DNA from: Nocardioides marmoriginsengisoli
GTDB lineage: Bacteria > Actinomycetota > Actinomycetes > Propionibacteriales > Nocardioidaceae
Reading direction: 5' to 3'
Assembly (NCBI RefSeq): GCF_003725695.1
Contig: NZ_RJSE01000009.1
Span: forward strand, 310,001-374,000
DNA: 64,000 bases
The notes under the pieces are model-generated. The model was not told the origin of the DNA. It ran no database searches and was given only the letters and a program-made list of their open reading frames with translations. The number at the start of each line of letters is the position of its first letter. Positions within the stretch are counted from its first letter, which is position 1. Made by a program: the position numbers and the translations under genes. This document shows, piece by piece, positions 1 to 64,000 of this stretch.

Positions 1-1208
1 AGGTCCTCGAGGTTGTCCGCGACGACGAAGTCCTCACCGTGCTGCTTGAACGCCTCCACCGGACCGGGCGCCCCGGAGCCGATCCGCTTGAGCAGCAGCT
101 TGAGGTCCTTGCCGGTCAGGTCCGGGTTCTGCTCCGACCCCGACAGCGCGAACTCCTTCTCGATCACCTTCTGGGTGAGCACGAACCAGGAGTAGTCGTA
201 GCCGGTGCGCATGATCGCGCCGAGCGTCCCCAGGGTGTCGAAGCCCGGCAGGTACGGCGCACCGAACCGCTCACCGGTCGCGGAGAGCCAGAGCGACGAC
301 GGGCCGGGCAGGATCCGGATGCCGTGGTTCTCCCAGATCGGGTCCCAGTTGCGCAGGCCCTCGGTGTAGTGCCACATCCGGTCCGGGTTGATGATCTCGG
401 CTCCGGCCGCCTCGGTGATGAACTGCATCCGGCCGTCCACGTGCGCCGGTACGCCGGCGACCATCGTCTTCGGCGGCTGCCCGAGCCGGTCCACCGGCCA
501 CTGCTTGCGGACCTGGTCGTGGTTGCCGCCGATGCCGCCGGAGGTCACGATCACTGCCTGCGAGGAGTAGGAGAAGTCGCCGACCGCCTCCCGGTTCGAG
601 GGCCGGCCGCGGTCCATCGCGTCCGGCGCCAGCAGGGTGCCGACGACGCCGGTGACGACCCCGTCGGTCTTGACCAGGTCATCGACCTGGTGGCGGTAGC
701 GGATCTCGACGAGGCCCTTCCCCACCGCTTCCTTGACCCGCCGCTCGAACGGGGCGACCACGCCGGGACCGGTGCCCCAGGTGAGGTGGAACCGCGGGAC
801 CGAGTTGCCGTGCCCGCCCGCCAGTCCGCCGCCGCGCTCGGCCCAGCCGACGACCGGGAAGATCCGCAGCCCCTGGTCGTGGAGCCACTGCCGCTTCTCG
901 CCGGCCGCGAAGTCGACGTACGCCTCGGCCCACTTGCGCGGCCAGTGGTCGGACTCGCGGTCGAACTGGGCACTGCCCATCCAGTCCTGGAGCGCCAGCT
1001 CGCGGGAGTCCTTGATGCCCATCCGGCGCTGCTCCGGGGTGTCCACCAGGAACAGCCCGCCGAGCGACCAGAACGCCTGGCCGCCGAGGCTCTGCTCGGG
1101 TTCCTGGTCGAGCAGCAGCACCTTCTTGCCGGCATCGGCGAGCTCAGCGGTGGCGACGAGACCGGCGAGACCGGCCCCGACGACGATGACGTCGGCATCA
1201 GTAGGCAT
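1..1208 (-). CDS. FAD-binding dehydrogenase (3-ketosteroid dehydrogenase-like), 3' end cut by window edge
   Basis: A flavoprotein of the fumarate reductase/KsdD superfamily, probably oxidising a steroid-like or other alicyclic substrate in the cytoplasm. The start ATG at 1208 gives MPTDADVIVVGAGLAGLVA, whose GxGxxG dinucleotide fold binds FAD near residues 10-15. It is followed by SLGGQAFWSLGG near residue 45 and by GGIGGN further in. About 402 residues are visible and the family is near 550, so the C-terminus lies to the left of the window. It diverges from a QsdR-type TetR gene, and two inverted repeats sit between the starts, so repression by that TetR is the natural guess. The substrate cannot be read from the sequence. 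Confidence 0.85.
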   Translation of the reverse strand, partial: MPTDADVIVVGAGLAGLVATAELADAGKKVLLLDQEPEQSLGGQAFWSLGGLFLVDTPEQRRMGIKDSRELALQDWMGSAQFDRESDHWPRKWAEAYVDFAAGEKRQWLHDQGLRIFPVVGWAERGGGLAGGHGNSVPRFHLTWGTGPGVVAPFERRVKEAVGKGLVEIRYRHQVDDLVKTDGVVTGVVGTLLAPDAMDRGRPSNREAVGDFSYSSQAVIVTSGGIGGNHDQVRKQWPVDRLGQPPKTMVAGVPAHVDGRMQFITEAAGAEIINPDRMWHYTEGLRNWDPIWENHGIRILPGPSSLWLSATGERFGAPYLPGFDTLGTLGAIMRTGYDYSWFVLTQKVIEKEFALSGSEQNPDLTGKDLKLLLKRIGSGAPGPVEAFKQHGEDFVVADNLED

Positions 1209-1220
1209 GCGCTCAGCGTC

Positions 1221-1237
1221 ACACATCCGCGATGTGT
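1221..1237. promoter_or_regulatory. Perfect inverted repeat, likely TetR operator
   Basis: Arms ACACATC and GATGTGT are perfect complements around a CGC spacer. The site is centred in the 80-bp gap between the divergent FAD dehydrogenase and TetR genes. A second, shorter repeat (ACACA-TCC-TGTGT) follows at 1248-1260. The size and placement fit the operator of the adjacent TetR regulator, which would then control itself and the dehydrogenase. Confidence 0.6.
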
Positions 1238-1288
1238 CCTACAAGTGACACATCCTGTGTGTGTCCTCACAGCCGGTAGGGTGCTGGC

Positions 1289-1834
1289 ATGAGCGCAACA
1301 CCGGCCGACGCGTACGCCGCCGCCACGCGGACCTACCTCGCCGGACAGCGCCTCGACATGCGGCAGCTGGCCGGCGAGCTCGGCGTCTCCCGCAACACCC
1401 TCTACCGCTGGACGGGGGGACGGGAACGGCTGATCCAGGACGTCGCCTGGGCGCTCAGCGACGCGGTCATCGCCGACATCTGGTCCCGGACCGCCCGCCG
1501 CCGCGGCAGCAGCCGGCTGCTCGAGGCGCTGCGCCAGTACGTCGTCACGATCGTCGAGTCGTCCGCGCTGCAGTCCTTCGTGCGCAACGAGACCCAGACC
1601 GCGCTGCGGCTGCTGACCTCCCGCGGCCCGTTCCAGGACCGGCTGGTCGACCGGGTCCGGAGCCTGATCGACGAGGAGGCGGCGCGCGGCGACTGGCGAC
1701 CGCGCTCGGACACCGGCGTGCTCGCCTACGGGATCGTCCGGCTGATCGAGGGGTTCGTCTACAACGACGCGACCCTGCAGGACGATCCTGCTGTCGACGA
1801 CGCCCTGGCCGTGATCAGGCTGTTGCTGACCTGA
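1289..1834 (+). CDS. TetR/AcrR family regulator, QsdR type
   Basis: A 181-residue one-domain repressor. The N-terminal helix-turn-helix (about residues 20-45) reads RQLAGELGVSRNTLYRW, and the Trp-Thr-Gly-Gly stretch that follows is typical of QsdR-type TetR proteins. The ligand domain fills residues 55-181. The start is set by TAGGGT (1277-1282), a -10 box that ends 6 nt before the ATG, so the mRNA is probably leaderless. The gene is divergent from the FAD dehydrogenase with a palindromic operator between them. Its 3' end overlaps the convergent TetR gene by 20 bp. Confidence 0.85.
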   Translation: MSATPADAYAAATRTYLAGQRLDMRQLAGELGVSRNTLYRWTGGRERLIQDVAWALSDAVIADIWSRTARRRGSSRLLEALRQYVVTIVESSALQSFVRNETQTALRLLTSRGPFQDRLVDRVRSLIDEEAARGDWRPRSDTGVLAYGIVRLIEGFVYNDATLQDDPAVDDALAVIRLLLT

Positions 1835-2399
1835 GCCCGTCCAGCACGATCTCCAGGTGGCGCCGCCAGACGCCGCGGTCGTGCAGGAAGTACATCGTGG
1901 CCGTGGTGGCGCACATCAGCATCCCGTACTCCTCGATGCGCAGGTCGGCGCGGACCGCACCGGCCCGCTGCGCCCGCTCGATGATCCGGAGGACGACCGC
2001 GTTCAGCGCGCTCTTGTCCTCCTCGATGCCTTCCCACTGGAAGCTGTTGATGCTCATCATCGCCAGCTGGAACGCGGCGTCGTCCTCGACGGTCTCGGCG
2101 TGCCGGCGCATCATGGTGGCGAGCGCGTCGTACGGGTCCTCGATCGTCGCCTCGATCTCGGTCGCGATTACGGTGAACTCCTGGAACCGGCCCCGGACCA
2201 GCGCGGTCAGCAGCGACTCCTTGGTCGGGAACCTCCGGTAGAGGGTGCCGACGCCGACCCCGGCGTGCGCCGCGATGTCCTCCATCTGGGCCGCCGTCCC
2301 GCGCTCCGCGAACAGCGCCTGCGCCGACGCGGTGATCCGCTCGAGGTTGCGCTGGGCGTCGGCCCGCAGCGGGCGCTGCTCTGCGTTCACGGCCTGCAT
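1815..2399 (-). CDS. TetR/AcrR family regulator of the adjacent MFS pump
   Basis: A 194-residue TetR repressor. The N-terminal HTH (about residues 15-60) contains MEDIAAHAGVGVGTLYRRF followed by PTKESL, the classic recognition-helix pattern. The C-terminal half is a helical ligand domain. It is divergent from an MFS exporter, the usual arrangement in which TetR represses the pump until a toxic substrate binds. The intergenic region (2400-2530) carries three inverted repeats built on TTCCG/CGGAA. The 3' end overlaps the convergent upstream TetR gene by 20 bp, so the two transcripts are antisense there. Confidence 0.9.
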   Translation of the reverse strand: MQAVNAEQRPLRADAQRNLERITASAQALFAERGTAAQMEDIAAHAGVGVGTLYRRFPTKESLLTALVRGRFQEFTVIATEIEATIEDPYDALATMMRRHAETVEDDAAFQLAMMSINSFQWEGIEEDKSALNAVVLRIIERAQRAGAVRADLRIEEYGMLMCATTATMYFLHDRGVWRRHLEIVLDGLRSATA

Positions 2400-2423
2400 T
2401 CCTGTCGGTGGGCTCCGGTAGAC

Positions 2424-2510
2424 ATGCGGAATGTTACCTCCGCATATTCCGTTGACAAGCGGAACGGGCCTTCCCTAGGGTCTTAAGCGGAAGAGGAACT
2501 ACGGTTCCGT
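2424..2510. promoter_or_regulatory. TetR-controlled promoter of the MFS gene with three inverted repeats
   Basis: Inverted repeats: ATGCGGA/TCCGCAT at 2424-2445, TTCCG/CGGAA at 2447-2464, and GGAAC/GTTCC around TACG at 2495-2508. A good -35 TTGACA (2452-2457) lies inside the middle repeat, and TAGGGT (2476-2481) follows after 18 bp. A bound repressor would block the -35 box directly. The ribosome site AGGAGT (2521-2526) precedes the ATG at 2531. Confidence 0.65.
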
Positions 2511-2530
2511 ATAAGCCTTCAGGAGTCTTC

Positions 2531-3997
2531 ATGTCCCAGCCCGACCTCAGTACCCAGCGCGCGAGGAACTTCGCCCTCGCCCTGCTGGCCATGACCCAGT
2601 TCGTCGTCGTCATCGACGCCTCGATCGTCAACGTCGCGCTGCCGTCCATCGGCGACGCACTCGACATCTCCCAGGCCAACCTCTCCTGGGTGGTGAACTC
2701 CTACACGCTGACCTTCGGCGGCTTCCTGCTCCTCGGCGGGCGGCTGGCCGACTTCTTCGGTCGCCGCCGGATCTTCATGCTCGGGATGGCGCTCTTCGCG
2801 ATCGCCTCGCTGGTCGGCGGCTTCGCGCAGAACGAGACCTGGCTGAACGCTGCCCGCGCGGTCCAGGGCCTCGGCGCCGCCATCGCCTCCCCGGCCGCGC
2901 TCTCGATCGTCACCACCACCTTCCCCGAGGGCCAGGAGCGCAACAAGGCGCTCGGCATCTGGGGCGCGGTCGCCGGCGCCGGCGGTGCTGCCGGAGTCCT
3001 GCTCGGCGGCGTGCTCACCCAGTGGGCGGGCTGGGAGTGGGTGCTCTTCGTCAACGTGCCGATCGGTGCGTTCATCGTCTGGCAGGCACCGAAGCGGCTG
3101 ACCGAGTCGACCGCCGACGAGGAGACCGACCGGACCCTCGACCTGCCCGGAGCGATCACCGTCTCGGCCGGCCTGGCCCTCGGCGTCTTCGCGATGGTGC
3201 AGGCGACGAAGGTCGGCTGGTCCTCCGGCGAGACCATCTGGAGCCTGGCGGGCGCGGTCGCGCTCCTCGCCCTGTTCGTCATCATCGAGCTGCGCACCCG
3301 CAAGCCGCTGGTGCCGTTCTCGATCTTCCGGAAGCGGACCCTGCGCGGCGCGAACATCGTCGGCGTGCTGATCGGGATGTCGTTGTTCTCGATGTTCTTC
3401 CTGATCACGCTCTACCTGCAGCAGGTCCTCGGCAACGACGCCCTGGAAGCGGGCCTCTCCTACCTGCCGCTGGCGATCTCGATCATCCTCAGCGCCGGGA
3501 TCTCCAGCGCCCTGGTGACCCGGGTCGGGTTCAAGAACGTGCTCGTCGTCGGGTTGCTGTTCGTGGCGGCGGGGCTGATCTGGTTCGCCCAGATCCAGCC
3601 GGACGGCACCTACGTCGGCAGCGTCCTCGGGCCCTCGATCCTGGCCGGCGTCGGACTGGGCGCCTCGTTCGTCCCGGTCACGATCGCGGCGATGACCGGC
3701 ACCGAGGCGCACGAAGCCGGCCTCGCGTCCGGCCTCATCAACACCTCGCAGCAGGTCGGCGGCGCCCTCGGTCTGGCGATCCTCGCCTCGATCGCAACCG
3801 CCACGACCAACGACGCGTTCAAGACCGGGGCCGATCCGGCGACCGCCCTCACCGAGGGGTTCGCGGACGCGTTCACCATCGGTGCGGGCTTCGCGGTCGT
3901 CGGGGCGATCCTCGCGGCGATCCTGATCTCCAGCCGCGACAGCCAGGAGCACTCCGAAGCCGCCCGCAGCGGCGAGGCCGCACCGGTCGCCGTCTGA
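2531..3997 (+). CDS. MFS multidrug efflux transporter (DHA2 / EmrB-QacA type)
   Basis: A 488-residue proton-coupled exporter of the 14-helix DHA2 family in the cytoplasmic membrane. The start region has FVVVIDASIVNVALPSIG (TM1, with the motif-D1-like Asp). LGGRLADFFGRRR near residue 75 is MFS motif A, and AAGVLLGGVLT near residue 155 is the antiporter motif C. The tail after residue 465 is short and hydrophilic. A strong ribosome site (AGGAGT) lies 5 nt before the ATG. Expression is probably controlled by the divergent TetR. The exported compound is not deducible. Confidence 0.93.
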   Translation: MSQPDLSTQRARNFALALLAMTQFVVVIDASIVNVALPSIGDALDISQANLSWVVNSYTLTFGGFLLLGGRLADFFGRRRIFMLGMALFAIASLVGGFAQNETWLNAARAVQGLGAAIASPAALSIVTTTFPEGQERNKALGIWGAVAGAGGAAGVLLGGVLTQWAGWEWVLFVNVPIGAFIVWQAPKRLTESTADEETDRTLDLPGAITVSAGLALGVFAMVQATKVGWSSGETIWSLAGAVALLALFVIIELRTRKPLVPFSIFRKRTLRGANIVGVLIGMSLFSMFFLITLYLQQVLGNDALEAGLSYLPLAISIILSAGISSALVTRVGFKNVLVVGLLFVAAGLIWFAQIQPDGTYVGSVLGPSILAGVGLGASFVPVTIAAMTGTEAHEAGLASGLINTSQQVGGALGLAILASIATATTNDAFKTGADPATALTEGFADAFTIGAGFAVVGAILAAILISSRDSQEHSEAARSGEAAPVAV

Positions 3998-4047
3998 CCG
4001 CCGGCGCCCGGGGTGTCACACCCAAGCCGTGTGCCTAGTCTGGGGAC

Positions 4048-4539
4048 ATGGCTGACACCTCGGGCGCCCTGCGCGAACCCGCCCAACGCGTCTCCACCCG
4101 CGCCCCGCTGGTCTGGGCGGCCGGCGCCGTCGTCCAGGGGCTCGTCCTCGCCGCGGTCGGCGTCGCCGCCGCGATCTTCGACTGGTTCACGGTGCCCTGG
4201 TGGGCCTGGGTCCTGTACGTCGTCGCGGTCGCCGTCTACACCGTGGTGATGCCGGTCTACCGCTACCGGGTGCACCGGTGGGAGACCACCGAGACGGCCG
4301 TCTACACCCAGCGCGGCTGGCTCAGCCGCGAGCGCCGGATCGCGCCGATGTCCCGGGTGCAGACCGTCGACCACGACCAGAGCGTGATCGACCGGATCTT
4401 CGGGCTCGCCAGCGTCACCGTCACCACGGCGTCCGCGGCCGGGCCGGTCAAGATCGAGGGCCTGGACCAGCCGGTCGCACTGAAGCTGGTCGAGGACCTC
4501 ACCCGGCGTACCGAGGCCGAGGCCGGCGACGCCACGTGA
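4048..4539 (+). CDS. PH domain-containing membrane protein (YdbS-like)
   Basis: A 163-residue protein with two N-terminal membrane helices (about residues 25-70) followed by one bacterial PH domain (bPH2). The core YTQRGWLSRERRIAPMSRVQ with downstream DRIFGLASVTVTTAS is the usual YdbS signature. YdbS/YdbT proteins act at the inner face of the membrane; their biochemical role is unclear, although some protect against export stress or antimicrobial peptides. The start follows a -10 box TAGTCT (4036-4041) by 6 nt, suggesting a leaderless mRNA. The stop overlaps the next gene's GTG by 4 bp, so the pair is translationally coupled. Confidence 0.88.
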   Translation: MADTSGALREPAQRVSTRAPLVWAAGAVVQGLVLAAVGVAAAIFDWFTVPWWAWVLYVVAVAVYTVVMPVYRYRVHRWETTETAVYTQRGWLSRERRIAPMSRVQTVDHDQSVIDRIFGLASVTVTTASAAGPVKIEGLDQPVALKLVEDLTRRTEAEAGDAT

Positions 4540-6125
4540 GCGGCGATCTCGGGTACGACGCCGACTGGCGCCGCCTGGACGCCCGGATGCTGCTCGTGCA
4601 CCCGGTGAACGAGGTCATCCGGTTCCTGCCGCTGCTGATCGGTCTCTTCATCCTCGGCTCCAGCGACGCCGGTGATCCCTGGCACTACCTCGGCGTCGCG
4701 GTGCCGATCGCGATCGGGCTGGCCCGGTTCGCGACCACCAGCTTCCGGATCACCGGCGGCCAGATCGAGCTGCGCCGGGGACTACTGAGCCGGAGCATCC
4801 TGACCGCGCCGCTGGACCGGGTACGCACGGTCGAGCTGACCGCCAAGCCGATCCACCGGCTGCTCGGGCTCGCCAAGGTCGAGATCGGGACCGGCAGCGC
4901 CTCCCGAAGCAGCGACGGCCGGGTGGTGCTCGACTCGCTGGGCGTCGGCGAGGCCCGGCGGCTGCGGATCGACCTGCTGCACCGCGGCGCGCAGGCCGGT
5001 GCGGACGTCTCGACAGGCTCGGCGTCCGGGGCGACGACGGCGGACGGCATCTCGACAAGCTCGATGTCCGGGACGGAGCAGGTGCTGATGCGCTTCGACC
5101 CCTCCTGGGTCCGGTACGCACCGCTGACCACCTCCGGGCTGGTGATCGCGCTGGCCGCCCTGGGTGCCTCCACCCAGATCCTGGGCAACGTGATCGAGGC
5201 CGGGCTCAATGCCTCCGACGTCGACGAGAAGGTCACCTCGCTGCCGCTGGCGCTGACCATCCCCGCCGGGGTGGTGGTCTTCGTCCTGGTGATCTCGGTG
5301 CTGGCGATCGCCGGCTACCTGCTCGCCAACTGGGGCTTCCTGCTCACCCGGGACGAGTTCGCCCGCACCTTCCACGTCCGGCGCGGGCTGCTCACCACCC
5401 GGGAGACCAGCATCGACGTGGACCGGCTCCGCGGCGTCGAGGTCCACCAGCCGCTGGGGCTCCGGCTGGCCGGTGGCGGCCGGCTGACCGCGATCGTCAC
5501 CGGCTTCAAGTCCGACGCCGACGGCAGCGCGCCCCTGGTCCCGGCCGCTCCGCAAGCCGTGGTCGAGGGAGTCGGCGAGTACGTGCTCGGCGAAGCCGGT
5601 CCGCTCGACGTCGCCCTGGTCGCGCACGGTCCGGCCGCGCGGCGGCGCCGGTACGTACGAGCGCTGGTCTCGACGTCGCTGCTGCCCGCCGTGCTCTTCG
5701 TCCTGGTCGGCGTGGCCGACTGGCCGCTCTGGCCGGCGCTAGTGGCGCTGCTCGCCCCCGTCGCCGGACTCGGGCTGGCCAAGGATCGCTACGCCCGGCT
5801 GGGGCACGGACTGACCCGGGACTACGTGGTGATCCGGTGGGGATCGCTCCGCGGCCGGCGGGACGCGCTGCAGCGGACCGGGATCATCGGCTGGAACATC
5901 AAGCAGACCTTCTTCCAGCGCCGCGCCGGACTGGTCAGCCTGACCGCGACCACCGCGGCCGGCCAGCAGTCCTACGAGATCCTCGACGTGCCCGAGGAGC
6001 TGGCGGTCGCGTTCGCGGCCGAGGCAGTGCCGGGGCTGGTCGAGCAGTTCGTCGGCCCGGACGTCGAGGCCCGGACGTCGGGTCCCCGGACGTCGAGCGC
6101 GTCGAGACGCGGCGACGGGACCTAG
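4536..6125 (+). CDS. PH domain-containing membrane protein (YdbT-like, multi-domain)
   Basis: A 529-residue partner of the upstream PH protein. The GTG start at 4536 overlaps the upstream TGA (GTGA). It has three bPH2 units, each with a pair of membrane helices. The first contains RRGLLSRSILTAPLDRVRTV near residue 85, the second VRRGLLTTRETSIDVDRLRG near residue 285, and the third WGSLRGRRDALQRTGIIGW near residue 440. Oddly, a linker around residues 157-180 (5006-5072) is encoded by two tandem copies of the dispersed repeat, read through as Ser/Thr/Gly-rich sequence. The C-terminal tail is repeat-derived too. Its TAG overlaps the convergent SDR stop in a CTAG. Confidence 0.88.
   Translation: MSGDLGYDADWRRLDARMLLVHPVNEVIRFLPLLIGLFILGSSDAGDPWHYLGVAVPIAIGLARFATTSFRITGGQIELRRGLLSRSILTAPLDRVRTVELTAKPIHRLLGLAKVEIGTGSASRSSDGRVVLDSLGVGEARRLRIDLLHRGAQAGADVSTGSASGATTADGISTSSMSGTEQVLMRFDPSWVRYAPLTTSGLVIALAALGASTQILGNVIEAGLNASDVDEKVTSLPLALTIPAGVVVFVLVISVLAIAGYLLANWGFLLTRDEFARTFHVRRGLLTTRETSIDVDRLRGVEVHQPLGLRLAGGGRLTAIVTGFKSDADGSAPLVPAAPQAVVEGVGEYVLGEAGPLDVALVAHGPAARRRRYVRALVSTSLLPAVLFVLVGVADWPLWPALVALLAPVAGLGLAKDRYARLGHGLTRDYVVIRWGSLRGRRDALQRTGIIGWNIKQTFFQRRAGLVSLTATTAAGQQSYEILDVPEELAVAFAAEAVPGLVEQFVGPDVEARTSGPRTSSASRRGDGT
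5006..5072 (+). repeat. Two tandem dispersed-repeat copies inside a coding region
   Basis: Copy one (5006-5030) begins CGTCTCGACAGGCTCGG and copy two (5048-5072) begins CATCTCGACAAGCTCGATG. Both match the repeat that recurs between genes elsewhere in the window. Here they are translated in frame within the linker of the PH-domain protein. Confidence 0.8.
6086..6112 (-). repeat. Dispersed-repeat copy forming the C-terminus of the PH protein
   Basis: GGACGTCGAGCGCGTCGAGA in this stretch is a reverse-orientation copy of the dispersed repeat. Two shortened GGACGTCG fragments sit just before it from 6059. The copy encodes the Ser/Arg-rich last residues of the PH-domain protein immediately before its TAG. 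Confidence 0.65.
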
Positions 6126-6871
6126 ATCAGCTTCTTGAAGATCGGCATCGGCGCGTGCTTCATCACCACGCCGAGTGGCGCCCAGGGGAAGCCCGGCACC
6201 GCGGCCGACGCCTTCTCCTTCTCGATCGCGTCGACCATCGCGCGGACGCCCTTCTCGGTGGAGGCCATCAGCGGCGTCGACTGCTCGACCTTCTCGTTCA
6301 TCTCCGAGGCGATGTAGCCCGGGTAGAGCACCGTCACCTTGATCGGCTTGCCGTAGAGCTCCGTGCGCAGGCCCTCGGCGAGGTGCGCGACGCCCGCCTT
6401 CGTGGCGGCGTACGTGGTCAGCGTCTTGGGCATCCCGCGCACCGCCGACATCGAGCTGATCATCACGAAGTGCCCGGCGTTCTGGGCCCGGAAGATCTCC
6501 ATCGCCGCCTCGGACTGGGCCAGCGCGGCGACGAAGTTCGTCATCGCGGTCTCCCGGTTGGCGTCGTACCGGCCGGTGCCGAGCGGCGCGCCCTTGCCGA
6601 GCCCGGCGTTGATCACGATCCGGTCGATCGTGCCGAAGTCCTTCGCGAACCCGCGGAAGACCTCGAAGACCTGGTCGTCGTCGGTGACGTCGAGGGCGCG
6701 CACCTCGACCCGGCGACCCGGGTGCGCGGCGAGGATCTCCGCCTTGAGCGCGTCCAGCTTCTCGGTACGCCGGGCGCAGAGCGCCAGGTCGTACCCCTTC
6801 GCCGCGAACTGCCGGGCCATCTCGGCGCCCAGCCCGCTGCTCGCTCCGGTGATCAGGATCGTCTTGCTCAT
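6122..6871 (-). CDS. SDR family NAD(P)-dependent oxidoreductase
   Basis: A 249-residue classical short-chain dehydrogenase. The cofactor motif TGASSGLG is at residues 8-15, NAGLGKG near residue 90 stands for the NNAG region, Ser is in ISSMSAVRG, and YAATKAG gives the Tyr-x-x-x-Lys pair near residue 155. It is the last gene of a five-gene minus-strand operon with a 22-bp gap to the histidine phosphatase, so it probably reduces or oxidises a hydroxyl/keto acyl intermediate there. The stop overlaps the convergent PH gene's stop. Substrate unknown. Confidence 0.88.
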   Translation of the reverse strand: MSKTILITGASSGLGAEMARQFAAKGYDLALCARRTEKLDALKAEILAAHPGRRVEVRALDVTDDDQVFEVFRGFAKDFGTIDRIVINAGLGKGAPLGTGRYDANRETAMTNFVAALAQSEAAMEIFRAQNAGHFVMISSMSAVRGMPKTLTTYAATKAGVAHLAEGLRTELYGKPIKVTVLYPGYIASEMNEKVEQSTPLMASTEKGVRAMVDAIEKEKASAAVPGFPWAPLGVVMKHAPMPIFKKLI

Positions 6872-6893
6872 GGTCGTCCTCCAGGTCTGGATC

Positions 6894-7562
6894 TCAACGG
6901 TAGGAGAGCGTCCCGGGTACGGCGTCGAGGTGGGACTGCTCGTTGTAGGACAGCAGGTTCACGCCGCGGGCGCCTCTGATCAGGCGGGTCAGGGCGCTGT
7001 TGACCGCCATCCGGTTGAGCCGGGTCCAGAGGTGCGCACGGTCGATCCCGTCGCCTCCGTCCGCGAGCACCTGCGCGACCGCCCAGGCCACCGGTCCGCC
7101 CGAGCTGAAGACCGCCACGTCGCCGTCGGCGGCCAGCGCGGCCGTCCGCTCCAGGGCGGCGTCGACACGCTCGGTGAAGCCGGCGAACGTCTCCGCGTAG
7201 GGCCGGTCGGCGCCCTCGATCCAGGCCGCCGTGGCCGCCTCGAAGAGCTTCTGGAACTCCGCCTTCGTCGGCTCGGGACCGTACTCGTGCGGGTGCACCG
7301 CGAGCACCGAGAGGAAGTCGAACTCGTCCCAGCCGGCGTCCACCGACGGCTCGGCGGTCCAGCCCGCGGCGGCGGCGCACGTCTCCGCGGTCTCCCGGTG
7401 CCGGCGCATGGTGCCGTGCACGATCCGGTCGACCGAGATCAGTCGCTGGGCCAGGCCGGCCCCGAGCAGCCGGGACTGCTCGAAGCCGAGCGGCGAGAGC
7501 GCGTCGTAGTCGTCCGAGCCGAAGGACGCCTGTCCGTGCCGGACCAGCAGGATCTGACCCAT
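6894..7562 (-). CDS. Histidine phosphatase superfamily protein with atypical second motif
   Basis: A 222-residue protein of the phosphoglycerate-mutase-like fold. The phosphate-binding motif LLVRHGQ is at residues 5-11, and Arg in HGTMRRHRET supplies the usual second arginine. The second catalytic His normally lies in a HGG motif. Here the equivalent position reads FSSGGPVAWA (about residues 151-160), so Ser replaces His. A subset of the family carries this change; such members may be slow phosphatases or binding proteins. It sits 13 bp downstream of the APH-type kinase, suggesting it acts on the same phosphorylated intermediate. Confidence 0.85.
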   Translation of the reverse strand: MGQILLVRHGQASFGSDDYDALSPLGFEQSRLLGAGLAQRLISVDRIVHGTMRRHRETAETCAAAAGWTAEPSVDAGWDEFDFLSVLAVHPHEYGPEPTKAEFQKLFEAATAAWIEGADRPYAETFAGFTERVDAALERTAALAADGDVAVFSSGGPVAWAVAQVLADGGDGIDRAHLWTRLNRMAVNSALTRLIRGARGVNLLSYNEQSHLDAVPGTLSYR

Positions 7563-7575
7563 CAGGCGGCCCCCA

Positions 7576-8658
7576 TCAGATGCTGCCGTCGATGACCCGC
7601 AGGCAGCGGTCCTCGTAGTAGTGCACGGCCTGCCCGAACAACGCGTACATCTCGTTGGTGGTCTGCCCGTGGAAGTAGCGGTAGTAGATCTGCTGGGCGA
7701 TCACGGCGAACCGGAAGAGCCCGTACACCTCGTAGAACTTCCACTCCTCGGGCGTGATGCTGCTGCGCCCGATCACGTCGGCCATCTGCTCGCAGTAGTA
7801 CGCGACGATCTCGGCGCGGGTCATCATTCCGGGCACGTTGCTCGGCTGGCGTCGTACGAGCTGGAAGCCTTCGTCGTCGTCGGGCTGCACCCAGTAGGCG
7901 AGGTTGCCGCCGAGGTCCATCAGCGGGTCGCCGAGGGTGGCCATCTCCCAGTCCAGGACGCCGATGATCGTGCTCGGGTCGTCGGCGGCGAGCACCACGT
8001 TGTCGAAGCGGAAGTCGTTGTGGATCACGCAGTTCGCGACGTCGGCGGGCATCCGCTCGGCGAGCCACGCCATCACCTTCTCGAACCCGGGGGCGTCCTC
8101 GGTGTGCGCGTTCCGGTAGCGGGTCGACCAGCCGCCGATCTGGCGCTCGACGTACCCGGTGCCCTTGCCCATCGCGGCCACCTCGGGCAGCGAGGTGTCC
8201 ACCCGGTGCAGCTTGATCAAGGTGTCCACGAAGGTCGTGCACAGCGCCCGCGCCCGGGTCTCGTCGAGGTCCAGGCCCTCGGGCAGGTCGCGCCGCGGGA
8301 TGATCCCGTCCAGCCGCCGCATCACGTAGAACTCCGAGCCGATCACCGACTCGTCCTCGCAGAAGGCGACCATCTCCGGGACCAGGCCGAACGGCTCCTG
8401 GAGCGCCGACTGGATCCGGTACTCGCGCCCCATGTCGTGGGCGCCCTTCGCCTTCTGGCCGGCTGGCGGTCGCCGCAGGATCAGGTCGTGCTCGGGCGTG
8501 CGCAGCGAGTAGGTCAGGTTGGAGGCGCCCCCGCCGAACTGCTGGATCTCCACGTCGCCGACCAGGGCGACGCCGTGACCGGCGAGCCAGGTCCGCACCG
8601 CCTCCAGGTCGAACGCGTCCTCCTCGCGGACCGCTGCCGCGCCTTCGATCTCAGCCAT
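7576..8658 (-). CDS. APH-type phosphotransferase (LvaA / ACAD10-11 kinase-like)
   Basis: A 360-residue kinase of the aminoglycoside-phosphotransferase fold. FGGGASNLTY near residue 40 is the nucleotide loop, ILRRPPAG carries the Lys/Arg strand, VIHNDFRFDNVVL (near residue 210) is the catalytic Asp-Asn segment, and GVLDWEMATLGDPLMDLG holds the metal-binding Asp. In bacteria and in the mammalian ACAD10/ACAD11 fusions, close relatives work with an acyl-CoA dehydrogenase. LvaA of Pseudomonas phosphorylates 4-hydroxyacyl-CoA. Here it lies 2 bp after an SDR gene and in one operon with an ACAD, so the same role is likely. An in-frame GTG lies two codons upstream. Confidence 0.88.
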   Translation of the reverse strand: MAEIEGAAAVREEDAFDLEAVRTWLAGHGVALVGDVEIQQFGGGASNLTYSLRTPEHDLILRRPPAGQKAKGAHDMGREYRIQSALQEPFGLVPEMVAFCEDESVIGSEFYVMRRLDGIIPRRDLPEGLDLDETRARALCTTFVDTLIKLHRVDTSLPEVAAMGKGTGYVERQIGGWSTRYRNAHTEDAPGFEKVMAWLAERMPADVANCVIHNDFRFDNVVLAADDPSTIIGVLDWEMATLGDPLMDLGGNLAYWVQPDDDEGFQLVRRQPSNVPGMMTRAEIVAYYCEQMADVIGRSSITPEEWKFYEVYGLFRFAVIAQQIYYRYFHGQTTNEMYALFGQAVHYYEDRCLRVIDGSI

Positions 8659-8660
8659 CG

Positions 8661-9473
8661 TCACATCGCATTCAGTCGGGCGGCCTGCTTGCGCATCACC
8701 GCGTTGTAGCCGTCGCGGTCCGCGACCTTGAGTCCGTAGGCGGCCCGGGCCGCCTCGTCGGGGAGGATCAGCTCGTCGCCGTTCTCGATCCCGGCCAGCA
8801 CCGCGGCCGCGATCTCGTCGGCGCTGGTCGGCGAGTTCGCGACCAGGGCGCCGATCACCGAACCGACGGCGGTGTCCGCGCCCTGCATGTTCTCGATCAG
8901 CGGCGTCCGGAAGTACGACGGGCAGACCACGGCGACCCGGATCCCGTACTCGGCGAGCTCGTGACCGGCCGTCTCGCTGAACGCCACCACGGCAGCCTTC
9001 ACCGCGTTGTACGACGCCATCCCGGCCGGGTGCACCAGACCGGCCAGCGAGGCGGTGTTCACGATCGTGCCGCTCCGCTGCGCCTTCATCAGCGGGACGA
9101 AGGTCTTGGTGCCGCGGACCACGCCGAAGAGGTTGATCTCGGTGATCCACTGCCACTCGTCGAGGCCGGCCACCTCGATCCGGCCGCCCCCGGCCACGCC
9201 GGCGTTGTTGAAGAGCAGGTCCAGGCTGCCCCACGTGGCGAGCACCCGCTCGTGCGCCGCGGCCCAGTCGTCGTCCGAGCGCACGTCGAGGAGGAGGTAC
9301 TCGACTCCGTCGATCGGCTCGCCCGGCGGGTTCACGTCGGCGCTGAGCACCTCGTCGCCGCGCGCGACCAGGGCCCGGCAGAGGGCGGCGCCGAGACCGG
9401 AGGCACCGCCGGTGACCAGGGCCCTGCGGGCAGGTGCGGGCGTCTCGACAAGCTCGACGTCCGGACTGGTCAC
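8661..9473 (-). CDS. SDR family oxidoreductase with a repeat-encoded N-terminus
   Basis: A 270-residue short-chain dehydrogenase: TGGASGLG (about residues 18-25), LFNNAGVAGGG near residue 96, and YNAVKAA near residue 162. The GTG start at 9473 overlaps the TGA of the upstream acyl-CoA dehydrogenase (GTGA). Codons 3-12 (SPDVELVETP) are a reverse copy of the genome's dispersed repeat, so the family domain begins only around residue 14. No better start lies downstream before the dinucleotide fold. Its operon partners suggest a role like LvaD in 4-hydroxyacyl-CoA metabolism. Confidence 0.87.
   Translation of the reverse strand: MTSPDVELVETPAPARRALVTGGASGLGAALCRALVARGDEVLSADVNPPGEPIDGVEYLLLDVRSDDDWAAAHERVLATWGSLDLLFNNAGVAGGGRIEVAGLDEWQWITEINLFGVVRGTKTFVPLMKAQRSGTIVNTASLAGLVHPAGMASYNAVKAAVVAFSETAGHELAEYGIRVAVVCPSYFRTPLIENMQGADTAVGSVIGALVANSPTSADEIAAAVLAGIENGDELILPDEAARAAYGLKVADRDGYNAVMRKQAARLNAM
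9441..9464 (+). repeat. Dispersed-repeat copy at the ACAD/SDR junction
   Basis: CGTCTCGACAAGCTCGACGT followed by CCGG. This is a near-consensus copy. It lies inside the 5' coding end of the SDR gene, immediately after the GTGA overlap with the acyl-CoA dehydrogenase. Confidence 0.8.
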
Positions 9474-10717
9474 AGGTGCTTGCCGATCTCGAGGCGGGCC
9501 ACGACCCCGCGGTGCACCTCGTCGGGGCCGTCCGCGAGCCGGAGCGCGCGGGCGTTGGTCCACATCGCCGAGAGCGGCACGTCCTGGGAGAGACCGCCGG
9601 CGCCGTGCAGCTGGATCGCCATGTCGATCACCTGCTGCGCCACGTTCGGCACGATCACCTTGATCTGGCTGACCTCGGACAGGGCGTTCATCGGGCCGCC
9701 GACGTCGAGCTTCCAGGCGGCGCTGAGCACCAGCAGCCGGGCCTGGTCGATGGCGATCCGGGCGTCCGCGATCCGCTCGGAATTGCCGCCGAGCTTGACC
9801 AGCGGCTTGCCGAAGGCGGTCCGCGAGAGCCCGCGCTTGATGGCCAGCTCGAGGGCGACCTCGGCCTGGCCGAGCAGCCGCATGCAGTGGTGGATCCGGC
9901 CCGGGCCGAGACGCCCCTGGGCGATCTCGAAGGCACGGCCCTCGCCGAGCAGGATGTTGCTCGCCGGCACCCGGACGTCGGTGAAGGTGACCTCGCCGTG
10001 GCCGACCGGCTCGTCGTACACGTTCATGGTGGAGAGCATCCGCTCGATCGTCACGCCGGGGCTGTCCAGCGGGACGAGCACCATCGTGTGCCGGTGGTGG
10101 CGGTCGGCGTTGGGGTCGCTGAGCCCCATGAAGATCATGATCTTGCAGTCCGGATGCCCAACGCCGGTGCTGAACCACTTCGTGCCGTTGATGACGACCT
10201 CGTCGCCGTCGACGATCGCGGTGGCGGCCATGTTGGTGGCGTCCGAGGAGGCGACCCCGGGCTCGGTCATCCCGAACGCGGAGCGGATCCGACCGTCGAG
10301 CAGCGGTTCGAGCCAGGCGGCCTTCTGCTCCTCGGTGCCGTACTTGAGCAGCACCTCCATGTTGCCGGTGTCCGGCGCGTTGCAGTTGAAGACGTACGGC
10401 GCCAGGAAGGTCGCCCGGCCCATCAGCTCGGCCAGCGGGGCGTAGTCGGAGTTGCTCAGGCCGGCGCCGCCGTGGGTGCCGTACTTCTCGGCATACGGCT
10501 GGTCGTGGCCGACCGGCAGGAAGAGGTTCCACAACCCCTGGGCGCGGGCCTTCGCGCGCAGCTCCCCCATGATCGGCGACTCGGCCCACTCGCCCGCGGC
10601 ACGGGCCGCGGCGACGTCGTGGTGGTAGGCGTCGTGCACCGGCTCGATCTCGTCGGTGACGAAGGCGGAGACCAGCGCGGCCAGCTCAGCGGCCCGGGGC
10701 GAGGGAGAGAAGTCCAT
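9470..10717 (-). CDS. Acyl-CoA dehydrogenase (ACAD11/LvaC-like)
   Basis: A 415-residue FAD enzyme covering the three ACAD domains. FGMTEPGVASSDATN near residue 150 is the FAD/substrate signature, NGTKWFSTG lies near residue 185, and the C-terminal helical domain ends with LHGAGGLSQDVPLSAMW. The long version with HHRHTMVLVPLDSPG matches the ACAD10/ACAD11-like branch. It is first in the five-gene operon. TACTGT lies 7 nt before the ATG, so the transcript is probably leaderless. In the LvaC/ACAD11 branch the substrate is a phosphorylated hydroxyacyl-CoA and not a plain saturated acyl-CoA. Confidence 0.88.
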   Translation of the reverse strand: MDFSPSPRAAELAALVSAFVTDEIEPVHDAYHHDVAAARAAGEWAESPIMGELRAKARAQGLWNLFLPVGHDQPYAEKYGTHGGAGLSNSDYAPLAELMGRATFLAPYVFNCNAPDTGNMEVLLKYGTEEQKAAWLEPLLDGRIRSAFGMTEPGVASSDATNMAATAIVDGDEVVINGTKWFSTGVGHPDCKIMIFMGLSDPNADRHHRHTMVLVPLDSPGVTIERMLSTMNVYDEPVGHGEVTFTDVRVPASNILLGEGRAFEIAQGRLGPGRIHHCMRLLGQAEVALELAIKRGLSRTAFGKPLVKLGGNSERIADARIAIDQARLLVLSAAWKLDVGGPMNALSEVSQIKVIVPNVAQQVIDMAIQLHGAGGLSQDVPLSAMWTNARALRLADGPDEVHRGVVARLEIGKHL

Positions 10718-10775
10718 GGCGCTGACAGTAGCGAGGTCACCGCGAGCCGAACACAGAGGGAGCGGGGTAATCCGC

Positions 10776-12539
10776 TCAACCGCAAGCGCTGGTGATCTTC
10801 ATGCCGTTGGGCGTGGCGACCATGCCGGGGGTGAAGCTGAAGACCCCGTCTCCGTCGGCCCCGCCCGCGGTCCGGATGTCGGCGGTCACCGTGATCACCT
10901 CGCCGGGCTTCAGCGCCACCGGCAGGAACGCCACCTGGCGGCCGTTGTGCTCGTCGGCGGTGATCGAGTGGTCGACCCCGTTGATCTTCAACCCGGTGAT
11001 CTCACCGCCCGCGGACCCGTAGATCCGGAGGTTGAAGGCGATCGTGCCCTGCGGCGCGTACTGGCCGTTGCCGAGGATGTAGACGCCGAGACCGAGGTCC
11101 TGGTAGTTCTTCGGCACCTTCGAGGACAGCGCCATCGTCGCCCGCAGGTCCTGGCTCCCGTTCTGCCGGCAGTCGACGGCAGCGACCGAGGCCCGGTACT
11201 CCAGGTAGTAGTCCATCTTCCCGGCCAGGGTGTCGTTGAGGTACATCCCGACCTGCGGCGTCGATCCGGTGTCGCCGGGCAGGCCGCCGCCGACCGCCGT
11301 ACCGTCGAGGCGGGCCTGCTCGTCCTCGCGCGCTGACCAGAGCAGCACCCGGTGCTGCACGGCGCTGTCCGCGAGCCCCTTGATCACCTTGGCCTGATCG
11401 CCGCGGCCGCTCATCACCGCGTTGAAGATCTCCTTGGCGGCGCCCTCGAAGAACTGGTCCTGCTCCCCCGCGTTCTGCAGGTTCTTGTACGTCGCGTTGA
11501 GGAGCGCGGCGACCACATTGTCGGCCTTCAGCGGCACGCCCGCGACCGGGATCGGGCCGGTGCCGAGCATCAGGTTGCTCAGCGCGATCGGGTCCACCGA
11601 GACCACGCCGTCGACGTTCACGTTCAGCTTCTGCTTGACCATCGACCGGGCGACCTGCGCCGCCTCCGGGAAGTCCGGGGTGAAGTTGATGTCGCGGAAG
11701 TCGGTCGCCATCGACGGGCCGTACATCTGCTCGGTGTCGGCCGGGAGCTTCACGACCGGGCCGGAGAACGGGTTGATGTCGCCGGCCGAGCCCTGCCAGC
11801 CCATGGTGAGCTTGCCGCCCTCGGCGTGCAGGATCGCCAGCGAGCCCGGGAGCCCGCCGGTGGACCGGACCTCCGCGGGGTTCTGGATCATCAGCAGGTA
11901 ATTGCGGGGCTCGGAGGAGCCGAGCATCTCCGGCATCAGGTCGAACGCGGTCGCGGTGGCGGTCGCCGCGCTCCGGGCCCGGTCGACCTGGTCCTGGAGG
12001 TCGCCGATCAGGTCGTTGAAGGGGAAGGTCAGCTGGCTGACCCGGATCTCGTCGAGGTCGCGGCCGGCCTTGTCGATCGAGGTGGCCGCCCGGCGCACGT
12101 TCGGGGTGAGCTTCGCGATCTCGGCCAGGTTGATCTTGCCGCCCTGCGGCCGGAAGACGCCGTCGTCGAGAGCCTTGCTCAGCTGGAGCGCGATCGGCCC
12201 GTTGATCTCGGTGGCCGTGTCCAGCACCTCGGAGACGGTCTGGACGGCGCGGACGTTGCGGCCGAAGTACGGCACGTGCTTGGCGACGTCCCAGAGCACG
12301 CCGCCGGTCCGCGAGTGCGCCCGGTCGGTGTCCTCCTGGAGCTCGGCCAGCGACCGGTTCGCGGCGTCGAAGTCACCGGCCCGGATGTGCTGCTGCACCG
12401 CCTCCGCGTGGGTCCGGGCGTCCTTCAGCGCGAACGAGGCGCTGAACGCCTGCCAGACGAACAGTCCGATGATGAAGGCGACCAGCACCACCAGGCCGAT
12501 GACGACCTTGCGGCGGGTCAAGATCTGCGTGTTCCCCAC
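10776..12539 (-). CDS. DUF4012 domain-containing membrane-anchored protein
   Basis: A 587-residue protein with one N-terminal membrane helix (about residues 12-32) and a large extracellular part. Recognisable DUF4012 features are YLLMIQNPAEVRSTGGLPGS near residue 215 and SVDPIALSNLMLGTGPIPV near residue 320, a pattern shared with LytR-CpsA-like wall proteins. Its biochemical role is unknown; homologues often lie near exopolysaccharide or wall genes. The GTG start is preceded by TAGTCT ending 7 nt upstream, and this -10 box overlaps the TAG stop of the LPXTG gene. The next gene upstream is that LPXTG protein, so both belong to the cell surface. Confidence 0.85.
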   Translation of the reverse strand: MGNTQILTRRKVVIGLVVLVAFIIGLFVWQAFSASFALKDARTHAEAVQQHIRAGDFDAANRSLAELQEDTDRAHSRTGGVLWDVAKHVPYFGRNVRAVQTVSEVLDTATEINGPIALQLSKALDDGVFRPQGGKINLAEIAKLTPNVRRAATSIDKAGRDLDEIRVSQLTFPFNDLIGDLQDQVDRARSAATATATAFDLMPEMLGSSEPRNYLLMIQNPAEVRSTGGLPGSLAILHAEGGKLTMGWQGSAGDINPFSGPVVKLPADTEQMYGPSMATDFRDINFTPDFPEAAQVARSMVKQKLNVNVDGVVSVDPIALSNLMLGTGPIPVAGVPLKADNVVAALLNATYKNLQNAGEQDQFFEGAAKEIFNAVMSGRGDQAKVIKGLADSAVQHRVLLWSAREDEQARLDGTAVGGGLPGDTGSTPQVGMYLNDTLAGKMDYYLEYRASVAAVDCRQNGSQDLRATMALSSKVPKNYQDLGLGVYILGNGQYAPQGTIAFNLRIYGSAGGEITGLKINGVDHSITADEHNGRQVAFLPVALKPGEVITVTADIRTAGGADGDGVFSFTPGMVATPNGMKITSACG

Positions 12540-12549
12540 AGAGGGAAGA

Positions 12550-13095
12550 CTAGGCGGTCCGCGCCGGAAGCTCGGCTTCGGCGCGACGGCGGGCGAGGGC
12601 CACGGCGGAGGCTCCGGCGAGGAGCAGCACCAGGCCGCTGGCGAGGAAGATCCAGTTCGGGCCGCCGGTGCCGGGCAGGTCCGCGCGGTTGTCCGAGGGC
12701 GTCACCCCGGCGCTGGCGACCGGGAGCACGGTGATCGTGAGCTGCCGCTGCAACGAGCTCGGGTCGGCCGCGGAGCGCGCGGACTTGGAGGGGTCCGCGT
12801 AGTCGCAGCTGCCGGTCAGCGGGATCTTGGTGATCTCGGTGACCTGCGGCGCCTGGTACGTCGTGACGAACCGGGTGCCGTCGCCGGTCGGGGTGGACCC
12901 GTCCCAGGCCAGGCTCCAGTCGCAGTCCACGTTCGCGGTCGCCGTCGCGGTGAAGGAGTCGCCGCCGTAGACGACCTGCTTGCTCGCGGTCAGGCTGATC
13001 TGGACGTCCGGATAGGCCTGGGCGGAGGAGGTGATCCCGAGCGTCACGAGCAGCGCGGCAATTGCCGCAACAGCGACATACCCGAACTTTTTCAT
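12550..13095 (-). CDS. LPXTG cell-wall-anchored protein
   Basis: A 181-residue secreted protein. Residues 1-26 are a signal peptide (KKFGYVAVAA, then a hydrophobic stretch ending in SSAQA). The middle is a beta-rich domain with a few Cys, and the C-terminus has the sorting signal LPGTGG (about residues 140-145), a hydrophobic helix and an RRR tail. A housekeeping sortase should cleave between Thr and Gly and attach it to peptidoglycan. The ATG at 13095 directly precedes the signal peptide and has GGGAG upstream. Its partner or ligand is unknown. Confidence 0.85.
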   Translation of the reverse strand: MKKFGYVAVAAIAALLVTLGITSSAQAYPDVQISLTASKQVVYGGDSFTATATANVDCDWSLAWDGSTPTGDGTRFVTTYQAPQVTEITKIPLTGSCDYADPSKSARSAADPSSLQRQLTITVLPVASAGVTPSDNRADLPGTGGPNWIFLASGLVLLLAGASAVALARRRAEAELPARTA

Positions 13096-13333
13096 GCCAC
13101 GGCTCCCAGGACGACGCACCCGACATCCCAAGGTCCCCCCGGACCCTTGCGACGAACTACAAGGGGCACAACGAGATCCGGACCTCGAAGTTACGCAGTG
13201 GACCAGAAATGACCAGTGGGACGAACTCCGGATCCCCGACGGGGGTGGGTGTGCTTTCGTACACCTTGTAATAAGGCAGGGTTGAACCCGGCCGCGCGCC
13301 CGCACCGGGCGCCCTCATGACATCGGAGTCCAC
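13096..13333. other. 238-bp divergent intergenic region
   Basis: This gap separates the LPXTG gene from the lipoprotein gene. It is visibly lower in GC than its surroundings (for example CACCTTGTAATAAGGC near 13261). It probably holds both promoters, but I cannot assign boxes with confidence. I see no further gene. Confidence 0.4.
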
Positions 13334-14107
13334 ATGAAGAAGGCAGCCCTCGCGGCCGTTGCCACCTCGTTGCTCGTGCTCGTGACCGCCTGCGGCGGCA
13401 ACGACGACACCGCCGACAAGCAGGAGAAGCGGGTGATCTCGTCGATGGCGACGGCCATCTCGAAGCCCGCCGGCGGGCTGCTGGACGCCGACAAGGCCAC
13501 CTGCGTGGCGGAGAAGTTCGTGCCGGACATCGGCGTGAAGAAGATGCGCTCGCTCAAGGCGGTCGGAGCGGACGACGCGTACGCCGGCAACGGAGCCCTG
13601 GCCGACGCGGCCAGCGCCGCGGCGTACTCGAAGGCGGTGCTCTCCTGCGTCGGCGAGGCCGAGACGCTGGCCAAGCTCCGGGCCAACGTCACGGCGTCGT
13701 ACGGGACGATCACCACCGGCGTGCTGGCCCCGAAGGACGTCACCTGCGTCGTCGACACCTTCATCAAGGCCACCGGCGTCGACCGGCTCTTCTCGATCAA
13801 GTTCGTCAACGACACCGGCGCGTTCAACGACGACGGCGCGGTCTACGACACCAAGGCCGCCGAGGACTTCGCGCAGGCGATCGCGACCACCTGCGTCGAC
13901 ACCCTGAAGCTGCAGGCGGCCGAGGCCGCGGCGAAGAACAAGAAGCTCTCCGCCGCGAAGCTGGAGACCTGCCTGAAGGCGAGGATCAAGCCGGACGCCG
14001 TCGAGGCCACCCTGGTCGCGCAGCTGCTCCGGGCGCCCAACGCCGACGCGCTGCGGCTGGCCGCCAACAAGAAGGCGATCGCCTGCGAGAAGGCGTCCAA
14101 GAAGTAG
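13334..14107 (+). CDS. Putative lipoprotein of unknown function
   Basis: A 257-residue protein exported and lipidated: a short charged N-terminus, a hydrophobic stretch and the lipobox LVTACGG put the acylated Cys at about residue 20. The mature part is lysine- and alanine-rich with several Cys, arranged as repeated helical units, each containing a Thr-Cys-Val/Leu step (ATCVAEKF, VTCVVDTF, TTCVDTL, ETCLKARI). This suggests three or four degenerate copies of a small helical domain. It is a single gene facing away from the LPXTG gene. I do not recognise the family. Confidence 0.75.
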   Translation: MKKAALAAVATSLLVLVTACGGNDDTADKQEKRVISSMATAISKPAGGLLDADKATCVAEKFVPDIGVKKMRSLKAVGADDAYAGNGALADAASAAAYSKAVLSCVGEAETLAKLRANVTASYGTITTGVLAPKDVTCVVDTFIKATGVDRLFSIKFVNDTGAFNDDGAVYDTKAAEDFAQAIATTCVDTLKLQAAEAAAKNKKLSAAKLETCLKARIKPDAVEATLVAQLLRAPNADALRLAANKKAIACEKASKK

Positions 14108-14123
14108 GGCTCGGCCTCTCGAC

Positions 14124-15683
14124 CTAGCCGGACACGGTGGCGACGACCCGGGCCCGCACCACCGGGTGCGCCCAGGCCTCGGCCGTCCCCACCAGCCGGT
14201 ACGCCGACCAGCACAGCAGCGGCACCGCGACGAGTGCCGCCGCTCGCCAGTCGGCGGCCAGCGAGGTCCCGGAGAAGATCAGCCCGACCACGGTGGTCTT
14301 GGCGGCCAGCCGGGCCGAGTAGCCCGCCATCACGACCGGCGGCGCCGGCGTCGCCCGGGCGCTGCGGAGGTTGACGGCGTACGGGCTCCGTACCGACCAC
14401 CGCAGCGAGGTGGCGACCACCTGCGCCGCCACCACGATCGTCGCCAGCAGGACCGAGGCCAGCTCGGCCGAGCTCGGCGCCCCGGCCCGTACGGCGGCCA
14501 GTGCGATGGTCAGCGCGCCGGCCACCAGCAGCACCTCGAACAGCACCACCACCTTGGCCAGGAACGCGACCTTCGGGTCGACCGGCAGGCTGTCGCGCCA
14601 GAGCGCCCCGGCGCCGTCCAGGCACCAGGTGTTGACGCCGAAGAGGAGCGCACCTCCGGAGGCGACCAGCCCGGGCAGGATGGTGACCAGGTCCCAGGTC
14701 AGCTCGCCGGCGAGGGCGACCGCGCCCGGCATCAGCCCGAGCACGAGCAGCCCGCGCCGCAGCGGCACCGCCCGCCAGATCGAGGCCCGGTCGAGCCGGA
14801 TCATCGCGGCCAGGTCCGAGCGCGGGTTCGGTCCCGGTTCGCGGTGCCCGGACTCCAGGCGCAGCTCCTCGCGCTGCGGCCGCTTGAGCGCCCAGCGCGC
14901 CGGGATCCCGCCGGCGAGCGCCAGCAGCACCAGGAGGCCGCCGAGCAGGAGGACCGCGATCAGCCAGTGCCACCAGAGGCCGCCGGTCGCCGCGGCGGCG
15001 GCCAGGTAGACCTCCACCGTCGGGCTCCGGTCGAGCAGGTCGGTGGTCCGTCCGCCGAGCACCAGCCCGACCCCGCCGGCGGCCACCACGGCCACGATCG
15101 ACCGGGTGACCAGCGCGCCGTGCGGCCCGCGGCGCAGGCCCTCGAAACCCCAGCCGACGAGCTGCCCGAAGGCGGTGGCGACGGCGATCCAGAGCAGCAG
15201 CGGAACCACGGCCGCGGCCAGGTGCCGCGGACCCAGCACGTAGGTCGTCGTGCCGAGGAGGGCCCAGGCCTGGATCAGCCAGGCGACGTTGAGCGGGGCC
15301 AGCACCAGGGCGCCGAGGTGCTCGGTCAGCGCCGAGACCGGGAACGCGACCGCCTGGTCGCGGGGCAGCAGCTCGCGGCCGCCGCCGGAGCTGATCGCCG
15401 CCACCACGGTCAGCACCGCGAAGCCCAGGTAGACCGACGGGAGCACCGCCACCAGGTCGCCGACCCGGCGGCCGTCCAGGGGAGCCCGCAGCAGCGCCGG
15501 GACGACGATCGCCGCGACGGTCAGGCCGAGCACCAGACCGGCGCCGATCCGCAGCCGGCGGCGCGCACCCGCCCGCAGGCCGGCTCGGCGGAACGTGAGC
15601 AGGGCGCCGACGTCGGCGACCCCGGTCGCGACGACCGCGACCGGGCCGTCCTCAGTCCAGGAGCGATCGGTACGCACGCGCAC
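14124..15683 (-). CDS. ABC transporter permease (polytopic membrane subunit)
   Basis: A 519-residue membrane protein with about 10-12 hydrophobic segments in two halves joined by a hydrophilic stretch around residues 265-290. It has no recognisable substrate domain. It overlaps the 3' end of the ATP-binding subunit by 32 bp, so the two form one exporter unit of the ABC-2 kind. The GTG at 15683 is the most upstream start; a later in-frame GTG about 15 codons in is possible because the predicted first helix begins only near residue 42. The substrate is not deducible. Confidence 0.75.
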   Translation of the reverse strand: MRVRTDRSWTEDGPVAVVATGVADVGALLTFRRAGLRAGARRRLRIGAGLVLGLTVAAIVVPALLRAPLDGRRVGDLVAVLPSVYLGFAVLTVVAAISSGGGRELLPRDQAVAFPVSALTEHLGALVLAPLNVAWLIQAWALLGTTTYVLGPRHLAAAVVPLLLWIAVATAFGQLVGWGFEGLRRGPHGALVTRSIVAVVAAGGVGLVLGGRTTDLLDRSPTVEVYLAAAAATGGLWWHWLIAVLLLGGLLVLLALAGGIPARWALKRPQREELRLESGHREPGPNPRSDLAAMIRLDRASIWRAVPLRRGLLVLGLMPGAVALAGELTWDLVTILPGLVASGGALLFGVNTWCLDGAGALWRDSLPVDPKVAFLAKVVVLFEVLLVAGALTIALAAVRAGAPSSAELASVLLATIVVAAQVVATSLRWSVRSPYAVNLRSARATPAPPVVMAGYSARLAAKTTVVGLIFSGTSLAADWRAAALVAVPLLCWSAYRLVGTAEAWAHPVVRARVVATVSG

Positions 15684-16362
15684 CCGCCTCGCCGACCAGC
15701 TCGGCCGCGTCCATCCCGGCCACCGCGGAGCCGCCGCGCAGGACCAGGGCGTCCTCGCAGGCCTCGACGGCGAGATCGCGCAGGTGGGTGGAGACGAGGA
15801 CCGCCGCTCCCCGGGCCTTGGCCTCCCGGATCACCTGCTGGGTGGCATCCACGCCGAGCGGGTCCACCCCGTCGAACGGCTCGTCGAGCAGCAGCACCGG
15901 CGGCTCGTGGAACGCCGCGAGCACGACCGAGAGCCGCCGCCCCATGCCGTGGCTGAACCCTCCGGTCACTCGGTGCGCGGCGTCGCCGAGCTCGAACCGC
16001 TCGAGCAGGTCCCGGCCCCGGTCCTCCCAGTCCTCGAGGCGGCGCAGCCGGGCGGCGAGCTGGAGGTGCTCCCACGGGGTCGCCCGCGGCACCAGGCCGC
16101 CGACGTCCGGGCAGTAGCCGGTGCGCCGCTTGGTGCGCAACGGGTCGGCGACCACGTCGATGCCGTCGACGACGACCGTGCCGGCGGTCGGCGGCACCAC
16201 GCCGGCCAGCACTCGCATGGTGGTCGACTTGCCGGCGCCGTTGCGACCGAGCAGTGCGGTCGCCCGGCCGCCGTACGCGGTGACGTCGATGCCGCGGACG
16301 GCCTCGACCGTCCCGAACCGCACCCGCAGGCCCCGGACCTTGATATCCCCCATAAGGGACAT
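15652..16362 (-). CDS. ABC transporter ATP-binding protein
   Basis: A 236-residue nucleotide-binding subunit. Walker A is LLGRNGAGKST (about residues 37-47), Walker B is VLLLDEPFDGVD near residue 158, and the switch His is in VSTHLRD. The signature motif is unusual: FSHGMGRRLSV instead of LSGGQ. It is co-transcribed with the permease that overlaps its end. Two possible ATG starts lie three codons apart (16362 and 16353). The family drives export or extraction of small molecules or peptides. Confidence 0.85.
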   Translation of the reverse strand: MSLMGDIKVRGLRVRFGTVEAVRGIDVTAYGGRATALLGRNGAGKSTTMRVLAGVVPPTAGTVVVDGIDVVADPLRTKRRTGYCPDVGGLVPRATPWEHLQLAARLRRLEDWEDRGRDLLERFELGDAAHRVTGGFSHGMGRRLSVVLAAFHEPPVLLLDEPFDGVDPLGVDATQQVIREAKARGAAVLVSTHLRDLAVEACEDALVLRGGSAVAGMDAAELVGEAGARAYRSLLD

Positions 16363-16399
16363 TCTGGACTACGCCGGTGCGATCGTCCTCAAAACCGGG

Positions 16400-16442
16400 C
16401 TCGAGCCTGCCGAGACGCGCTGAGCGTCTCGACAGGCTCGAG
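16400..16442. terminator. Long hairpin made from an inverted pair of dispersed repeats
   Basis: A 19-nt left arm (16400-16418, starting CTCGAGCCTG) pairs at 18 of 19 positions with 16424-16442 around a 5-nt loop GCTGA. It lies just past the 3' end of the minus-strand fadB and before the ABC genes, where a terminator is expected. No U-run follows, which is normal for high-GC actinobacteria. Confidence 0.65.
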
Positions 16443-16456
16443 GACCGAGCTGCCGA

Positions 16457-18643
16457 TCAGGCCGCCGGGAAGGTGCCGCCGCTCTCGGCGACCGCCACCA
16501 GGCTGGCCGGGGGCTCGAAGCGCTCGCCGTACGTGGCGGCGAGCTCCCGGGCCCGGGCGACGAAGCCGGCCGGGCCGCGGCCCGCCTTGCCCTCGAAGCC
16601 GTTGATGTACTGGATCGCGCCACCGTGGATCGCCGGGAAGCCGATGCCGAAGATCGAGCCGATGTTGGCCTCGGCGGCGGAGTGCAGGACACCCTCGTCG
16701 AAGCACTTCACGGTCTCGATCGCCTCGACGACGAGCTGGCGGTCCTGGATGTCCTCGAAGGGGATCTGCTCGGCAGCGACCGGGAACGCCTCGGCCAGGC
16801 CGGGCCACAGGCCGGTCCGGTTGCCGTTCTCGTCGTACTCGTAGAAGCCCTTGCCGACCAGCTTGCTGGAGCGGCCCTCGGCGATCATCTTGTCGATGAC
16901 GGCCTCGGACGGGTGCGTCACCCAGGTGCCGCCGTCGCGCTCGGTCGCCTCGATCGACGCCTTGCGGATCTTGTACATCAGCTCCATGTTCAGCTCGTCG
17001 CTGATCTGGAGCGGACCGACCGGGTAGCCGGCCATCGTGGTCGCGCGGTCGATGCTCATCGGGTGCACGCCCTCGGCGAGCATCGAGATGCCCTCGTTGA
17101 TCTGGGTGCCGATGACCCGCGAGGTGTAGAAGCCGCGGCTGTCGCTGACGACGATCGGGGTCTTCTTGATGAGCTGGACGATGTCGATCGCCTTCGCGGT
17201 CGTCTCGTCCGAGGTCTCCTTGCCGCGGATGATCTCCACCAGCGGCATCTTGTCGACCGGCGAGAAGAAGTGCAGGCCGATGAAGTCCGCCGGGCGGTCC
17301 ACGCCGGTGGCGAGCTCGGTGATCGGCAGCGTCGAGGTGTTCGAGCACAGCAGCGCGTCGGCGTTGATGTGCTCGGCGATCTCGGCGAACACCTTGTGCT
17401 TCAGCGACGGGTCCTCGAAGACCGCCTCGATGACGAGGTCGCAGCCCTTCGCGTCGGCCGGGTTGTCGGTCGGGGTGATCCGGCCGAGCAGCTCGTCGGA
17501 CTTCTCCTGCGTCAGCTTGCCGCGGGAGACGGCCTTCTCGTTGAGCTTCGCGGTGTAGGACTTGCCCTTCTCGGCCGCCTCCAGCGAGACGTCCTTGAGC
17601 ACGACCTCCAGACCGGCCCGGGCGCACACGTAGGCGATGCCCGCGCCCATCATCCCGGCGCCGAGCACGACGACCTTGGTCGGCTTGAACTTCTCGACAC
17701 CCTGCGGACGCAGCGAGCCCGAGTTGATCGCCTGCAGGTCGAAGAAGAAGGCCTGGATCATGTTCTTCGCGGTCTGGCCGGTGGCCAGCGACGCGAAGTA
17801 GCGCGACTCGATCGTGGCGGCGGTCTCGAAGTCGACCTGGGCGCCCTCGACCGCAGCAGCCATGATCGCCTCGGGTGCCGGCATCCGGACACCCTTGAGC
17901 TGCTTGCGCAGCGTCGCCGGGAAGGCCGGCAGCATGCCCGCGAGCGAGGGGCTGGACGGGGTGCCGCCCGGCATCCGGTAGCCCTGGCGGTCCCACGGCT
18001 GGGCCTTGGCCTCGTCGTTGTCCTTGTTGTCCAGGACCCACTTCTTGGCGGCGGCGACCAGCTGGTCGGCCGGGACGATCTCGTGGATCAGGCCCTTGGC
18101 CAGCGCCGCGGCCGGCTGGTAGCGGGTGCCCTGAAGCAGGACGTCCATCAGCGCCGACTGGATGCCCAGCAGGCGGACGGTCCGGACGACGCCGCCGCCA
18201 CCGGGCAGCAGGCCGAGGGTCGACTCCGGCAGACCGATCTCGAGGCGGGCGTCCGCCGCGATCCGGTGGTTGAACGCGAGCGCGATCTCCAGACCGCCGC
18301 CGAGCGCGGCGCCGTTGATGGCGGCCACGGTCGGGACGCCGAGCTTCTCGATCCGGCGCAGCTGGGCCTTGACGGCCTGGCCCTTCTCGAAGATCTCGTC
18401 GGCCTGGTCCGGACCGACCTTCTGCAGGTCGCTCAGGTTGCCGCCGGCGAAGAAGGTCTTCTTCGCGGAGGTGATCACGACACCCGTGATCGAGTCCTTC
18501 TCGGACTCCAGGCGGGCGACGGCCTCCTCCATCGAACGGCCGTAGAGCTCGTTCATCGTGTTGGCACTGGCGGTGGGGTCGTCCAGCGTGAGGACGACGA
18601 TCCCGTCGGCGTCCTTCTCGTACTTCACTGCGGATTCAGACAT
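16457..18643 (-). CDS. fadB: Fatty acid oxidation multifunctional protein (enoyl-CoA hydratase / 3-hydroxyacyl-CoA dehydrogenase)
   Basis: A 728-residue fusion. The N-terminal crotonase domain (about residues 1-230) has the oxyanion-hole segment [13 protein letters not shown] and the glutamate in [13 protein letters not shown]. The dehydrogenase half has the NAD motif [14 protein letters not shown] near residue 325 and the HFFSPV catalytic His region near residue 450. It catalyses hydration of enoyl-CoA and oxidation of L-3-hydroxyacyl-CoA. The ATG at 18643 is chosen over an upstream GTG because GAAGGAAG precedes it. It lies downstream of the thiolase on the same strand, as in fadA-fadB sets. 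Confidence 0.92.
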
Positions 18644-18750
18644 TGGTTCTTCCTTCAAGAGTTTGGTTGCGTTGGCCACGCAGGTCACCGCATCTCGACA
18701 CGCTCTTCACGGATTCGTTCCTCATCCGTGGACGCTGCTCGATGACCGGC

Positions 18751-18787
18751 GAACTGGTCGGACTCGCTCCGCGAGTCAGACCAGTTC
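18751..18787. terminator. Strong hairpin between thiolase and fadB
   Basis: A 17-nt arm starting GAACTGGTC at 18751 pairs at 16 of 17 positions with the arm ending at 18787 around a TCC loop. The right arm includes the last codons and stop of the thiolase. It may terminate or attenuate thiolase mRNA, which would make fadB partly independently expressed. Confidence 0.6.
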
Positions 18788-19990
18788 GACAATGGTGGCG
18801 ATGCCCATGCCGCCGCCGACGCACAGCGTGGCCAGGCCGCGCTTCAGGTCGCGACGCTCGAGCTCGTCGATCAGGGTGCCGAGGATCATCGCGCCGGTGG
18901 CACCCAGCGGGTGACCCATCGCGATCGCGCCACCGTTGACGTTGGTGATCTCGTCGGAGATGCCCATGTCGCGCATGAACCGCATCGCGACCGCGGCGAA
19001 CGCCTCGTTGATCTCGAAGAGGTCGATGTCCTTGGTCTCCAGGCCGGCCTTCGCGAGCGCCTTGCGGGCGGCCGGAGCCGGGCCGGTCAGCATGATCGTC
19101 GGGTCGGCGCCGGAGACGGCCGCGGCGATGATCCGGGCCCGCGGGGTCAGACCGAGGTCCTTGCCGACCTGCTCGGTGCCGAGCGCCACCAGGGCGGCGC
19201 CGTCGACGATGCCGGAGGAGTTGCCGGCGTGGTGGACGTGGTTGATCTTCTCGACCCAGTGGTACTTCTGCAGCGCCACGTCGTCGAAGCCGAGGTCACC
19301 GTGCATCTGGAACGAGGGCTTCAGACCGGCGAGCGACTCGACCGAGGTGCCCGGCTTGATGAACTCGTCCTTGCCGAGCACGGTCAGGCCGTTGAGGTCC
19401 TTGACCGGGATCACCGAGTTGTCGAAGAGGCCGTTGGCCTGCGCCTTGGCGGCACGCGCCTGGGACTCGGACGCGTACGCGTCGACGTCCTCGCGGCTCC
19501 AGCCCTCGAGGGTGGCGATCAGGTCGGCGCCGATGCCCTGCGGCACGAACGACGTCGCGAACGCGGTGTGCGGGTCGGACGCCCAGGCGCCGCCGTCGGA
19601 GCCCATGGCCACGCGGGACATCGACTCGACACCGCCGGCGAGGATCAGGTCCTCGAAGCCGGAGCGCACCCGGCCGGCGGCCTGGTTGACGGCCTCGAGG
19701 CCCGAGGCGCAGAACCGGTTCAGCTGGACGCCGGCAACGGTGTCGGGGAGACCGGCGGCGAGCGCGGCGGTCTTGGCGATGTCGCCGCCCTGGTCACCGA
19801 CCGGGGAGACCACGCCGAGGACGACGTCGTCGATGCGGCTGGGGTCCAGGTTGGGGTTGCGCTCCTGGATCGCGTCGATCAGACCCACGACCAGGTCGAC
19901 CGGCTTCGTCCCGTGCAGGGACCCGTCCTTCTTGCCCTTGCCGCGCGGCGTGCGGATGGCGTCGTACACAAAAGCTTCGGGTTGTGCCAT
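18776..19990 (-). CDS. fadA: Acetyl-CoA C-acyltransferase (thiolase)
   Basis: A 404-residue thiolase closing the beta-oxidation cycle. The acyl-accepting Cys is in [10 protein letters not shown] near residue 90. The C-terminal catalytic His and Cys lie in [16 protein letters not shown] (about 355-370) and LCVGGGMG (about 390-397). The start ATG at 19990 ([15 protein letters not shown]) is placed by homology, since a longer in-frame reading upstream has no thiolase character. A perfect palindrome 85 bp upstream (20075-20091) is a likely operator. It pairs with the downstream fadB as a trifunctional-type complex. Confidence 0.92.
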
Positions 19991-20074
19991 GACCGTCCCA
20001 ACTAGTCGTTGAATGGGGAGAGCGTTGATGCCCAGGTGTTGCACGGAGCGCTCCGAGGCGTCCGTCTCCCATTG

Positions 20075-20091
20075 TGACAGTAGAACTGTCA
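20075..20091. promoter_or_regulatory. Perfect 7-3-7 inverted repeat upstream of thiolase
   Basis: TGACAGT, spacer AGA, ACTGTCA. It has the same 17-bp architecture as the site at 29195-29211 before the CoA transferase. The likely binder is a TetR- or GntR-type repressor of lipid catabolism that is not obviously encoded next to either site. Confidence 0.6.
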
Positions 20092-20176
20092 GGGTCAAGG
20101 AAAACGGTCCTGTGGGCTACCTCACCAGTACCTGAGGAGGAGGTCCGCGCCTTGGCCGCGCCCCGAGGATGGGGGC

Positions 20177-20926
20177 ATGGCAGCGACCCGAACACGCCCG
20201 ACCACCCGCGGCATCGCCGTACTGGTCGGGCTCGCCCTGGTGATGGCGATCGTCACCGTCGTCCTGGTCCGCCGGCTCGCCGGCCCCGACTGCACGGTCC
20301 GGACCGACGAGGGCACCGTGCACCTCGACCGGGAGCGGGCCGAGCGCGCGGCCACCGCGGTCGCGGCCGTCGTACGGCGCTCCGGCACGGCCGCGGACGC
20401 CGCCACCGCCGTGGTGCGGAAGGCGGGGGTGCCGGCCGGTGACGCGCCGGCCGTCGCCGCGGCCCTCACCGGCAGGGCCCGCGCCGCCCTGTTCTGCCGG
20501 TACGGCGGCGCCGATGACAGCGAGTCGGACCGGCTCAGCGCCGCGGGCCTGACCGGCCGGGCCGAGACGGTCCGCGCCGACGTCGAGTCCCGGTTCGGCG
20601 ACCTCCCGCTCGGCGGGTTCGCCCCGGGCGGGGTCCGGACCGGGCACATGCCGGGGTCGGCGCACTACGAGGGCCGGGCGCTCGACATCTTCTTCCGGCC
20701 GATCAACGGCGCCAACAAGACCCGCGGCTGGGCGCTCGCCCAGTACCTCGTCGCGCACGCGGAACGGCTCGAGATCAACACGGTGATCTTCGACGGCCGG
20801 ATCTGGACCGAGCGCCGTTCCCGGAGCGGGTGGCGCGACTACAACGTGAGCAAGCAGGGCCGCTCGGCGGCGACGGTCAGGATCCTCGAGCACCGCGACC
20901 ACGTGCACGTGGATGTCGCGGACTGA
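20177..20926 (+). CDS. Membrane-anchored M15-like (D-Ala-D-Ala carboxypeptidase fold) domain protein
   Basis: A 249-residue protein with one N-terminal membrane helix (about residues 12-32) and an extracytoplasmic part. The C-terminal third shows a zinc-peptidase-like arrangement: HYEGRALDIFF near residue 165 and EHRDHVHVDVAD at the very end, which together give the His-Asp-His ligand set seen in M15/VanY-like proteins. This points to peptidoglycan binding or trimming, but the region between is divergent and activity is not assured. It precedes a DM13 gene by 21 bp on the same strand. Confidence 0.7.
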   Translation: MAATRTRPTTRGIAVLVGLALVMAIVTVVLVRRLAGPDCTVRTDEGTVHLDRERAERAATAVAAVVRRSGTAADAATAVVRKAGVPAGDAPAVAAALTGRARAALFCRYGGADDSESDRLSAAGLTGRAETVRADVESRFGDLPLGGFAPGGVRTGHMPGSAHYEGRALDIFFRPINGANKTRGWALAQYLVAHAERLEINTVIFDGRIWTERRSRSGWRDYNVSKQGRSAATVRILEHRDHVHVDVAD

Positions 20927-20947
20927 GGGTCGACCTAGACTCGACCC

Positions 20948-21451
20948 ATGAAGCGGGCCGTGCTCGTCGTCGTGGTCGCGGTGCTCGCGATCGGCGTCTG
21001 GCAGTTCGAACCGTGGCGGCTGTTCACCAGCAGCGAGATCGACGAGGCGGTGCCGACCGCGCACCCGACCGGGAACGCGACCGCGGTGCCGTCAGCGGCC
21101 GCCACCCCGACCACGCTCTCCACCGGCGACTTCGTCGACGCCGAGCACGACACCAGCGGCACCGCCAGGATCATCGAGCTCGCCGACGGCCGCCGGTTCC
21201 TCCGGCTGGAGGGACTCGCGTCCTCGGACGGGCCCGACCTGCACGTCTGGCTCTCGGACCGGAAGCCGGGCGGCAGCTGGTTCAAGTACGACGACGGGGA
21301 GTACCTCCGCCTCGGCGAGCTCAAGGCCACCCACGGCAACCAGAACTACCCGATCCCCGAGGGAGCCGACCTGGCGGCGTACAGGTCCGCGGTGATCTGG
21401 TGCGACAAGTTCAACGTCGCGTTCGGGGCCGCGCCGGTCTCGCTCGCCTGA
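20948..21451 (+). CDS. DM13 domain-containing membrane-anchored protein
   Basis: A 167-residue protein with an N-terminal membrane helix (about residues 4-20), a Pro/Thr/Ala linker and a DM13 domain (about 58-167). Its pattern includes GDFVDAEHDTSGTARI, DGPDLHVWLSD, and a C-terminal segment with a conserved Cys in VIWCDKFNVAFG. DM13 domains have been proposed to take part in redox or electron transfer outside the cell; this is family-level inference. TAGACT (20936-20941) sits 6 nt before the ATG, implying a leaderless transcript. Confidence 0.82.
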   Translation: MKRAVLVVVVAVLAIGVWQFEPWRLFTSSEIDEAVPTAHPTGNATAVPSAAATPTTLSTGDFVDAEHDTSGTARIIELADGRRFLRLEGLASSDGPDLHVWLSDRKPGGSWFKYDDGEYLRLGELKATHGNQNYPIPEGADLAAYRSAVIWCDKFNVAFGAAPVSLA

Positions 21452-21524
21452 CCCGACCAAAGTCGGGGGTCCACCGAGACCCGGGACCGATGCGCCGGTG
21501 CCGAGCAATTCCTAGGGTCGGAGC

Positions 21525-22217
21525 ATGGCTGCGGAGGTGCAGAACTGGGAGCTGGCGATCGACGGTCGCCGGCACCGGGTCTCGGTGCGCCCGAGCGGGA
21601 TCACCCGGGTGATCACGTGGTCGGTCGACGGCACCACCGTGATCGAGAAGAAGTCCGGTGAGGACAAGCTGGTGCTCACCGACCCGGACGGCGGGCACGG
21701 GTCGGTGCGCTGCCTGTTCACCGCGCTCGGCCGGTCACGCCAGGTGACCTGGTTCGAGCCCGGCGCCGACCTCACCGCCCAGATCGGGTTCGGCGGGATC
21801 GACCTCGACCCGGAGCCCGGCTCCAAGGCCGCCCTGCGCGAGGAGAAGATGCGCGCACACCCGAAGCGGTACGCCGCCCGGCACGTGGTGGCCGGCGTCG
21901 CGAAGGTGGTGCTGCCGATCCTGCTGACCCTCCTGGTCGCCCGGTTCGCGATCCGGATCGACTGGCCGGACTGGAACCTGCCCTCGCTCCCCCGGCCGAA
22001 CCTCCCGGACCTGATCCCGGACCTCCCGGACATCGACCTGCCGGACCTCAGCCTCCCTGGCTGGGTGCAGACGATCCTGAACAACGCGAAGTACGTGGTG
22101 CCCGTCCTGATCGGGATCGGGCTCGCCTCGAACGAGGTCAAGCGCCGTCGCAAGCAGGACGAGCTCAAGCAGGAGCTACGGGCGCGGGCGGCGGCCGCGG
22201 AGGACGAGAAGGCTTAG
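21525..22217 (+). CDS. Hypothetical membrane protein with Pro-Asp-Leu-rich segment
   Basis: A 230-residue protein not recognised with confidence. The first 95 residues look like a soluble beta-rich domain with two similar half-repeats around WSVDGTTVIEKKSGEDKLV. A membrane helix at about 118-135 follows, then a low-complexity stretch of LPDL/LPDI units (about 145-175), a second helix and a basic, charged C-terminus. TAGGGT lies 6 nt before the ATG. The stop overlaps the convergent desaturase stop (TTAG). Confidence 0.7.
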   Translation: MAAEVQNWELAIDGRRHRVSVRPSGITRVITWSVDGTTVIEKKSGEDKLVLTDPDGGHGSVRCLFTALGRSRQVTWFEPGADLTAQIGFGGIDLDPEPGSKAALREEKMRAHPKRYAARHVVAGVAKVVLPILLTLLVARFAIRIDWPDWNLPSLPRPNLPDLIPDLPDIDLPDLSLPGWVQTILNNAKYVVPVLIGIGLASNEVKRRRKQDELKQELRARAAAAEDEKA

Positions 22218-23452
22218 GCCGCGTCGGCCTCGGCGCGGCGCCGGGCCTCCTGCCGGTCCCGTGCCTCGATGGCGCGGCGCACCTTCGGACCGCCGGTGGT
22301 CATCTTGTAGAGCTTGGCGAGCTGCTTCGGGGCGTTGACCGGGGTGGTCTCGGCGAGCCAGCCGTTCGGCAGCGAGAGCCGGACGATCTTGTGCCAGGCC
22401 GAGTAGACCTGCTTCGGCAGCGGCCCGGTGTGGTACGCCAGGCCGTACTTCTCGAAGAGCGCCTGCACCTGCGGCGCGACCTCGGCGTACCGGTTGCTGG
22501 GCAGGTCCGGGAAGAGATGGTGCTCGATCTGGAAGCTCAGGTTGCCGGTCATCATGTGCAGGGCCCGGCCGCCGGAGATGTTCGCGGAACCCAGCATCTG
22601 GCGCAGGTACCACTCACCGCGGGTCTCGCCGTCGATCGACTTCTTCTCGAAGGTCTCGACACCCTCGGGGAAGTGGCCGCACATGATCACCGAGTGCGTC
22701 CACAGGTTGCGGACCACGTTGGCGGTGACGTTCGCCGCCAGGGTCGGCAGGAAGGAACCGGTCGGGATCGACAGGGCCGGGTGCACCAGGTAGTCCTTGG
22801 TCGCCTGCTTGCGGATCTTGCCGAGGGTGCGCTTGACGCCGGTCTTGAACTCCTCGCTCCGCTTCTCCTTCGGGATGGCGAGGTTCTTGCCGAGCTCGAG
22901 GTCGTAGGCGGCGATGCCGTACTCGAAGAAGCAGGCGTTGATGAAGTTCCACAGCGGCTGGGCCAGGAAGAACGGCTGCCACCGCTGGTCCTCGTCGACC
23001 CGCATGATCCCGTAGCCGAGGTCGTTGTCCTTGCCGACGACGTTCGTGTACGTGTGGTGCAGCTCGTTGTGCGAGTGCTTCCACATGTCCGACGGGGTGG
23101 CGTTGTCCCACTCCCAGGTCGTCGAGTGGATCTTCGGGTCGCGCATCCAGTCCCACTGGCCGTGCATGATGTTGTGCCCGACCTCCATGTTATCCAGGAT
23201 CTTCGCGATGCTCAGGCCGGTGGTGCCGGCGATCCACGCGGGCGGGAAGATCGAGAACAGCAGCAGCGCGCGGCTGCCCGCCTCGAGGCCGCGCTGGGCC
23301 TTGATCACCCGGCGGATGTAGCGCGCGTCGCGCTCCCCGCGGGTGTCGAGCACCTCCTGGCGGATGGCGTCGAGCTCCTTGCCGAGGTTCTCGATGTCCT
23401 CGGCGGTCAGGTGCGCGGTCGGGTCGACGGGCTTCTTCTGGATCGTGGTCAT
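22214..23452 (-). CDS. Acyl-CoA / fatty acid desaturase (DesA3-like)
   Basis: A 412-residue membrane di-iron desaturase. The three histidine boxes are present: HNIMH at residues 93-97, HSHNELHH at residues 126-133, and QIEHHLFP near residue 307. These ligands bind the di-iron centre that introduces a cis double bond into an acyl-CoA. The reductase encoded 10 bp upstream presumably supplies electrons, as Rv3230c does for DesA3 (Rv3229c) in Mycobacterium tuberculosis; the gene order is the same. A GAGGA ribosome site precedes the ATG. Confidence 0.92.
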   Translation of the reverse strand: MTTIQKKPVDPTAHLTAEDIENLGKELDAIRQEVLDTRGERDARYIRRVIKAQRGLEAGSRALLLFSIFPPAWIAGTTGLSIAKILDNMEVGHNIMHGQWDWMRDPKIHSTTWEWDNATPSDMWKHSHNELHHTYTNVVGKDNDLGYGIMRVDEDQRWQPFFLAQPLWNFINACFFEYGIAAYDLELGKNLAIPKEKRSEEFKTGVKRTLGKIRKQATKDYLVHPALSIPTGSFLPTLAANVTANVVRNLWTHSVIMCGHFPEGVETFEKKSIDGETRGEWYLRQMLGSANISGGRALHMMTGNLSFQIEHHLFPDLPSNRYAEVAPQVQALFEKYGLAYHTGPLPKQVYSAWHKIVRLSLPNGWLAETTPVNAPKQLAKLYKMTTGGPKVRRAIEARDRQEARRRAEADAA

Positions 23453-23462
23453 CGCTATGTCC

Positions 23463-24587
23463 TCAGCGGTCGATGGTGCAGGGGCCGGCGGCGGCGTTGA
23501 TGCAGGTCTGGATGGGGACTCCGCCGTTGGCGGAGGAGATCGGGTCGGCGGTGGTGATGGCGCCGTTGCGCAGGTCGCGGACGGCGCCCTCCTTGAGCGG
23601 CACGACGCAGCCGAAGCAGACGCCCATCCGGCAGCCGCTCGGCATCAGGGCGCCGGCGGCCTCGGCGACGTCCAGCAGCGGGGTGGCGCCGTCGGCCTCG
23701 ACGGTGATGTCGCCGATCGTCAGGGTGCCGCCGTCACCGGCTTCGACGAAACCGGCGCGGAACTGCTCGGTGAACAGCTCCAGGCCCTTCTCGGCGTGGT
23801 GCTCGGTGAGCGCGTCGAGCAGGCCGCCCGGACCGCACGCGTACGTCGTCCGCTCGGCCAGGTCCGGGACCAGGTCGGCCAGCGCGTCGACGTCGAGGAC
23901 GCCGTGCTGGTCGTCGTACCGGGGGACGAGGGTGATCGACCCGTGCGAGTCGAGCTCGCGCAGGTTGTCGAGGAAGATCGAGTCCGGCTCGCTGGGCGCG
24001 ACGTGCACGACGACGATGTCGAGCCGCTTGCTCCGCGGCAGGTCGACCACGCCCGCGTCGGTCACCGGGAACAGGTTCCGCAGCATCCCGATCACCGGGG
24101 TGACCCCGGAGCCGGCGGTGACGAAGAGCAGGCGGGTCTGCGACGGGTCGAGCACGAAGTCGCCGGTCGCCTGCTCCAGGTGGACCAGGGTGCCGGGGCG
24201 CGCGGCGTGCACCAGGTGGTTGCTGACCTTGCCGTCCGGCACCGCCTTGACGGTGATCGAGATCAGGCCGTCGGCGCGCGGGCCGTGGGTCAGCGAGTAG
24301 GCCCGCCACTCGCGGACGCCGTTGACGTCGATCCCGATCCGCAGGTACTGGCCGGGCACGTGGCCGGCCCAATCCGCGCCCGGCTTGAGGACGATGGTCG
24401 CGGCGTCCCGGGTCTCGGGGTGGACCGAGACGATCCGCGCGCGCAGGTCGGTGCCGGAGCGCAGCGGCGCCACGAGATCGAGGTAGTCGGCCGGCAGCAG
24501 CGGCGTCGTGGCCGCCTCCGCGACCCGCGACAACCGGGAGCGCCAGGAGCGATCCAGGTCGTTCGGGCGGACAAGGGTGTCGGTCAT
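23463..24587 (-). CDS. Ferredoxin reductase / 2Fe-2S oxidoreductase partner of the desaturase
   Basis: A 374-residue FNR-type flavoprotein with a C-terminal plant-type ferredoxin domain. FAD binding is shown by QYLRIGIDVNG and the following WRAYSLT near residues 80-100, the NAD site by FVTAGSGVTPVIGM near residue 155, and the iron-sulfur ligands by CRMGVCFGC near residue 318 plus a Cys near residue 359. It moves electrons from NAD(P)H to the desaturase encoded 10 bp downstream. A PucR-type regulator is divergent. Confidence 0.9.
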   Translation of the reverse strand: MTDTLVRPNDLDRSWRSRLSRVAEAATTPLLPADYLDLVAPLRSGTDLRARIVSVHPETRDAATIVLKPGADWAGHVPGQYLRIGIDVNGVREWRAYSLTHGPRADGLISITVKAVPDGKVSNHLVHAARPGTLVHLEQATGDFVLDPSQTRLLFVTAGSGVTPVIGMLRNLFPVTDAGVVDLPRSKRLDIVVVHVAPSEPDSIFLDNLRELDSHGSITLVPRYDDQHGVLDVDALADLVPDLAERTTYACGPGGLLDALTEHHAEKGLELFTEQFRAGFVEAGDGGTLTIGDITVEADGATPLLDVAEAAGALMPSGCRMGVCFGCVVPLKEGAVRDLRNGAITTADPISSANGGVPIQTCINAAAGPCTIDR

Positions 24588-24651
24588 GGTGCAAGCCTGA
24601 CCGGGCGCGGGGTTAAAAGCCTGACCTCAAGACGTGAATCACCAGGTACTA

Positions 24652-24670
24652 TTTGTTCTCTACGAACAAA
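24652..24670. promoter_or_regulatory. Perfect inverted repeat before the PucR-type gene
   Basis: TTTGTTC and GAACAAA flank a TCTAC spacer. The right arm runs into the ribosome-binding AAAGGAG, so a protein bound here, or the RNA hairpin it forms, would block translation or transcription of the regulator gene. Autoregulation is the likely reading. Confidence 0.55.
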
Positions 24671-24679
24671 GGAGCGGCG

Positions 24680-25879
24680 ATGGCGGACCACCTCGCCCGG
24701 GAGCAGATGGCGCTCCGGCTCCCTGCCGCGATCGCGACCCAGATGCGCCACGACATGGAGGGCGTCTCCGAGCAGGTGATCGCCGCGGTGATCAGCGAGG
24801 TGCCGAGCTATCGCGATCCCTTCCGGGGCCGGATGGGGCGCAACATCGAGGTCGCGGTCAAGGTCGCGCTCGACGGCTTCCTCGACCTCGCCTCCCGGCG
24901 CGAGGGGATCGACGCCGGCGAGCAGGTCGAGGCCGTCCTCGAGGCGGCCTACGCGCTCGGCCGCGGCGAGGCCCGCAGCGGCCGGAGCATGGACGCCCTC
25001 GCCCAGGCGTACCGGGTCGGGGCCCGGGTGGCCTGGCGGGAGATGAGCTCGGCGGCGGTCAACAACGGCCTCGCCGCGACCATGCTGGCCCGGCTGGCGG
25101 AGCTGGTCTTCGCCTACATCGACGAGCTCTCCGACGCCAGCGTCAGCGGCCACGCCGACGAGCTCGCCACCTCAGGGCGGCTCCGCCAGCGCCGGCTGGA
25201 CCGGTTGACGACCCGGCTGATCGAAGGCGCCTCCGAGTCCGAGCTCGCCGCAGCGGCCGAACGCGCGGACTGGGAACCACCGGCGTCACTGACCGCGGTG
25301 GTGCTGCCGGAGTCCAAGGTGCGCTCCGTACGCGGACTCCTCGACCCGCGCACGCTCTTCCTGGCCGACGACGCCAGCACCGTCGACCTGGCCTCCGGCT
25401 CGGTGGTGCTCCTGGTCCCCGCCGCAGCCGGACGCAGCCGGACGGTGCTGCTGCGGGTGCTCGCGGACGCCACCGCGGTCGTCGGTCCGGCCCGGCCCTG
25501 GACCCAGGCACGGTCGTCGTACCTGCGGGTGGCGCAGGCCCACCAGCTCGGCCTCACCGGCGACACCGACCTGCACCTCGCCCGGGTCGTCCTCAACGCC
25601 GACACCGACGCGCTCGCCGACCTCCGGGCCCGGGTGCTGGCACCGCTCGACGCGGTCAGCGCGACCTCGCGGACCAAGCTGACCGAGACCCTGAACGCCT
25701 GGCTGCTGCACCAGGGCCGCCGCGACGACATCGCCGGGGCGCTCTTCGTGCACCCGCAGACGGTCCGCTACCGGATGGGCCAGCTCCGCGACCTGTACGG
25801 CGACCGGCTCACCGACCCGGAGTTCGTCCGGGACGCGACGATCGCGCTCGGCGAGTCGGCGGTCGCTACCTCCGCTTGA
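24680..25879 (+). CDS. PucR/CdaR-type helix-turn-helix transcriptional regulator
   Basis: A 399-residue regulator. The N-terminal half is an all-alpha sensory region, the middle is a GGDEF-like degenerate domain, and the C-terminal PucR-type HTH (about 335-385) reads LNAWLLHQGRRDDIAGALFV then HPQTVRYRMGQL. It is divergent from the reductase-desaturase operon and probably controls membrane-lipid desaturation. The ATG at 24680 is preferred because AAGGAG lies 5 nt upstream. The 3' end overlaps the convergent beta-helix gene by 14 bp. Confidence 0.85.
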   Translation: MADHLAREQMALRLPAAIATQMRHDMEGVSEQVIAAVISEVPSYRDPFRGRMGRNIEVAVKVALDGFLDLASRREGIDAGEQVEAVLEAAYALGRGEARSGRSMDALAQAYRVGARVAWREMSSAAVNNGLAATMLARLAELVFAYIDELSDASVSGHADELATSGRLRQRRLDRLTTRLIEGASESELAAAAERADWEPPASLTAVVLPESKVRSVRGLLDPRTLFLADDASTVDLASGSVVLLVPAAAGRSRTVLLRVLADATAVVGPARPWTQARSSYLRVAQAHQLGLTGDTDLHLARVVLNADTDALADLRARVLAPLDAVSATSRTKLTETLNAWLLHQGRRDDIAGALFVHPQTVRYRMGQLRDLYGDRLTDPEFVRDATIALGESAVATSA

Positions 25880-27611
25880 AGGCGTGCCTGACCGGCGTCG
25901 CGTCCAGGTTGCCGGCGGCGTCCCGTGCGCGGACCGAGAACACGTGCCGGCCCTTGCTCACCGCGACCACGCGCGGGGTGGAGCAGCTCCGCCAGGCGCC
26001 GCGGTCCAGCTTGCACTGGAACGTCGAGCCGGCCTCGGAGGACCTGAACCCGAACCGGACCTTCTTGGTCCGGACCGTCTTGCCGGGCTTGCTCGCCCAG
26101 CGCGTGTTCGGCGCAACCGTGTCCACCTTGAAGGAGCGGGTCGCGGGGCTCGCATCGGTGTTCGCGGCCGCGTCGGTCGCGCGCACCCGGACCGTGTGCG
26201 CACCGTCGGCGAGCGTCGGCGTCGTGAACGGACCGGTGCACGGAGCGAACGCGCCGCCATCGACGGCGCAGGCGAAGCTCGCGCCCGGCTCGCTGGCGAA
26301 GGTGAAGGTGGGGGTCCGGTCCCGGGTAGCTCCGGTCGGCCCGCCGGTGATCGTGGTCTGCGGGGCGACCAGGTCGGCGAACTCGTACGCGCCCAGGTCG
26401 CGCACGAGGTTGCTGACCCGGGCGTGACCGTCACGATCCGTCGCCGGTCCTCCGGCAGCCGGGTTGCCCTTGTCGATCAGCGGCGACCCGGCAGTGAGGC
26501 GGTAGTCCGGCCCCGGGTTGACGAAGAGCGGGTCGACGTCGATGAGGTTGCCGGCACCGGAGACGACACCGCCGGCGCCGTTGGCGTCGATGGCCTCGGA
26601 CTTGTTCTTGTAGTCGGTGTAGCTGACGTTGATGGTCGCATTGCTCGGACCGCCCTGAGCGCCGTCGTTGCCGGCGTTGACCACCAGCGAATCACCCACT
26701 CCGCGGACGATCGAGTTCGTGAGGCTGATCGTGCTCTCCTGCTGCTTCCCGGGGACGGCCGACCAGGCCCACACGCCGCGCGAGCCGAGGGTGCCCCCGA
26801 CGATGGTGACGTGGTCGGCGTTGATCGACTTCGGAGTGCCGCCGGGGTTGAAGTTCGCGGCGCGCAGGCCGGTGCTCCCGTTGGCGCCCAGGTCGAGCAC
26901 CGCGTTGTCCACGTTCACCGTGCCGGTGTCGGTGGAGATCGCGGTCCCGTTGCCGACCTTGACGGTGACCCGGGAGAGGACGTCCGGGTCGCCGGTCCCG
27001 GAGTGTGCGAAGCCGTCCGCACCGAGCAGCGTGCTGTCCGTGACGGTGGCTCCGCCCTCGCCGTACACCGCGCGGGTGCCGGTGCCGAGCATCTGGATGC
27101 TCACGTCGTCGACGACGGAGGCCTTAACCTGCAGGCCGGTCGCGTTCTGGGCCGTCTGACCGTCGATCGTCACGTCCCGCACGGTCGAGCCGCCACCGGC
27201 CCAGATCCCTCGGTCGCCGTCGGTCGTGGTCGTCGCCATCAGGATCTTCAGGTCGCGCACGGTGGCGGCGGTCGCGAACACGTAGGTCTGGATGCCGCCG
27301 GGCGGCAGCGTGATCACGGTGCTGGGCCCGGACCCCTGCAGGGTGAGGCCGTTGGCGCCCCCGCTCAGGGTGTACGGGCCGTCGGAGAACGTGCCGGCGC
27401 CGACCCGGATGACGTCGGCGACCGAGTTGGCGCTGGCCGTGGCGATCGCCGCGGGGATCGTGGCGGCGGTCTCGTTGCAGGAGACGCCGACCGGGTTCGC
27501 CACGCAGATCACGTTGTCTGCGGCGTACGCCGGCGTCGCGCCGAGGATCGGAAATGCGGGGACGACGAGGGCGGCGATGAGCACCGAGATCTTCTTCACG
27601 GGCGACAACAT
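25866..27611 (-). CDS. Secreted right-handed beta-helix protein with two Ig-like domains
   Basis: A 581-residue secreted protein. A signal peptide covers about residues 1-30 (ends in PAYA). Residues 30-400 form a parallel beta-helix: many short turns such as STVRDVTIDG and ATVTDSTLLGADG. It closes with the choice-of-anchor-type end GSPLIDKGNP and RDLGAYEF. Two C-terminal domains (from about residue 410) carry the bacterial Ig-like pattern FTFASEPGASFACAVDGG and FGFRSSEAGSTFQCKLD. No LPXTG or transmembrane anchor is seen. It probably binds or cleaves a polysaccharide; catalytic residues cannot be assigned. Confidence 0.82.
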   Translation of the reverse strand: MLSPVKKISVLIAALVVPAFPILGATPAYAADNVICVANPVGVSCNETAATIPAAIATASANSVADVIRVGAGTFSDGPYTLSGGANGLTLQGSGPSTVITLPPGGIQTYVFATAATVRDLKILMATTTTDGDRGIWAGGGSTVRDVTIDGQTAQNATGLQVKASVVDDVSIQMLGTGTRAVYGEGGATVTDSTLLGADGFAHSGTGDPDVLSRVTVKVGNGTAISTDTGTVNVDNAVLDLGANGSTGLRAANFNPGGTPKSINADHVTIVGGTLGSRGVWAWSAVPGKQQESTISLTNSIVRGVGDSLVVNAGNDGAQGGPSNATINVSYTDYKNKSEAIDANGAGGVVSGAGNLIDVDPLFVNPGPDYRLTAGSPLIDKGNPAAGGPATDRDGHARVSNLVRDLGAYEFADLVAPQTTITGGPTGATRDRTPTFTFASEPGASFACAVDGGAFAPCTGPFTTPTLADGAHTVRVRATDAAANTDASPATRSFKVDTVAPNTRWASKPGKTVRTKKVRFGFRSSEAGSTFQCKLDRGAWRSCSTPRVVAVSKGRHVFSVRARDAAGNLDATPVRHAFKRR

Positions 27612-27668
27612 ACTGACCCGATCAGGTCCGTATCAGCGGAATGACGGCGCGGTCCAGACAACCGCTCG

Positions 27669-28004
27669 TCAGTGCCCGCCGAACCGGCGGGCGCCCATCA
27701 GGACGGCGAGGTGCACCGCGGTGGTCGACGCGAGCACCAGGAACGGCGCGGTGGGCGAGCGCCCGCCCTCGCTCGCCGAGCCGGCGATCACCGCGACGCC
27801 GAGGGCGAGCGGCACGATCAGCAGCAGGCGCACCAGGAAGCGTCCGTCGGGGCGCAGGTTGAGCAGCACCGCCCAGCCGATCGCCAGGACGCCGACGGAG
27901 AGCACCAGCCCGAGCGAGTAGTCGTACGCCGCCCCGAGCATGGTCGCGACCAGGAACGCGACCAGCACGATCACGACGACCAGGAACCTCGGCTTGCCGA
28001 CCAC
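27669..28004 (-). CDS. Small integral membrane protein
   Basis: A 111-residue protein with four predicted membrane helices (about 8-25, 32-47, 57-76 and 86-104) and no recognised motif. The GTG start is supported by TAGGGT ending 6 nt upstream (leaderless pattern). It lies between the beta-helix gene and the CoA transferase on the same strand but has its own promoter. Function unknown. Confidence 0.65.
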   Translation of the reverse strand: MVGKPRFLVVVIVLVAFLVATMLGAAYDYSLGLVLSVGVLAIGWAVLLNLRPDGRFLVRLLLIVPLALGVAVIAGSASEGGRSPTAPFLVLASTTAVHLAVLMGARRFGGH

Positions 28005-28023
28005 GCGCCGACCCTACGTCGGA

Positions 28024-29184
28024 TCAGTCGACCTGGACGGCCGCACCGCTCTCGACGAGGGCGTCGACGCCGTCGATCCCCCAGGCCGCCAGTGCCTCCC
28101 GGGTGTGCGCGCCGGCACCGGGAGCCGGCGGGGAGGACAGCGTCGCGCCGGTCCGGGAGAACCGCGGCGCCGGCTGCGGCTGCATCAGCCCGTGGTGCTC
28201 GACGAAGACCTCGCGCGCCTTCATGTGCGGGTGCTCGAAGGCCTCGGTGATCGGCAGGATCGGTGCCACGCAGGCATCCGTGCCGTCGAAGACCGCGCAC
28301 CACTCGGCCTGCGTCCGGCTGCCGAACTTCTCGGTCAGGATCGCGCGCAGCTCGTCGGCCTTGGAGGCGTCGAACCGGTCCGGCGCCACCTCGCGGATCT
28401 CCAGGAGGTCGACGAGGACCTCGTAGAACTGCGGCTCCAGCGCACCCACCGACATGTGCTTGCCGTCGGAGGTCTCGTAGATGTCGTAGTACGGCGCACC
28501 GCCGTCGAGCAGGTTCGTAGCCCGCTGCTCCTTGAACCCGCCGCCGGCCAGGAAGGCTGCGGTCATCGCGTTCAGGTTCGCGGTGCCGTCGACGATCGCG
28601 GCGTCGATGACCTGGCCCTGGCCGCTGACCTTCGACTCCAGCAGGGCGGCGAGGATGCCGATCACCAGGTACGTCGAGCCGCCGCCGAAGTCGCCGACCA
28701 GGTTCGTCGGGAACTGCGGCTTCCCCGGCACCTGGCCGAGGCCGTGCAGGGTGCCGGTGATCGCGATGTAGTTCATGTCGTGGCCGGCGACCTGGGACCA
28801 CGGACCGGTCTGGCCCCAGCCGGTCATCCGGCCGTAGACCAGCTTCGGGTTGCGGGCCAGGCAGTCCTCCGGCCCGATCCCCATCCGCTCGGTGACGCCC
28901 GGGCGCATGCCCTCGATCAGCACGTCGGCGTCCTCGACCAGCTGGAGCACGGTCTCCACCGCGGCCGGGTCCTTGAGGTTCAGCGCCACGCTGGGACGGC
29001 CGCGGTTGAGGAAGTCGTGGCTGCCGCCGGTCAGCAGCTGCCCGCCCGGCCGCTCGATCCGGATCACGTCCGCGCCGAGGTCGGCCAGGATCATGCAGGC
29101 GTGCGGGCTCGGCCCGATCCCGGCGATCTCGACGACCTTGATGCCCTTGAGCGGTCCGGTGCCCTGTCCCAGCGCGATAGTCAT
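28024..29184 (-). CDS. CaiB/BaiF CoA-transferase (alpha-methylacyl-CoA racemase-like)
   Basis: A 386-residue class III CoA transferase superfamily protein. Markers are LADLGADVIRIERPGG near residue 35, NRGRPSVALNLKDP near residue 55, and the catalytic Asp in NLVGDFGGGS near residue 165. HDMNYIAITG, shared with AMACR, supports the racemase branch, which epimerises 2-methylacyl-CoA from branched fatty acids or sterol side chains. A 17-bp palindrome (29195-29211) lies directly before the -10-like CATGAT, and the ATG follows after 6 nt. The site resembles that of the thiolase. Confidence 0.88.
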   Translation of the reverse strand: MTIALGQGTGPLKGIKVVEIAGIGPSPHACMILADLGADVIRIERPGGQLLTGGSHDFLNRGRPSVALNLKDPAAVETVLQLVEDADVLIEGMRPGVTERMGIGPEDCLARNPKLVYGRMTGWGQTGPWSQVAGHDMNYIAITGTLHGLGQVPGKPQFPTNLVGDFGGGSTYLVIGILAALLESKVSGQGQVIDAAIVDGTANLNAMTAAFLAGGGFKEQRATNLLDGGAPYYDIYETSDGKHMSVGALEPQFYEVLVDLLEIREVAPDRFDASKADELRAILTEKFGSRTQAEWCAVFDGTDACVAPILPITEAFEHPHMKAREVFVEHHGLMQPQPAPRFSRTGATLSSPPAPGAGAHTREALAAWGIDGVDALVESGAAVQVD

Positions 29185-29194
29185 GACGGGATCA

Positions 29195-29211
29195 TGACAG
29201 AGTCACTGTCA
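29195..29211. promoter_or_regulatory. 17-bp operator-like palindrome before the CoA transferase
   Basis: TGACAGA, spacer GTC, ACTGTCA: six of seven arm positions pair. It abuts the probable -10 box, so binding would block transcription. It has the same length and half-site as the repeat upstream of the thiolase at 20075-20091. Confidence 0.6.
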
Positions 29212-29250
29212 CGGTCGGCCCGTCGCCCGAGGGTTGACCCGGAACGACCC

Positions 29251-29985
29251 TCAGAGCACCCGCTGGAGGAACGCCCGGGTGCGCTCCTCGCGAGGCGCCG
29301 TGAAGATCTGCGCCGGCGGGCCCTGCTCGAGGATCCGGCCCTGGTGCAGGAAGCAGACGCTGGTGGCGACGTCGCGCGCGAACGCCATCTCGTGGGTCGC
29401 CAGGATCATCGTCATCCCGGCCTCCGCCTCCGCCCGGACGATCTCCAGCACCTCGCCGACCAGCTCGGGGTCCAGCGCGGCGGTGATCTCGTCGAGCAGC
29501 AGCAGCTTCGGCTCGGTACAGAGCGCGCGCACCAGGGCGACCCGCTGCTGCTGGCCGCCGGAGAGCTGGTCGGGGTGGACGGACGCCTTGTCGGCCAGGC
29601 CGAAGCGGGCGAGCAGGGTCCGCGCCCGGTCCTCCGCGTCCCGCCGGCCGACCCCGCCGGCGCGGACCGGGGCGAGGGTGCAGTTCGCCAGCACGGACAG
29701 GTGCGGGAACAGGTTGTACGCCTGGAAGACCATCCCGATCTCGCGCCGGACCGCGCGCGGGTCGATCCGCGGGTCCGTGATCTCCCGTCCGCCGAAGCTG
29801 ATCACGCCGTCGTCGACCTGCTCCAGCAGGTTGAGGCAGCGCAGCAGGGTGGACTTGCCGGAGCCCGAGGAGCCGATCAGGCAGATCACGTCGTGCTTGG
29901 CGACGGTCAGGTCGATGTCGTCGAGGACGACGTTGTCGCCGTACGACTTGCGCAGGTTCTCGACCTGCAGGAGCACCTCGGTCAT
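29251..29985 (-). CDS. Polar amino acid ABC transporter, ATP-binding subunit
   Basis: A 244-residue ATPase of the GlnQ/ArtP type. Walker A is LIGSSGSGKSTLLR (about 36-49), the Q-loop is in VFQAYNLFPH, the signature is LSGGQQQRVALVRAL near residue 145, and Walker B is LLLLDEITAALDP, with Ile-Thr replacing the usual Pro-Thr. The ATG overlaps the stop of the permease gene (ATGA). Together with the permease and binding protein it imports a polar amino acid or small charged solute. Confidence 0.92.
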   Translation of the reverse strand: MTEVLLQVENLRKSYGDNVVLDDIDLTVAKHDVICLIGSSGSGKSTLLRCLNLLEQVDDGVISFGGREITDPRIDPRAVRREIGMVFQAYNLFPHLSVLANCTLAPVRAGGVGRRDAEDRARTLLARFGLADKASVHPDQLSGGQQQRVALVRALCTEPKLLLLDEITAALDPELVGEVLEIVRAEAEAGMTMILATHEMAFARDVATSVCFLHQGRILEQGPPAQIFTAPREERTRAFLQRVL

Positions 29986-30836
29986 CGGCCCCGCTCCCGG
30001 ATCAGTGCCCGGCGCCCGAGCCAGTCGGTGAGACGCGCCAACGGGATCGTCAGCGCCAGGAAGAAGAGCCCGCTGACCAGCAGCGGGGTGTAGTTGAAGT
30101 TGTAGTTGCCGTAGTCCTGGGCGGCGAACAGGCTCTCGAAGACCCCGACCGAGGCCACCAGCGAGGTGTCCTTCTGCAGCGAGACGAAGTCGTTGAGCAG
30201 CGGCGGCATCACCCGGCGGATCGCCTGCGGCAGGACGACGTACCGGGTGGTCTGGGCGCGCCCGAGTCCGAGCGCCTCGGCGCTGGCGATCTGCGACGGG
30301 TGGATCGAGTCGATGCCGGCCCGGATCACCTCGGCGACGTACGCGCCGTAGCAGAGCACCAGCGCGAAGGTGCCGAGCACGGTCACGTTGGTGGGGATGC
30401 CCTCGATCCGCAGTGCCGGGACGCCGATGCAGATCACGAAGACCACCAGCAGGGTCGGCAACCCGCGGAACACGTCGGTGTAGATCACCGCCACGATCCG
30501 CAACGGGGTCAGCCACGGGGTGACGGTGTTGCGGGTGACTGCGACCAGCACGCCGACGACCAGGATCAGGATCTCGCCGACCACGAACATCTTGATGTTG
30601 ATCCAGAAGCCCTTGGCGATCGCCGGGAAGGCCTCCTTGGCGTGGTGCCAGGACAGGAAGAGTGCCTTGAACTGGTCCCAGCCCTCGGAGCTGGTGACGA
30701 CCAGCCCGAGGGCGACGAAGACCGTGACCGTCACGACCGCCGCCAGCAGACCGCGGCGGCGGCGAAGAGCCCGCCGGACCGCGCGCCGTTCCTGCTCGCG
30801 CGGGCTCGGCTCCCAGGTCAGGTCCGAGGAGCTCAC
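29982..30836 (-). CDS. Polar amino acid ABC transporter, permease subunit
   Basis: A 284-residue membrane subunit of the HisM/GlnP family. The first helix is at about 30-48 and several more follow. The EAA loop for docking the ATPase reads ASAEALGLGRAQTTRYVVLP near residue 190, and TDVFRGLPTLLVVF is the family's conserved pre-loop segment. The GTG at 30836 overlaps the binding-protein TGA (GTGA); longer in-frame readings would lie inside that gene. The ligand is not deducible. Confidence 0.9.
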   Translation of the reverse strand: MSSSDLTWEPSPREQERRAVRRALRRRRGLLAAVVTVTVFVALGLVVTSSEGWDQFKALFLSWHHAKEAFPAIAKGFWINIKMFVVGEILILVVGVLVAVTRNTVTPWLTPLRIVAVIYTDVFRGLPTLLVVFVICIGVPALRIEGIPTNVTVLGTFALVLCYGAYVAEVIRAGIDSIHPSQIASAEALGLGRAQTTRYVVLPQAIRRVMPPLLNDFVSLQKDTSLVASVGVFESLFAAQDYGNYNFNYTPLLVSGLFFLALTIPLARLTDWLGRRALIRERGR

Positions 30837-31684
30837 TTCAGGACGGGGACGTTGACCGTCTCGGAGAGCCACTGCTTCTCGATGCCGGCCAGCTCGCCGT
30901 TGTCCTTCAGGGTGCCCAGCGCCTTGTCGACGCACCCGGTCAGCTCACTGCCCTTGGCCAGCAGCAGGCCGAACTCCTCCTGGGTGCCGGTCGTGGGCTG
31001 GAACTGGCCGAGGATCGACGAGCCCTCGATCTCGGCGGCGGTGATGTAGAACGCCGTCGGCAGGTCGGCCACGATCGCGTCGACCTGACCGTTGAGCAGC
31101 GCCTGCTTGGCGACGTTGGTGTCCTTGAAGACGACCGGGTCCGAGGTCGGCTTGATCTCGTCGCGGACCGCGGTGAGGCTCGTCGTACCGGTCTGGGCGC
31201 CGAGCTTCAGGTTCTTCAGGTCGGCCAGCGAGGTGGCGGCGACCTTGTCCTTGTCCAGCACGATCACGGCCTGGGCGGCGGAGTAGTAGCCCTCGGAGAA
31301 GTCGACGGCCTTCTGGCGGGCCGGGGTGATCGAGATCTGGTTGATGTCGAAGTCGAACTTCTTCGGGCCCGGTGCGTAGGAGTTGTTGAACGGGATCTTC
31401 GTCCAGACCACGTCGGCCTTGTCGAAGCCCATCTCCTCGGCGACCGCGTACGCGACGGCGGACTCGAAGCCCTCGCCGTTGGTCGGGTCGTTCTTCGCGA
31501 ACCACGGGTCGTACGCCGGGGAGTCGGTGCCGATCGTCAGCTTGCCAGCCGTGGTCAGCGGCAGCTCGGAGACGTCGCAGGTGCTCGGCTTCCCGGCGGA
31601 CGGCTCCTCCTTGACCGAGCCGCAGCCAGTGGCAACGGCGAGCATCAGGGGTACGGCGACAAGGGCGGCAGGGTGCAGGCGCAT
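30833..31684 (-). CDS. Polar amino acid ABC transporter, substrate-binding lipoprotein
   Basis: A 283-residue family 3 solute-binding protein. The lipobox VATGCGS places the lipidated Cys at about residue 21. The fold markers are LTIGTDSPAYDPWF, FDFDINQISITPARQKAVDF (near residue 120) and LKLGAQTGTTSL. The start at 31684 follows TACCAT by 7 nt, a leaderless pattern, and directly precedes the signal peptide. It delivers the ligand to the coupled permease and ATPase. The Asp/Arg ligand-binding set suggests an amino acid. Confidence 0.9.
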   Translation of the reverse strand: MRLHPAALVAVPLMLAVATGCGSVKEEPSAGKPSTCDVSELPLTTAGKLTIGTDSPAYDPWFAKNDPTNGEGFESAVAYAVAEEMGFDKADVVWTKIPFNNSYAPGPKKFDFDINQISITPARQKAVDFSEGYYSAAQAVIVLDKDKVAATSLADLKNLKLGAQTGTTSLTAVRDEIKPTSDPVVFKDTNVAKQALLNGQVDAIVADLPTAFYITAAEIEGSSILGQFQPTTGTQEEFGLLLAKGSELTGCVDKALGTLKDNGELAGIEKQWLSETVNVPVLK

Positions 31685-31741
31685 GGATCGAATGGTAGGC
31701 CTTCGACCCCGCCGCTGAACAATGTGCACCGAAGCAGTGGA

Positions 31742-32212
31742 CTAGTGCATCGCGTGCACGACCGCGTGCCCCTTGCCCCGCAGGATCAGCCAGCGGTTCA
31801 CCGGCACCGTGAGCACGAAGGCGATCGCCAGCGCGGCGGCGAGGCTGCCCCAGAACACGAACGAGCCGAGCCCGGAGTCCATCGCGCCCGGGATCGCCAC
31901 CATGAAGCCGTTGTCGATCACCTCCATCACCACGATGGAGACGGTGTCGGCCGCGAGCGCGACCCTGACTGCCGCACCGACGTCCAGGCCGGCGCGGCGA
32001 GCGGCCGAGAAGGTCAGCAGGTAGCCGAAGAAGAACGCCAGCGCGACCGCGAGCGCGATGCTCGGCACGGTCGACCATCCCCACCAGGTCGCGAGGACCA
32101 GGCCGAGGACCTCGCCGATCGCACAGCCGGTGAGGCAGTGCAGGGTCGCCGAGATCGCGGTGCGCCAGCCGGTGTCGGCGTGGTGCTCGTGGTGCTGCTC
32201 GTGGGATTCCAT
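31742..32212 (-). CDS. DUF4396 domain-containing membrane protein (metal-linked)
   Basis: A 156-residue membrane protein with about four helices. The N-terminus is His-rich (ESHEQHHEHH), followed by the DUF4396 pattern ATLHCLTGCAIGEVLGL with two Cys and then VIDNGFMVAIPG. His and Cys residues near the membrane face suggest copper or another soft metal. A CsoR-type operator lies 11 bp upstream of the start (32223-32243). The molecular function of the family is unknown. Confidence 0.82.
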   Translation of the reverse strand: MESHEQHHEHHADTGWRTAISATLHCLTGCAIGEVLGLVLATWWGWSTVPSIALAVALAFFFGYLLTFSAARRAGLDVGAAVRVALAADTVSIVVMEVIDNGFMVAIPGAMDSGLGSFVFWGSLAAALAIAFVLTVPVNRWLILRGKGHAVVHAMH

Positions 32213-32222
32213 GGTCGGACCA

Positions 32223-32243
32223 AGATACCCTATGGGGGTATCT
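32223..32243. promoter_or_regulatory. CsoR-type metal-responsive operator
   Basis: AGATACCC and GGGTATCT are perfect 8-nt arms around TATGG. This is the well-known G/C-tract form (ATACCC...GGGTAT) bound by the CsoR/RcnR copper and nickel sensors. It sits in the promoter of the DUF4396 gene. No csoR gene is present in the window. Confidence 0.7.
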
Positions 32244-32273
32244 ATTTCGCAACTGGCGTGACTCGAACCACTA

Positions 32274-32287
32274 TGCAACTAGTTGCA
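32274..32287. promoter_or_regulatory. 14-bp perfect palindrome, likely PadR operator
   Basis: TGCAACTAGTTGCA reads identically on both strands and lies 31 bp before the PadR GTG start. PadR regulators usually repress their own gene from such a site. It also overlaps the alternative ATG start at 32273, which argues that translation begins further downstream. Confidence 0.6.
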
Positions 32288-32317
32288 CACTCCGCAGATC
32301 CGGGGCACAGTTCTCTC

Positions 32318-32848
32318 GTGGCCCTCGAACACGCGCTCCTCGTCGCGCTCAGTGAACGCCCGGCCGCCGGGCTGGAGCTGGCGCGCCGGTTCGACCGCTC
32401 GATCGGCTTCTTCTGGAGCGCTACCCACCAGCAGATCTACAAGGTGCTCCGCCGGATGGAAACCGACGGCTGGGTCACCGCCGAGACGATCGAGCAGACC
32501 GGGCGACCGGAGAAGCGCGAGTACACGGTCACCGATCTCGGCCACAAGGTGCTCGCCGAGTGGATCTCGACCACCACCCCGCGCGCCGGCTTCCGCAGCG
32601 AGATCGCGGTGAAGATGCGGGCCGCGTCGTACGGCGACCGGAAGGCCCTGCTCGCCAACATCGCCGAGCTGATCGCCGACCACCAGGTGCGGCAGGAGCA
32701 CTACGAGGCGATGGCCGCGAGGGACTACCCGGACCCCGGCGTGCTGAGCGGCCAGGACCTCGACACCTACCTGGTGCTGCGCGGCGGCATCCTCCAGGAG
32801 ACCTTCTGGATCGCCTGGCTCAACGAATATCTGGAGGCACACGCATGA
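32318..32848 (+). CDS. PadR family transcriptional regulator
   Basis: A 176-residue regulator. The N-terminal winged helix starts ALEHALLVALSERPAAGLEL and continues with RRFDRSIGFFW and HQQIYKVLRRMETDGWV, the standard PadR pattern. The C-terminal coiled dimerisation region follows. I start it at GTG 32318 because family members begin at this ALEHALL block; an ATG 15 codons upstream lies inside the palindrome. Its stop overlaps the next gene's ATG (ATGA), so it is co-expressed with the dienoyl-CoA reductase and probably regulates it. Confidence 0.82.
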   Translation: MALEHALLVALSERPAAGLELARRFDRSIGFFWSATHQQIYKVLRRMETDGWVTAETIEQTGRPEKREYTVTDLGHKVLAEWISTTTPRAGFRSEIAVKMRAASYGDRKALLANIAELIADHQVRQEHYEAMAARDYPDPGVLSGQDLDTYLVLRGGILQETFWIAWLNEYLEAHA

Positions 32849-34845
32849 GCTACGACCACCTGCTGAGCCCGATCACGCTCGGTGACCTGACGCTGCGCAA
32901 CCGGGCCGTGATGGGCTCCATGCACACCGGCCTCGAGGACTACTTCTGGGACCTGCCGAAGCTCGCGACCTACTTCGCCGAGCGCGCGGCCGGCGGGGTC
33001 GGCCTGATCATCACCGGCGGGTACGCGCCCAACAAGCGCGGCTGGCTGAAGCCGTTCGCCAGCGAGATGACGACCCGGCTGCAGGCGCAGCGGCACCGCC
33101 AGGTCACCGACGCCGTCCACGAGGCCGGCGGCGCGATCGCGATGCAGATCCTGCACGCCGGCCGGTACGGCTACACCCCGTTCTCGGTCTCGGCGTCGGC
33201 GAAGAAGGCCCCGATCAACCCGTTCAAGCCGAGCGCGCTGTCGACCAAGGGCGTCGACCAGACCGCGACCGACTTCGCCCGGTCGGCCGGTCTCGCGAAG
33301 AAGGCCGGCTACGACGGCGTCGAGATCATGGGCTCCGAGGGCTACCTGATCAACCAGTTCCTCGCCGAGCGCACCAACCAGCGCACCGACAAGTGGGGCG
33401 GGTCGGCGGAGAACCGGATGCGGTTCCCGGTCGAGATCGTCCGCCGGACCCGGGAGACCCTCGGCGAGGGGTTCCCGATCATCTACCGGCTCTCGCTGCT
33501 CGACCTCGTCGAGGGCGGCCAGACCTGGGACGAGGTGATCCAGCTCGCGCACCTGGTCGAGGAGGCCGGCGCGACCGTGATCAACACCGGCATCGGCTGG
33601 CACGAGGCCCGGGTGCCCACGATCATCACCCAGGTCCCCCGCGGCGCCTGGACCTGGACGACCGCGCGGCTCAAGGAGGAGGTCTCGATCCCGGTCTGCG
33701 CCTCGAACCGGATCAACACCCCCGAGCTCGCCGACACGCTGATCGCGGACGGCACCGCCGACCTGGTCTCGATGGCCCGGCCGCTGCTGGCCGACCCGGA
33801 GTTCGTCAACAAGGCGGCCGCCGAGCGCGCCGACGAGATCAACACCTGCATCGCCTGCAACCAGGCCTGCCTGGACCACGTCTTCAAGAACAAGAAGGCC
33901 TCCTGCCTGGTGAACCCGCGCGCCTGCCGGGAGACCGAGCTGGTGCTCACCCCGACGGTCCGGCCGCGCGAGGTCGCCGTCGTCGGCGCCGGGCCCGCCG
34001 GGCTGAGCGCCGCGGTCGCGCTCGCCGAGACCGGCAACAAGGTGACGCTGTTCGAGGCGAGCCCGCAGCTGGGCGGCCAGTTCCGGCTGGCAATGCAGAT
34101 CCCCGGCAAGGAGGAGTTCGCCGAGACGCTGCGCTTCTACACCCGGCGGCTCGAGGTCCTCGGGGTCGACGTACGGCTCTCGACGACGGCGGACGCGGAC
34201 GCGCTGAGCGGTTTCGACGAGGTCGTGATCGCGACCGGCGTCACCCCGCGCGTCCCCGGCATCCCCGGGATCGACCACCCCAAGGCGGTGCTCTACTCCG
34301 ACGTGCTCAACGGTGACGTCGTCGTCGGCAAGAAGGTCGCGGTCGTCGGCGCCGGCGGCATCGGCGTGGACGTCTCGGTCTTCCTGACGCACACCGCCGA
34401 GACGGTCGAGGACTGGCTGGCGCACTGGGGCGTCGGCGACCCGGCCCTGCACGCCGGCGGCCTGACCGCGCAGAAGGACCGCGAGCCGGCCCGCGAGGTC
34501 ACCCTGATCCAGCGGAAGACCGGCATGATCGGGGCCGGCCTGGCCAAGACCTCCGGCTGGGCGCACCGTGCCGTGCTCAAGCAGTCCGCGGTCAAGCAGA
34601 TCAGCGGAGCGACGTACGACCTCATCGACGACGCGGGCCTGCACCTCACCGTCGACGGCAAGCCGCAGGTGCTCGACGTCGACCACGTCGTGATCTGCGC
34701 CGGCCAGGAATCCGTCCGCAGCCTGTACGACGACCTGGTCGCCGCCGGCCGCCCGGTGCGGATCATCGGCGGCGCCGACGTGGCCGCCGAGCTGGACGCC
34801 AAGCGGGCGATCGCCCAGGGCGTCGAGCTGGCGTCGGCGGGCTGA
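32845..34845 (+). CDS. fadH: NADH:flavin oxidoreductase / 2,4-dienoyl-CoA reductase type
   Basis: A 666-residue iron-sulfur flavoprotein. The N-terminal TIM barrel (about 1-340) binds FMN and has the substrate-region HAGRYGY; MGSEGYLINQFLAERTNQRT is the catalytic region. A [4Fe-4S] cluster is bound by CIACNQACL with further Cys (about 345-365). The C-terminal FAD/NAD part begins VAVVGAGPAGLSAA near residue 375. It reduces 2,4-dienoyl-CoA made during oxidation of unsaturated fatty acids, or a related enoate. GGAGG precedes the ATG. Confidence 0.9.
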   Translation: MSYDHLLSPITLGDLTLRNRAVMGSMHTGLEDYFWDLPKLATYFAERAAGGVGLIITGGYAPNKRGWLKPFASEMTTRLQAQRHRQVTDAVHEAGGAIAMQILHAGRYGYTPFSVSASAKKAPINPFKPSALSTKGVDQTATDFARSAGLAKKAGYDGVEIMGSEGYLINQFLAERTNQRTDKWGGSAENRMRFPVEIVRRTRETLGEGFPIIYRLSLLDLVEGGQTWDEVIQLAHLVEEAGATVINTGIGWHEARVPTIITQVPRGAWTWTTARLKEEVSIPVCASNRINTPELADTLIADGTADLVSMARPLLADPEFVNKAAAERADEINTCIACNQACLDHVFKNKKASCLVNPRACRETELVLTPTVRPREVAVVGAGPAGLSAAVALAETGNKVTLFEASPQLGGQFRLAMQIPGKEEFAETLRFYTRRLEVLGVDVRLSTTADADALSGFDEVVIATGVTPRVPGIPGIDHPKAVLYSDVLNGDVVVGKKVAVVGAGGIGVDVSVFLTHTAETVEDWLAHWGVGDPALHAGGLTAQKDREPAREVTLIQRKTGMIGAGLAKTSGWAHRAVLKQSAVKQISGATYDLIDDAGLHLTVDGKPQVLDVDHVVICAGQESVRSLYDDLVAAGRPVRIIGGADVAAELDAKRAIAQGVELASAG

Positions 34846-34846
34846 C

Positions 34847-35821
34847 CTACTCCGACGCCTCGCGACGCAACCAGTACCCGGCGAACGAGGCGGCCAGCAG
34901 GGTCAGGCCGGTCACCATCACGCCGCCGATCACGCCGAGGTCGCCCGAGGTCCAGTCGCTGACCGCCTCGGGGACCACGAAGGTGATCCCGACGACGGCC
35001 GCGGTCAGGTACGGCCAGGCCAGCTGGGCCAGGTACATCAGCACCGAGCCGACCACGATGCCGGCGGTGAGCACGTAGCCGAGGGCGTGCCGGTCGCTGG
35101 CCAGCGCGATGAACTGGGCGCCGAAGACAGCCGTCGAGCACCCCAGCGACCGGGCGATCGTGCGCTGCGCGAACAGTCCGGACTCGGTGACCACCAGCCA
35201 GATCACGCCCACGAAGAAGAACGCGCCGCCGACGCCGAGCGCCTCCTCGTCCAGGGACGCGGCCCAGGTCGGTGCCGCCACCAGGGCACCGCCGAGGACG
35301 GCGAGCAGACCGGCCGCCGAGGAGGCGAGCCGGTAGCCGACGAAGCCCACCAGCATGGTGACCAGGCCACCGGCGAACCCGGGCCAGTAGGTGTCGAAGG
35401 AGCCGTCGTGGATCGCGTCGACCGCGATCGCCACCGCGAACCCAGCGGTCACCGCGGCACCGGCGAGCAGCGTGCCGGCCAGCCTGCGCCGTACCTCGTT
35501 GCCCGCCAGCACGGCCAGCGAACCCCGGGCGACCAGCCCGGCGCCGCCGAGGATCGCGGTCACCAGCACCATCGCGACGACCTGCCCGACCTCGCCGAGG
35601 TCGTCCCAGGTCTGCGCCATGAAGAGCAGCCCGGCCGCGAGCACCAGGGCGGCGCCGAGGTAGGCGACCACCTCGACCAGCTTCGGCAGCCCCGCCTGGG
35701 CCTCGACCTTCGGGGCCTCGAGGCCGCCGGCGACGACACCGCGAGCGCGTTCGGCGTCCTCGGGACGGACCAGTCCCTGAGCGACGAGGGCCTCCGTGAC
35801 CCGATCCACAGCAGAGTTCAT
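34847..35821 (-). CDS. Polytopic membrane protein, DUF2157-like
   Basis: A 324-residue protein with a soluble N-terminus (about 1-50, including AQGLVRPEDAERARGVV) and about ten hydrophobic helices after it. The layout resembles DUF2157-type membrane proteins of unknown role, but I am not certain of the family. The ATG at 35821 is preferred over an upstream ATG because residues before it lack protein character. It is convergent with the fadH-like gene, with one base between the stops. Confidence 0.68.
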   Translation of the reverse strand: MNSAVDRVTEALVAQGLVRPEDAERARGVVAGGLEAPKVEAQAGLPKLVEVVAYLGAALVLAAGLLFMAQTWDDLGEVGQVVAMVLVTAILGGAGLVARGSLAVLAGNEVRRRLAGTLLAGAAVTAGFAVAIAVDAIHDGSFDTYWPGFAGGLVTMLVGFVGYRLASSAAGLLAVLGGALVAAPTWAASLDEEALGVGGAFFFVGVIWLVVTESGLFAQRTIARSLGCSTAVFGAQFIALASDRHALGYVLTAGIVVGSVLMYLAQLAWPYLTAAVVGITFVVPEAVSDWTSGDLGVIGGVMVTGLTLLAASFAGYWLRREASE

Positions 35822-35896
35822 GGCGCCTACCGTCCCAGGATCGGGGCAGGACGGCCAGCACTTCACCGCAATCGGCGTCCCGGGCGCCTCGACGCT

Positions 35897-36823
35897 CTAC
35901 GCGTGCTCGGTGTCGTGCTCGTGATCCCGGTGCGAGGCAGGCTCCACCTGGAAGGTCGCGTGGTCGATCCCGAAGTGCGCCTCGACGCAGCCGGTCAGGT
36001 CGTCGAGCACCTGGCCGACCCCGCGCTCGGCGAGCGCCTCGTCGGTCACGGTGATGTGCGCCGACAGCGCCGGCATCCCGCTGGTGATCGTCCAGGCGTG
36101 CAGGTCGTGGACGTCGACGACCCCGTCCATCGCGCACAGGTGCCGGCGGACCTCCTCGACGTCGAGGTCGCGCGGCGCCGACTCCAGCAGGATCCCGCCG
36201 GCCTCGCGCAGCAGCGCCCAGGCGCGGGGCAGCACCAGCGCGGCGATCACCAGGGACGCGATCGAGTCGGCCCGGAGGAAACCGGTGGTGGCGACGAGGA
36301 CACCGGCGACGATCGCGGCGACCGATCCGAAGGTGTCGCTGAGCACCTCGAGGTAGGCGCCCTTCATGTTCAGCGAGGAGTCCTTGCGGCGGGTCAGGAT
36401 CACCACCGAGACCACGTTCGCCGCCAGGCCGATCGCGGCGAAGACCAGCATCTGCCCGGCGTCGACGTCGGCCGGGTCGAGCAGGCGACGGGTGCCGGCC
36501 ACCGCGAGGTAGCTGCAGACACCGAGCAGGACCAGCGCGTTGATCACCGCCGCGAGGATCTCGACCCGGTGGTAGCCGAAGGTGCGGCGCGGGCTGGCCG
36601 GCCGGGTGGCGATCAACGAGGCCGACAGGGCGATCAGGATCCCGGCGGCATCGGTGAGCATGTGGCCGGCGTCGGCCAGCAGCGCCAGCGAGCCGCTCCA
36701 CCAGGCGCCGAGCGCCTCGACCACGACCACGGTCGAGGTGACCGCGAGGACCAGGACCAGGCGTCGACGGTCCTCGGCACGCCCGCCGGCGTGCGAGTGA
36801 TCGTGCGAATGTCCGGCTCCCAT
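35897..36823 (-). CDS. Cation diffusion facilitator family metal exporter
   Basis: A 308-residue zinc/cobalt/iron antiporter. The N-terminus is His-rich (GAGHSHDHSHAGG), six membrane helices follow, and the metal-site residues lie in LLADAGHMLTDAAG (HxxxD, near residue 55) and EVLSDTFGSVAA (near residue 160). The cytoplasmic C-terminal domain has HDLHAWTIT and ends in a further His/Asp cluster (HRDHEHDTEHA). TATCCT ends 6 nt before the ATG, giving a leaderless pattern. Confidence 0.92.
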   Translation of the reverse strand: MGAGHSHDHSHAGGRAEDRRRLVLVLAVTSTVVVVEALGAWWSGSLALLADAGHMLTDAAGILIALSASLIATRPASPRRTFGYHRVEILAAVINALVLLGVCSYLAVAGTRRLLDPADVDAGQMLVFAAIGLAANVVSVVILTRRKDSSLNMKGAYLEVLSDTFGSVAAIVAGVLVATTGFLRADSIASLVIAALVLPRAWALLREAGGILLESAPRDLDVEEVRRHLCAMDGVVDVHDLHAWTITSGMPALSAHITVTDEALAERGVGQVLDDLTGCVEAHFGIDHATFQVEPASHRDHEHDTEHA

Positions 36824-36862
36824 GCGCCCAGGATAGTGACCGGGAGTACTACCGTTCCTCAG

Positions 36863-37426
36863 GTGGACTCCGCACCGGTCCCCGCGGCCGCGAGCAACCT
36901 GCCCATGACCGGCATCATCGTGCCGGTTCGTGAGGCGGAGACCCTGGTGCGCGCCCGGATGCTCCAGGTCACCCCGGAGCTGCTGCCGCAGGACCGGAGC
37001 CTGGTCGCGCACATCACCCTGCTGGCGCCGTTCCACCCCGAGAGCGACGTCGACGACGCGATCGTCGAGCACCTGGCCGGGTTCTTCGCCGAGGTGACCC
37101 CGTTCGGGTTCGAGCTCACCGAGCTCTGCGAGTTCCCCCGTGGCATCACCTACCTCGCACCCGAGCCGGCCAGCACGTTTCGCCGGCTCACCGCCGAGCT
37201 GCACCGGCAGTTCCCCGAGTTCCCGCCGTACGGGGGCGAGTTCGACGACATCGTCCCGCACCTGACGGTGCCGCTCACGCCGGGCGAGACCACCGACGAC
37301 CTGCGCACGGCCCTCGGGTCGATGCTGCCGATCCATGCATTCGCCCGCGAGGCACTCCTCGTCCACGCTGAAGAAGGGGCCACCCACGTGATCGCCACAT
37401 TCCCGTTCGGAACGACCGCGGCATGA
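36863..37426 (+). CDS. 2'-5' RNA ligase family (2H phosphoesterase) protein
   Basis: A 187-residue 2H-superfamily protein. The two catalytic His-x-Thr motifs are AHITLLAPF near residue 53 and PHLTVPL near residue 133, separated by the usual distance. Family members hydrolyse or ligate 2',5' or cyclic phosphates on RNA or nucleotides. The GTG at 36863 is supported by TACCGT 7 nt upstream, but an ATG at 36905 also fits the domain start. The stop overlaps the following ABC-like gene by 4 bp. Confidence 0.8.
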   Translation: MDSAPVPAAASNLPMTGIIVPVREAETLVRARMLQVTPELLPQDRSLVAHITLLAPFHPESDVDDAIVEHLAGFFAEVTPFGFELTELCEFPRGITYLAPEPASTFRRLTAELHRQFPEFPPYGGEFDDIVPHLTVPLTPGETTDDLRTALGSMLPIHAFAREALLVHAEEGATHVIATFPFGTTAA

Positions 37427-38121
37427 CCGGCCTGGAGGCGGTCGGCGTCTGGGTCGCCGACAGCCGGCGCACCCTGATGCCGCCGACCACGTTCGCGGTC
37501 TCCGCCGGCGAGATCGTGGTCGTGTACGGCGACCCCGGCCACCAGCACACGCTGCTCGCCCTGGCGCTCGGCGGCCGGTTGGTGCCGGCCGGCGGCGAGG
37601 TGCTGCTCGACGGCGACGACACCCTTGCCGCTTTGCAGCGCTCGGTCGCGCTGGTCGACGTACCGGGGGTGAGCGAGCCGGACGACATCAGCCGGCTCGG
37701 CACCATCGTCGGCGAGGAGCTGGCGATGGCCGGGCGCCCGGCCCGTGCCGCGCACGTCGAGACCTGGCTGACCGCGAACGGGCTCTGGGCGCGGCGCAAG
37801 GATCGGATGGAGGACCTGCCACCGGGGACGCGGAGCCTTGCGCTGGCCCGCCTGGCGACGCAGCGCTCCGGACTGGCCTGCCTGGTGCTGGCGCTCCCCG
37901 AGCGGCACGGGATCGACGCCGACGGCTGGCTGGAGACGGCGACCTGGCTGGCGGGTGAGGGCTTCGCCGTCGTCGCCACCACCTCGGTCGGCGTGGCCCG
38001 GCAGATCGAGGCGCTGGCCCCGCAGGTGCGGACGGTGCGCTTCGGCAACACCGAGTTCCGCGAACCCGAGCAACCCGACGAACCCGGCGACCCGTTCACC
38101 CCTGAGGAGGTCCGGCCATGA
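37423..38121 (+). CDS. Degenerate ABC ATPase-like protein paired with YhgE/Pip
   Basis: A 232-residue protein with the outline of an ABC nucleotide-binding domain but damaged motifs. At the Walker A place it reads VVYGDPGHQHTLLAL (about 34-48), without the Gly-Lys-Ser/Thr. The signature place reads LPPGTRSLALARLA (about 132-145), and Walker B reads LVLALPERHG without the Asp-Glu pair. It is therefore unlikely to hydrolyse ATP. It overlaps both neighbours by ATGA, so it is produced together with the YhgE/Pip membrane protein and may act as its non-catalytic partner. Confidence 0.75.
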   Translation: MTGLEAVGVWVADSRRTLMPPTTFAVSAGEIVVVYGDPGHQHTLLALALGGRLVPAGGEVLLDGDDTLAALQRSVALVDVPGVSEPDDISRLGTIVGEELAMAGRPARAAHVETWLTANGLWARRKDRMEDLPPGTRSLALARLATQRSGLACLVLALPERHGIDADGWLETATWLAGEGFAVVATTSVGVARQIEALAPQVRTVRFGNTEFREPEQPDEPGDPFTPEEVRP

Positions 38122-40013
38122 CCGCGCTCCGGATGGCATTCACCGAGCTGCAGCGGATCACCTCCGGGCGGCTGCGACGACTCTCGGTCCTCGCCCTGGT
38201 CCTCGTGCCGACCCTGTACGGCGGCCTGTACCTCTACGCGAACCACGACCCCTACAAGAACCTGGACCAGGTCCCGGCCGCCCTGGTCGTGCTCGACGAC
38301 GGCGCCACCGACCCGTCCGGGAACCCGCTGAACGCCGGGCGCGAGGTAGCCGATCAGCTCCTCGACAGCGAGTCCTTCGCCTGGCACGAGGTCGGTGCGA
38401 CGGCGGCGGAGGACGGCGTCAGCGAAGGGCGCTACTCGTTCGCGCTCACCATCCCGGCGGACTTCTCCGCGGCGCTCACCTCGTCGGCCCGGTTCGATCC
38501 CGAGCAGGCCCGGCTGACGATGACCACCAACGACGCGAACTCCTACCTGTCCACCACGATCGCCGACAAGGTCACCAGCAACGTGCGTGAAGCGCTGAGC
38601 GAGCGGGTCAGCAGCGAGGCGGCCAGCCAGTTCCTGCTCGGCTTCGGCGAGGTCCGCGGCTCGCTGACCGAAGCCGCCGACGGCGCCGGGAAGATCGCCG
38701 CGGGCGCCGGGAAGGCTCGGACGGGCAGCGCCCAGCTCGCGAAGGGAACGACCCGGCTGCGGTCGGGAGCGGCCGAGCTGGCCACCGGTCTCGGCACCTT
38801 GCGGTCCCGGACGGCGGCACTGCCGCGCCAGACCGACGCCCTCGCCGACGGCGCCGCCCAGGTGGCTGCCGGCAACGCCCGGATCGCCCAGGTCGGCGAC
38901 AACCTCGCGGCGTTCTCGGAGGCGGCGCGCAACTCCTACTACGACCACCGGGCCGAGCTGATGAACCGGATGGCGGCGATCGGCCTGACCCAGGCGCAGC
39001 AGAACCAGATCCTGGCGATCTACAACGAGCTCGAACGTCCGGTCGTCGCCGCCGACGGGGCGGTCCAGGACGGTGCCGCCGACCTGCGCCGGCTCTCCCG
39101 CGGGGCCAACCAGGTGTCCACCGGTGCCCGCTCGCTGGCCAACGCGATGCCGGCGCTGGTCACCGGGATCAGCGATGCCGGGGCCGGGGCGGCTCGGTTG
39201 CGCACCGGGACGAACCAGCTCGCGAGCGGAGCGAAGACGCTCGACACCGGCCTCGGCGACCTCACGACCGGTGCACGCACGCTCTCCGAGAAGCTCACCG
39301 CGGGTCTGGCCGACATCCCCGACGTGGACGCGGACCAGCGCGAGCGGATCGCCGCCACGATCGGTGACCCGGTGGCGATCAGCAACGTCGCGGAGACCAA
39401 GGCCGCGTCGTACGGGGCGGGGCTGGCGCCGTTCTTCATGGGGCTGGCGGCCTGGATCGGCGCCTACGTGCTGTTCCTGCTGGTGCGGCCGCTCTCGAAG
39501 CGGGCGATGGCGGCGAACCAGGCACCGTTCCGGGTCGCGTTCGGCGGCTGGCTGACCCCGGCGCTGGTCGGCGTGGTCCAGGTGACGGCACTGCTGGGCG
39601 TGGTCGCGCTCGCGGTGAAGATCGTCCCGGAGAACCTGCTCGGGACCTGGCTGTTCCTGATCCTGATGTCGGCCACCTTCGTCGCGATCGTGCACGCGCT
39701 GAACGCGTGGTTCGGGTCGGCCGGGCAGTTCCTCGGGTTGGTGCTGATGGTGCTGCAGCTGGTCACCGCCGGCGGGACGTTCCCGTGGCAGACGATCCCG
39801 CAGCCGCTGCACGGCCTGCACCACCTGCTGCCGATGAGCTACGCGGTCGACGGTCTCCGGCAGCTGATGTACGGCGGGCTCTCCACGCTCGTGGTCCGCG
39901 ACGCGCTGGTCCTGCTCGCCTGGCTCTGCCTCGCGATCGCCGCCTCGACCTGGGCCGCCCGCCGCCAGCGCATCTGGACCGTCCAGCGCGTCAAACCCGA
40001 CCTCGTCCTCTAA
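38118..40013 (+). CDS. YhgE/Pip family membrane protein (ABC-2-like)
   Basis: A 631-residue membrane protein. One N-terminal helix (about 22-40), a long extracytoplasmic region, then about five helices from residue 430 to the end. The extracellular part contains repeated coiled units such as LAKGTTRLRSGAAELATGL and GANQVSTGARSLANA, the hallmark of YhgE/Pip proteins (phage-receptor and ESX-like secretion-linked family). It is coupled to a degenerate ABC-type ATPase (ATGA overlap), an arrangement seen in actinobacteria. Transported substrate unknown. Confidence 0.88.
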   Translation: MTALRMAFTELQRITSGRLRRLSVLALVLVPTLYGGLYLYANHDPYKNLDQVPAALVVLDDGATDPSGNPLNAGREVADQLLDSESFAWHEVGATAAEDGVSEGRYSFALTIPADFSAALTSSARFDPEQARLTMTTNDANSYLSTTIADKVTSNVREALSERVSSEAASQFLLGFGEVRGSLTEAADGAGKIAAGAGKARTGSAQLAKGTTRLRSGAAELATGLGTLRSRTAALPRQTDALADGAAQVAAGNARIAQVGDNLAAFSEAARNSYYDHRAELMNRMAAIGLTQAQQNQILAIYNELERPVVAADGAVQDGAADLRRLSRGANQVSTGARSLANAMPALVTGISDAGAGAARLRTGTNQLASGAKTLDTGLGDLTTGARTLSEKLTAGLADIPDVDADQRERIAATIGDPVAISNVAETKAASYGAGLAPFFMGLAAWIGAYVLFLLVRPLSKRAMAANQAPFRVAFGGWLTPALVGVVQVTALLGVVALAVKIVPENLLGTWLFLILMSATFVAIVHALNAWFGSAGQFLGLVLMVLQLVTAGGTFPWQTIPQPLHGLHHLLPMSYAVDGLRQLMYGGLSTLVVRDALVLLAWLCLAIAASTWAARRQRIWTVQRVKPDLVL

Positions 40014-40121
40014 CGTCGAATAGGCCGGATTGGACCTTCGAGTGGGCCGGTTTCGTCGGCGAGCTGCGCAGATCGGGCCCACTCGACGTACCGAAAGGGC
40101 CTCTTCGACGAGAATGGGGAC

Positions 40122-40892
40122 GTGAGCATCGAGGTACGGCGGGGGGACGAGCGGTTCGTGACCCGGGCCGAGGGGCGCACGACCCGGCACTCGTTCTCCT
40201 TCGGGTCCCACTACGACCCGGCGAACCTCGGCTTCGCGGCGATGACCGCGCTCAACGACGAGGAGCTCCCCGACGGGACCGGCTACCCCGACCACGCACA
40301 CGCGGACACCGAGATCGTCACCTGGGTGCTGGACGGTGCGCTCCGGCACACCGACGCGGCCGGCAACACCGGGCTGCTGCTCCCCGGTGACGTCCAGCGG
40401 ATCAGCGCCGGAGCCGGGATCGTGCACGCCGAGGTCACCGAGCCCGGCGTGCGCACCCGCTTCCTGCAGACCTGGTTGCGCCCCGACGAGTCCGGCGGAG
40501 CGGCGTCGTACGCGGTCTCCCGGGGCGGGACCGGGAGCGACCTCACCGAGGTGGTCGGGCCGGGCGGGCTCGGCCTCGGGGTAGCCGGGGCCCGGCTGTA
40601 CGTCGCCACGGCGGCCGCCGGCGAGATCCGGCTCCCGGACGCCCCGCTGCTGCACGTGTTCGTCGCGGACGGGCAGGTCGAGGTCGGCGCGGTCCGGCTC
40701 ACCGCCGGTGACGCTCGGCGGGGCGAGCACGGCGCCGGCGTGCTCGACGCGAACGACGCCGCCCGTCGACAGGACGAGCGCCCCGGCACCACGCTCCGCG
40801 CGGGCGACGCCGCCCGGCTGGCCGACCACGGCGAGAGCACCCTGCGGGTCCTCGAGGCGGGGCCGGTAGCGGTCTGGGCCTTCGGCACGTGA
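40122..40892 (+). CDS. Pirin family protein (bicupin)
   Basis: A 256-residue iron-binding cupin. The N-terminal cupin has HSFSFGSHYDPANLGF and HAHADTEIVTWVLDGALRH (His and Glu ligands, about residues 56-75), then GDVQRISAGAGIVHAEV. Pirins act as redox-sensitive cofactors or quercetinase-like enzymes; which applies here is unclear. The GTG start follows a weak -10-like GAGAAT by 6 nt. It is a single gene between the YhgE and FkbM genes. Confidence 0.87.
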   Translation: MSIEVRRGDERFVTRAEGRTTRHSFSFGSHYDPANLGFAAMTALNDEELPDGTGYPDHAHADTEIVTWVLDGALRHTDAAGNTGLLLPGDVQRISAGAGIVHAEVTEPGVRTRFLQTWLRPDESGGAASYAVSRGGTGSDLTEVVGPGGLGLGVAGARLYVATAAAGEIRLPDAPLLHVFVADGQVEVGAVRLTAGDARRGEHGAGVLDANDAARRQDERPGTTLRAGDAARLADHGESTLRVLEAGPVAVWAFGT

Positions 40893-40953
40893 AGGACACC
40901 GATCGCCGGTATCGTTCGCGGCACCGCCCAGGGAAGTACCGAGGAGAACGACT

Positions 40954-41730
40954 GTGACGAACCGTGCCGAAGGCCGTGGTGGCCGGCTGGTCGACCAGGC
41001 CAAGGTGGCCCTGCACTCCGCGCTCCAGAAGCGGAACCTGGACCTGGTCCGGAACCCGTTCCCGGTGCAGGTCGCGACCGCGATGAAGTGGCTTGAGCTC
41101 GGCACCGTGCTCGACATCGGCGGCAACATCGGCCAGTACGGCGCCGCCCTGCGCGCCAGCGGCTACCAGGGCCGGATCATTTCCGCCGAGCCGCTCAGCG
41201 ACGCCTTCCCGCACCTCGCCCGCCGGGCCGCGAACGACTCCGGCTGGACGACGCTGAACACCGCCGTCGGCTCGGCGCCCGGGGAGATCGAGATCAACGT
41301 CTCCGCGAACTCCTACTCCAGCTCGATCCTGCCGATGACCGACGCGCACAGCCTGGCCGCGCCCGGGTCGGAGTACGTCCGGTCCGAGAAGGTCGCGATG
41401 ACGACCATCGCCGAGATCCTCGGGTCCCAGGGCGTCGACCCGGCGAAGACCCTTCTCAAGATCGACACCCAGGGGTACGAGGGCGCCGTCCTGGACGGTG
41501 CCGGCGACGCGCTGGCGCAGTTCGCGGCCGTTCAGCTCGAGCTCTCCATGGTGCCCCTGTACGACGGCGCCCCGCTCTTCGAGGACCTCGTCCAGCGGAT
41601 GACGGAGGCAGGGTTCGGGATCTTCGCGCTCGAGGGCGGGTTCGGCGACCCGCGCACCGGCCGGATGCTCCAGTGCGACGGGTTCTTCGTCCGCAACGAG
41701 CTGATGCCGGACCCCTCCGGCACGTTCTAG
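40954..41730 (+). CDS. FkbM family methyltransferase
   Basis: A 258-residue SAM-dependent methyltransferase. The SAM loop is VLDIGGNIGQYGAALRASGY (about 50-69), then AEPLSDAFPHLA, and the family motif KIDTQGYEGAVLDGA near residue 170. FkbM-type enzymes O-methylate sugars, polyketides or lipids. The GTG at 40954 has GAGGAGA 7 nt upstream. No biosynthetic cluster surrounds it, so the acceptor cannot be guessed. Confidence 0.88.
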   Translation: MTNRAEGRGGRLVDQAKVALHSALQKRNLDLVRNPFPVQVATAMKWLELGTVLDIGGNIGQYGAALRASGYQGRIISAEPLSDAFPHLARRAANDSGWTTLNTAVGSAPGEIEINVSANSYSSSILPMTDAHSLAAPGSEYVRSEKVAMTTIAEILGSQGVDPAKTLLKIDTQGYEGAVLDGAGDALAQFAAVQLELSMVPLYDGAPLFEDLVQRMTEAGFGIFALEGGFGDPRTGRMLQCDGFFVRNELMPDPSGTF

Positions 41731-41822
41731 CGTTCCCGGACTCGCTCGCACCCGGACTTGCTCCGACCCGGACGCGGGCGCGCACACGCAGACGCGCACG
41801 CCAACCCGGACGCGCGCGCCAA

Positions 41823-41897
41823 CCGGACGTCGAGCTTGTCGAGACGTGGTGACGTCCGCGCAGACTCGCACCGCATCTCTACAGGCTCGATGTCCGG
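41823..41897. terminator. Convergent terminator built from two opposed dispersed repeats
   Basis: A reverse-oriented repeat (41823-41846, GGACGTCGAGCTTGTCGAGA core) and a forward copy (41874-41897, CATCTCTACAGGCTCGATGT core) can pair at 20 of 24 positions. They sit between the 3' ends of the FkbM gene and the minus-strand flavoprotein gene, the place for a two-way terminator. The rest of this 173-bp gap is degenerate CCGGACGCG-type sequence without a gene. Confidence 0.6.
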
Positions 41898-41903
41898 ACC
41901 CAG

Positions 41904-43508
41904 CTAGGGGATCAGCACCCCGGGGTTCAGGACCCCCGTCGGGTCGATCCGCTCCTTGACCGCGCGCAGCATCTCGACACCGACCGGGCCGATCTCCTCG
42001 GCCAACCACGGCTTGTGGTCCTGGCCGACGGCGTGATGGTGGGTGATCGACGCGCCGTTGTGCACCATCGCGTCCGACGCGGCAGCCTTGGCCGCGAGCC
42101 ACTGCGGGAGCGGCTCCTCCGACGCCTTCGTCGCGACGGTGAAGTAGAGCGACGCACCCGTCTCGTAGACGTGCGAGATGTGGCAGAGCACCAGGGTCTC
42201 GGCACCGAGCGAGGCGACCAGGGCATCCTTGACCGCGGTGTAGACGTGGTCGAGGTTCGACCAGAAGGTAACCGTCTCCATCGTCTCGACGAGCACGCCG
42301 ACATCGAGGAGCGAGTCCCGCAGGTACGGGCCGTGGAAGCGACCGTCGGCCCAGGCCTGACCGCTGTCGGGGCCCTGGTTCTCGCCGCCGAGTCCGGCGA
42401 GCAGCGCGGTGACCGCGGCCTTCTTCGCCTCGACCGCAGCCGGGGTGCCCTCGTAGCCGGTGATCATCAGGCAGCCGCCGGCCGACTCCCCGCCGACCTC
42501 GCTCGGCTTCGCCAGGTTGATCGCGGTCTCGTTCTCGTCGGAGAGCCGGAGCACGGTCGGCAGCATGCCGGCCTGGGCGAGCGTGCGCATCGCGGCCGCG
42601 CCCTCGGCGAACGACGGCCAGCGCCAGCCCTCGTAGGTGCGGACCTCGGGCAGCGGGCGGACCCGGACCCGGACGGCGGTGACGACACCGAACGCGCCCT
42701 CCGAACCCATCACGAGCTCGCGCAGGTCGGGTCCGGCGGCGTTGGCCGGCGAGTTCCCGAGCTCCAGCGTCCCCTGCGGGGTCGCGACCTTGAGGCCGAC
42801 GACGAGCGAGTCGAAGCGGCCGTAGCCGGCGGAGGACTGACCGGAGGACCGGGTCACCGCGAAGCCGCCGATCGAGGCGTACTGGAACGACTGCGGGAAG
42901 TGGCCCAGGGTCAGCCCCTCGGCCGCGAGCAGCGCCTCGGCGGCCGGACCGCGCAGGCCCGGTTCGAGGACGACGGTCATCGAGTCGCGGTCGACCTCGA
43001 CGAGCTTGTCGAAGCGGAGCAGGTCCAGGCTGACCACCCCGGCGAAGCCGTCGCGACGAGCGGCCAAGCCGCCGACGACCGACGTACCGCCACCGAAGGG
43101 CACCAGCGCGACGTGGCGGCGTACGGCCCAGTCGATGAGCGCGACGACCTCGTCGTGGTTCGCCGGGCGGACGACGGCGTCCGGGGAGTCCGAGCCGTCG
43201 CCGCTGCGGATCTTCAGCATGTCCGGCGTCGACTTGCCGCGGGTGCGGTGCAGCCGGGTCTCGTGGTCGGTGAGGACGTGGGCGGCGCCGACGATCTCGG
43301 CGAGCTCGGCCACCAGGTCGGCGGCCAGCGGCTCGGTGAGCCGGACGTCGGCGGGGGCGACCGCCGGGGTCTCGCGGGTGCCGATGAAGGTGTCGACCAG
43401 GGCGAAGGCGGACTCGGCGAGCGGGCCGGCCTCGGCCGGGTCACCCCAGCGGGACCAGTGCATCTCGGCGGCGGTCGGGTCGGAGATGGGGCTCGGGTGC
43501 GTCGTCAT
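41904..43508 (-). CDS. FAD-binding oxidase, alkyldihydroxyacetonephosphate synthase-like
   Basis: A 534-residue flavoprotein of the VAO/PCMH fold. The FAD domain shows VPFGGGTSVVGGL (about 138-150) and SIGGFAVTRSSGQSSAGYGR near residue 212; the C-terminal substrate domain ends IDPTGVLNPGVL. The His-His-His in THHHAVGQDH near the end matches the catalytic region of AGPS proteins. It resembles Rv2251, which in Mycobacterium tuberculosis also lies next to a TetR gene and glpD1. Role: probably a glycerol-ether or glycerophosphate-linked oxidation. Confidence 0.88.
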   Translation of the reverse strand: MTTHPSPISDPTAAEMHWSRWGDPAEAGPLAESAFALVDTFIGTRETPAVAPADVRLTEPLAADLVAELAEIVGAAHVLTDHETRLHRTRGKSTPDMLKIRSGDGSDSPDAVVRPANHDEVVALIDWAVRRHVALVPFGGGTSVVGGLAARRDGFAGVVSLDLLRFDKLVEVDRDSMTVVLEPGLRGPAAEALLAAEGLTLGHFPQSFQYASIGGFAVTRSSGQSSAGYGRFDSLVVGLKVATPQGTLELGNSPANAAGPDLRELVMGSEGAFGVVTAVRVRVRPLPEVRTYEGWRWPSFAEGAAAMRTLAQAGMLPTVLRLSDENETAINLAKPSEVGGESAGGCLMITGYEGTPAAVEAKKAAVTALLAGLGGENQGPDSGQAWADGRFHGPYLRDSLLDVGVLVETMETVTFWSNLDHVYTAVKDALVASLGAETLVLCHISHVYETGASLYFTVATKASEEPLPQWLAAKAAASDAMVHNGASITHHHAVGQDHKPWLAEEIGPVGVEMLRAVKERIDPTGVLNPGVLIP

Positions 43509-43509
43509 G

Positions 43510-43544
43510 TGTTACAGTGTTACATATGATGTCCCACTGTCACA
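43510..43544. promoter_or_regulatory. Shared operator region of the flavoprotein and TetR genes
   Basis: TGTTACAGTG and CACTGTCACA pair at 9 of 10 positions across 15 nt. On the minus strand TGTAACAC is repeated twice in tandem just before the flavoprotein ATG. A TetR bound here would control both divergent genes. Confidence 0.6.
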
Positions 43545-43560
43545 ACCCTGGGTTTGCCGG

Positions 43561-44139
43561 ATGAGCGCCGTACCGGAGTCGCGCACCTCGGAGGACCTGG
43601 CCCTCGACGCCGCCCGCGAGGCGATCCTCGCCGTGGGCTGGAGCCGTACGACGCTCACCGACATCGCCCGCCGCGCCGGCCTCAGCCGGATGACGCTCTA
43701 CCGCCGCTGGCCGGAGATGAGCGCGCTCCTCGGCGACCTGATGACCCGCGAGTGGGCCGGCCTGGTCGACCTCGGCGGACGGTCCGCGAACCACCGCGAG
43801 CGCCTCGTCGACGGCATCGTCAGCACCGTCCGCGCGCTGCGCGCCAACGAGCTGTTCACCCGGATCATCGAGCTCGACCCCCAGATGCTGCTCCCCTACC
43901 TGCTGGAGCGCCCCGGTCGTTCCCAGGAGCTGGTGCTGACGCTGACCACGGCCGAGATCACTGCGGGCCAGCAGGCCGGCGAGATCCGGGACGGCGATCC
44001 GCGACTGCTCGCCCGGACGCTCCTCCTCACCGCCCACGGCTTCACGCTGTCGGCGCAGACCATGACCGGTGACGGCCTCGCCGACGCCGACTTCGATCGC
44101 GAGCTCGCGCTCCTCGTCGAGAGGTACCTGACGCCATGA
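43561..44139 (+). CDS. TetR/AcrR family regulator of the glpD locus
   Basis: A 192-residue repressor. The HTH (about 28-50) reads TLTDIARRAGLSRMTLYRRW and is followed by PEMSALLGDLM. The ligand domain fills the remainder. Its stop overlaps the GlpD ATG (ATGA), so both are co-expressed, and it is divergent from the AGPS-like flavoprotein. The three-gene arrangement matches Rv2249c-Rv2250c-Rv2251. A longer reading upstream would cross the operator and is unlikely. Confidence 0.88.
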   Translation: MSAVPESRTSEDLALDAAREAILAVGWSRTTLTDIARRAGLSRMTLYRRWPEMSALLGDLMTREWAGLVDLGGRSANHRERLVDGIVSTVRALRANELFTRIIELDPQMLLPYLLERPGRSQELVLTLTTAEITAGQQAGEIRDGDPRLLARTLLLTAHGFTLSAQTMTGDGLADADFDRELALLVERYLTP

Positions 44140-45662
44140 GCACCGGACGCATCACCGCCGGGTCCGCCGGCATCCCGGAGTCCACCGACGTCCTCGTCAT
44201 CGGCCTCGGGGTCACCGGCGCCGGCGTCGCCCTCGACGCGGCCGCACGAGGCCTGGACGTCGTCGCCGTCGACGCATTCGACGTCGCCTGGGGGACCTCG
44301 CGGTTCTCCTCCAAGCTCGTGCACGGGGGGCTGCGCTACCTCGCCAAGGGCCAGGTCGCGATCGCCCACGAGAGCGCGGTCGAGCGCGGCATCCTGATGG
44401 AGTCGACGGCGCCGCACCTGATCCGCGCCCTGCCGATGGTGATCCCGCTGACCTCCGACGTCACTGCGTTCCAGGCGTTCCTGGCCCGGCGCGGCGTCGG
44501 TGCCGGGGACCTGCTGCGCAAGGTCGCGCGCACCGGCCGCGAGACGCTGCCCAAGCCCCGCCGGATCAGTGCGACCGAGACCAAGGCGCTGGCCGGCGTG
44601 ATCCGCCGCGACACCCGCGGCGGGGTCCTTTCCTGGGACGGGCAGCTCGAGGACGACGCCCGCCTGGTCGTCGGTCTCGCGCGTACCGCTGCCGCCGAGG
44701 GCGCCCAGGTGCACACCCGCACCCGCGTGCTCGAGGTGACCGGGGACGGCGCGCTGCTCCGCGACGAGCTGACCGGTGAAGAACGCCGGATCACCGCGAA
44801 GGCCGTCATCAACGCCACCGGCGTCTGGGCCGGCACGCTGATCCCCGGCATCGTCCTGAAGCCGAGCCGCGGCACCCACGTGGTGCTCCGCGCAAGCAGC
44901 CTGCCCAGCGTCCGCTGCGCGATCATGGCGCCCGTCCCCGGCTCGTCGAACCGGTTCGTGTTCGCGCTGCCGCAGCCCGACGGGAACATCTACCTCGGGC
45001 TCACCGACGAGGAGGTCGACGGCGAGATCCCGGACGTCCCCGAGGTGCCGGAGGAGGACGTCACGTTCCTGCTCGACGTGATCTCCCGGGTGCTGGAGAC
45101 GCCGCTCACCCGCGACGACGTCGTCGGGGCGTACGCCGGTCTCCGGCCGCTGCTGAAGAGCGACGGATCCACGGCCGACCTGTCCCGCAAGCACGCCGTG
45201 CTGACCTCGGACACCGGCGTGATCACGATCGTCGGCGGCAAGCTGACCACCTACCGGCGGATGGCTGAGGACGCCGTCGATGCCGCGGTGGCTCAGCGGT
45301 CGCTGGCGGCCGGACCGTGCCGCACCAAGGCACTGCCGATTCTCGGCGCCGCGGACGCCGACACCCTGGCGCACGTCGCCGCACCGCCCCGCCTGGTACG
45401 CCGGTTCGGCACCGAGGCGCCGGACGTGCTGGCGAACGCGCTCGCGCACGGGCTCTCCGAGGAGGAGGCGCTGACCCCGGTCAGCGCGACCGTGCCGGCG
45501 ACGCTCGCCGAGCTCGTCTTCGGGATCACCCACGAGGGCGCCGCCGACGTCGACGACCTGCTGGACCGTCGTACCAAGATCGGGTTGGTGCCGGTGGATC
45601 GGGAAGCCGCGCTGCCGCTGGCGCAGCGCGCGTTCGACGTCGTCGCGCGAGCGCGGACGTAG
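44136..45662 (+). CDS. glpD: Glycerol-3-phosphate dehydrogenase/oxidase
   Basis: A 508-residue membrane-associated flavoenzyme that oxidises sn-glycerol-3-phosphate to dihydroxyacetone phosphate and passes electrons to quinone. The FAD motif LVIGLGVTGAGVALDAAARG is near residues 20-40; SSKLVHGGLRYLAKG near residue 63 and GVWAG near residue 230 are family signatures; VGGKLTTYRRMAE near residue 370 closes the flavin domain. The C-terminal helical domain is present. It is translationally coupled to the TetR gene. Two exact 45-bp repeats follow the stop. Confidence 0.92.
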   Translation: MSTGRITAGSAGIPESTDVLVIGLGVTGAGVALDAAARGLDVVAVDAFDVAWGTSRFSSKLVHGGLRYLAKGQVAIAHESAVERGILMESTAPHLIRALPMVIPLTSDVTAFQAFLARRGVGAGDLLRKVARTGRETLPKPRRISATETKALAGVIRRDTRGGVLSWDGQLEDDARLVVGLARTAAAEGAQVHTRTRVLEVTGDGALLRDELTGEERRITAKAVINATGVWAGTLIPGIVLKPSRGTHVVLRASSLPSVRCAIMAPVPGSSNRFVFALPQPDGNIYLGLTDEEVDGEIPDVPEVPEEDVTFLLDVISRVLETPLTRDDVVGAYAGLRPLLKSDGSTADLSRKHAVLTSDTGVITIVGGKLTTYRRMAEDAVDAAVAQRSLAAGPCRTKALPILGAADADTLAHVAAPPRLVRRFGTEAPDVLANALAHGLSEEEALTPVSATVPATLAELVFGITHEGAADVDDLLDRRTKIGLVPVDREAALPLAQRAFDVVARART

Positions 45663-45786
45663 GCCGGGCGCGACCCTCACCGCGTCTCGACAGGCTCGAC
45701 GTCCGGGCTCCCCCCGGTCCGGGCGACCGTGAGGTCGGCTGGGCCGGGCGCGACCCTCACCGCGTCTCGACAGGCTCGACGTCCGG
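45662..45786 (+). repeat. Two exact 45-bp direct repeats, 80-bp period, carrying the dispersed element
   Basis: The 45 bp at 45662-45706 recur exactly at 45742-45786. Each copy contains GCGACCCTCACCGCGTCTCG followed by the dispersed-repeat core. They fill the gap between the converging glpD and response-regulator genes. The orientation is the same in both, so this is a local duplication and does not form a hairpin. Confidence 0.85.
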
Positions 45787-45797
45787 CCCGCGCACCC

Positions 45798-46499
45798 TCA
45801 GGCCGGGTGCACCAGCCCGTTGTCGTAGGCGTAGACGATCGCCGCGGGCCGGTCCCGCAGGTCGAGCTTCGTGAAGATCCGGCCGATGTGGCTCTTCACG
45901 GTCAGCTCGGAGATGAACAGGTCCTCGGCGATCTCGGCGTTGGAGCGTCCGCCCGCCATCGCGCAGAGCACCTCGAGCTCGCGCGCGGTCAGGATCTCGC
46001 GGACGTCGCCGGACGCGTGCGAGACCGGCGCGCTCTGCCGGTAGCTGTTGAGCACCCGGCCGGTGACGGCCGGATCCAACCAGGAGTCTCCGGCGGCGAC
46101 CGCGCGGACCGCACGGATCAGGTCCTCGGCCGAGGAGTCCTTGAGCAGGAAGCCGGCGGCCCCGGCCCGTAGCGCGCCGGAGAGCATCTCGTCGTCGTCG
46201 AAAGTGGTCAGCACCAGCACGGGCGGTGCGTCCGGCTCGGCGGCCAGGGCGCGGGTCGCGGTGATCCCGTCGATCTCGCGCATCCGCAGGTCCATCACCA
46301 CGACGTCGACGTCCCCGGCGCTCGCGAGCGCGTCGGGCACCTCGGCGCCGTCGCCGCACTCGGCGACGATGTCGAACCCGTCGCGCTTGCGCAGGATCCG
46401 GCGCAGTCCGGAACGGACCAGCTCCTGGTCGTCGACGAGGACGACGCGGACCTCGGCGCCAGGGGCCGAAGCCCCTCCGCGCCCGTCACGAGCGTTCAC
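45798..46499 (-). CDS. NarL/LuxR-family response regulator
   Basis: A 233-residue DNA-binding response regulator. The receiver domain has the acidic pair in VVLVDDQELVRSGL (about 19-32), the phospho-acceptor Asp in DVVVMDLRMREIDG near residue 70, Thr in VLTTFDDDE and Lys in FLLKDSS. The LuxR-type HTH (about 165-225) reads LTARELEVLCAMAGGRSNAE and SELTVKSHIGRIFTKLDLRD. The GTG at 46499 overlaps the histidine kinase TGA. The 18-bp motif at 47839 and 53872 may be its binding site. Confidence 0.93.
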   Translation of the reverse strand: MNARDGRGGASAPGAEVRVVLVDDQELVRSGLRRILRKRDGFDIVAECGDGAEVPDALASAGDVDVVVMDLRMREIDGITATRALAAEPDAPPVLVLTTFDDDEMLSGALRAGAAGFLLKDSSAEDLIRAVRAVAAGDSWLDPAVTGRVLNSYRQSAPVSHASGDVREILTARELEVLCAMAGGRSNAEIAEDLFISELTVKSHIGRIFTKLDLRDRPAAIVYAYDNGLVHPA

Positions 46500-47782
46500 C
46501 ACGCCAGCCTCCCGGACCGGTGCGCGGAGCGGAGCGGGCAGGAGAGCAGACCGTTGCGCTCGCGCAGCGGCACCACCAGGTCGACCAGCCAGTCGCCGTC
46601 GACGGCCGTCGTGGTCAGCCGCGCGCCGAGCTGCTCGGCCCGGGCGCTCATCCCGGCGAGGCCGGACCCGGCGCCGTCGCTGACCACCTTCGCCGGCAGC
46701 GCGTTCCGGACGACGAGGCGCGCCTCCCGCGAGGTCACCGAGAACCGCACCCGCGCGGTGCTGCCGGGGGCGTGCTTGGCGATGTTCGCCAGCGACTCCT
46801 GCGCGATCCGGTAGAGGCCGAGCCCGGTCGCCTGGGCGAGCCTGCCGGGGTCGCCTGCCTCGTCGTACTCGACGTGCAGGCCGGCGCGCTCCAGCTGGGC
46901 GACGAGGTCGGCAATGTTCGACCCGCTCGGCAGCGCGCGCGTCTCCGACGGTCCGTCCGCGAGCGTGCTCACCGTCTGCCGGATGTCCACCATCGCCTGC
47001 CGCCCGACGCGCTCGGCGTCGGCGAGGGCTCCGTCGATGTCGGCGACCGCGGCGTCCTCGCCCTCGATGTCGCCGAGGGCGTGCCGTGCGCCGGTGATCT
47101 GGAGCAGCGTGACCGACAGCGAGTGCGCGACCAGGTCGTGGATCTCGCGCGCGATCCGCTCGCGCTCGGCCAGCGTGGCGCGCGCGTACTCGCCCTCGCG
47201 GGCGGCGCGCTCGGCGGTCAGCGCGCGCATCTGCCAGAGCAGCATGTAGCCGACGACGAAGCCGAGCGGTACGTCGACCAGGTGCACCGGCGTACCGTCC
47301 AGGCCGGGTCCGGCGGCGGCCGCGCCGATCATCGCGAGCGAGATCCCGCTGACGACCAGGCCGTTGCGGATGCCGTCCCGCGCCACCACCTCGGCGGTGA
47401 TGAGCGCGAGCAGCGCCGGGGCGACGTCGAGCGCCGTACCGGGTCCGACCGGGTTCCACAGCAGCAGCGCGGCGGCGCCGAGGCCGGCGACCGTCTCGGC
47501 GGTGTGCGCGAGGTGCCGGTTGAAGCCGATCATCCAGATGCCCGGCAGGATCACCAGCACCAGGGCGGCGGTGACCGGCTGCACCGGCCAGAGGGCGTCG
47601 CGCAAGCTCAGCGCGATGCCGACGGCACCGACCTGACCGAGGATCGCGACGACCGGGATCCACCACGGGTAGGCCAGGCCGTGGGCCGCGATGTGCTCCT
47701 CGATCCGGGTACGCAGCCAGCCGCCCGGCCCGGGAACGGGTTCCGCGGCAGGCGGGTCGGCGTAGGGGTCATGAGGGCGCAC
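46496..47782 (-). CDS. Sensor histidine kinase, NarL/DesK class
   Basis: A 428-residue kinase with about six membrane helices (residues 35-190), no large external sensor domain, and a HisKA_3 dimerisation domain. The phospho-acceptor His is in RERIAREIHDLVAHSLSVTL near residue 212. The ATPase domain has Asn in AQESLANIAKHAPGS and the glycine box GAGSGLAGMSARAEQLGA near residue 375. The GTG at 47782 is the only good start. It is co-transcribed with the response regulator. A palindromic motif lies 57 bp upstream of its start (47839-47856). Confidence 0.9.
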   Translation of the reverse strand: MRPHDPYADPPAAEPVPGPGGWLRTRIEEHIAAHGLAYPWWIPVVAILGQVGAVGIALSLRDALWPVQPVTAALVLVILPGIWMIGFNRHLAHTAETVAGLGAAALLLWNPVGPGTALDVAPALLALITAEVVARDGIRNGLVVSGISLAMIGAAAAGPGLDGTPVHLVDVPLGFVVGYMLLWQMRALTAERAAREGEYARATLAERERIAREIHDLVAHSLSVTLLQITGARHALGDIEGEDAAVADIDGALADAERVGRQAMVDIRQTVSTLADGPSETRALPSGSNIADLVAQLERAGLHVEYDEAGDPGRLAQATGLGLYRIAQESLANIAKHAPGSTARVRFSVTSREARLVVRNALPAKVVSDGAGSGLAGMSARAEQLGARLTTTAVDGDWLVDLVVPLRERNGLLSCPLRSAHRSGRLAW

Positions 47783-47838
47783 GGACCCAGCGTAGGCAGC
47801 CCGGGCGTCCTCGGCATCCGTCCTGGGTGGTCCCGGAC

Positions 47839-47856
47839 CTCCTACCAGGGTCGTAG
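47839..47856. promoter_or_regulatory. 18-bp motif upstream of the histidine kinase, repeated before the surface protein
   Basis: CTCCTACCAGGGTCGTAG. CCTAC and GTAGG form a 5-7-5 inverted repeat. The identical 18 bp occur at 53872-53889. The spacing and dyad fit a NarL-type response regulator site controlling its own operon. Confidence 0.55.
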
Positions 47857-47919
47857 GCGGGCGCGCCGGAGCCCCGCCCTGCGCTCGTGGTGCGCGGGAC
47901 GGGGCTCCTGACGAGCCGA

Positions 47920-50900
47920 TCAGCCGATCGGTACGGCGGTCACCACCAGGTTCTTGGTGTAGTGGAACCCACCACCCGGACGGGTCACCTTGCCGGTGCA
48001 GCTGACGAGCAGCATCCGGGCGGACCCGGTCGTGCTGAACAGCGACGCCGGCAGCTTCTTCGACCGCGGGTAGGTGCGCTTGCCGGTGACCTTGTAGCGG
48101 TGCACCTTGCCGGCGCCGTCCTTGATCTTCACGACCTGGCCGACCTTGGCCTTGCTCAGCCGCCAGAACGCACCGGGACGGTCGCGCTGGTCGGAGATGT
48201 GGCCGGCGATCACGGTGGTGCCGATCGCCTCGCCGATCGCCGCCGAGCTGCGCAGCCACCCGAGCCGGCGGACGTTGCCGGGCACGGTCATCGTGCCGCG
48301 CTTGACGCCGACGGTCTGCACCGGCGCCGTGATCCCGAGCCCGCCGAACTGCAGGTTGGTCGGGGCTCCGGCCACGCGGGCGCTGCTGCTGCCGGCCTGC
48401 GCGAACCCGGTGCTGATCACCGGTGCCGCGTACGCCGCACGGGAGACCACGAACGACTCCGCCGCGATGCCGCAGGCGTGCTGCGCGGGCTTGTTCAGGT
48501 CGTTGCCCGCGAGCTTGACCACCCAGGTGTAGTGACCCGGGAGGCCGACCTGGACCGCCGGCAGCCTGGTGGTGCCGTTCTGCGCGGTGAAGGTGAGCTT
48601 GCGGGCGACCTTGCCCGGCGTGCACATCGACGCGCTCCGCTTGGTGCTCGGGCCGTACAGCGTGGCGGTGCCCTGGATCGGCGCTCCGCCGGCCGCGATG
48701 CCCGCGATGGTCACGACGTCGGCCACCGGCTTGCTCACCGTGGTGCCGTTGGCGCGCACCGCGAGCTTCACCGTGCTGACCGTGCTCTTGGTGGTCACGG
48801 TCGGCTGCACCTTGACGATCGCCGGGGTGATGACGACGTTGCTCGGTGCGGTGACCTTCGGCGCCGGAGCGGGTCCGCCGCGCGGCGTCGGCGGGGTGTA
48901 GCCGGCCGACGCCTGGTTGCGCACCTCGCCGCGGTCGACGTCCTTTGTCGTCACCGTGTACGTCGCGGTGAACTCGGCGTCGTCGCCCGGCGCCAGCGTC
49001 GCGACCGAGGCCGGCGTGATCGCCGACAGGCCCGCCAGCGGGTCGGTGACCGAGACGTCCTTCGCGGTCGCCGGACCGGCGTTGTGCACCGTGAAGGTGT
49101 AGGTGATCACGTCACCCGGGTCGGCCTTGCCGGCGGTGCCGTGGTCGGTGGTGAGCTCACCCTCCTTGGTCACCGTGACGACCGGCTCCGGGTCCGGGCC
49201 GTCGACAGCGTCGTCGTCCGGGTCGGACTCGGTCTTGCCACCGGCCGGCGGGGTGCCGACAGCGGTCGCCTCGTTGAAGGTGCCGCCGGCGTCCACGTCA
49301 CCCTGGGTGACGGTGTAGTCCGCGGTGAAGGTCTGCGACGCACCCGGAGCGAGTGTCGCCGGGGCCGGGCTGATCGCGCCCAGGCCGGCGAGCGCGTCGT
49401 CGACGGTGACCCCGGTGAGGGTCACGTTGCCGGTGTTCTCCACCTCGAACGAGTAGGTGAGCACGTCGCCCTTGTCGGCGAGGTCGTCGTCGTGGGCATC
49501 GGTCTTGAAGGTCGAGGTCTTCTCGATGCTCAGCGACGGGTCCGGGTCGATGGCCTCGACCGTGACCTCGTTGCTGTCCTCGTCCTCCAGGGCCGGCACC
49601 GGGCCGCCCGGCGGGGTCGGCTTCCGGAACGACGCGGTCGCGGTGTTCACGACCGAGCCGTTGTCGACGTCGCTCTGCTTCACCGTGTACGTCGCGGTGA
49701 ACTCGGCGTCGTCGCCCGGCGCCAGCGTCGCGACCGACGCGGGCGTGATCGTCGACAGGCCCGCCAGCGGGTCGGTGACCGACACGTCGTGCGCGGTCGC
49801 CGGTCCGGCGTTGTGGACGGTGATCGTGTAGGTGATCACGTCGTCCACGTCGGCCTTGCCGGTGGTCCCGGCGTCGGTGGTCAGCTCGGCTTCCTTCTGC
49901 ACCGTGATCGTCGGGACCGGGTCCGGGCCGGGGACGACGTCGGTGTCGGTGTTCGACGTGACCGAACCACCCGAGGTCGGGGTCCCGGTGGCCGAGGCGC
50001 TGTTGCGGGTCGCACCGGCGTCCACGTCGGCCTGGGTGACCGTGTAGTTCGCGGTGAGCTCCTCGGTGTCCCCGGCCGCGACGTCGACCGACGCCGGGGT
50101 GGTGGCACCGATCTTGGCGTCGGTGATCGCCACGTCGTCGACGTCGACGTTGCCGGTGTTCTCGACGCTGAAGGTGTACTTCAGGACGTCGCCCTTGTCG
50201 GCCTTGCCGTTGCCGTTGGCGTCGGTGACGAACTCCGAGGACTTGTCGAGGGTGAGCGCCGGTGCGGCCACGAACGCGTCCGCGACGGTGGCGCAGGCCT
50301 CGTCGGTGTTGTTGGCGTCGACCGGGTCGAAGAGCGACCCGCTGATCTCGGCGCCCACGCAGATCGGCGTCGCGCTCGGTGCGGTCGGGGTGACCGCGAG
50401 CGAGAGCGTCTCCGGCTCGTCGGCGTCGAGGGTCCTCGGGTCACCGGAGCCGTCGACCGGCGTACAGGTCAGGGTGACCGCGCCGTCGACCGGTGCCGCA
50501 CCGCCGCCGGGGACCGTGCAGCTCCAGCCGGTCGGGGTGAGGTCGTCGACCTGCATCCCGGCCGGGACGTCGATCGCGACCGAGGCGTCGGCGTCGTCGC
50601 CCCCGCCCTTGTTCTCGATCGTGAACGGGATCGTGGTCGCCTCGCCCTCCTTCCACGGCGTGAGCGAGCCCGTCGTCACGGAGAGGTCGGCCTCGTTCAG
50701 CTGCACGCAGACCGGGAGCGGCTCCGCCGGCAGGGTCTCGGTCGAGTCGATCGCGACCGTGTTGCAGGCCTTCTGCGGTGCGTCGGCACCGGCTGCCGGA
50801 GCGGCGAGGAAGGTGACCTGCTTCTCCTCACCGGCGGCCAGGTCGCCGGTGACGGTGATCCGGATCGCCTTCTTGCCGGCCGCGCCGGCTCCCCAGTCGT

Positions 50901-53724
50901 TGGTCGTGCCGGCGGCGCCGGGGTAGACCTCGGGCCGGGCCGGGTTCGTCGAGCCCGAGAACGCCAGGTCGAGTCCGGCGGACGAGGAGTCCACCGAGCT
51001 GAACGTCATCGCGAACTGCGAGCCGCGGCTGGCGGCCCCGGCGAGCAGGCCGGTGTCGCCGACGTACGGGAGCACGTCGTACGCCGTCACGCCGTGCAGC
51101 GTGGTGTTGCCGGCGTTGCTCACCCGGATCCGGTACTTCACGTCGGACGCCGTGGTGATCTCGTGGTTGACCGTAGGGTCGGCTGCCCAGTCGCAGCCAC
51201 CCGGAGCCCCGGCGTCGGGGACGCAGATCTCCTTGACGACGCTGAGGGCGTCGGAGGCGGTCACCGGGATCGGGAAGGCCGTGGCCAGGTTCGCGAGCTC
51301 CTCGGTGGTGTTGCCGTCGCCGTCGACGTCCGGGCCGTCGGCCGCGAAGTTGTTGCCGCCGCTGACCCGGAACTGACCTGCTCCCGACAGGTACGCGTTG
51401 GTGGTCGCGTCGTACCAGGTGCCGCTGGCGTCACCGGCCCAGGTGGCGGGGATCGGGTTGACTCCGGGCACCGCGAGGTTCGTGGGGTACGCCGTGGTCG
51501 AGAGGGTCGGCCAGTTGTTCAGGACGCCCGGTGCGGTGGCGAGCGCCACCGTCGACGGGTACGTCGCCACCACGTAGTCACGGGTCTCCGAGCCGAAGGT
51601 GCCGGTGCCGTAGGTGTAGGTGACACCGGCCGGGATCGAGGCGAACGCGCCTGTTCCGGCAGCGGTGAACGACGCCGAGCCGGGGAGGATCTTCCAGCCG
51701 ACCGGTGCGATGAACACGGTCTGCGGGGTGATGCTCGTCCCCGGCCAGGCCGCGTTGACCTGGCCCCGCACCCCGAACGTGACGTGGGTGCCGACCTGGA
51801 CGGCGCCGCCGCCCTGGACGACCGGCTGGCCGTTGAAGGTGGCGTTCAGCGTCGTCAGCGGCTGGGTGTACTGCACCGTGCGGGAGGCGGGCGTGGAGAC
51901 CTGCCGGCTCGGCAGCGGGGTGCCGTTGGCGGCGGTAACGTAGTCGTCGTCGATCCCGTCGCCGTCCGCGTCGGAGGGGTAGCTGATCGTGACGTCGGCG
52001 GAGTTGGTGCGCTGCTGACCGATCAGCGGGACCGCGCCGTCGTCGACCTTGAACCGGTAGTCGACGAAGAACTGGGTCTGGGTGCTGTCGGTCCGCAGGA
52101 TCCGGCCCGCCGGGACCACGGCGGTCGTCGTGGCGCTGGTGAACCAGCGACCCGGCGCGACGTCGATGAACTCACCGCCGGCGAGGGTCGCGGTGCCGGT
52201 GTCGCCGGTGTTGTCCTCCCACTCGACCGTCGCGGTGAAGTCCTCGGGCGCCACGTATCCCGCGAGGGTGCTGGTCGGGGTCGGGACCGTGATCCGGTTG
52301 ACCTTGATGTGGTCCTTGTCGAGGTTGGGCTCGTCGATGACGACGGTTCCGTCCACGTTGCCGAGGTTGAACGCGTTGACCCGCCAGGCGCGGTTCTGCA
52401 GGTCGGTGTTTCCTGTTGCGGGGACGTTGACGGCGTACACCGAAGGGGTGCCGCCGAGGTCACCGTCGCCCGACGCGGTGGTGTTGCCGCTGGCGACGAC
52501 CTGCTTGCTGGAGTTGAGTCCGCCGAACGGCGCGCCGCAGGCGACGTAGTTGGTGGCGTTGATCGTCTTCGTGCCCAGGGTGCGTGCGTCGTCGAGGTAG
52601 TGCACCGTCACGTCGAGGGAGTTGGTGACCGCGGTCCGGAAGTTGCAGCCGGTCCCGTCGGCCTCCGGGAAGTTGCTCACCGGGAAGGTCAGCTCGACGA
52701 CCCGCTTCTGCCAGAAGGCCTTGTCGTCGGTGCCGACCAGCGGGTTGTTGGTCGCCGCGCCGCCGCTGTTGTACGCCGACGGCCCGCCGCCGCCCCAGGC
52801 ACCACGGGCGCCGTAGACCGGGTTGTTGAGCGAGCCCTTGGTCCAGGTGACCGTGTGCGCGACGTTGTCGACGACCGCGTCGGTGTCGATGGGGGCGCCG
52901 GGCGCCGTACTGATCCGGACCGGGCCGATGACGGCCTGGGCGGGTGCGTGGAAGACGATCTTGTAGTCGCCCGCGGCCACGAACCGGCCGTCGCCCTGGA
53001 TGCTGGCGCCGGAGAAGATCTGCATCGAGCCCGAGTTGGCGGCGAGCTGGACCCTGGTGGTGACGTCCGGCTTGACGGTGCTGCTCGGAACCACCGCACC
53101 GGCGGGACCGGCCGGCGTACCGATGTGCCAGGTGATGCTCGAGTCCGAGGTCGCCGAGGAGGCCGTGGTCGACGACGCGGTCGCCGACATCTCGATGTCG
53201 GAGCCGTCCGGGAAGAACTGGCCGCCCGCGGTGTCGTTGCCCGAGATGCCCGGGGAGTTGTAGGTCACCGAGAAGGTGCCCGAGGTGCCCGCGGCCAGGT
53301 TGCCGAGGTTGATCGTCTTGCCGGTGAGGTCGTCCCCGCCGATGGTGGCACCGGGGATGCCCGCGGGGGCGACCCAGCTCGCGTACCGCAGGATCGACCG
53401 GCCGGCCGGGTTCAGGCCCCACGGGTCGGCCGGCGGCGGCGTGAACTGCACCTGGGTCCCGTCGCACACGTCGGTCGTGCAGGAGTACTGCACCTTGTAG
53501 GTCACCGGGGTGCTGATCGGCGACGGGCTCCCGTTCACCACGGCGCTCAGGTCGGTGATCTCGGTGCCGTCGCCCTGGTTGACCGGGGTGATCACGAGGT
53601 CGAGGACTCCGCCGGCGGCGGACGCCGGGCTCGCGACGAGCCCGGTGAAGGCGCCGGCGAGCAGGCCGGCGGACGCGAGGAGCGCTGCTCCGCGGCGACG
53701 GGGACGGGAGGTGCGGGTGCGCAT
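47920..53724 (-). CDS. 1,934-residue secreted repeat protein with C-terminal sortase domain
   Basis: A very large surface protein. A signal peptide covers residues 1-36 (Arg-rich start, cleavage after PASA). Residues 37-1150 are beta-rich Ig-like or DUF11-like sequence. Four DUF7507/DUF11-type repeats of about 100 residues follow (about 1158-1610) in an A-B-A-B order (KADKGDVLKYTFSVENTGN, KADVDDVITYTITVHNAGPA and similar). The last 140 residues resemble a class F-type sortase: GTTVIAGHIS with His1842, LVSCTG with Cys1909, and FHYTKNLVV, where the catalytic Arg seems replaced by Thr/Lys. The His-Cys spacing of 67 is normal for sortases. There is no LPXTG motif and no membrane anchor. GGAAGG precedes the ATG. 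Confidence 0.85.
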   Translation of the reverse strand: MRTRTSRPRRRGAALLASAGLLAGAFTGLVASPASAAGGVLDLVITPVNQGDGTEITDLSAVVNGSPSPISTPVTYKVQYSCTTDVCDGTQVQFTPPPADPWGLNPAGRSILRYASWVAPAGIPGATIGGDDLTGKTINLGNLAAGTSGTFSVTYNSPGISGNDTAGGQFFPDGSDIEMSATASSTTASSATSDSSITWHIGTPAGPAGAVVPSSTVKPDVTTRVQLAANSGSMQIFSGASIQGDGRFVAAGDYKIVFHAPAQAVIGPVRISTAPGAPIDTDAVVDNVAHTVTWTKGSLNNPVYGARGAWGGGGPSAYNSGGAATNNPLVGTDDKAFWQKRVVELTFPVSNFPEADGTGCNFRTAVTNSLDVTVHYLDDARTLGTKTINATNYVACGAPFGGLNSSKQVVASGNTTASGDGDLGGTPSVYAVNVPATGNTDLQNRAWRVNAFNLGNVDGTVVIDEPNLDKDHIKVNRITVPTPTSTLAGYVAPEDFTATVEWEDNTGDTGTATLAGGEFIDVAPGRWFTSATTTAVVPAGRILRTDSTQTQFFVDYRFKVDDGAVPLIGQQRTNSADVTISYPSDADGDGIDDDYVTAANGTPLPSRQVSTPASRTVQYTQPLTTLNATFNGQPVVQGGGAVQVGTHVTFGVRGQVNAAWPGTSITPQTVFIAPVGWKILPGSASFTAAGTGAFASIPAGVTYTYGTGTFGSETRDYVVATYPSTVALATAPGVLNNWPTLSTTAYPTNLAVPGVNPIPATWAGDASGTWYDATTNAYLSGAGQFRVSGGNNFAADGPDVDGDGNTTEELANLATAFPIPVTASDALSVVKEICVPDAGAPGGCDWAADPTVNHEITTASDVKYRIRVSNAGNTTLHGVTAYDVLPYVGDTGLLAGAASRGSQFAMTFSSVDSSSAGLDLAFSGSTNPARPEVYPGAAGTTNDWGAGAAGKKAIRITVTGDLAAGEEKQVTFLAAPAAGADAPQKACNTVAIDSTETLPAEPLPVCVQLNEADLSVTTGSLTPWKEGEATTIPFTIENKGGGDDADASVAIDVPAGMQVDDLTPTGWSCTVPGGGAAPVDGAVTLTCTPVDGSGDPRTLDADEPETLSLAVTPTAPSATPICVGAEISGSLFDPVDANNTDEACATVADAFVAAPALTLDKSSEFVTDANGNGKADKGDVLKYTFSVENTGNVDVDDVAITDAKIGATTPASVDVAAGDTEELTANYTVTQADVDAGATRNSASATGTPTSGGSVTSNTDTDVVPGPDPVPTITVQKEAELTTDAGTTGKADVDDVITYTITVHNAGPATAHDVSVTDPLAGLSTITPASVATLAPGDDAEFTATYTVKQSDVDNGSVVNTATASFRKPTPPGGPVPALEDEDSNEVTVEAIDPDPSLSIEKTSTFKTDAHDDDLADKGDVLTYSFEVENTGNVTLTGVTVDDALAGLGAISPAPATLAPGASQTFTADYTVTQGDVDAGGTFNEATAVGTPPAGGKTESDPDDDAVDGPDPEPVVTVTKEGELTTDHGTAGKADPGDVITYTFTVHNAGPATAKDVSVTDPLAGLSAITPASVATLAPGDDAEFTATYTVTTKDVDRGEVRNQASAGYTPPTPRGGPAPAPKVTAPSNVVITPAIVKVQPTVTTKSTVSTVKLAVRANGTTVSKPVADVVTIAGIAAGGAPIQGTATLYGPSTKRSASMCTPGKVARKLTFTAQNGTTRLPAVQVGLPGHYTWVVKLAGNDLNKPAQHACGIAAESFVVSRAAYAAPVISTGFAQAGSSSARVAGAPTNLQFGGLGITAPVQTVGVKRGTMTVPGNVRRLGWLRSSAAIGEAIGTTVIAGHISDQRDRPGAFWRLSKAKVGQVVKIKDGAGKVHRYKVTGKRTYPRSKKLPASLFSTTGSARMLLVSCTGKVTRPGGGFHYTKNLVVTAVPIG

Positions 53725-53871
53725 GAGGGGCCTTCCAAGACGGGTACCAAGACGAGTCGAGCGCCCCGGACGGCGGGTCGGAGCGCTTTGCAACCTAGGT
53801 GCGGGTCCGTGTCGAAAGGTCCGATCCGCCGGAGTCTCATCCCTGATCTCATCCCTCGCGCCGGACCTCGG

Positions 53872-53889
53872 CTCCTACCAGGGTCGTAG
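53872..53889. promoter_or_regulatory. Second copy of the 18-bp motif, in the surface-protein control region
   Basis: Identical to 47839-47856. It lies 148 bp before the start of the giant surface protein (minus strand) and about 93 bp before the divergent small gene at 53982. The latter's upstream region is otherwise featureless, so the motif may control either or both. Confidence 0.55.
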
Positions 53890-53981
53890 CCCGGATGGGT
53901 ACCGCGGACCGATGGATCCGGGGCCGCGGCACAGCACACTCGAAGGACCCCATCCCGAGCGAGAGAAGAAGGTGATCGGCC

Positions 53982-54329
53982 ATGACCTGGTCCGAGACGC
54001 ACCGTCGTTGGCAGGCACTGCAGGAGGTCGAGACGCTGGCGAACGCCGGCGCGACCGAGCTGCCGTGGAACCCCGAGTACGCCGAGATCTTCGGCGACCG
54101 CGAGGAGCTCGCGGCCGCCCTGCACTACCGCTGGAACCTGACCCGGGAGGCCCAGCTCGACACCCACCTCCCCGAGTCCGTCCTGGAGGAGCAGCGCGCG
54201 CGGCTGGAGGAGCGCAACGCCGGCGTGATCCGGTTGCTGCGCGCAGGCTCGAGCAGGATCCCGGCCCCGCGTCAGGACTCGCTTCCCCGGATCGGCCCGT
54301 CGGTACCCTCGGACCGTGTCTCCGCGTAG
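53982..54329 (+). CDS. Small conserved hypothetical protein
   Basis: A 115-residue acidic protein with Trp-rich helices (TWSETHRRWQALQEVETLA at the start, then GDREELAAALHYRWNLTREA). It has no signal peptide, membrane helix or recognised domain. The last 25 residues are Pro/Ser-rich and disordered. AGAAGGTG lies about 9 nt before the ATG. Its end overlaps the P450 start by 14 bp. Function unknown; the pattern looks like a small helical regulatory or binding protein of actinobacteria. Confidence 0.65.
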   Translation: MTWSETHRRWQALQEVETLANAGATELPWNPEYAEIFGDREELAAALHYRWNLTREAQLDTHLPESVLEEQRARLEERNAGVIRLLRAGSSRIPAPRQDSLPRIGPSVPSDRVSA

Positions 54330-55653
54330 GGCTGTGCCCCCGATCAAGAAGGCGTCCGTCGTCCGGTCGTACGCGACCTGGCTGCTCTCGCACGGGCTGC
54401 AGCGGCGGGGCCTCCAGGTGGAGGCGAAGCGCGGCGTCCTGACCGCGATGCTGGCGATCGACCCGAAGATCGCGGCCGATCCGTTCCCGACGTACGAGTT
54501 GCTGCGCGGAGCGGACCCGATCGTCCGCGGACCGGTGGTCTCCTCGACGGTCGACCACCAGGCAGCCAACGAGATCCTGCGCAGCGACGACTTCGGCACC
54601 GCTGCCGGCCATGCCGAGCTGCCTCCGTTCCTGCGGCGCGTGCTGGAGCGGGTCGCCGACCCGTACTCGCTGAGCCCGGTCGACAAGCCGTCGCTGCTGG
54701 CGCTGGACCCGCCCGACCACACCCGGCACCGCAAGCTGGTCGCCCGGGCGTTCACCGCTCGTCGGATCACCGCGCTGGAGGACCGGGTCACGTCGGTGGC
54801 GGAGAAGCTCCTCGACGAGCTCGACGGCGGGTCGTTCGACCTGGTCGAGCGGTACGCCGCCCGGTTGCCGGTCGCGGTGATCGCCGACCTGCTCGGCGTA
54901 CCGGAGGAGCAGCACGACTGGTTGCTCGACTGGGGCAACCGGGCCGCGATCACGCTGGACCCCGGTCTGACGTTCCGCGAGTTCCGGGACGCCGAGACCG
55001 CGCTGCGCCGGATGCACCACTGGTTCGACGAGCACGTCGCGCAGCTGCGCCGCAATCCCGGCGACGACCTGCTCAGCCAGCTCGCACTGATCGACGGTGA
55101 GGACGCGCTGACCGATCTGGAGCTCCGCGCGATCGGGCTGCTGGTCCTCGGCGCCGGCTTCGAGACGACGGTGAACCTGATCGGCAACGCGGTGGTCAAC
55201 CTGGCCGCGCACCCCGAGCAGCGCGACCTGCTGGTCGCCGAGCCGGAGCGCTGGCCGAACGCGGTCGAGGAGGTGCTGCGCTACGACTCCCCCGTGCAGC
55301 TCACGGTGCGTTCCGCGCTGCGCGACACCGTGGTCGCCGGCACCCCGGTGCCCGAGGGGCTCGGCATCCTGGTGCTGCTCGGCGGGGTGAACCGCGACCC
55401 GAAGGTCTTCACCGATCCGCAGGCGTTCGACGTGACCCGCGCCAACCCGGACCAGCACCTCTCGTTCTCGGCCGGCGTGCACTTCTGCCTGGGGGCGAGC
55501 CTGGCCCGGTTGGAGGCGGTGACCGCGCTGCGCACGTTGTACGCGCGGTACCCGGACCTGGAGCTCGCCGAGGCGCCCGTACGACGCGGGACCCGGGTGC
55601 TGCACGGGTACGAGCAGGTGCGCGTCATGACGGGTTCCCCGGTTCCTGCCTGA
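54316..55653 (+). CDS. Cytochrome P450
   Basis: A 445-residue monooxygenase. The I-helix oxygen-activation motif is GAGFETT near residue 280, the K-helix ExxR is EEVLR near residue 318, the heme loop is FSAGVHFCLG near residue 390, and LDPPDHTRHRKLVARAF is the B'/C-helix pattern. The GTG start is preceded by TACCCT (54304-54309) ending 6 nt upstream, so it has its own leaderless promoter inside the previous gene. No ferredoxin or reductase gene is adjacent. Substrate unknown. Confidence 0.92.
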   Translation: MSPRRAVPPIKKASVVRSYATWLLSHGLQRRGLQVEAKRGVLTAMLAIDPKIAADPFPTYELLRGADPIVRGPVVSSTVDHQAANEILRSDDFGTAAGHAELPPFLRRVLERVADPYSLSPVDKPSLLALDPPDHTRHRKLVARAFTARRITALEDRVTSVAEKLLDELDGGSFDLVERYAARLPVAVIADLLGVPEEQHDWLLDWGNRAAITLDPGLTFREFRDAETALRRMHHWFDEHVAQLRRNPGDDLLSQLALIDGEDALTDLELRAIGLLVLGAGFETTVNLIGNAVVNLAAHPEQRDLLVAEPERWPNAVEEVLRYDSPVQLTVRSALRDTVVAGTPVPEGLGILVLLGGVNRDPKVFTDPQAFDVTRANPDQHLSFSAGVHFCLGASLARLEAVTALRTLYARYPDLELAEAPVRRGTRVLHGYEQVRVMTGSPVPA

Positions 55654-55670
55654 CCGGATGCCGAACGTTC

Positions 55671-55687
55671 TTGCGAACCGTTTGCAA
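55671..55687. promoter_or_regulatory. Nur-like nickel-responsive box before the NiCoT gene
   Basis: TTGCGA, 5 nt, TTGCAA matches the Streptomyces Nur box (tTGCaa-N5-ttGCAA) with one mismatch. It overlaps the probable -35 (TTGCAA, 55682-55687), 18 bp before the -10 TAGGGT (55706-55711). Nickel-loaded Nur would shut off the importer. Confidence 0.65.
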
Positions 55688-55717
55688 GTAGCGCCAGGGC
55701 AGTTCTAGGGTCGTCGG

Positions 55718-56821
55718 GTGACCCAGCTGCTCGAACCGACGTCTCCCGCGCCCGCACCCAAGCGCGGCTTCGACCGCGAGCAGAAGATCGCGCTGGCCCG
55801 CTGCCTCGCGTTCGTGGCGCTCCTGCACATCGTCGGCTGGGGACTGCTGATCGGCGTGGTCGCGCCCGAGCACTTCGAGGTCAGCGGCAAGATCCTCGGC
55901 GTCGGTCTCGGCGTCACGGCGTACACGCTGGGTCTGCGGCACGCGTTCGACGCGGACCACATCGCCGCGATCGACAACACCACCCGCAAGCTGATGACCG
56001 ACGGGCAGCGCCCGATGAGCGTCGGCTTCTGGTTCAGCCTCGGGCACAGCTCGGTGGTCTTCGTGATGGTGATGGGCATCGCCTTCGGGGTCCGGGCGCT
56101 CTCCAACGGCGTGGAGAACGAGAACTCGACGCTCCACCAGTTCGCCGGCGTCTGGGGGCCCACGGTCAGCGGCCTGTTCCTGCTCGCGATCGCGGTGCTG
56201 AACCTGATGGCGCTGCGCGGCATCCTCCGGGTCTTCGCGAACATGCGCCGCGGCCAGTACGACGAGACCGAGCTCGAGCGGCAGCTCGACAACCGCGGCT
56301 TCCTCAACCGGATCCTCGGCAAGGTCAACAAGACCGTCCGCAAGCCGTGGCACATGTACCCGGTCGGCTTCCTCTTCGGACTCGGCTTCGACACGGTGAC
56401 CGAGATCGGCCTGCTGGTGATCGCCGGTGGCGCGGTCGCGGCCAGCCTGCCGTGGTGGGCGGTGATCACGCTGCCGATCCTGTTCGCCGCCGGGATGTCG
56501 CTGATGGACACCATCGACGGAGCGTTCATGAACGTCGCCTACGGCTGGGCCTTCGCACAGCCGATCCGCAAGATCTACTACAACATCACCGTCACCGCGC
56601 TCTCGGTCGCGGTCGCGCTGATCATCGGCGTGACCACGATCGGCAGCATGCTGGCCGAGAACCTGGAGCTCACCTCGGGCCCGTTCGCCTGGTTGGCGAA
56701 CATCGACCTGGAGTACGTCGGCTACGGAATCGTCGCGCTGTTCGTCGTTGCCTGGATCGTCTCGGTGACGATCTGGAAGGTCGGCCGGATCGAGGAACGA
56801 TGGTCGGCGGACCTCTCCTGA
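55718..56821 (+). CDS. NiCoT family nickel/cobalt transporter
   Basis: A 367-residue eight-helix importer of the HoxN/NixA family. The signature motifs are RHAFDADHIAAIDNTTRK (about 79-96), FSLGHSSVVF, LFGLGFDTVTEIG near residue 218 and GMSLMDTIDGAFMNVAYGW near residue 258. His and Asp in the first motif bind the metal. The GTG start is 6 nt past a TAGGGT -10 box. The Nur-like box in the promoter points to nickel as the cargo. No nickel enzyme is encoded in the window. Confidence 0.93.
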   Translation: MTQLLEPTSPAPAPKRGFDREQKIALARCLAFVALLHIVGWGLLIGVVAPEHFEVSGKILGVGLGVTAYTLGLRHAFDADHIAAIDNTTRKLMTDGQRPMSVGFWFSLGHSSVVFVMVMGIAFGVRALSNGVENENSTLHQFAGVWGPTVSGLFLLAIAVLNLMALRGILRVFANMRRGQYDETELERQLDNRGFLNRILGKVNKTVRKPWHMYPVGFLFGLGFDTVTEIGLLVIAGGAVAASLPWWAVITLPILFAAGMSLMDTIDGAFMNVAYGWAFAQPIRKIYYNITVTALSVAVALIIGVTTIGSMLAENLELTSGPFAWLANIDLEYVGYGIVALFVVAWIVSVTIWKVGRIEERWSADLS

Positions 56822-56882
56822 GCGGATGCCGGCTTTCCACAAGCGGGTCATCTGAGTTGGTTTGTCGGGATATCGTGGCGCG

Positions 56883-57959
56883 GTGGTAGGGAAACTGGGG
56901 CTCGTCGGCGGTGTCGGCGTTGCATGGCTGCTGACGTTCGTCCTGATGGGCGGCGACGTCCTGCCTGCGCTCTCCGGCCCCAGCTCGCAGCCGAACGGCG
57001 CCGGCAAGGCGCTGGTCGCCGAGACCAACCCGTCGACCACCACCCCGTCCAGCACCCCCAGCCCGACCGCGACCGCGACGACGAGCGCCCCGCCGAGCAA
57101 GCCCAGCAAGGTGGCACTCTCCGCCGAGGCACTGGCCAGCAGCGTCCCCGTCGGCGGCCCGACCCTGGAGGCCCGCCCGATGGCCCGGCGCTCGGCCCCG
57201 CCGACGCTGTCCTTCCGGCTGGCGACGTACAACATCCTGGGCAGCTCGCACACCGGCGGCGGCGCCAAGTCCGGGCCGGCCCGCGCCAGCCGCGGCACCC
57301 AGTACGTGCTCGACCACGGCTTCTCCGTCGTCGGCTTCCAGGAGATGCAGTCCAACCAGCGCTCGACCTTCCTCAACAAGGTCAACAACACCTGGGGCCT
57401 CCTGCCCGGCGGGTCCCAGCGCAGCGGCGACGGCGACAACTCGATCGCCTGGCGCAAGGACACCTGGCAGCTGGTCAAGGCCGACAGCGTCTCGATCCCG
57501 TACTTCAGCGGGAAGCCCCGCAACATCCCGGTGCTGCTGCTCCGCCACAAGCAGACCGGCATCGAGGCCTGGTTCACCAACTTCCACAACCCCGCCGACA
57601 AGTTCGGCAACGCCCAGAAGTGGCGCAACATTGCCAAGCAGCGCCAGGTCGCGCTCTTCAACGACCTCGCCAAGACCGGCCGCCCGATCTTCGTCACCGG
57701 CGACATGAACGAGCGCCGCAGCTGGGCCTGCGACATCGTCACCGGCTCCGACATGAAGGCCGCCGCCGGCGGCGACGGACGCAACGGGTGCAGCGTCCAG
57801 ACGAACCGCGTGGTCGACTGGATCGCCGGCTCGTACGACGTGGAGTTCAGCAACTACTACGAGGACCGCGGCCCGGTCGTGGACTACCTGACGGACCACC
57901 CGATCATCGGGGTGGACGTGAAGATCGACAGCCGGGACTTTCCGCGCGCTGTTCAGTGA
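56883..57959 (+). CDS. Membrane-anchored endonuclease/exonuclease/phosphatase family protein
   Basis: A 358-residue protein with an N-terminal helix, a Ser/Thr/Pro linker (about 40-85) and an extracellular EEP domain (about 110-358). Catalytic marks are ATYNILGSSH, VVGFQEMQ (metal-binding Glu, about residue 155), TNFHNP, VTGDMNERRS near residue 275 and TDHPIIGVDV with the final Asp-His. It could be a nuclease, phosphodiesterase or sphingomyelinase-like enzyme. GTG 56883 is chosen because TATCGT ends 6 nt upstream; a TTG 7 codons earlier is less likely. Confidence 0.82.
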   Translation: MVGKLGLVGGVGVAWLLTFVLMGGDVLPALSGPSSQPNGAGKALVAETNPSTTTPSSTPSPTATATTSAPPSKPSKVALSAEALASSVPVGGPTLEARPMARRSAPPTLSFRLATYNILGSSHTGGGAKSGPARASRGTQYVLDHGFSVVGFQEMQSNQRSTFLNKVNNTWGLLPGGSQRSGDGDNSIAWRKDTWQLVKADSVSIPYFSGKPRNIPVLLLRHKQTGIEAWFTNFHNPADKFGNAQKWRNIAKQRQVALFNDLAKTGRPIFVTGDMNERRSWACDIVTGSDMKAAAGGDGRNGCSVQTNRVVDWIAGSYDVEFSNYYEDRGPVVDYLTDHPIIGVDVKIDSRDFPRAVQ

Positions 57960-58161
57960 GGGTTTGGGCGCCTGTACGCCGGTTCTTGCTCGCGTCGGTT
58001 CGCCCAGAATGACGCGGGCCACGGCAGCCCGACAATCACGATCGGAGTCAGTTCCACCTTCTGATCCGCCGACCAGCAGGATGCGGAGAAGGGTGCGGGC
58101 CCCATCGCTGAGCCCGGACGTCCGCCCGTGTTCATGGCTCGGTCGGACGCCCGGGCGGCGC
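57960..58161. other. Non-coding gap at the edge of the accessory region
   Basis: About 200 bp between the EEP gene and the small lysine-rich gene. The longer open frames here lack protein character. CGCCCGGGCG near 58149 is self-complementary and could belong to a terminator. I see no tRNA, attachment-site pair or recombinase that would mark an island junction. Confidence 0.35.
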
Positions 58162-58272
58162 TCAGCCCTTGCCCAAGGTGCTTCCGGCCTTGGACTTCGC
58201 TCCCTTTGACGACGACGATGACGACAGCGTCTTCCCGGCCTTCGACAGCGCAGACTTGCTCGGCTTGCCCAT
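58162..58272 (-). CDS. 36-residue lysine/serine-rich micro-protein in the Ubl operon
   Basis: ATG at 58272 begins 5 nt after the stop of the DUF6527 gene and has a strong ribosome site (GGAAGGGGGTGA) 4 nt upstream, so translation is well supported. The product starts MGKPSKSALSKAGKTL, has six consecutive Ser (17-22), and ends KSKAGSTLGKG. It contains eight Lys and eleven Ser, and the motif SKAGxTL occurs twice (residues 10-16 and 27-33). It has no membrane helix or signal. Its position as the last gene of a ubiquitin-like operon makes a conjugation target or tag conceivable, but that is inference. Confidence 0.7.
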   Translation of the reverse strand: MGKPSKSALSKAGKTLSSSSSSKGAKSKAGSTLGKG

Positions 58273-58277
58273 GTTGC

Positions 58278-58691
58278 TCACCCCCTTCCGGCGCTCGTAC
58301 CTCGTGCTTGGTCCCACAGGCGGCGCCACCACCGGGCCTTCGCCGCGATCGGCGCGACGACGACAGGAACGTGGGCAGCTCGGTCACGTGCGAGCGCCGC
58401 CTCGGTTGCACGCGCAGAGATGCGGGGCAACCAGTCAATGTGGTCGTGACGGATGTAGTAGTGCGACCGACATGGCTGTTGGCCGTTGCCAATCGACGGG
58501 CGGAGGCTGACGGAGCCATCGAACGAGAGCACCCAGTCGTTCGGACCAAGCGGCGTGACGACCTTGACGCCACATCCGCAGGCGCAGAGGTGAACCGCCG
58601 TACGGTATTGCAGCGAGACGTAAAGGGTCTCCGGCTCCGGCGTAGCCGGGATGGACGTGGTGAACATCGTGGTCAGGTTCATCGCCTTCAC
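58278..58691 (-). CDS. DUF6527 family Cys-rich protein
   Basis: A 137-residue protein. Residues 36-40 are CACGC, followed by VVTPLGPNDWVLSFDGSVSL, PSIGNG and PCRSHYYIRHDHIDWLP; Cys36/38/40, Cys74 and His77 look like a zinc site. This matches the DUF6527 pattern. Members often lie beside ThiF- and ubiquitin-like genes; their biochemical role is unknown. The GTG overlaps the E1-like stop (GTGA), so it belongs to the same operon. The last 50 residues are Ala/Arg-rich and probably disordered. Confidence 0.85.
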   Translation of the reverse strand: MKAMNLTTMFTTSIPATPEPETLYVSLQYRTAVHLCACGCGVKVVTPLGPNDWVLSFDGSVSLRPSIGNGQQPCRSHYYIRHDHIDWLPRISARATEAALARDRAAHVPVVVAPIAAKARWWRRLWDQARGTSAGRG

Positions 58692-60022
58692 GCCACCTCT
58701 CCTCCTGATTCCTCGTCCTCGGTCTCGACTTGCGCCATCTCGACCTTCCGGACGTGCTCGACCAGGCCGTCAAGGTCGTCGTCCTCCTCCGGGTCGCCGC
58801 CGGCAGCACCGTTACTGCGGCCGGGATGGGCGTTGTCGCTGGTGCCGTAACGGTGGTGGAGGTCGCCGGAGTTGACTACGAACACGGTGTGACGCTCGTC
58901 CTCGACGTCGGCGTAGAAGCGCAACCACTTCTTGTATCGGATGATGGCGAGCTTGGCCGTGATCGCGTTGATCTCGTCGACTTGCAGGTTGGTGTCGTAC
59001 TCGGCGTCCTCGCCCGGGAGGTACGAGATCAGGCCGTCCCGGGCGATGTGGTCGCTGCGGCCGGGGGTCGACGTGGTGATCCGGATCTGGCCGGCGATGC
59101 CGTTCGCGTCCTTGCTCAGGCCGACGCCGGTGTCGATGAACGGGATGCCGTTTTCGACGAGCGTCTTGACGATCACTTCCTTGTCGGGCCCGGTGTCAAG
59201 GGCGAGGAACACGAAGTCGGCGTCGAGGAGCTCGGCGACGTTTTCGGCGGTGACGTTGACCGGGTGCGGGACGATGTGGCGCCGCATCACCGAGTACATC
59301 TGGGTGTAGTACTCGACCTTCGTCAGGCCGGCATCCAGGTCCGCGAGGCTGGCTGCGCCGGGGGCACGGAAGGCGTTGTGACTGCGGAAGAAGTCGGCGT
59401 CGTAGAGATGGAGCGTGAGAGCCGGTGTCTTGGCCAGCCCGTCCAGGAGGTGCGCCCCGGTGCCGCCAAGTCCGACAATGACGACCTTCTTCACAGCGAG
59501 GAGGTCGTTGAGCTCGGTGATGCCGGCGCGGCTGGAGAACGTGTCGACGTAGGTGAAGGCGCCGTCGTCCTCGTCGGTCTGGATCGGCTTGAATGTGTAC
59601 GGATGCACGTCAGGGTTGACCGCCTGGGCGGAGCTGATGACCATGGCCGTGTAATAGGTGACCTTCTCGTAGAAGTCCTTGTAGCCACCTTCGGGCCTCT
59701 GGGAGAAACCGCAGGTCGCGGTGAGGTCGGGCGTGGCCGACCACTTCTCGACACCGTCGTTGACCAGGTCCCTGATCGACTTGCCGTTGTGGTCACGGGG
59801 GATACCCCCGGCGAAGCACATGACGTGCGTCGCCGGGGGCGCCGTAGTGGTGCCGGCCAGGTCCAGTGGGCAGAGGAAGTGACCCCACTGAATCTGACCG
59901 GCGTCGTCTACGTACGGGATGTCGTCGACGACAAGGAACCCGTTGACGATGCGTACGGCGAAGCCATCCTGGACCAGGCGGGCCAGATCGGGACTGTTAC
60001 GAACGAGTCGTGAGCCGGACAT
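58688..60022 (-). CDS. ThiF/E1-like adenylyltransferase with a long N-terminal domain
   Basis: A 444-residue E1-like enzyme expected to adenylate the C-terminus of the Ubl encoded just upstream. The Rossmann-type ATP loop is KKVVIVGLGGTGAHLLDGL (about 178-196), then LYDADFFRSHNAFR (207-219) and LDADFVFLALDTGPDK (266-281). The C-terminal half has no Cys at all, so a classical E1 cysteine is missing. The only Cys (51, 69 and 104) lie in the N-terminal 170 residues, which resemble the DUF6791-type extension and may serve as a built-in E2-like part. The acidic tail is disordered. The start overlaps the Ubl gene by 26 bp. Confidence 0.85.
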   Translation of the reverse strand: MSGSRLVRNSPDLARLVQDGFAVRIVNGFLVVDDIPYVDDAGQIQWGHFLCPLDLAGTTTAPPATHVMCFAGGIPRDHNGKSIRDLVNDGVEKWSATPDLTATCGFSQRPEGGYKDFYEKVTYYTAMVISSAQAVNPDVHPYTFKPIQTDEDDGAFTYVDTFSSRAGITELNDLLAVKKVVIVGLGGTGAHLLDGLAKTPALTLHLYDADFFRSHNAFRAPGAASLADLDAGLTKVEYYTQMYSVMRRHIVPHPVNVTAENVAELLDADFVFLALDTGPDKEVIVKTLVENGIPFIDTGVGLSKDANGIAGQIRITTSTPGRSDHIARDGLISYLPGEDAEYDTNLQVDEINAITAKLAIIRYKKWLRFYADVEDERHTVFVVNSGDLHHRYGTSDNAHPGRSNGAAGGDPEEDDDLDGLVEHVRKVEMAQVETEDEESGGEVA

Positions 60023-60278
60023 CGAACGTGGTGCCCTTCTTCTTGACGGTGACCTTCTCGCCGGCGATCAGGGTGCCGTTGAGCTGGCCGCCGCGGGACG
60101 GGTCGGCATTGCGGTAGGTGACGGTGAACCTGGCCTCGGGGTCGTGGCCGGGGTGAGCGAGCTGACCGAGCTCTTCGTAGGTCAGCACGTCGTGGTCGAG
60201 CGACATCTCGGTGCCGTTGATGGCCACCTCGAACTGCTTGTCCTTCTGTTTGCTCTGCTCCTGGGTCGCTGCCGTCAT
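59997..60278 (-). CDS. Ubiquitin-like protein (multi-ubiquitin family, single domain)
   Basis: A 93-residue protein: a Lys/Gln-rich N-terminal tail (about 1-14), then one beta-grasp domain (FEVAINGTEMSLDHDVLTY, ARFTVTYRNADPSRGGQ, GEKVTVKKKGTTFDV). It matches the Multi_ubiq family pattern. It carries a single copy, and the C-terminus ends LTTRS without the Gly-Gly used by most ubiquitin-like proteins, so the chemistry of activation is not obvious. AAAGGAGA precedes the ATG. It heads an operon with the E1-like, DUF6527 and micro-protein genes. Confidence 0.83.
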   Translation of the reverse strand: MTAATQEQSKQKDKQFEVAINGTEMSLDHDVLTYEELGQLAHPGHDPEARFTVTYRNADPSRGGQLNGTLIAGEKVTVKKKGTTFDVRLTTRS

Positions 60279-60341
60279 GGCAGTTCTCCTTTCGACGAGG
60301 CCCCCGAGGTGGGAGCCAGTGAGAAGAGAGTAGCATGGACG

Positions 60342-60362
60342 TCATCACCCTAGGGGTGATGA
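60342..60362. promoter_or_regulatory. Perfect 9-3-9 palindrome between the Ubl and toxin-peptidase operons
   Basis: TCATCACCC and GGGTGATGA flank TAG. The site lies 63 bp before the Ubl ATG and about 100 bp before the divergent HigB-like gene. On the minus strand TGCTACTCT, an extended -10, follows it closely, so a bound repressor would cover the Ubl promoter. The HTH of the neighbouring ImmA/IrrE protein is the obvious candidate binder. Confidence 0.65.
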
Positions 60363-60461
60363 TGACAAGGCGAGTGATCGTCGGCGTGTCGAAGGTGGCT
60401 TCACAGGTGGTGCCGGTAGCGTCCGGGCGACGAAGAAAGTGCAGTCATCAGCCGATAGGTG

Positions 60462-60788
60462 ATGGAGAACAGTCGCGTGGAACGGGAGTACCTGGATGAG
60501 GAGTTGCGTCGCCTCGCCACCGATCCCGAGTTCCGGCCAGCGGGTTGGAGCGGTCAGGAGCTTCGGGAGTTCCACCGGCTTGTTCAGTGCGCTCGCGCCG
60601 CACACGTCGAAGACGACATGCGGAACATGCGCCAGCTTCGGATCGAGCCTGACGACTCCGGTGACCCCGCAAGGGCCCGGGCGACGTTGAGCTCGGGCCG
60701 CACGATCGACCTCACATTCAAGAACACCGACAGCCACGGCGTTGTGGTAGTCGGGCTCTTGATTCCAGAGACGGAAACCCCGAGATGA
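60462..60788 (+). CDS. HigB/RelE-like toxin candidate
   Basis: A 108-residue small protein with the rough pattern of the RelE/HigB killer fold: an N-terminal helix pair (DEELRRLATDPEFRPAG, then ELREFHRLVQCARAA), the MRNMRQLRI strand segment, and a final TIDLTFKNTDSHGVVVVGL. The charged residues at the usual catalytic strand are not clearly kept, so the call rests mostly on layout. The stop overlaps the ATG of the HTH-peptidase gene (ATGA), the typical higBA arrangement. An alternative GTG lies one codon upstream. Confidence 0.6.
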   Translation: MENSRVEREYLDEELRRLATDPEFRPAGWSGQELREFHRLVQCARAAHVEDDMRNMRQLRIEPDDSGDPARARATLSSGRTIDLTFKNTDSHGVVVVGLLIPETETPR

Positions 60789-61879
60789 GCAACACAACCC
60801 ACGACCCGCTCCCCATCGACCAAACACCCGTTGGGGAACTACTCGACCTCGAACTCACTGCGCGTGGCTGGTCCCAGGTGGACTTCGCCGCGGTCCTCGG
60901 CCGCCCGGCACAGTTCGTGTCGGAGATCGTGACCGGCAAGAAGGAGATCACCCGGGAGTCCGCCGCTCAGATTGGCGCGGCCCTCTCCCAGTCGCCGGAG
61001 TACTGGCTCAAACTTCAGGACCAGTACCTGCTGGCGAAGCAGGAGAGGAACGTCAAGACGCAGGCCAAGCTCGATGATGTCCGCCGGCGCGCGCGACTCA
61101 ACCGGCTCGGCCCCATCCAACTTCTGCAGAAGCGTGGGTTCCTGAAGGGCACGTCCCTGGACGACCTCGAACCCCAAGTGCAGGACCTTTACGAGCTGAA
61201 GTCGCTGGACGACGAACCCGGCTGCGAGATCGCCGCGAAGCGCGCCAACCAAGGCGAGGACATCACGCTCCTGCAGCGAGCATGGGTGTTCTGCGTGCGT
61301 CGCGAAGCGCGCCGACAGCAGCCGGTCGACAAGTACTCCCCCGCAAGGCTCGCCGAGCTCGCCGCGTCCCTCCCTCGCACCGTCCGGACACCCGAAGACT
61401 TCGCGAAGCTCCCCCAGCAATTGGCTGACGTGGGCGTCCGCCTGGTCTACGTCGAAGCGCTCCCGGGCGCCAAGATCGACGGATGCGCGATGTGGGTAGG
61501 CAAGCACCCTGTCATCGGCCTCTCCGGGCGCGGCAAGCGCCTCGACAAGGTTCTGTTCGCCCTGCTCCACGAGATCGCGCACATCATGCACGGGCACGTG
61601 GAGAAGGACCAGGTCATCGTCGAGGACCTCGACGACAAGCACGAGTCGGCTCAGGAGGAAGAGGCGAACGAGTCCGGGCGCAACTGGATCTTCCCCGACG
61701 GGTTCCCGGCCATCCCGGCACGCATAAGTGGGCCATGGGTCGAGGAGAAGGCCGCCGAGCTCGGCATCGCGCACATCGTCCTCATCGGCCAACTGCAGAA
61801 GAAGGGCCGTCTCGACTGGCGCACCACCCTGGTCAAGGGAGCACCTTCGGTCGCGGACGTCCTACCAACCTGGAGTTGA
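60785..61879 (+). CDS. XRE/HigA-type HTH protein fused to an ImmA/IrrE metallopeptidase
   Basis: A 364-residue fusion. The HTH domain (about 15-80) reads TARGWSQVDFAAVLGRPAQF then GKKEITRESAAQIGAAL, as in HigA-like antitoxins. The peptidase domain carries the zinc motif HEIAHIMH with His262 and His266 as ligands and a downstream Glu-rich EEEANESGRNWIF. Such proteins cleave a repressor or themselves under stress. Being fused to its own DNA-binding domain, it may relieve its own repression. It is the antitoxin partner of the HigB-like gene and a candidate regulator of the divergent Ubl operon. Confidence 0.88.
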   Translation: MSNTTHDPLPIDQTPVGELLDLELTARGWSQVDFAAVLGRPAQFVSEIVTGKKEITRESAAQIGAALSQSPEYWLKLQDQYLLAKQERNVKTQAKLDDVRRRARLNRLGPIQLLQKRGFLKGTSLDDLEPQVQDLYELKSLDDEPGCEIAAKRANQGEDITLLQRAWVFCVRREARRQQPVDKYSPARLAELAASLPRTVRTPEDFAKLPQQLADVGVRLVYVEALPGAKIDGCAMWVGKHPVIGLSGRGKRLDKVLFALLHEIAHIMHGHVEKDQVIVEDLDDKHESAQEEEANESGRNWIFPDGFPAIPARISGPWVEEKAAELGIAHIVLIGQLQKKGRLDWRTTLVKGAPSVADVLPTWS

Positions 61880-62299
61880 CTCCGGGGCGATGCGCCTGCG
61901 CCTTTCCGTCGCGATCGCTATGGATCTTCGCGACCAGCATCGAACAGGACATTGTTCTGACCGCCACCCGGGCATCAGCATCTCGCCCAACCGCTCCTGA
62001 AGATGATGAGTCCAACCGCTCGCCGCGACGTACAACCGCAGGCGCTCCTCACAACCGTCTGCAAGTTGCTTCCTGTGTGCCGTCCATGCCACGAAATCGC
62101 GGACGATGGCCGCGTGTGGGCCAGCATCACCTTTGGTGTAGTCGAGGCTGCTTCCGGGAGATGCCCAACCGTGAAGAACAACGGAGGTCACGGTTGACAT
62201 CAATGCGGCACCAATTAGTGCGAGGTCGCCGTATGTGACGTCGGTCAGTTCTGAGACAGGATCGATCAGTGTTGGCAGGGGAACGTCGTCGTCTTCCAT
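61862..62299 (-). CDS. Hypothetical protein
   Basis: A 145-residue protein that I do not recognise. The N-terminus is acidic (EDDDVPLPTLIDPVSEL), a hydrophobic segment follows (GDLALIGAALMSTVTSVVLH, about 25-45), and the C-terminal 50 residues are basic and Trp/Arg-rich. It converges on the HTH-peptidase gene with an 18-bp overlap. No strong ribosome site precedes the ATG at 62299. The reading could be a chance frame. Confidence 0.45.
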   Translation of the reverse strand: MEDDDVPLPTLIDPVSELTDVTYGDLALIGAALMSTVTSVVLHGWASPGSSLDYTKGDAGPHAAIVRDFVAWTAHRKQLADGCEERLRLYVAASGWTHHLQERLGEMLMPGWRSEQCPVRCWSRRSIAIATERRRRIAPESTPGW

Positions 62300-62424
62300 A
62301 GCTCGACTCTGCAGCGGCGGGCCACCGGTGGCCAGGCCCGGGTCAAACCGCCACGACAGGGATCGCTGACGCATTTCCAAGCCAACTGGCGACCACTTGA
62401 ACTTGGCGCAGATAACATCCGGAA

Positions 62425-62946
62425 ATGCCCTGGATGGAATCGGACGTGGCGTTGGCATCCTTGCCGGTCATCGCTTCATTGGGAACCTTGGCCATCAGCC
62501 AGCGTTACTCGCGACGTATCGCTGAGGCGGACCGAAGCAATTCATTGGAGACGGCGCGCCAGGATCGCCTGTTCCAGGCGCGGGAGGCTCGCTACGCGGA
62601 TCGTCGTGCAACGGTCGCCGAGTGTCTCGCAGCAGCCAACGATGAAGTTGATGCGGTCGTTCGATTCGAGCGCGAACATCATCACGAGGGTCTGGTCCCC
62701 TTTGACCTTCACGAGGACTACGAGTTCAGCGAGTTCAGCGAGTTCAGTCAGGCTTACGCGCGGCTGGCGATCCTGGTTCCGTCACCGGTAGTCGAGAAGG
62801 CCGACTACTTGCGGTCTGCCGTCTACGATCGCTTCGCAGGGAAGGCTGATGGGTGGCAGTCGTACAACGAAGCCTTGCTTTCGTTGCAGTCGGCGGCACG
62901 CGAGATGTTGAACGAAGACACCGCCGTCTCGCATCAATCGGCTTAG
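62425..62946 (+). CDS. Hypothetical membrane-tethered coiled-coil protein
   Basis: A 173-residue protein with one N-terminal membrane helix (about 8-24), then a long charged helix (RRIAEADRSNSLETARQDRL onward), typical of phage- or island-borne proteins that sit at the membrane. The start is supported by TAACAT ending 6 nt before the ATG (leaderless). A triple 9-bp repeat in 62722-62748 encodes EFSEFSEFS. Function unknown. Confidence 0.62.
   Translation: MPWMESDVALASLPVIASLGTLAISQRYSRRIAEADRSNSLETARQDRLFQAREARYADRRATVAECLAAANDEVDAVVRFEREHHHEGLVPFDLHEDYEFSEFSEFSQAYARLAILVPSPVVEKADYLRSAVYDRFAGKADGWQSYNEALLSLQSAAREMLNEDTAVSHQSA
62722..62748 (+). repeat. Three 9-bp tandem units inside a coding region
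   Basis: GAGTTCAGC, GAGTTCAGC, GAGTTCAGT. Each unit encodes three residues, so a change of copy number would keep the reading frame. Confidence 0.9.
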
Positions 62947-62959
62947 AGGATTCCTTGCG

Positions 62960-63403
62960 TCATTCCGCCGCGACGGCAACCAGGCTTTCGTAGACATCGC
63001 GGATTCGCCCCTCGTGGTCGTGGCCCTCGAAATGCGCCAGGGATGCAAGGCAGTAACCCCCCGCTGGCAACCAACTCTGGTGCCAAGAGCTATCCCGAGT
63101 GACGATCACAGCAGCGCATGCGTCAGGAAACTGATCCGCAGTGATGTCGACAATCAGCCCATCCTGAACCATCCAGGCATGGGTCCTGCGTTCACCATCG
63201 CACTCGCGAACGCCGCTCCGGGTGTGAAAGTCGCCGAGGCCCGACTCACGCAGGTATTCACCCAGAAGCATCGACGTCGTCGTACACCATCCGAGCGGGA
63301 AGCGCCGTTGGAGGAATGGAAGTTCTGGCAGCAATCGGTCGAAGGCCAGACGAAACCTGCGCGAATGAGCCCATACGGCTACCTCAAACGTTGGCTCGGA
63401 CAT
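62960..63403 (-). CDS. Hypothetical protein with a possible transglutaminase/papain-like triad
   Basis: A 147-residue protein with PLGWCTTTSMLLGEYL near residue 38 (Cys at the head of a helix), THAWMVQDGLIVDITADQF near residue 75 (His, then Asp), the order Cys-His-Asp used by transglutaminase-like and related thiol hydrolases. The family is not otherwise recognised. The ATG at 63403 is preferred because TACGTT ends 6 nt upstream; an upstream frame extension exists but has no start support. Its substrate is unknown. Confidence 0.6.
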   Translation of the reverse strand: MSEPTFEVAVWAHSRRFRLAFDRLLPELPFLQRRFPLGWCTTTSMLLGEYLRESGLGDFHTRSGVRECDGERRTHAWMVQDGLIVDITADQFPDACAAVIVTRDSSWHQSWLPAGGYCLASLAHFEGHDHEGRIRDVYESLVAVAAE

Positions 63404-63559
63404 GCTGCCAACGTAGTGGCACCAGAGCGTCGCGCGTTTCAGGACTGTCCCGCCCGGAAGTAGGACGATCTGCAGTCTGCGAGTGAAGACCATGCTGGCA
63501 TCATCCTGAGCCGGGACAGCGGTCTGGCGACCAGGCCGCGTCCCACAACCGATACGCAG

Positions 63560-64000
63560 TCATGCGGTTGCGGTGTCGTTCATCTTTGCGACAACAACGA
63601 GCTCGTGGTCCGAGTTTTGCCTAATCAGGTCTGCGATCTGCTCACTAGTCGCGCGTGTGCTTCCCGTGAACTGGCGGCTGACCAAGTGGATGAACGGTCC
63701 CCGATTGATGTACCTCGCATTCCCACCGTGAAGCGCGAATCCGCCATTCGGGCCGGTGAAGGCGTTCTCCTCTATCCCTATCCGCAGATACTCGGCTGGC
63801 ACATAGAGGCCCTTCAGGACCTCCCGATCGTTCGGCTTGAAGGCGTCTCCACGCACAAACTTGAACCAGAACGGACTGGTGACGAAGCGCCAGTCGGTGG
63901 AGTCTACGGGCGGCGCCACCTTGAGCTTGCTCATCTTTTCGAGCTGTTCGACTAGGTCATTGCGCCGCGTGTACCGCCAGCGCTGCGGCGCGTCGTCGGC
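63560..64000 (-). CDS. Hypothetical protein, 5' end beyond the right edge
   Basis: An open frame of 147 codons, of which the last 124 follow an internal ATG at 63934. The 22 codons before that ATG (ending RRNDLVEQLEKM) are also open and look like protein, so the true start probably lies outside the window. Visible features are an aromatic-rich stretch WRFVTSPFWFKF and a later GGNARYINRGPFIHLV. No known family was recognised. It lies in the accessory, lower-GC part of the window. Confidence 0.65.
   Translation of the reverse strand, partial: ADDAPQRWRYTRRNDLVEQLEKMSKLKVAPPVDSTDWRFVTSPFWFKFVRGDAFKPNDREVLKGLYVPAEYLRIGIEENAFTGPNGGFALHGGNARYINRGPFIHLVSRQFTGSTRATSEQIADLIRQNSDHELVVVAKMNDTATA

Follow-up and report, generated by a model that had tools for sequence, protein, structure and literature searches.

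The window (the whole 64-kb stretch of DNA that was analysed) carries an operon of three genes, which encode a ubiquitin-like protein (Ubl) of the Multi_ubiq family, a protein joining a DUF6791 domain to a ThiF-fold E1 domain, and a DUF6527 protein, and which recur together in other genomes. On balance, we lean towards the view that they would form a Bub-like protein-conjugation system in which the E2 is fused to the E1, the intermediates are esters and DUF6527 is a possible deconjugase or target chooser. This view builds on computed results, namely the conserved operon, the kinship of both E1 and Ubl with their Bub counterparts, the E2-like fold found for DUF6791, the absence of conserved cysteines at three sites (51, 69 and 104 of the E1-like protein) and the conserved serine of the Ubl. 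The features concerned, in positions of the window, are the following.

59997..60278, minus strand: Ubl, 93 aa, single Multi_ubiq (PF14452) domain (Pfam 37.8 bits, cut-off 24.5)
58688..60022, minus strand: E2-E1 fusion candidate, 444 aa, DUF6791 plus ThiF-fold E1 domain (Pfam, NCBIfam, AlphaFold2 model)
59997..60022, minus strand: overlap of Ubl gene end and E1 gene start, 26 nt
59540..59992, minus strand: DUF6791 domain, E2-like fold, residues 11-161 of the E1-like protein (Pfam 158.1 bits)
59825-59827, minus strand: codon of His66 of DUF6791
59702-59704, minus strand: codon of Ser107 of DUF6791
58832..59530, minus strand: ThiF-fold E1 domain, residues 165-397 (Pfam ThiF 39.2 bits at 171-313)
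58997-58999, minus strand: codon of Tyr342 of the E1 domain, aligned with Tyr370 of BubCD
58278..58691, minus strand: DUF6527 protein, 137 aa (Pfam 77.6 bits, cut-off 23.6), with a Cys36, Cys38, Cys40, Cys74 cluster and a Ser66/His77 pair
58162..58272, minus strand: ORF of 36 codons, rich in Ser and Lys, which probably does not belong to the conserved system
60342..60362, no strand: operator-like palindrome TCATCACCC-N3-GGGTGATGA, 9-base arms and 3-base spacer, between the operon and the divergent regulator
60459..60788, plus strand: RelE/HigB-like ORF, 109 aa, divergent from the operon
60785..61879, plus strand: HTH-M78 (ImmA/IrrE-like) regulator candidate, 364 aa (Peptidase_M78 24.6 bits, cut-off 22)

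The original prediction described four overlapping or nearly touching minus-strand genes, of which three stand: the single-domain multi-ubiquitin Ubl, the ThiF/E1-like gene and the DUF6527 gene were all recognised with Pfam scores, given above, that exceed the cut-offs, and together they make up one operon (58278-60278). The E1-like protein also matches NCBIfam PRK06153.1-4, an uncharacterised family (395.8 bits, cut-off 352). The Pfam content agrees that the operon itself holds no separate E2 and no JAB gene, and no CD-NTase was recognised in it. The fourth gene, proposed as a micro-protein, was not confirmed. Its 36-codon ORF is uninterrupted and has a G-rich, Shine-Dalgarno-like sequence ahead of the ATG; it has no Pfam or NCBIfam match, a similar short ORF (20-120 codons, starting within 200 nt) follows DUF6527 in none of 11 close relatives, and a search of 58 genomes matched its own genome only. 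For want of conservation it was dropped as a part of the system. The E1 and DUF6527 frames share 4 nt, while for Ubl and E1 the RefSeq-annotated starts of the 15 plasmid loci with an annotated Ubl (L010 has none) give an overlap of 26 nt 11 times and of 41 nt 4 times. In the 101 loci compared below it is 26 nt in 96, 23 nt in 4 and 41 nt in 1, a count that is biased because the E1 start taken was the one nearest to a 26-nt overlap.

A scan with 21 aligned E1s as query, covering one genome per species, gave at least 593 pattern matches, at least 556 of them relatives, and the best 80 loci (L024-L103) were kept. Together with 21 loci from whole genomes or plasmids, the window's own included, they make up the 101 compared loci, among which more distant members are under-represented since the 80 are the best-scoring of at least 556. 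The comparison of gene order across genomes that the original prediction proposed finds the Ubl directly upstream of E1 in 101/101 loci and DUF6527 directly downstream of it in 97/101; of the four without DUF6527, two (L082 and L086) end just past E1, and two (L080, with a broken E1 frame, and L089) do not. According to record titles, the carriers among the scan matches listed include actinobacteria, proteobacteria, Bacteroidetes, Chloroflexi, Acidobacteria, a Nostoc and Thaumarchaeota bins. Closer to home, DUF6791 was found in 3/98 relatives searched and in 3/396 genomes of the phylum (own genome counted in both), and in 0/23 other genomes of the same genus. Relatives of the E1 occur in 114/72,556 plasmid records and in 0/50,697 phage records; among viral contigs, 58 stretches match a pattern and 5 encode a relative (two Pfam-scanned). 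The G+C content of 58162-60278 is 64.7%, against 70.3% in the window. The sparse occurrence in the phylum, the carriage on plasmids and the lower G+C fit horizontal spread. Some individual loci have features of their own: UvrD-like helicase or nuclease genes lie near the operon on Rhizobium and Shinella plasmids (L014, L021), the former also carrying a second Ubl gene about 6 kb upstream on the opposite strand, and in a record titled 'uncultured archaeon' the DUF6791 operon has a JAB-E1-like gene (L054:9562-10998) nearby on the other strand, so that both branches are adjacent.

Conservation in the E1-like protein was read from an alignment (A2) of 75 sequences, comprising the window's and 74 of those from loci L024-L103 (L032, L043, L045, L060, L077 and L080 were left out); further alignments hold 72 (A3), 43 (A5; 38 from the DUF6791 branch, 5 from the JAB branch) and 27 (A8) sequences. 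In the E1 half Asp208, Asp210, His215, Arg219, Lys235, Tyr342, Gln347, Asn352 and Lys364 are invariant, as would be expected for a working adenylation site. Among known E1s the nearest kin are BubCD, of which structures with E2 and Ubl have been solved. Tyr342 aligns with Tyr370 of BubCD, a position which is Tyr in 5/5 JAB-E1 proteins and which, according to the entry title, is changed to Phe in PDB 9eav (BubCD with BubB and BubA) along with a change in the JAB domain. The Bub pathway reportedly works via oxyester intermediates, and this, together with the invariance of Tyr342 and its match to Tyr370, points to a putative ester on the E1 tyrosine and, less surely, to one on a serine of the E2-like domain.

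The Ubl lacks a C-terminal Gly-Gly, as had been claimed: its tail reads LTTRS, with Ser93 as the last residue. Serine is the C-terminal residue in 101/101 Ubls, and its codon is always TCN (TCG 59, TCA 26, TCT 11, TCC 5). This codon sits within the E1 frame, its first base being the wobble base of an E1 codon at which C would be synonymous for E1 in 101/101 loci, while the E1 residue that its other bases encode is mostly Arg, His, Leu or Pro. At the wobble base T is observed 101 times, against 36.0 expected from each gene's own usage (log10 P = -54.2, a figure not to be read as a probability, in which related loci count as independent). Because T is in excess where E1 allows C, the C-terminal serine is apparently held by selection on the Ubl frame; an RNA-level constraint may be an alternative cause. 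Aligned by hhalign with the Ubls of JAB-type operons, the Ubl gives a probability of 92.5 (E 4.8e-7, 38 columns), and a search for a solved relative of the single Ubl gave chance-level matches only. Of the 11 JAB-type Ubls read, some have Gly as their last residue (TTTEG) and in the others a Gly close to the C-terminus precedes a short extension or the fused E2; the solved BubA chain ends in Gly. Since the Ubl has no extension past its conserved serine, neither trimming nor a maturation protease would be needed.

In 43 DUF6527 sequences, of which 38 come from the DUF6791 branch and 5 from the JAB branch, the residues Pro15, Cys36, Trp53, Pro65, Ser66 and His77 are invariant, and all of these except Pro15 are invariant also in a set of 12 sequences that includes phage relatives. 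The conserved Ser66 and His77 therefore fit a Ser-His enzyme, for which DUF6527 is a candidate, and possibly a deconjugase. The abstract on Bub is said to mention a protease in that pathway, and DUF6527 is perhaps that protease. No sequence or profile match to a solved structure was found for DUF6527, a single-sequence search giving chance-level matches only. Relatives of the domain occur in 277/50,697 phage records (phrog_3362, of unknown function), and a second copy in the window's own genome (C5:184339-184572; L120:3774-4124) adjoins a phage head-protein-like ORF (phrog_240, E 0.0006); this copy and three phage relatives exceed the Pfam cut-off for DUF6527. In the phage loci looked at (L127, L128, L129), the relative of RcapMu lies beside terminase and portal genes, and those of two others beside endolysin or chitinase genes. 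The phage relatives could be counter-enzymes, or a sign of another, general role of the domain. In two JAB-type operons, from Deinococcus and Bradyrhizobium (L108:7344-8792, L114:5217-6821), a gene annotated as a phosphotransferase lies between E1 and DUF6527.

How the Ubl would be passed on depends on the N-terminal region of the E1-like protein, for which the original prediction suggested an E2-like cysteine as one option. The region scores as DUF6791 (158.1 bits), and the fold search places it in the E2 (UBC) fold, with BubB as best match and TSG101-UEV and VPS37A among the matches, the last two being, to our knowledge, E2-like domains without cysteine activity; the AlphaFold2 model of the whole protein has a pLDDT of 88.3 and a pTM of 0.82. 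A sequence-level relation of DUF6791 to Prok-E2_E was looked for, with a negative result. The translation confirms that the only cysteines are at 51, 69 and 104, all in the N-terminal, E2-like domain and none in the catalytic half, which speaks for one of them as the catalytic residue. The alignment, however, has Cys at these positions in just 14/75, 6/75 and 17/75 sequences, so that none of the three sites holds a conserved cysteine. Set against the E2/UBC superfamily, DUF6791 thus has the fold but no invariant Cys in 75 sequences; the E2-like part of the earlier suggestion stands and its catalytic cysteine does not, a role for Cys51, Cys69 or Cys104 being rejected on conservation and hardly credible as a mechanism. 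The ThiF half has no Cys at all in 11/75 sequences, and the whole protein none in 1/75; column 274 is Cys in 40/75 and Ala in the window's protein. Column 76 of DUF6791 is Cys in 58/75 sequences and Arg in the window's protein. The residues that are kept are His66 (75/75), Ser107 (74/75, the exception being Cys in L089), Tyr124 (74/75) and Lys120 (72/75).

These features allow readings other than a fused E2. The absence of a conserved Cys and the likeness to TSG101-UEV and VPS37A would suit an E1 which adenylates the Ubl and passes it to Tyr342 or directly to the substrate, with no E2 step and with DUF6791 as an E2-shaped (RWD-like) docking or target-recognition domain; the part of Iyer et al. 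on canonical operons likewise judges their E2-like protein catalytically inactive and RWD-like (PMC1779556). This is unlikely in our view, as the near-complete conservation of His66 and Ser107 goes beyond the needs of a docking domain, and the best fold match, BubB, is part of a solved E1-E2-Ubl complex (9eav, by its title). The same two residues could instead mark DUF6791 as a Ser-His peptidase that trims or removes the Ubl, sitting as it does where BubCD and Synechocystis have JAB, and where the operons of Iyer et al. with a domain X have that domain instead of JAB (PMC1779556). We consider this distinctly improbable, given that the fold is E2-like, that a Ubl ending in Ser in every compared locus needs no trimming, and that DUF6527, present in 97/101 loci, is the better Ser-His candidate. 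The E1 might also modify the Ubl tail rather than conjugate it, by adenylating the C-terminal Ser so that the Ubl bears a small group, in the manner of MccB, which acts on the C-terminal Asn of the MccA peptide. There is little to recommend this, the Ubl being a folded Multi_ubiq domain and the E1 being fused to an E2-like domain and closest to BubCD, solved with E2 and Ubl.

Conjugation by an E2-E1 fusion, the reading we prefer, can be set against the systems already described. The primary work on Bub is that of Ye et al. 2026 and Gong et al. 2025, and Bub was compared via citations and PDB titles. With Bub (Citrobacter BubA, BubB and BubCD; PDB 9ea4, 9ea5, 9ea8, 9eae, 9eav) the operon shares a Multi_ubiq Ubl, a ThiF-fold E1 with Tyr at the position of BubCD Tyr370, a DUF6527 gene, which is present also in JAB-type operons, and often a divergent HTH/M78 regulator. 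It differs in that Bub has a separate or Ubl-fused Prok-E2_E E2 (BubB), whereas the operon has none: Prok-E2_E was found in 0/80 loci (the best 80 of at least 556 relatives) with three queries at E <= 1e-5, and was absent from the window's own genome, with a Synechocystis plasmid as positive control. Moreover, JAB is fused to the BubCD E1, while here DUF6791 occupies the N-terminus of E1, the single Prok-JAB of the own genome lying elsewhere, by reading beside MoaD-like and CysM-like ORFs. Finally, the Ubl ends in Ser here, and in Gly or Gly plus an extension in the Bub type. The gene content also resembles class 6e of Iyer et al. 2006, whose footnote b lists polyUbl operons, with Frankia among their carriers, in which the E1 has a 'domain X' replacing JAB and which include a metal-binding protein Y (PMC1779556); common to both are the Ubl, an E1 with a non-JAB domain and a small Cys/His protein. 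Their table leaves X without identity, whereas DUF6791 is matched here to the E2 fold, and in the loci examined here there is no separate E2 and a single Ubl domain suffices. As far as gene content goes the two fit, and we infer that X is probably DUF6791. Bil (BilABCD), as described in part of PMC11354881, likewise combines a bacterial Ubl, an E1 and an E2-like protein in one operon, but its E2 with catalytic Cys, its E1 with a Cys domain and its JAB protease have no counterparts found here.

Cap2 of CBASS is an E2-E1 fusion which uses cysteines and attaches a CD-NTase. The protein studied here is also an E2-E1 fusion, by fold, but has no conserved Cys at the three sites, and has a Ubl gene next door and no recognised CD-NTase. 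No paper in the literature searched, which did not reach the primary Bub papers or Chambers et al. 2024, names DUF6791 or DUF6527. Nor did the E2-like nature of DUF6791, the tyrosine equivalence, the selected Ubl serine, or the Ser-His pair and phage relatives of DUF6527 turn up in that literature; the primary Bub papers may cover part of this.

Upstream of the operon, the divergent RelE-like ORF resembles a Micrococcus protein (34% identity over 80 residues, E 2e-12) which itself scores as Pfam HigB-like_toxin (40.3 bits), and the HTH-M78 gene matches PADLOC PD-Lambda-2_B (105.8 bits). These two genes (60459-61879) look like a toxin-antitoxin-like or defence-like pair in their own right. The palindrome between them and the operon, with at most 3 mismatches allowed, has 2 matches in the window against 0.03 by chance, and its core, TCACCC-N3-GGGTGA, is found in 5/10 loci L024-L033, all with a RelE-HTH-M78 neighbour, and nowhere else among 129 loci, the own genome (L001, L002) apart. 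A weaker copy with 3 mismatches lies just ahead of the RelE-like ORF (60445-60465). Among the best 80 of at least 556 relatives, an M78-like gene is divergent from the Ubl in 43/80 loci, RelE-like genes lie near the operon in 12, CapK-like in 3 and CapS-like in 2, and three WYL queries gave no match (0/80); WYL regulators are annotated beside 3/16 plasmid loci (L009, L013, L022). From a reading of ORF translations, the next 16 kb outside the window look mostly metabolic; this lends no support to a defence-island setting, although there may still be one. A passage of PMC4963859 gives HTH/DUF955 pairs as adjoining 70% of PF14452 proteins. The part of PMC13373217 on Bub operons reports CapW or CapH plus CapP, DNA-damage-responsive regulators of immune operons, beside 219/544 of them, and in that part phage protection by Bub is described as not shown to date. 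A stress- or phage-triggered role of the operon is plausible.

In the scheme that we favour, the ThiF-fold E1 would bind the Ubl and adenylate its C-terminal carboxylate, as the intact adenylation residues and the tail suggest. The Ubl would then move to hydroxyls rather than cysteines, as esters, most likely on Tyr342 of E1 and then on Ser107 of DUF6791, which would fill the role of a separate BubB and place the Ubl on target proteins. DUF6527, with its invariant Ser-His pair and Cys cluster, would take the Ubl off or help to select targets, and the divergent RelE-HTH-M78 module and palindromic operator would probably repress the operon until stress or infection.

Ubiquitin-type conjugation usually proceeds through a cysteine thioester relay. 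In this family, spread over many phyla by record titles, a single polypeptide seems to carry out the relay, using hydroxyl residues and a modifier that ends in Ser. More tentatively, it may represent a further architecture of bacterial ubiquitination, namely a one-chain E2-E1 without catalytic Cys, with Tyr342 and then Ser107 as ester carriers and with a modifier that is made in its mature form and requires its C-terminal Ser. If so, the system could do without a separate E2 and without a maturation protease, and phages with a DUF6527 relative (the 277 records above) may strip such conjugates. It would also connect the Bub pathway with Cap2 and other E2-E1 fusions, hint at what two uncharacterised Pfam families do (DUF6791 would be E2-like and DUF6527 a candidate Ser-His enzyme), and offer a two-protein system simple enough for reconstitution.
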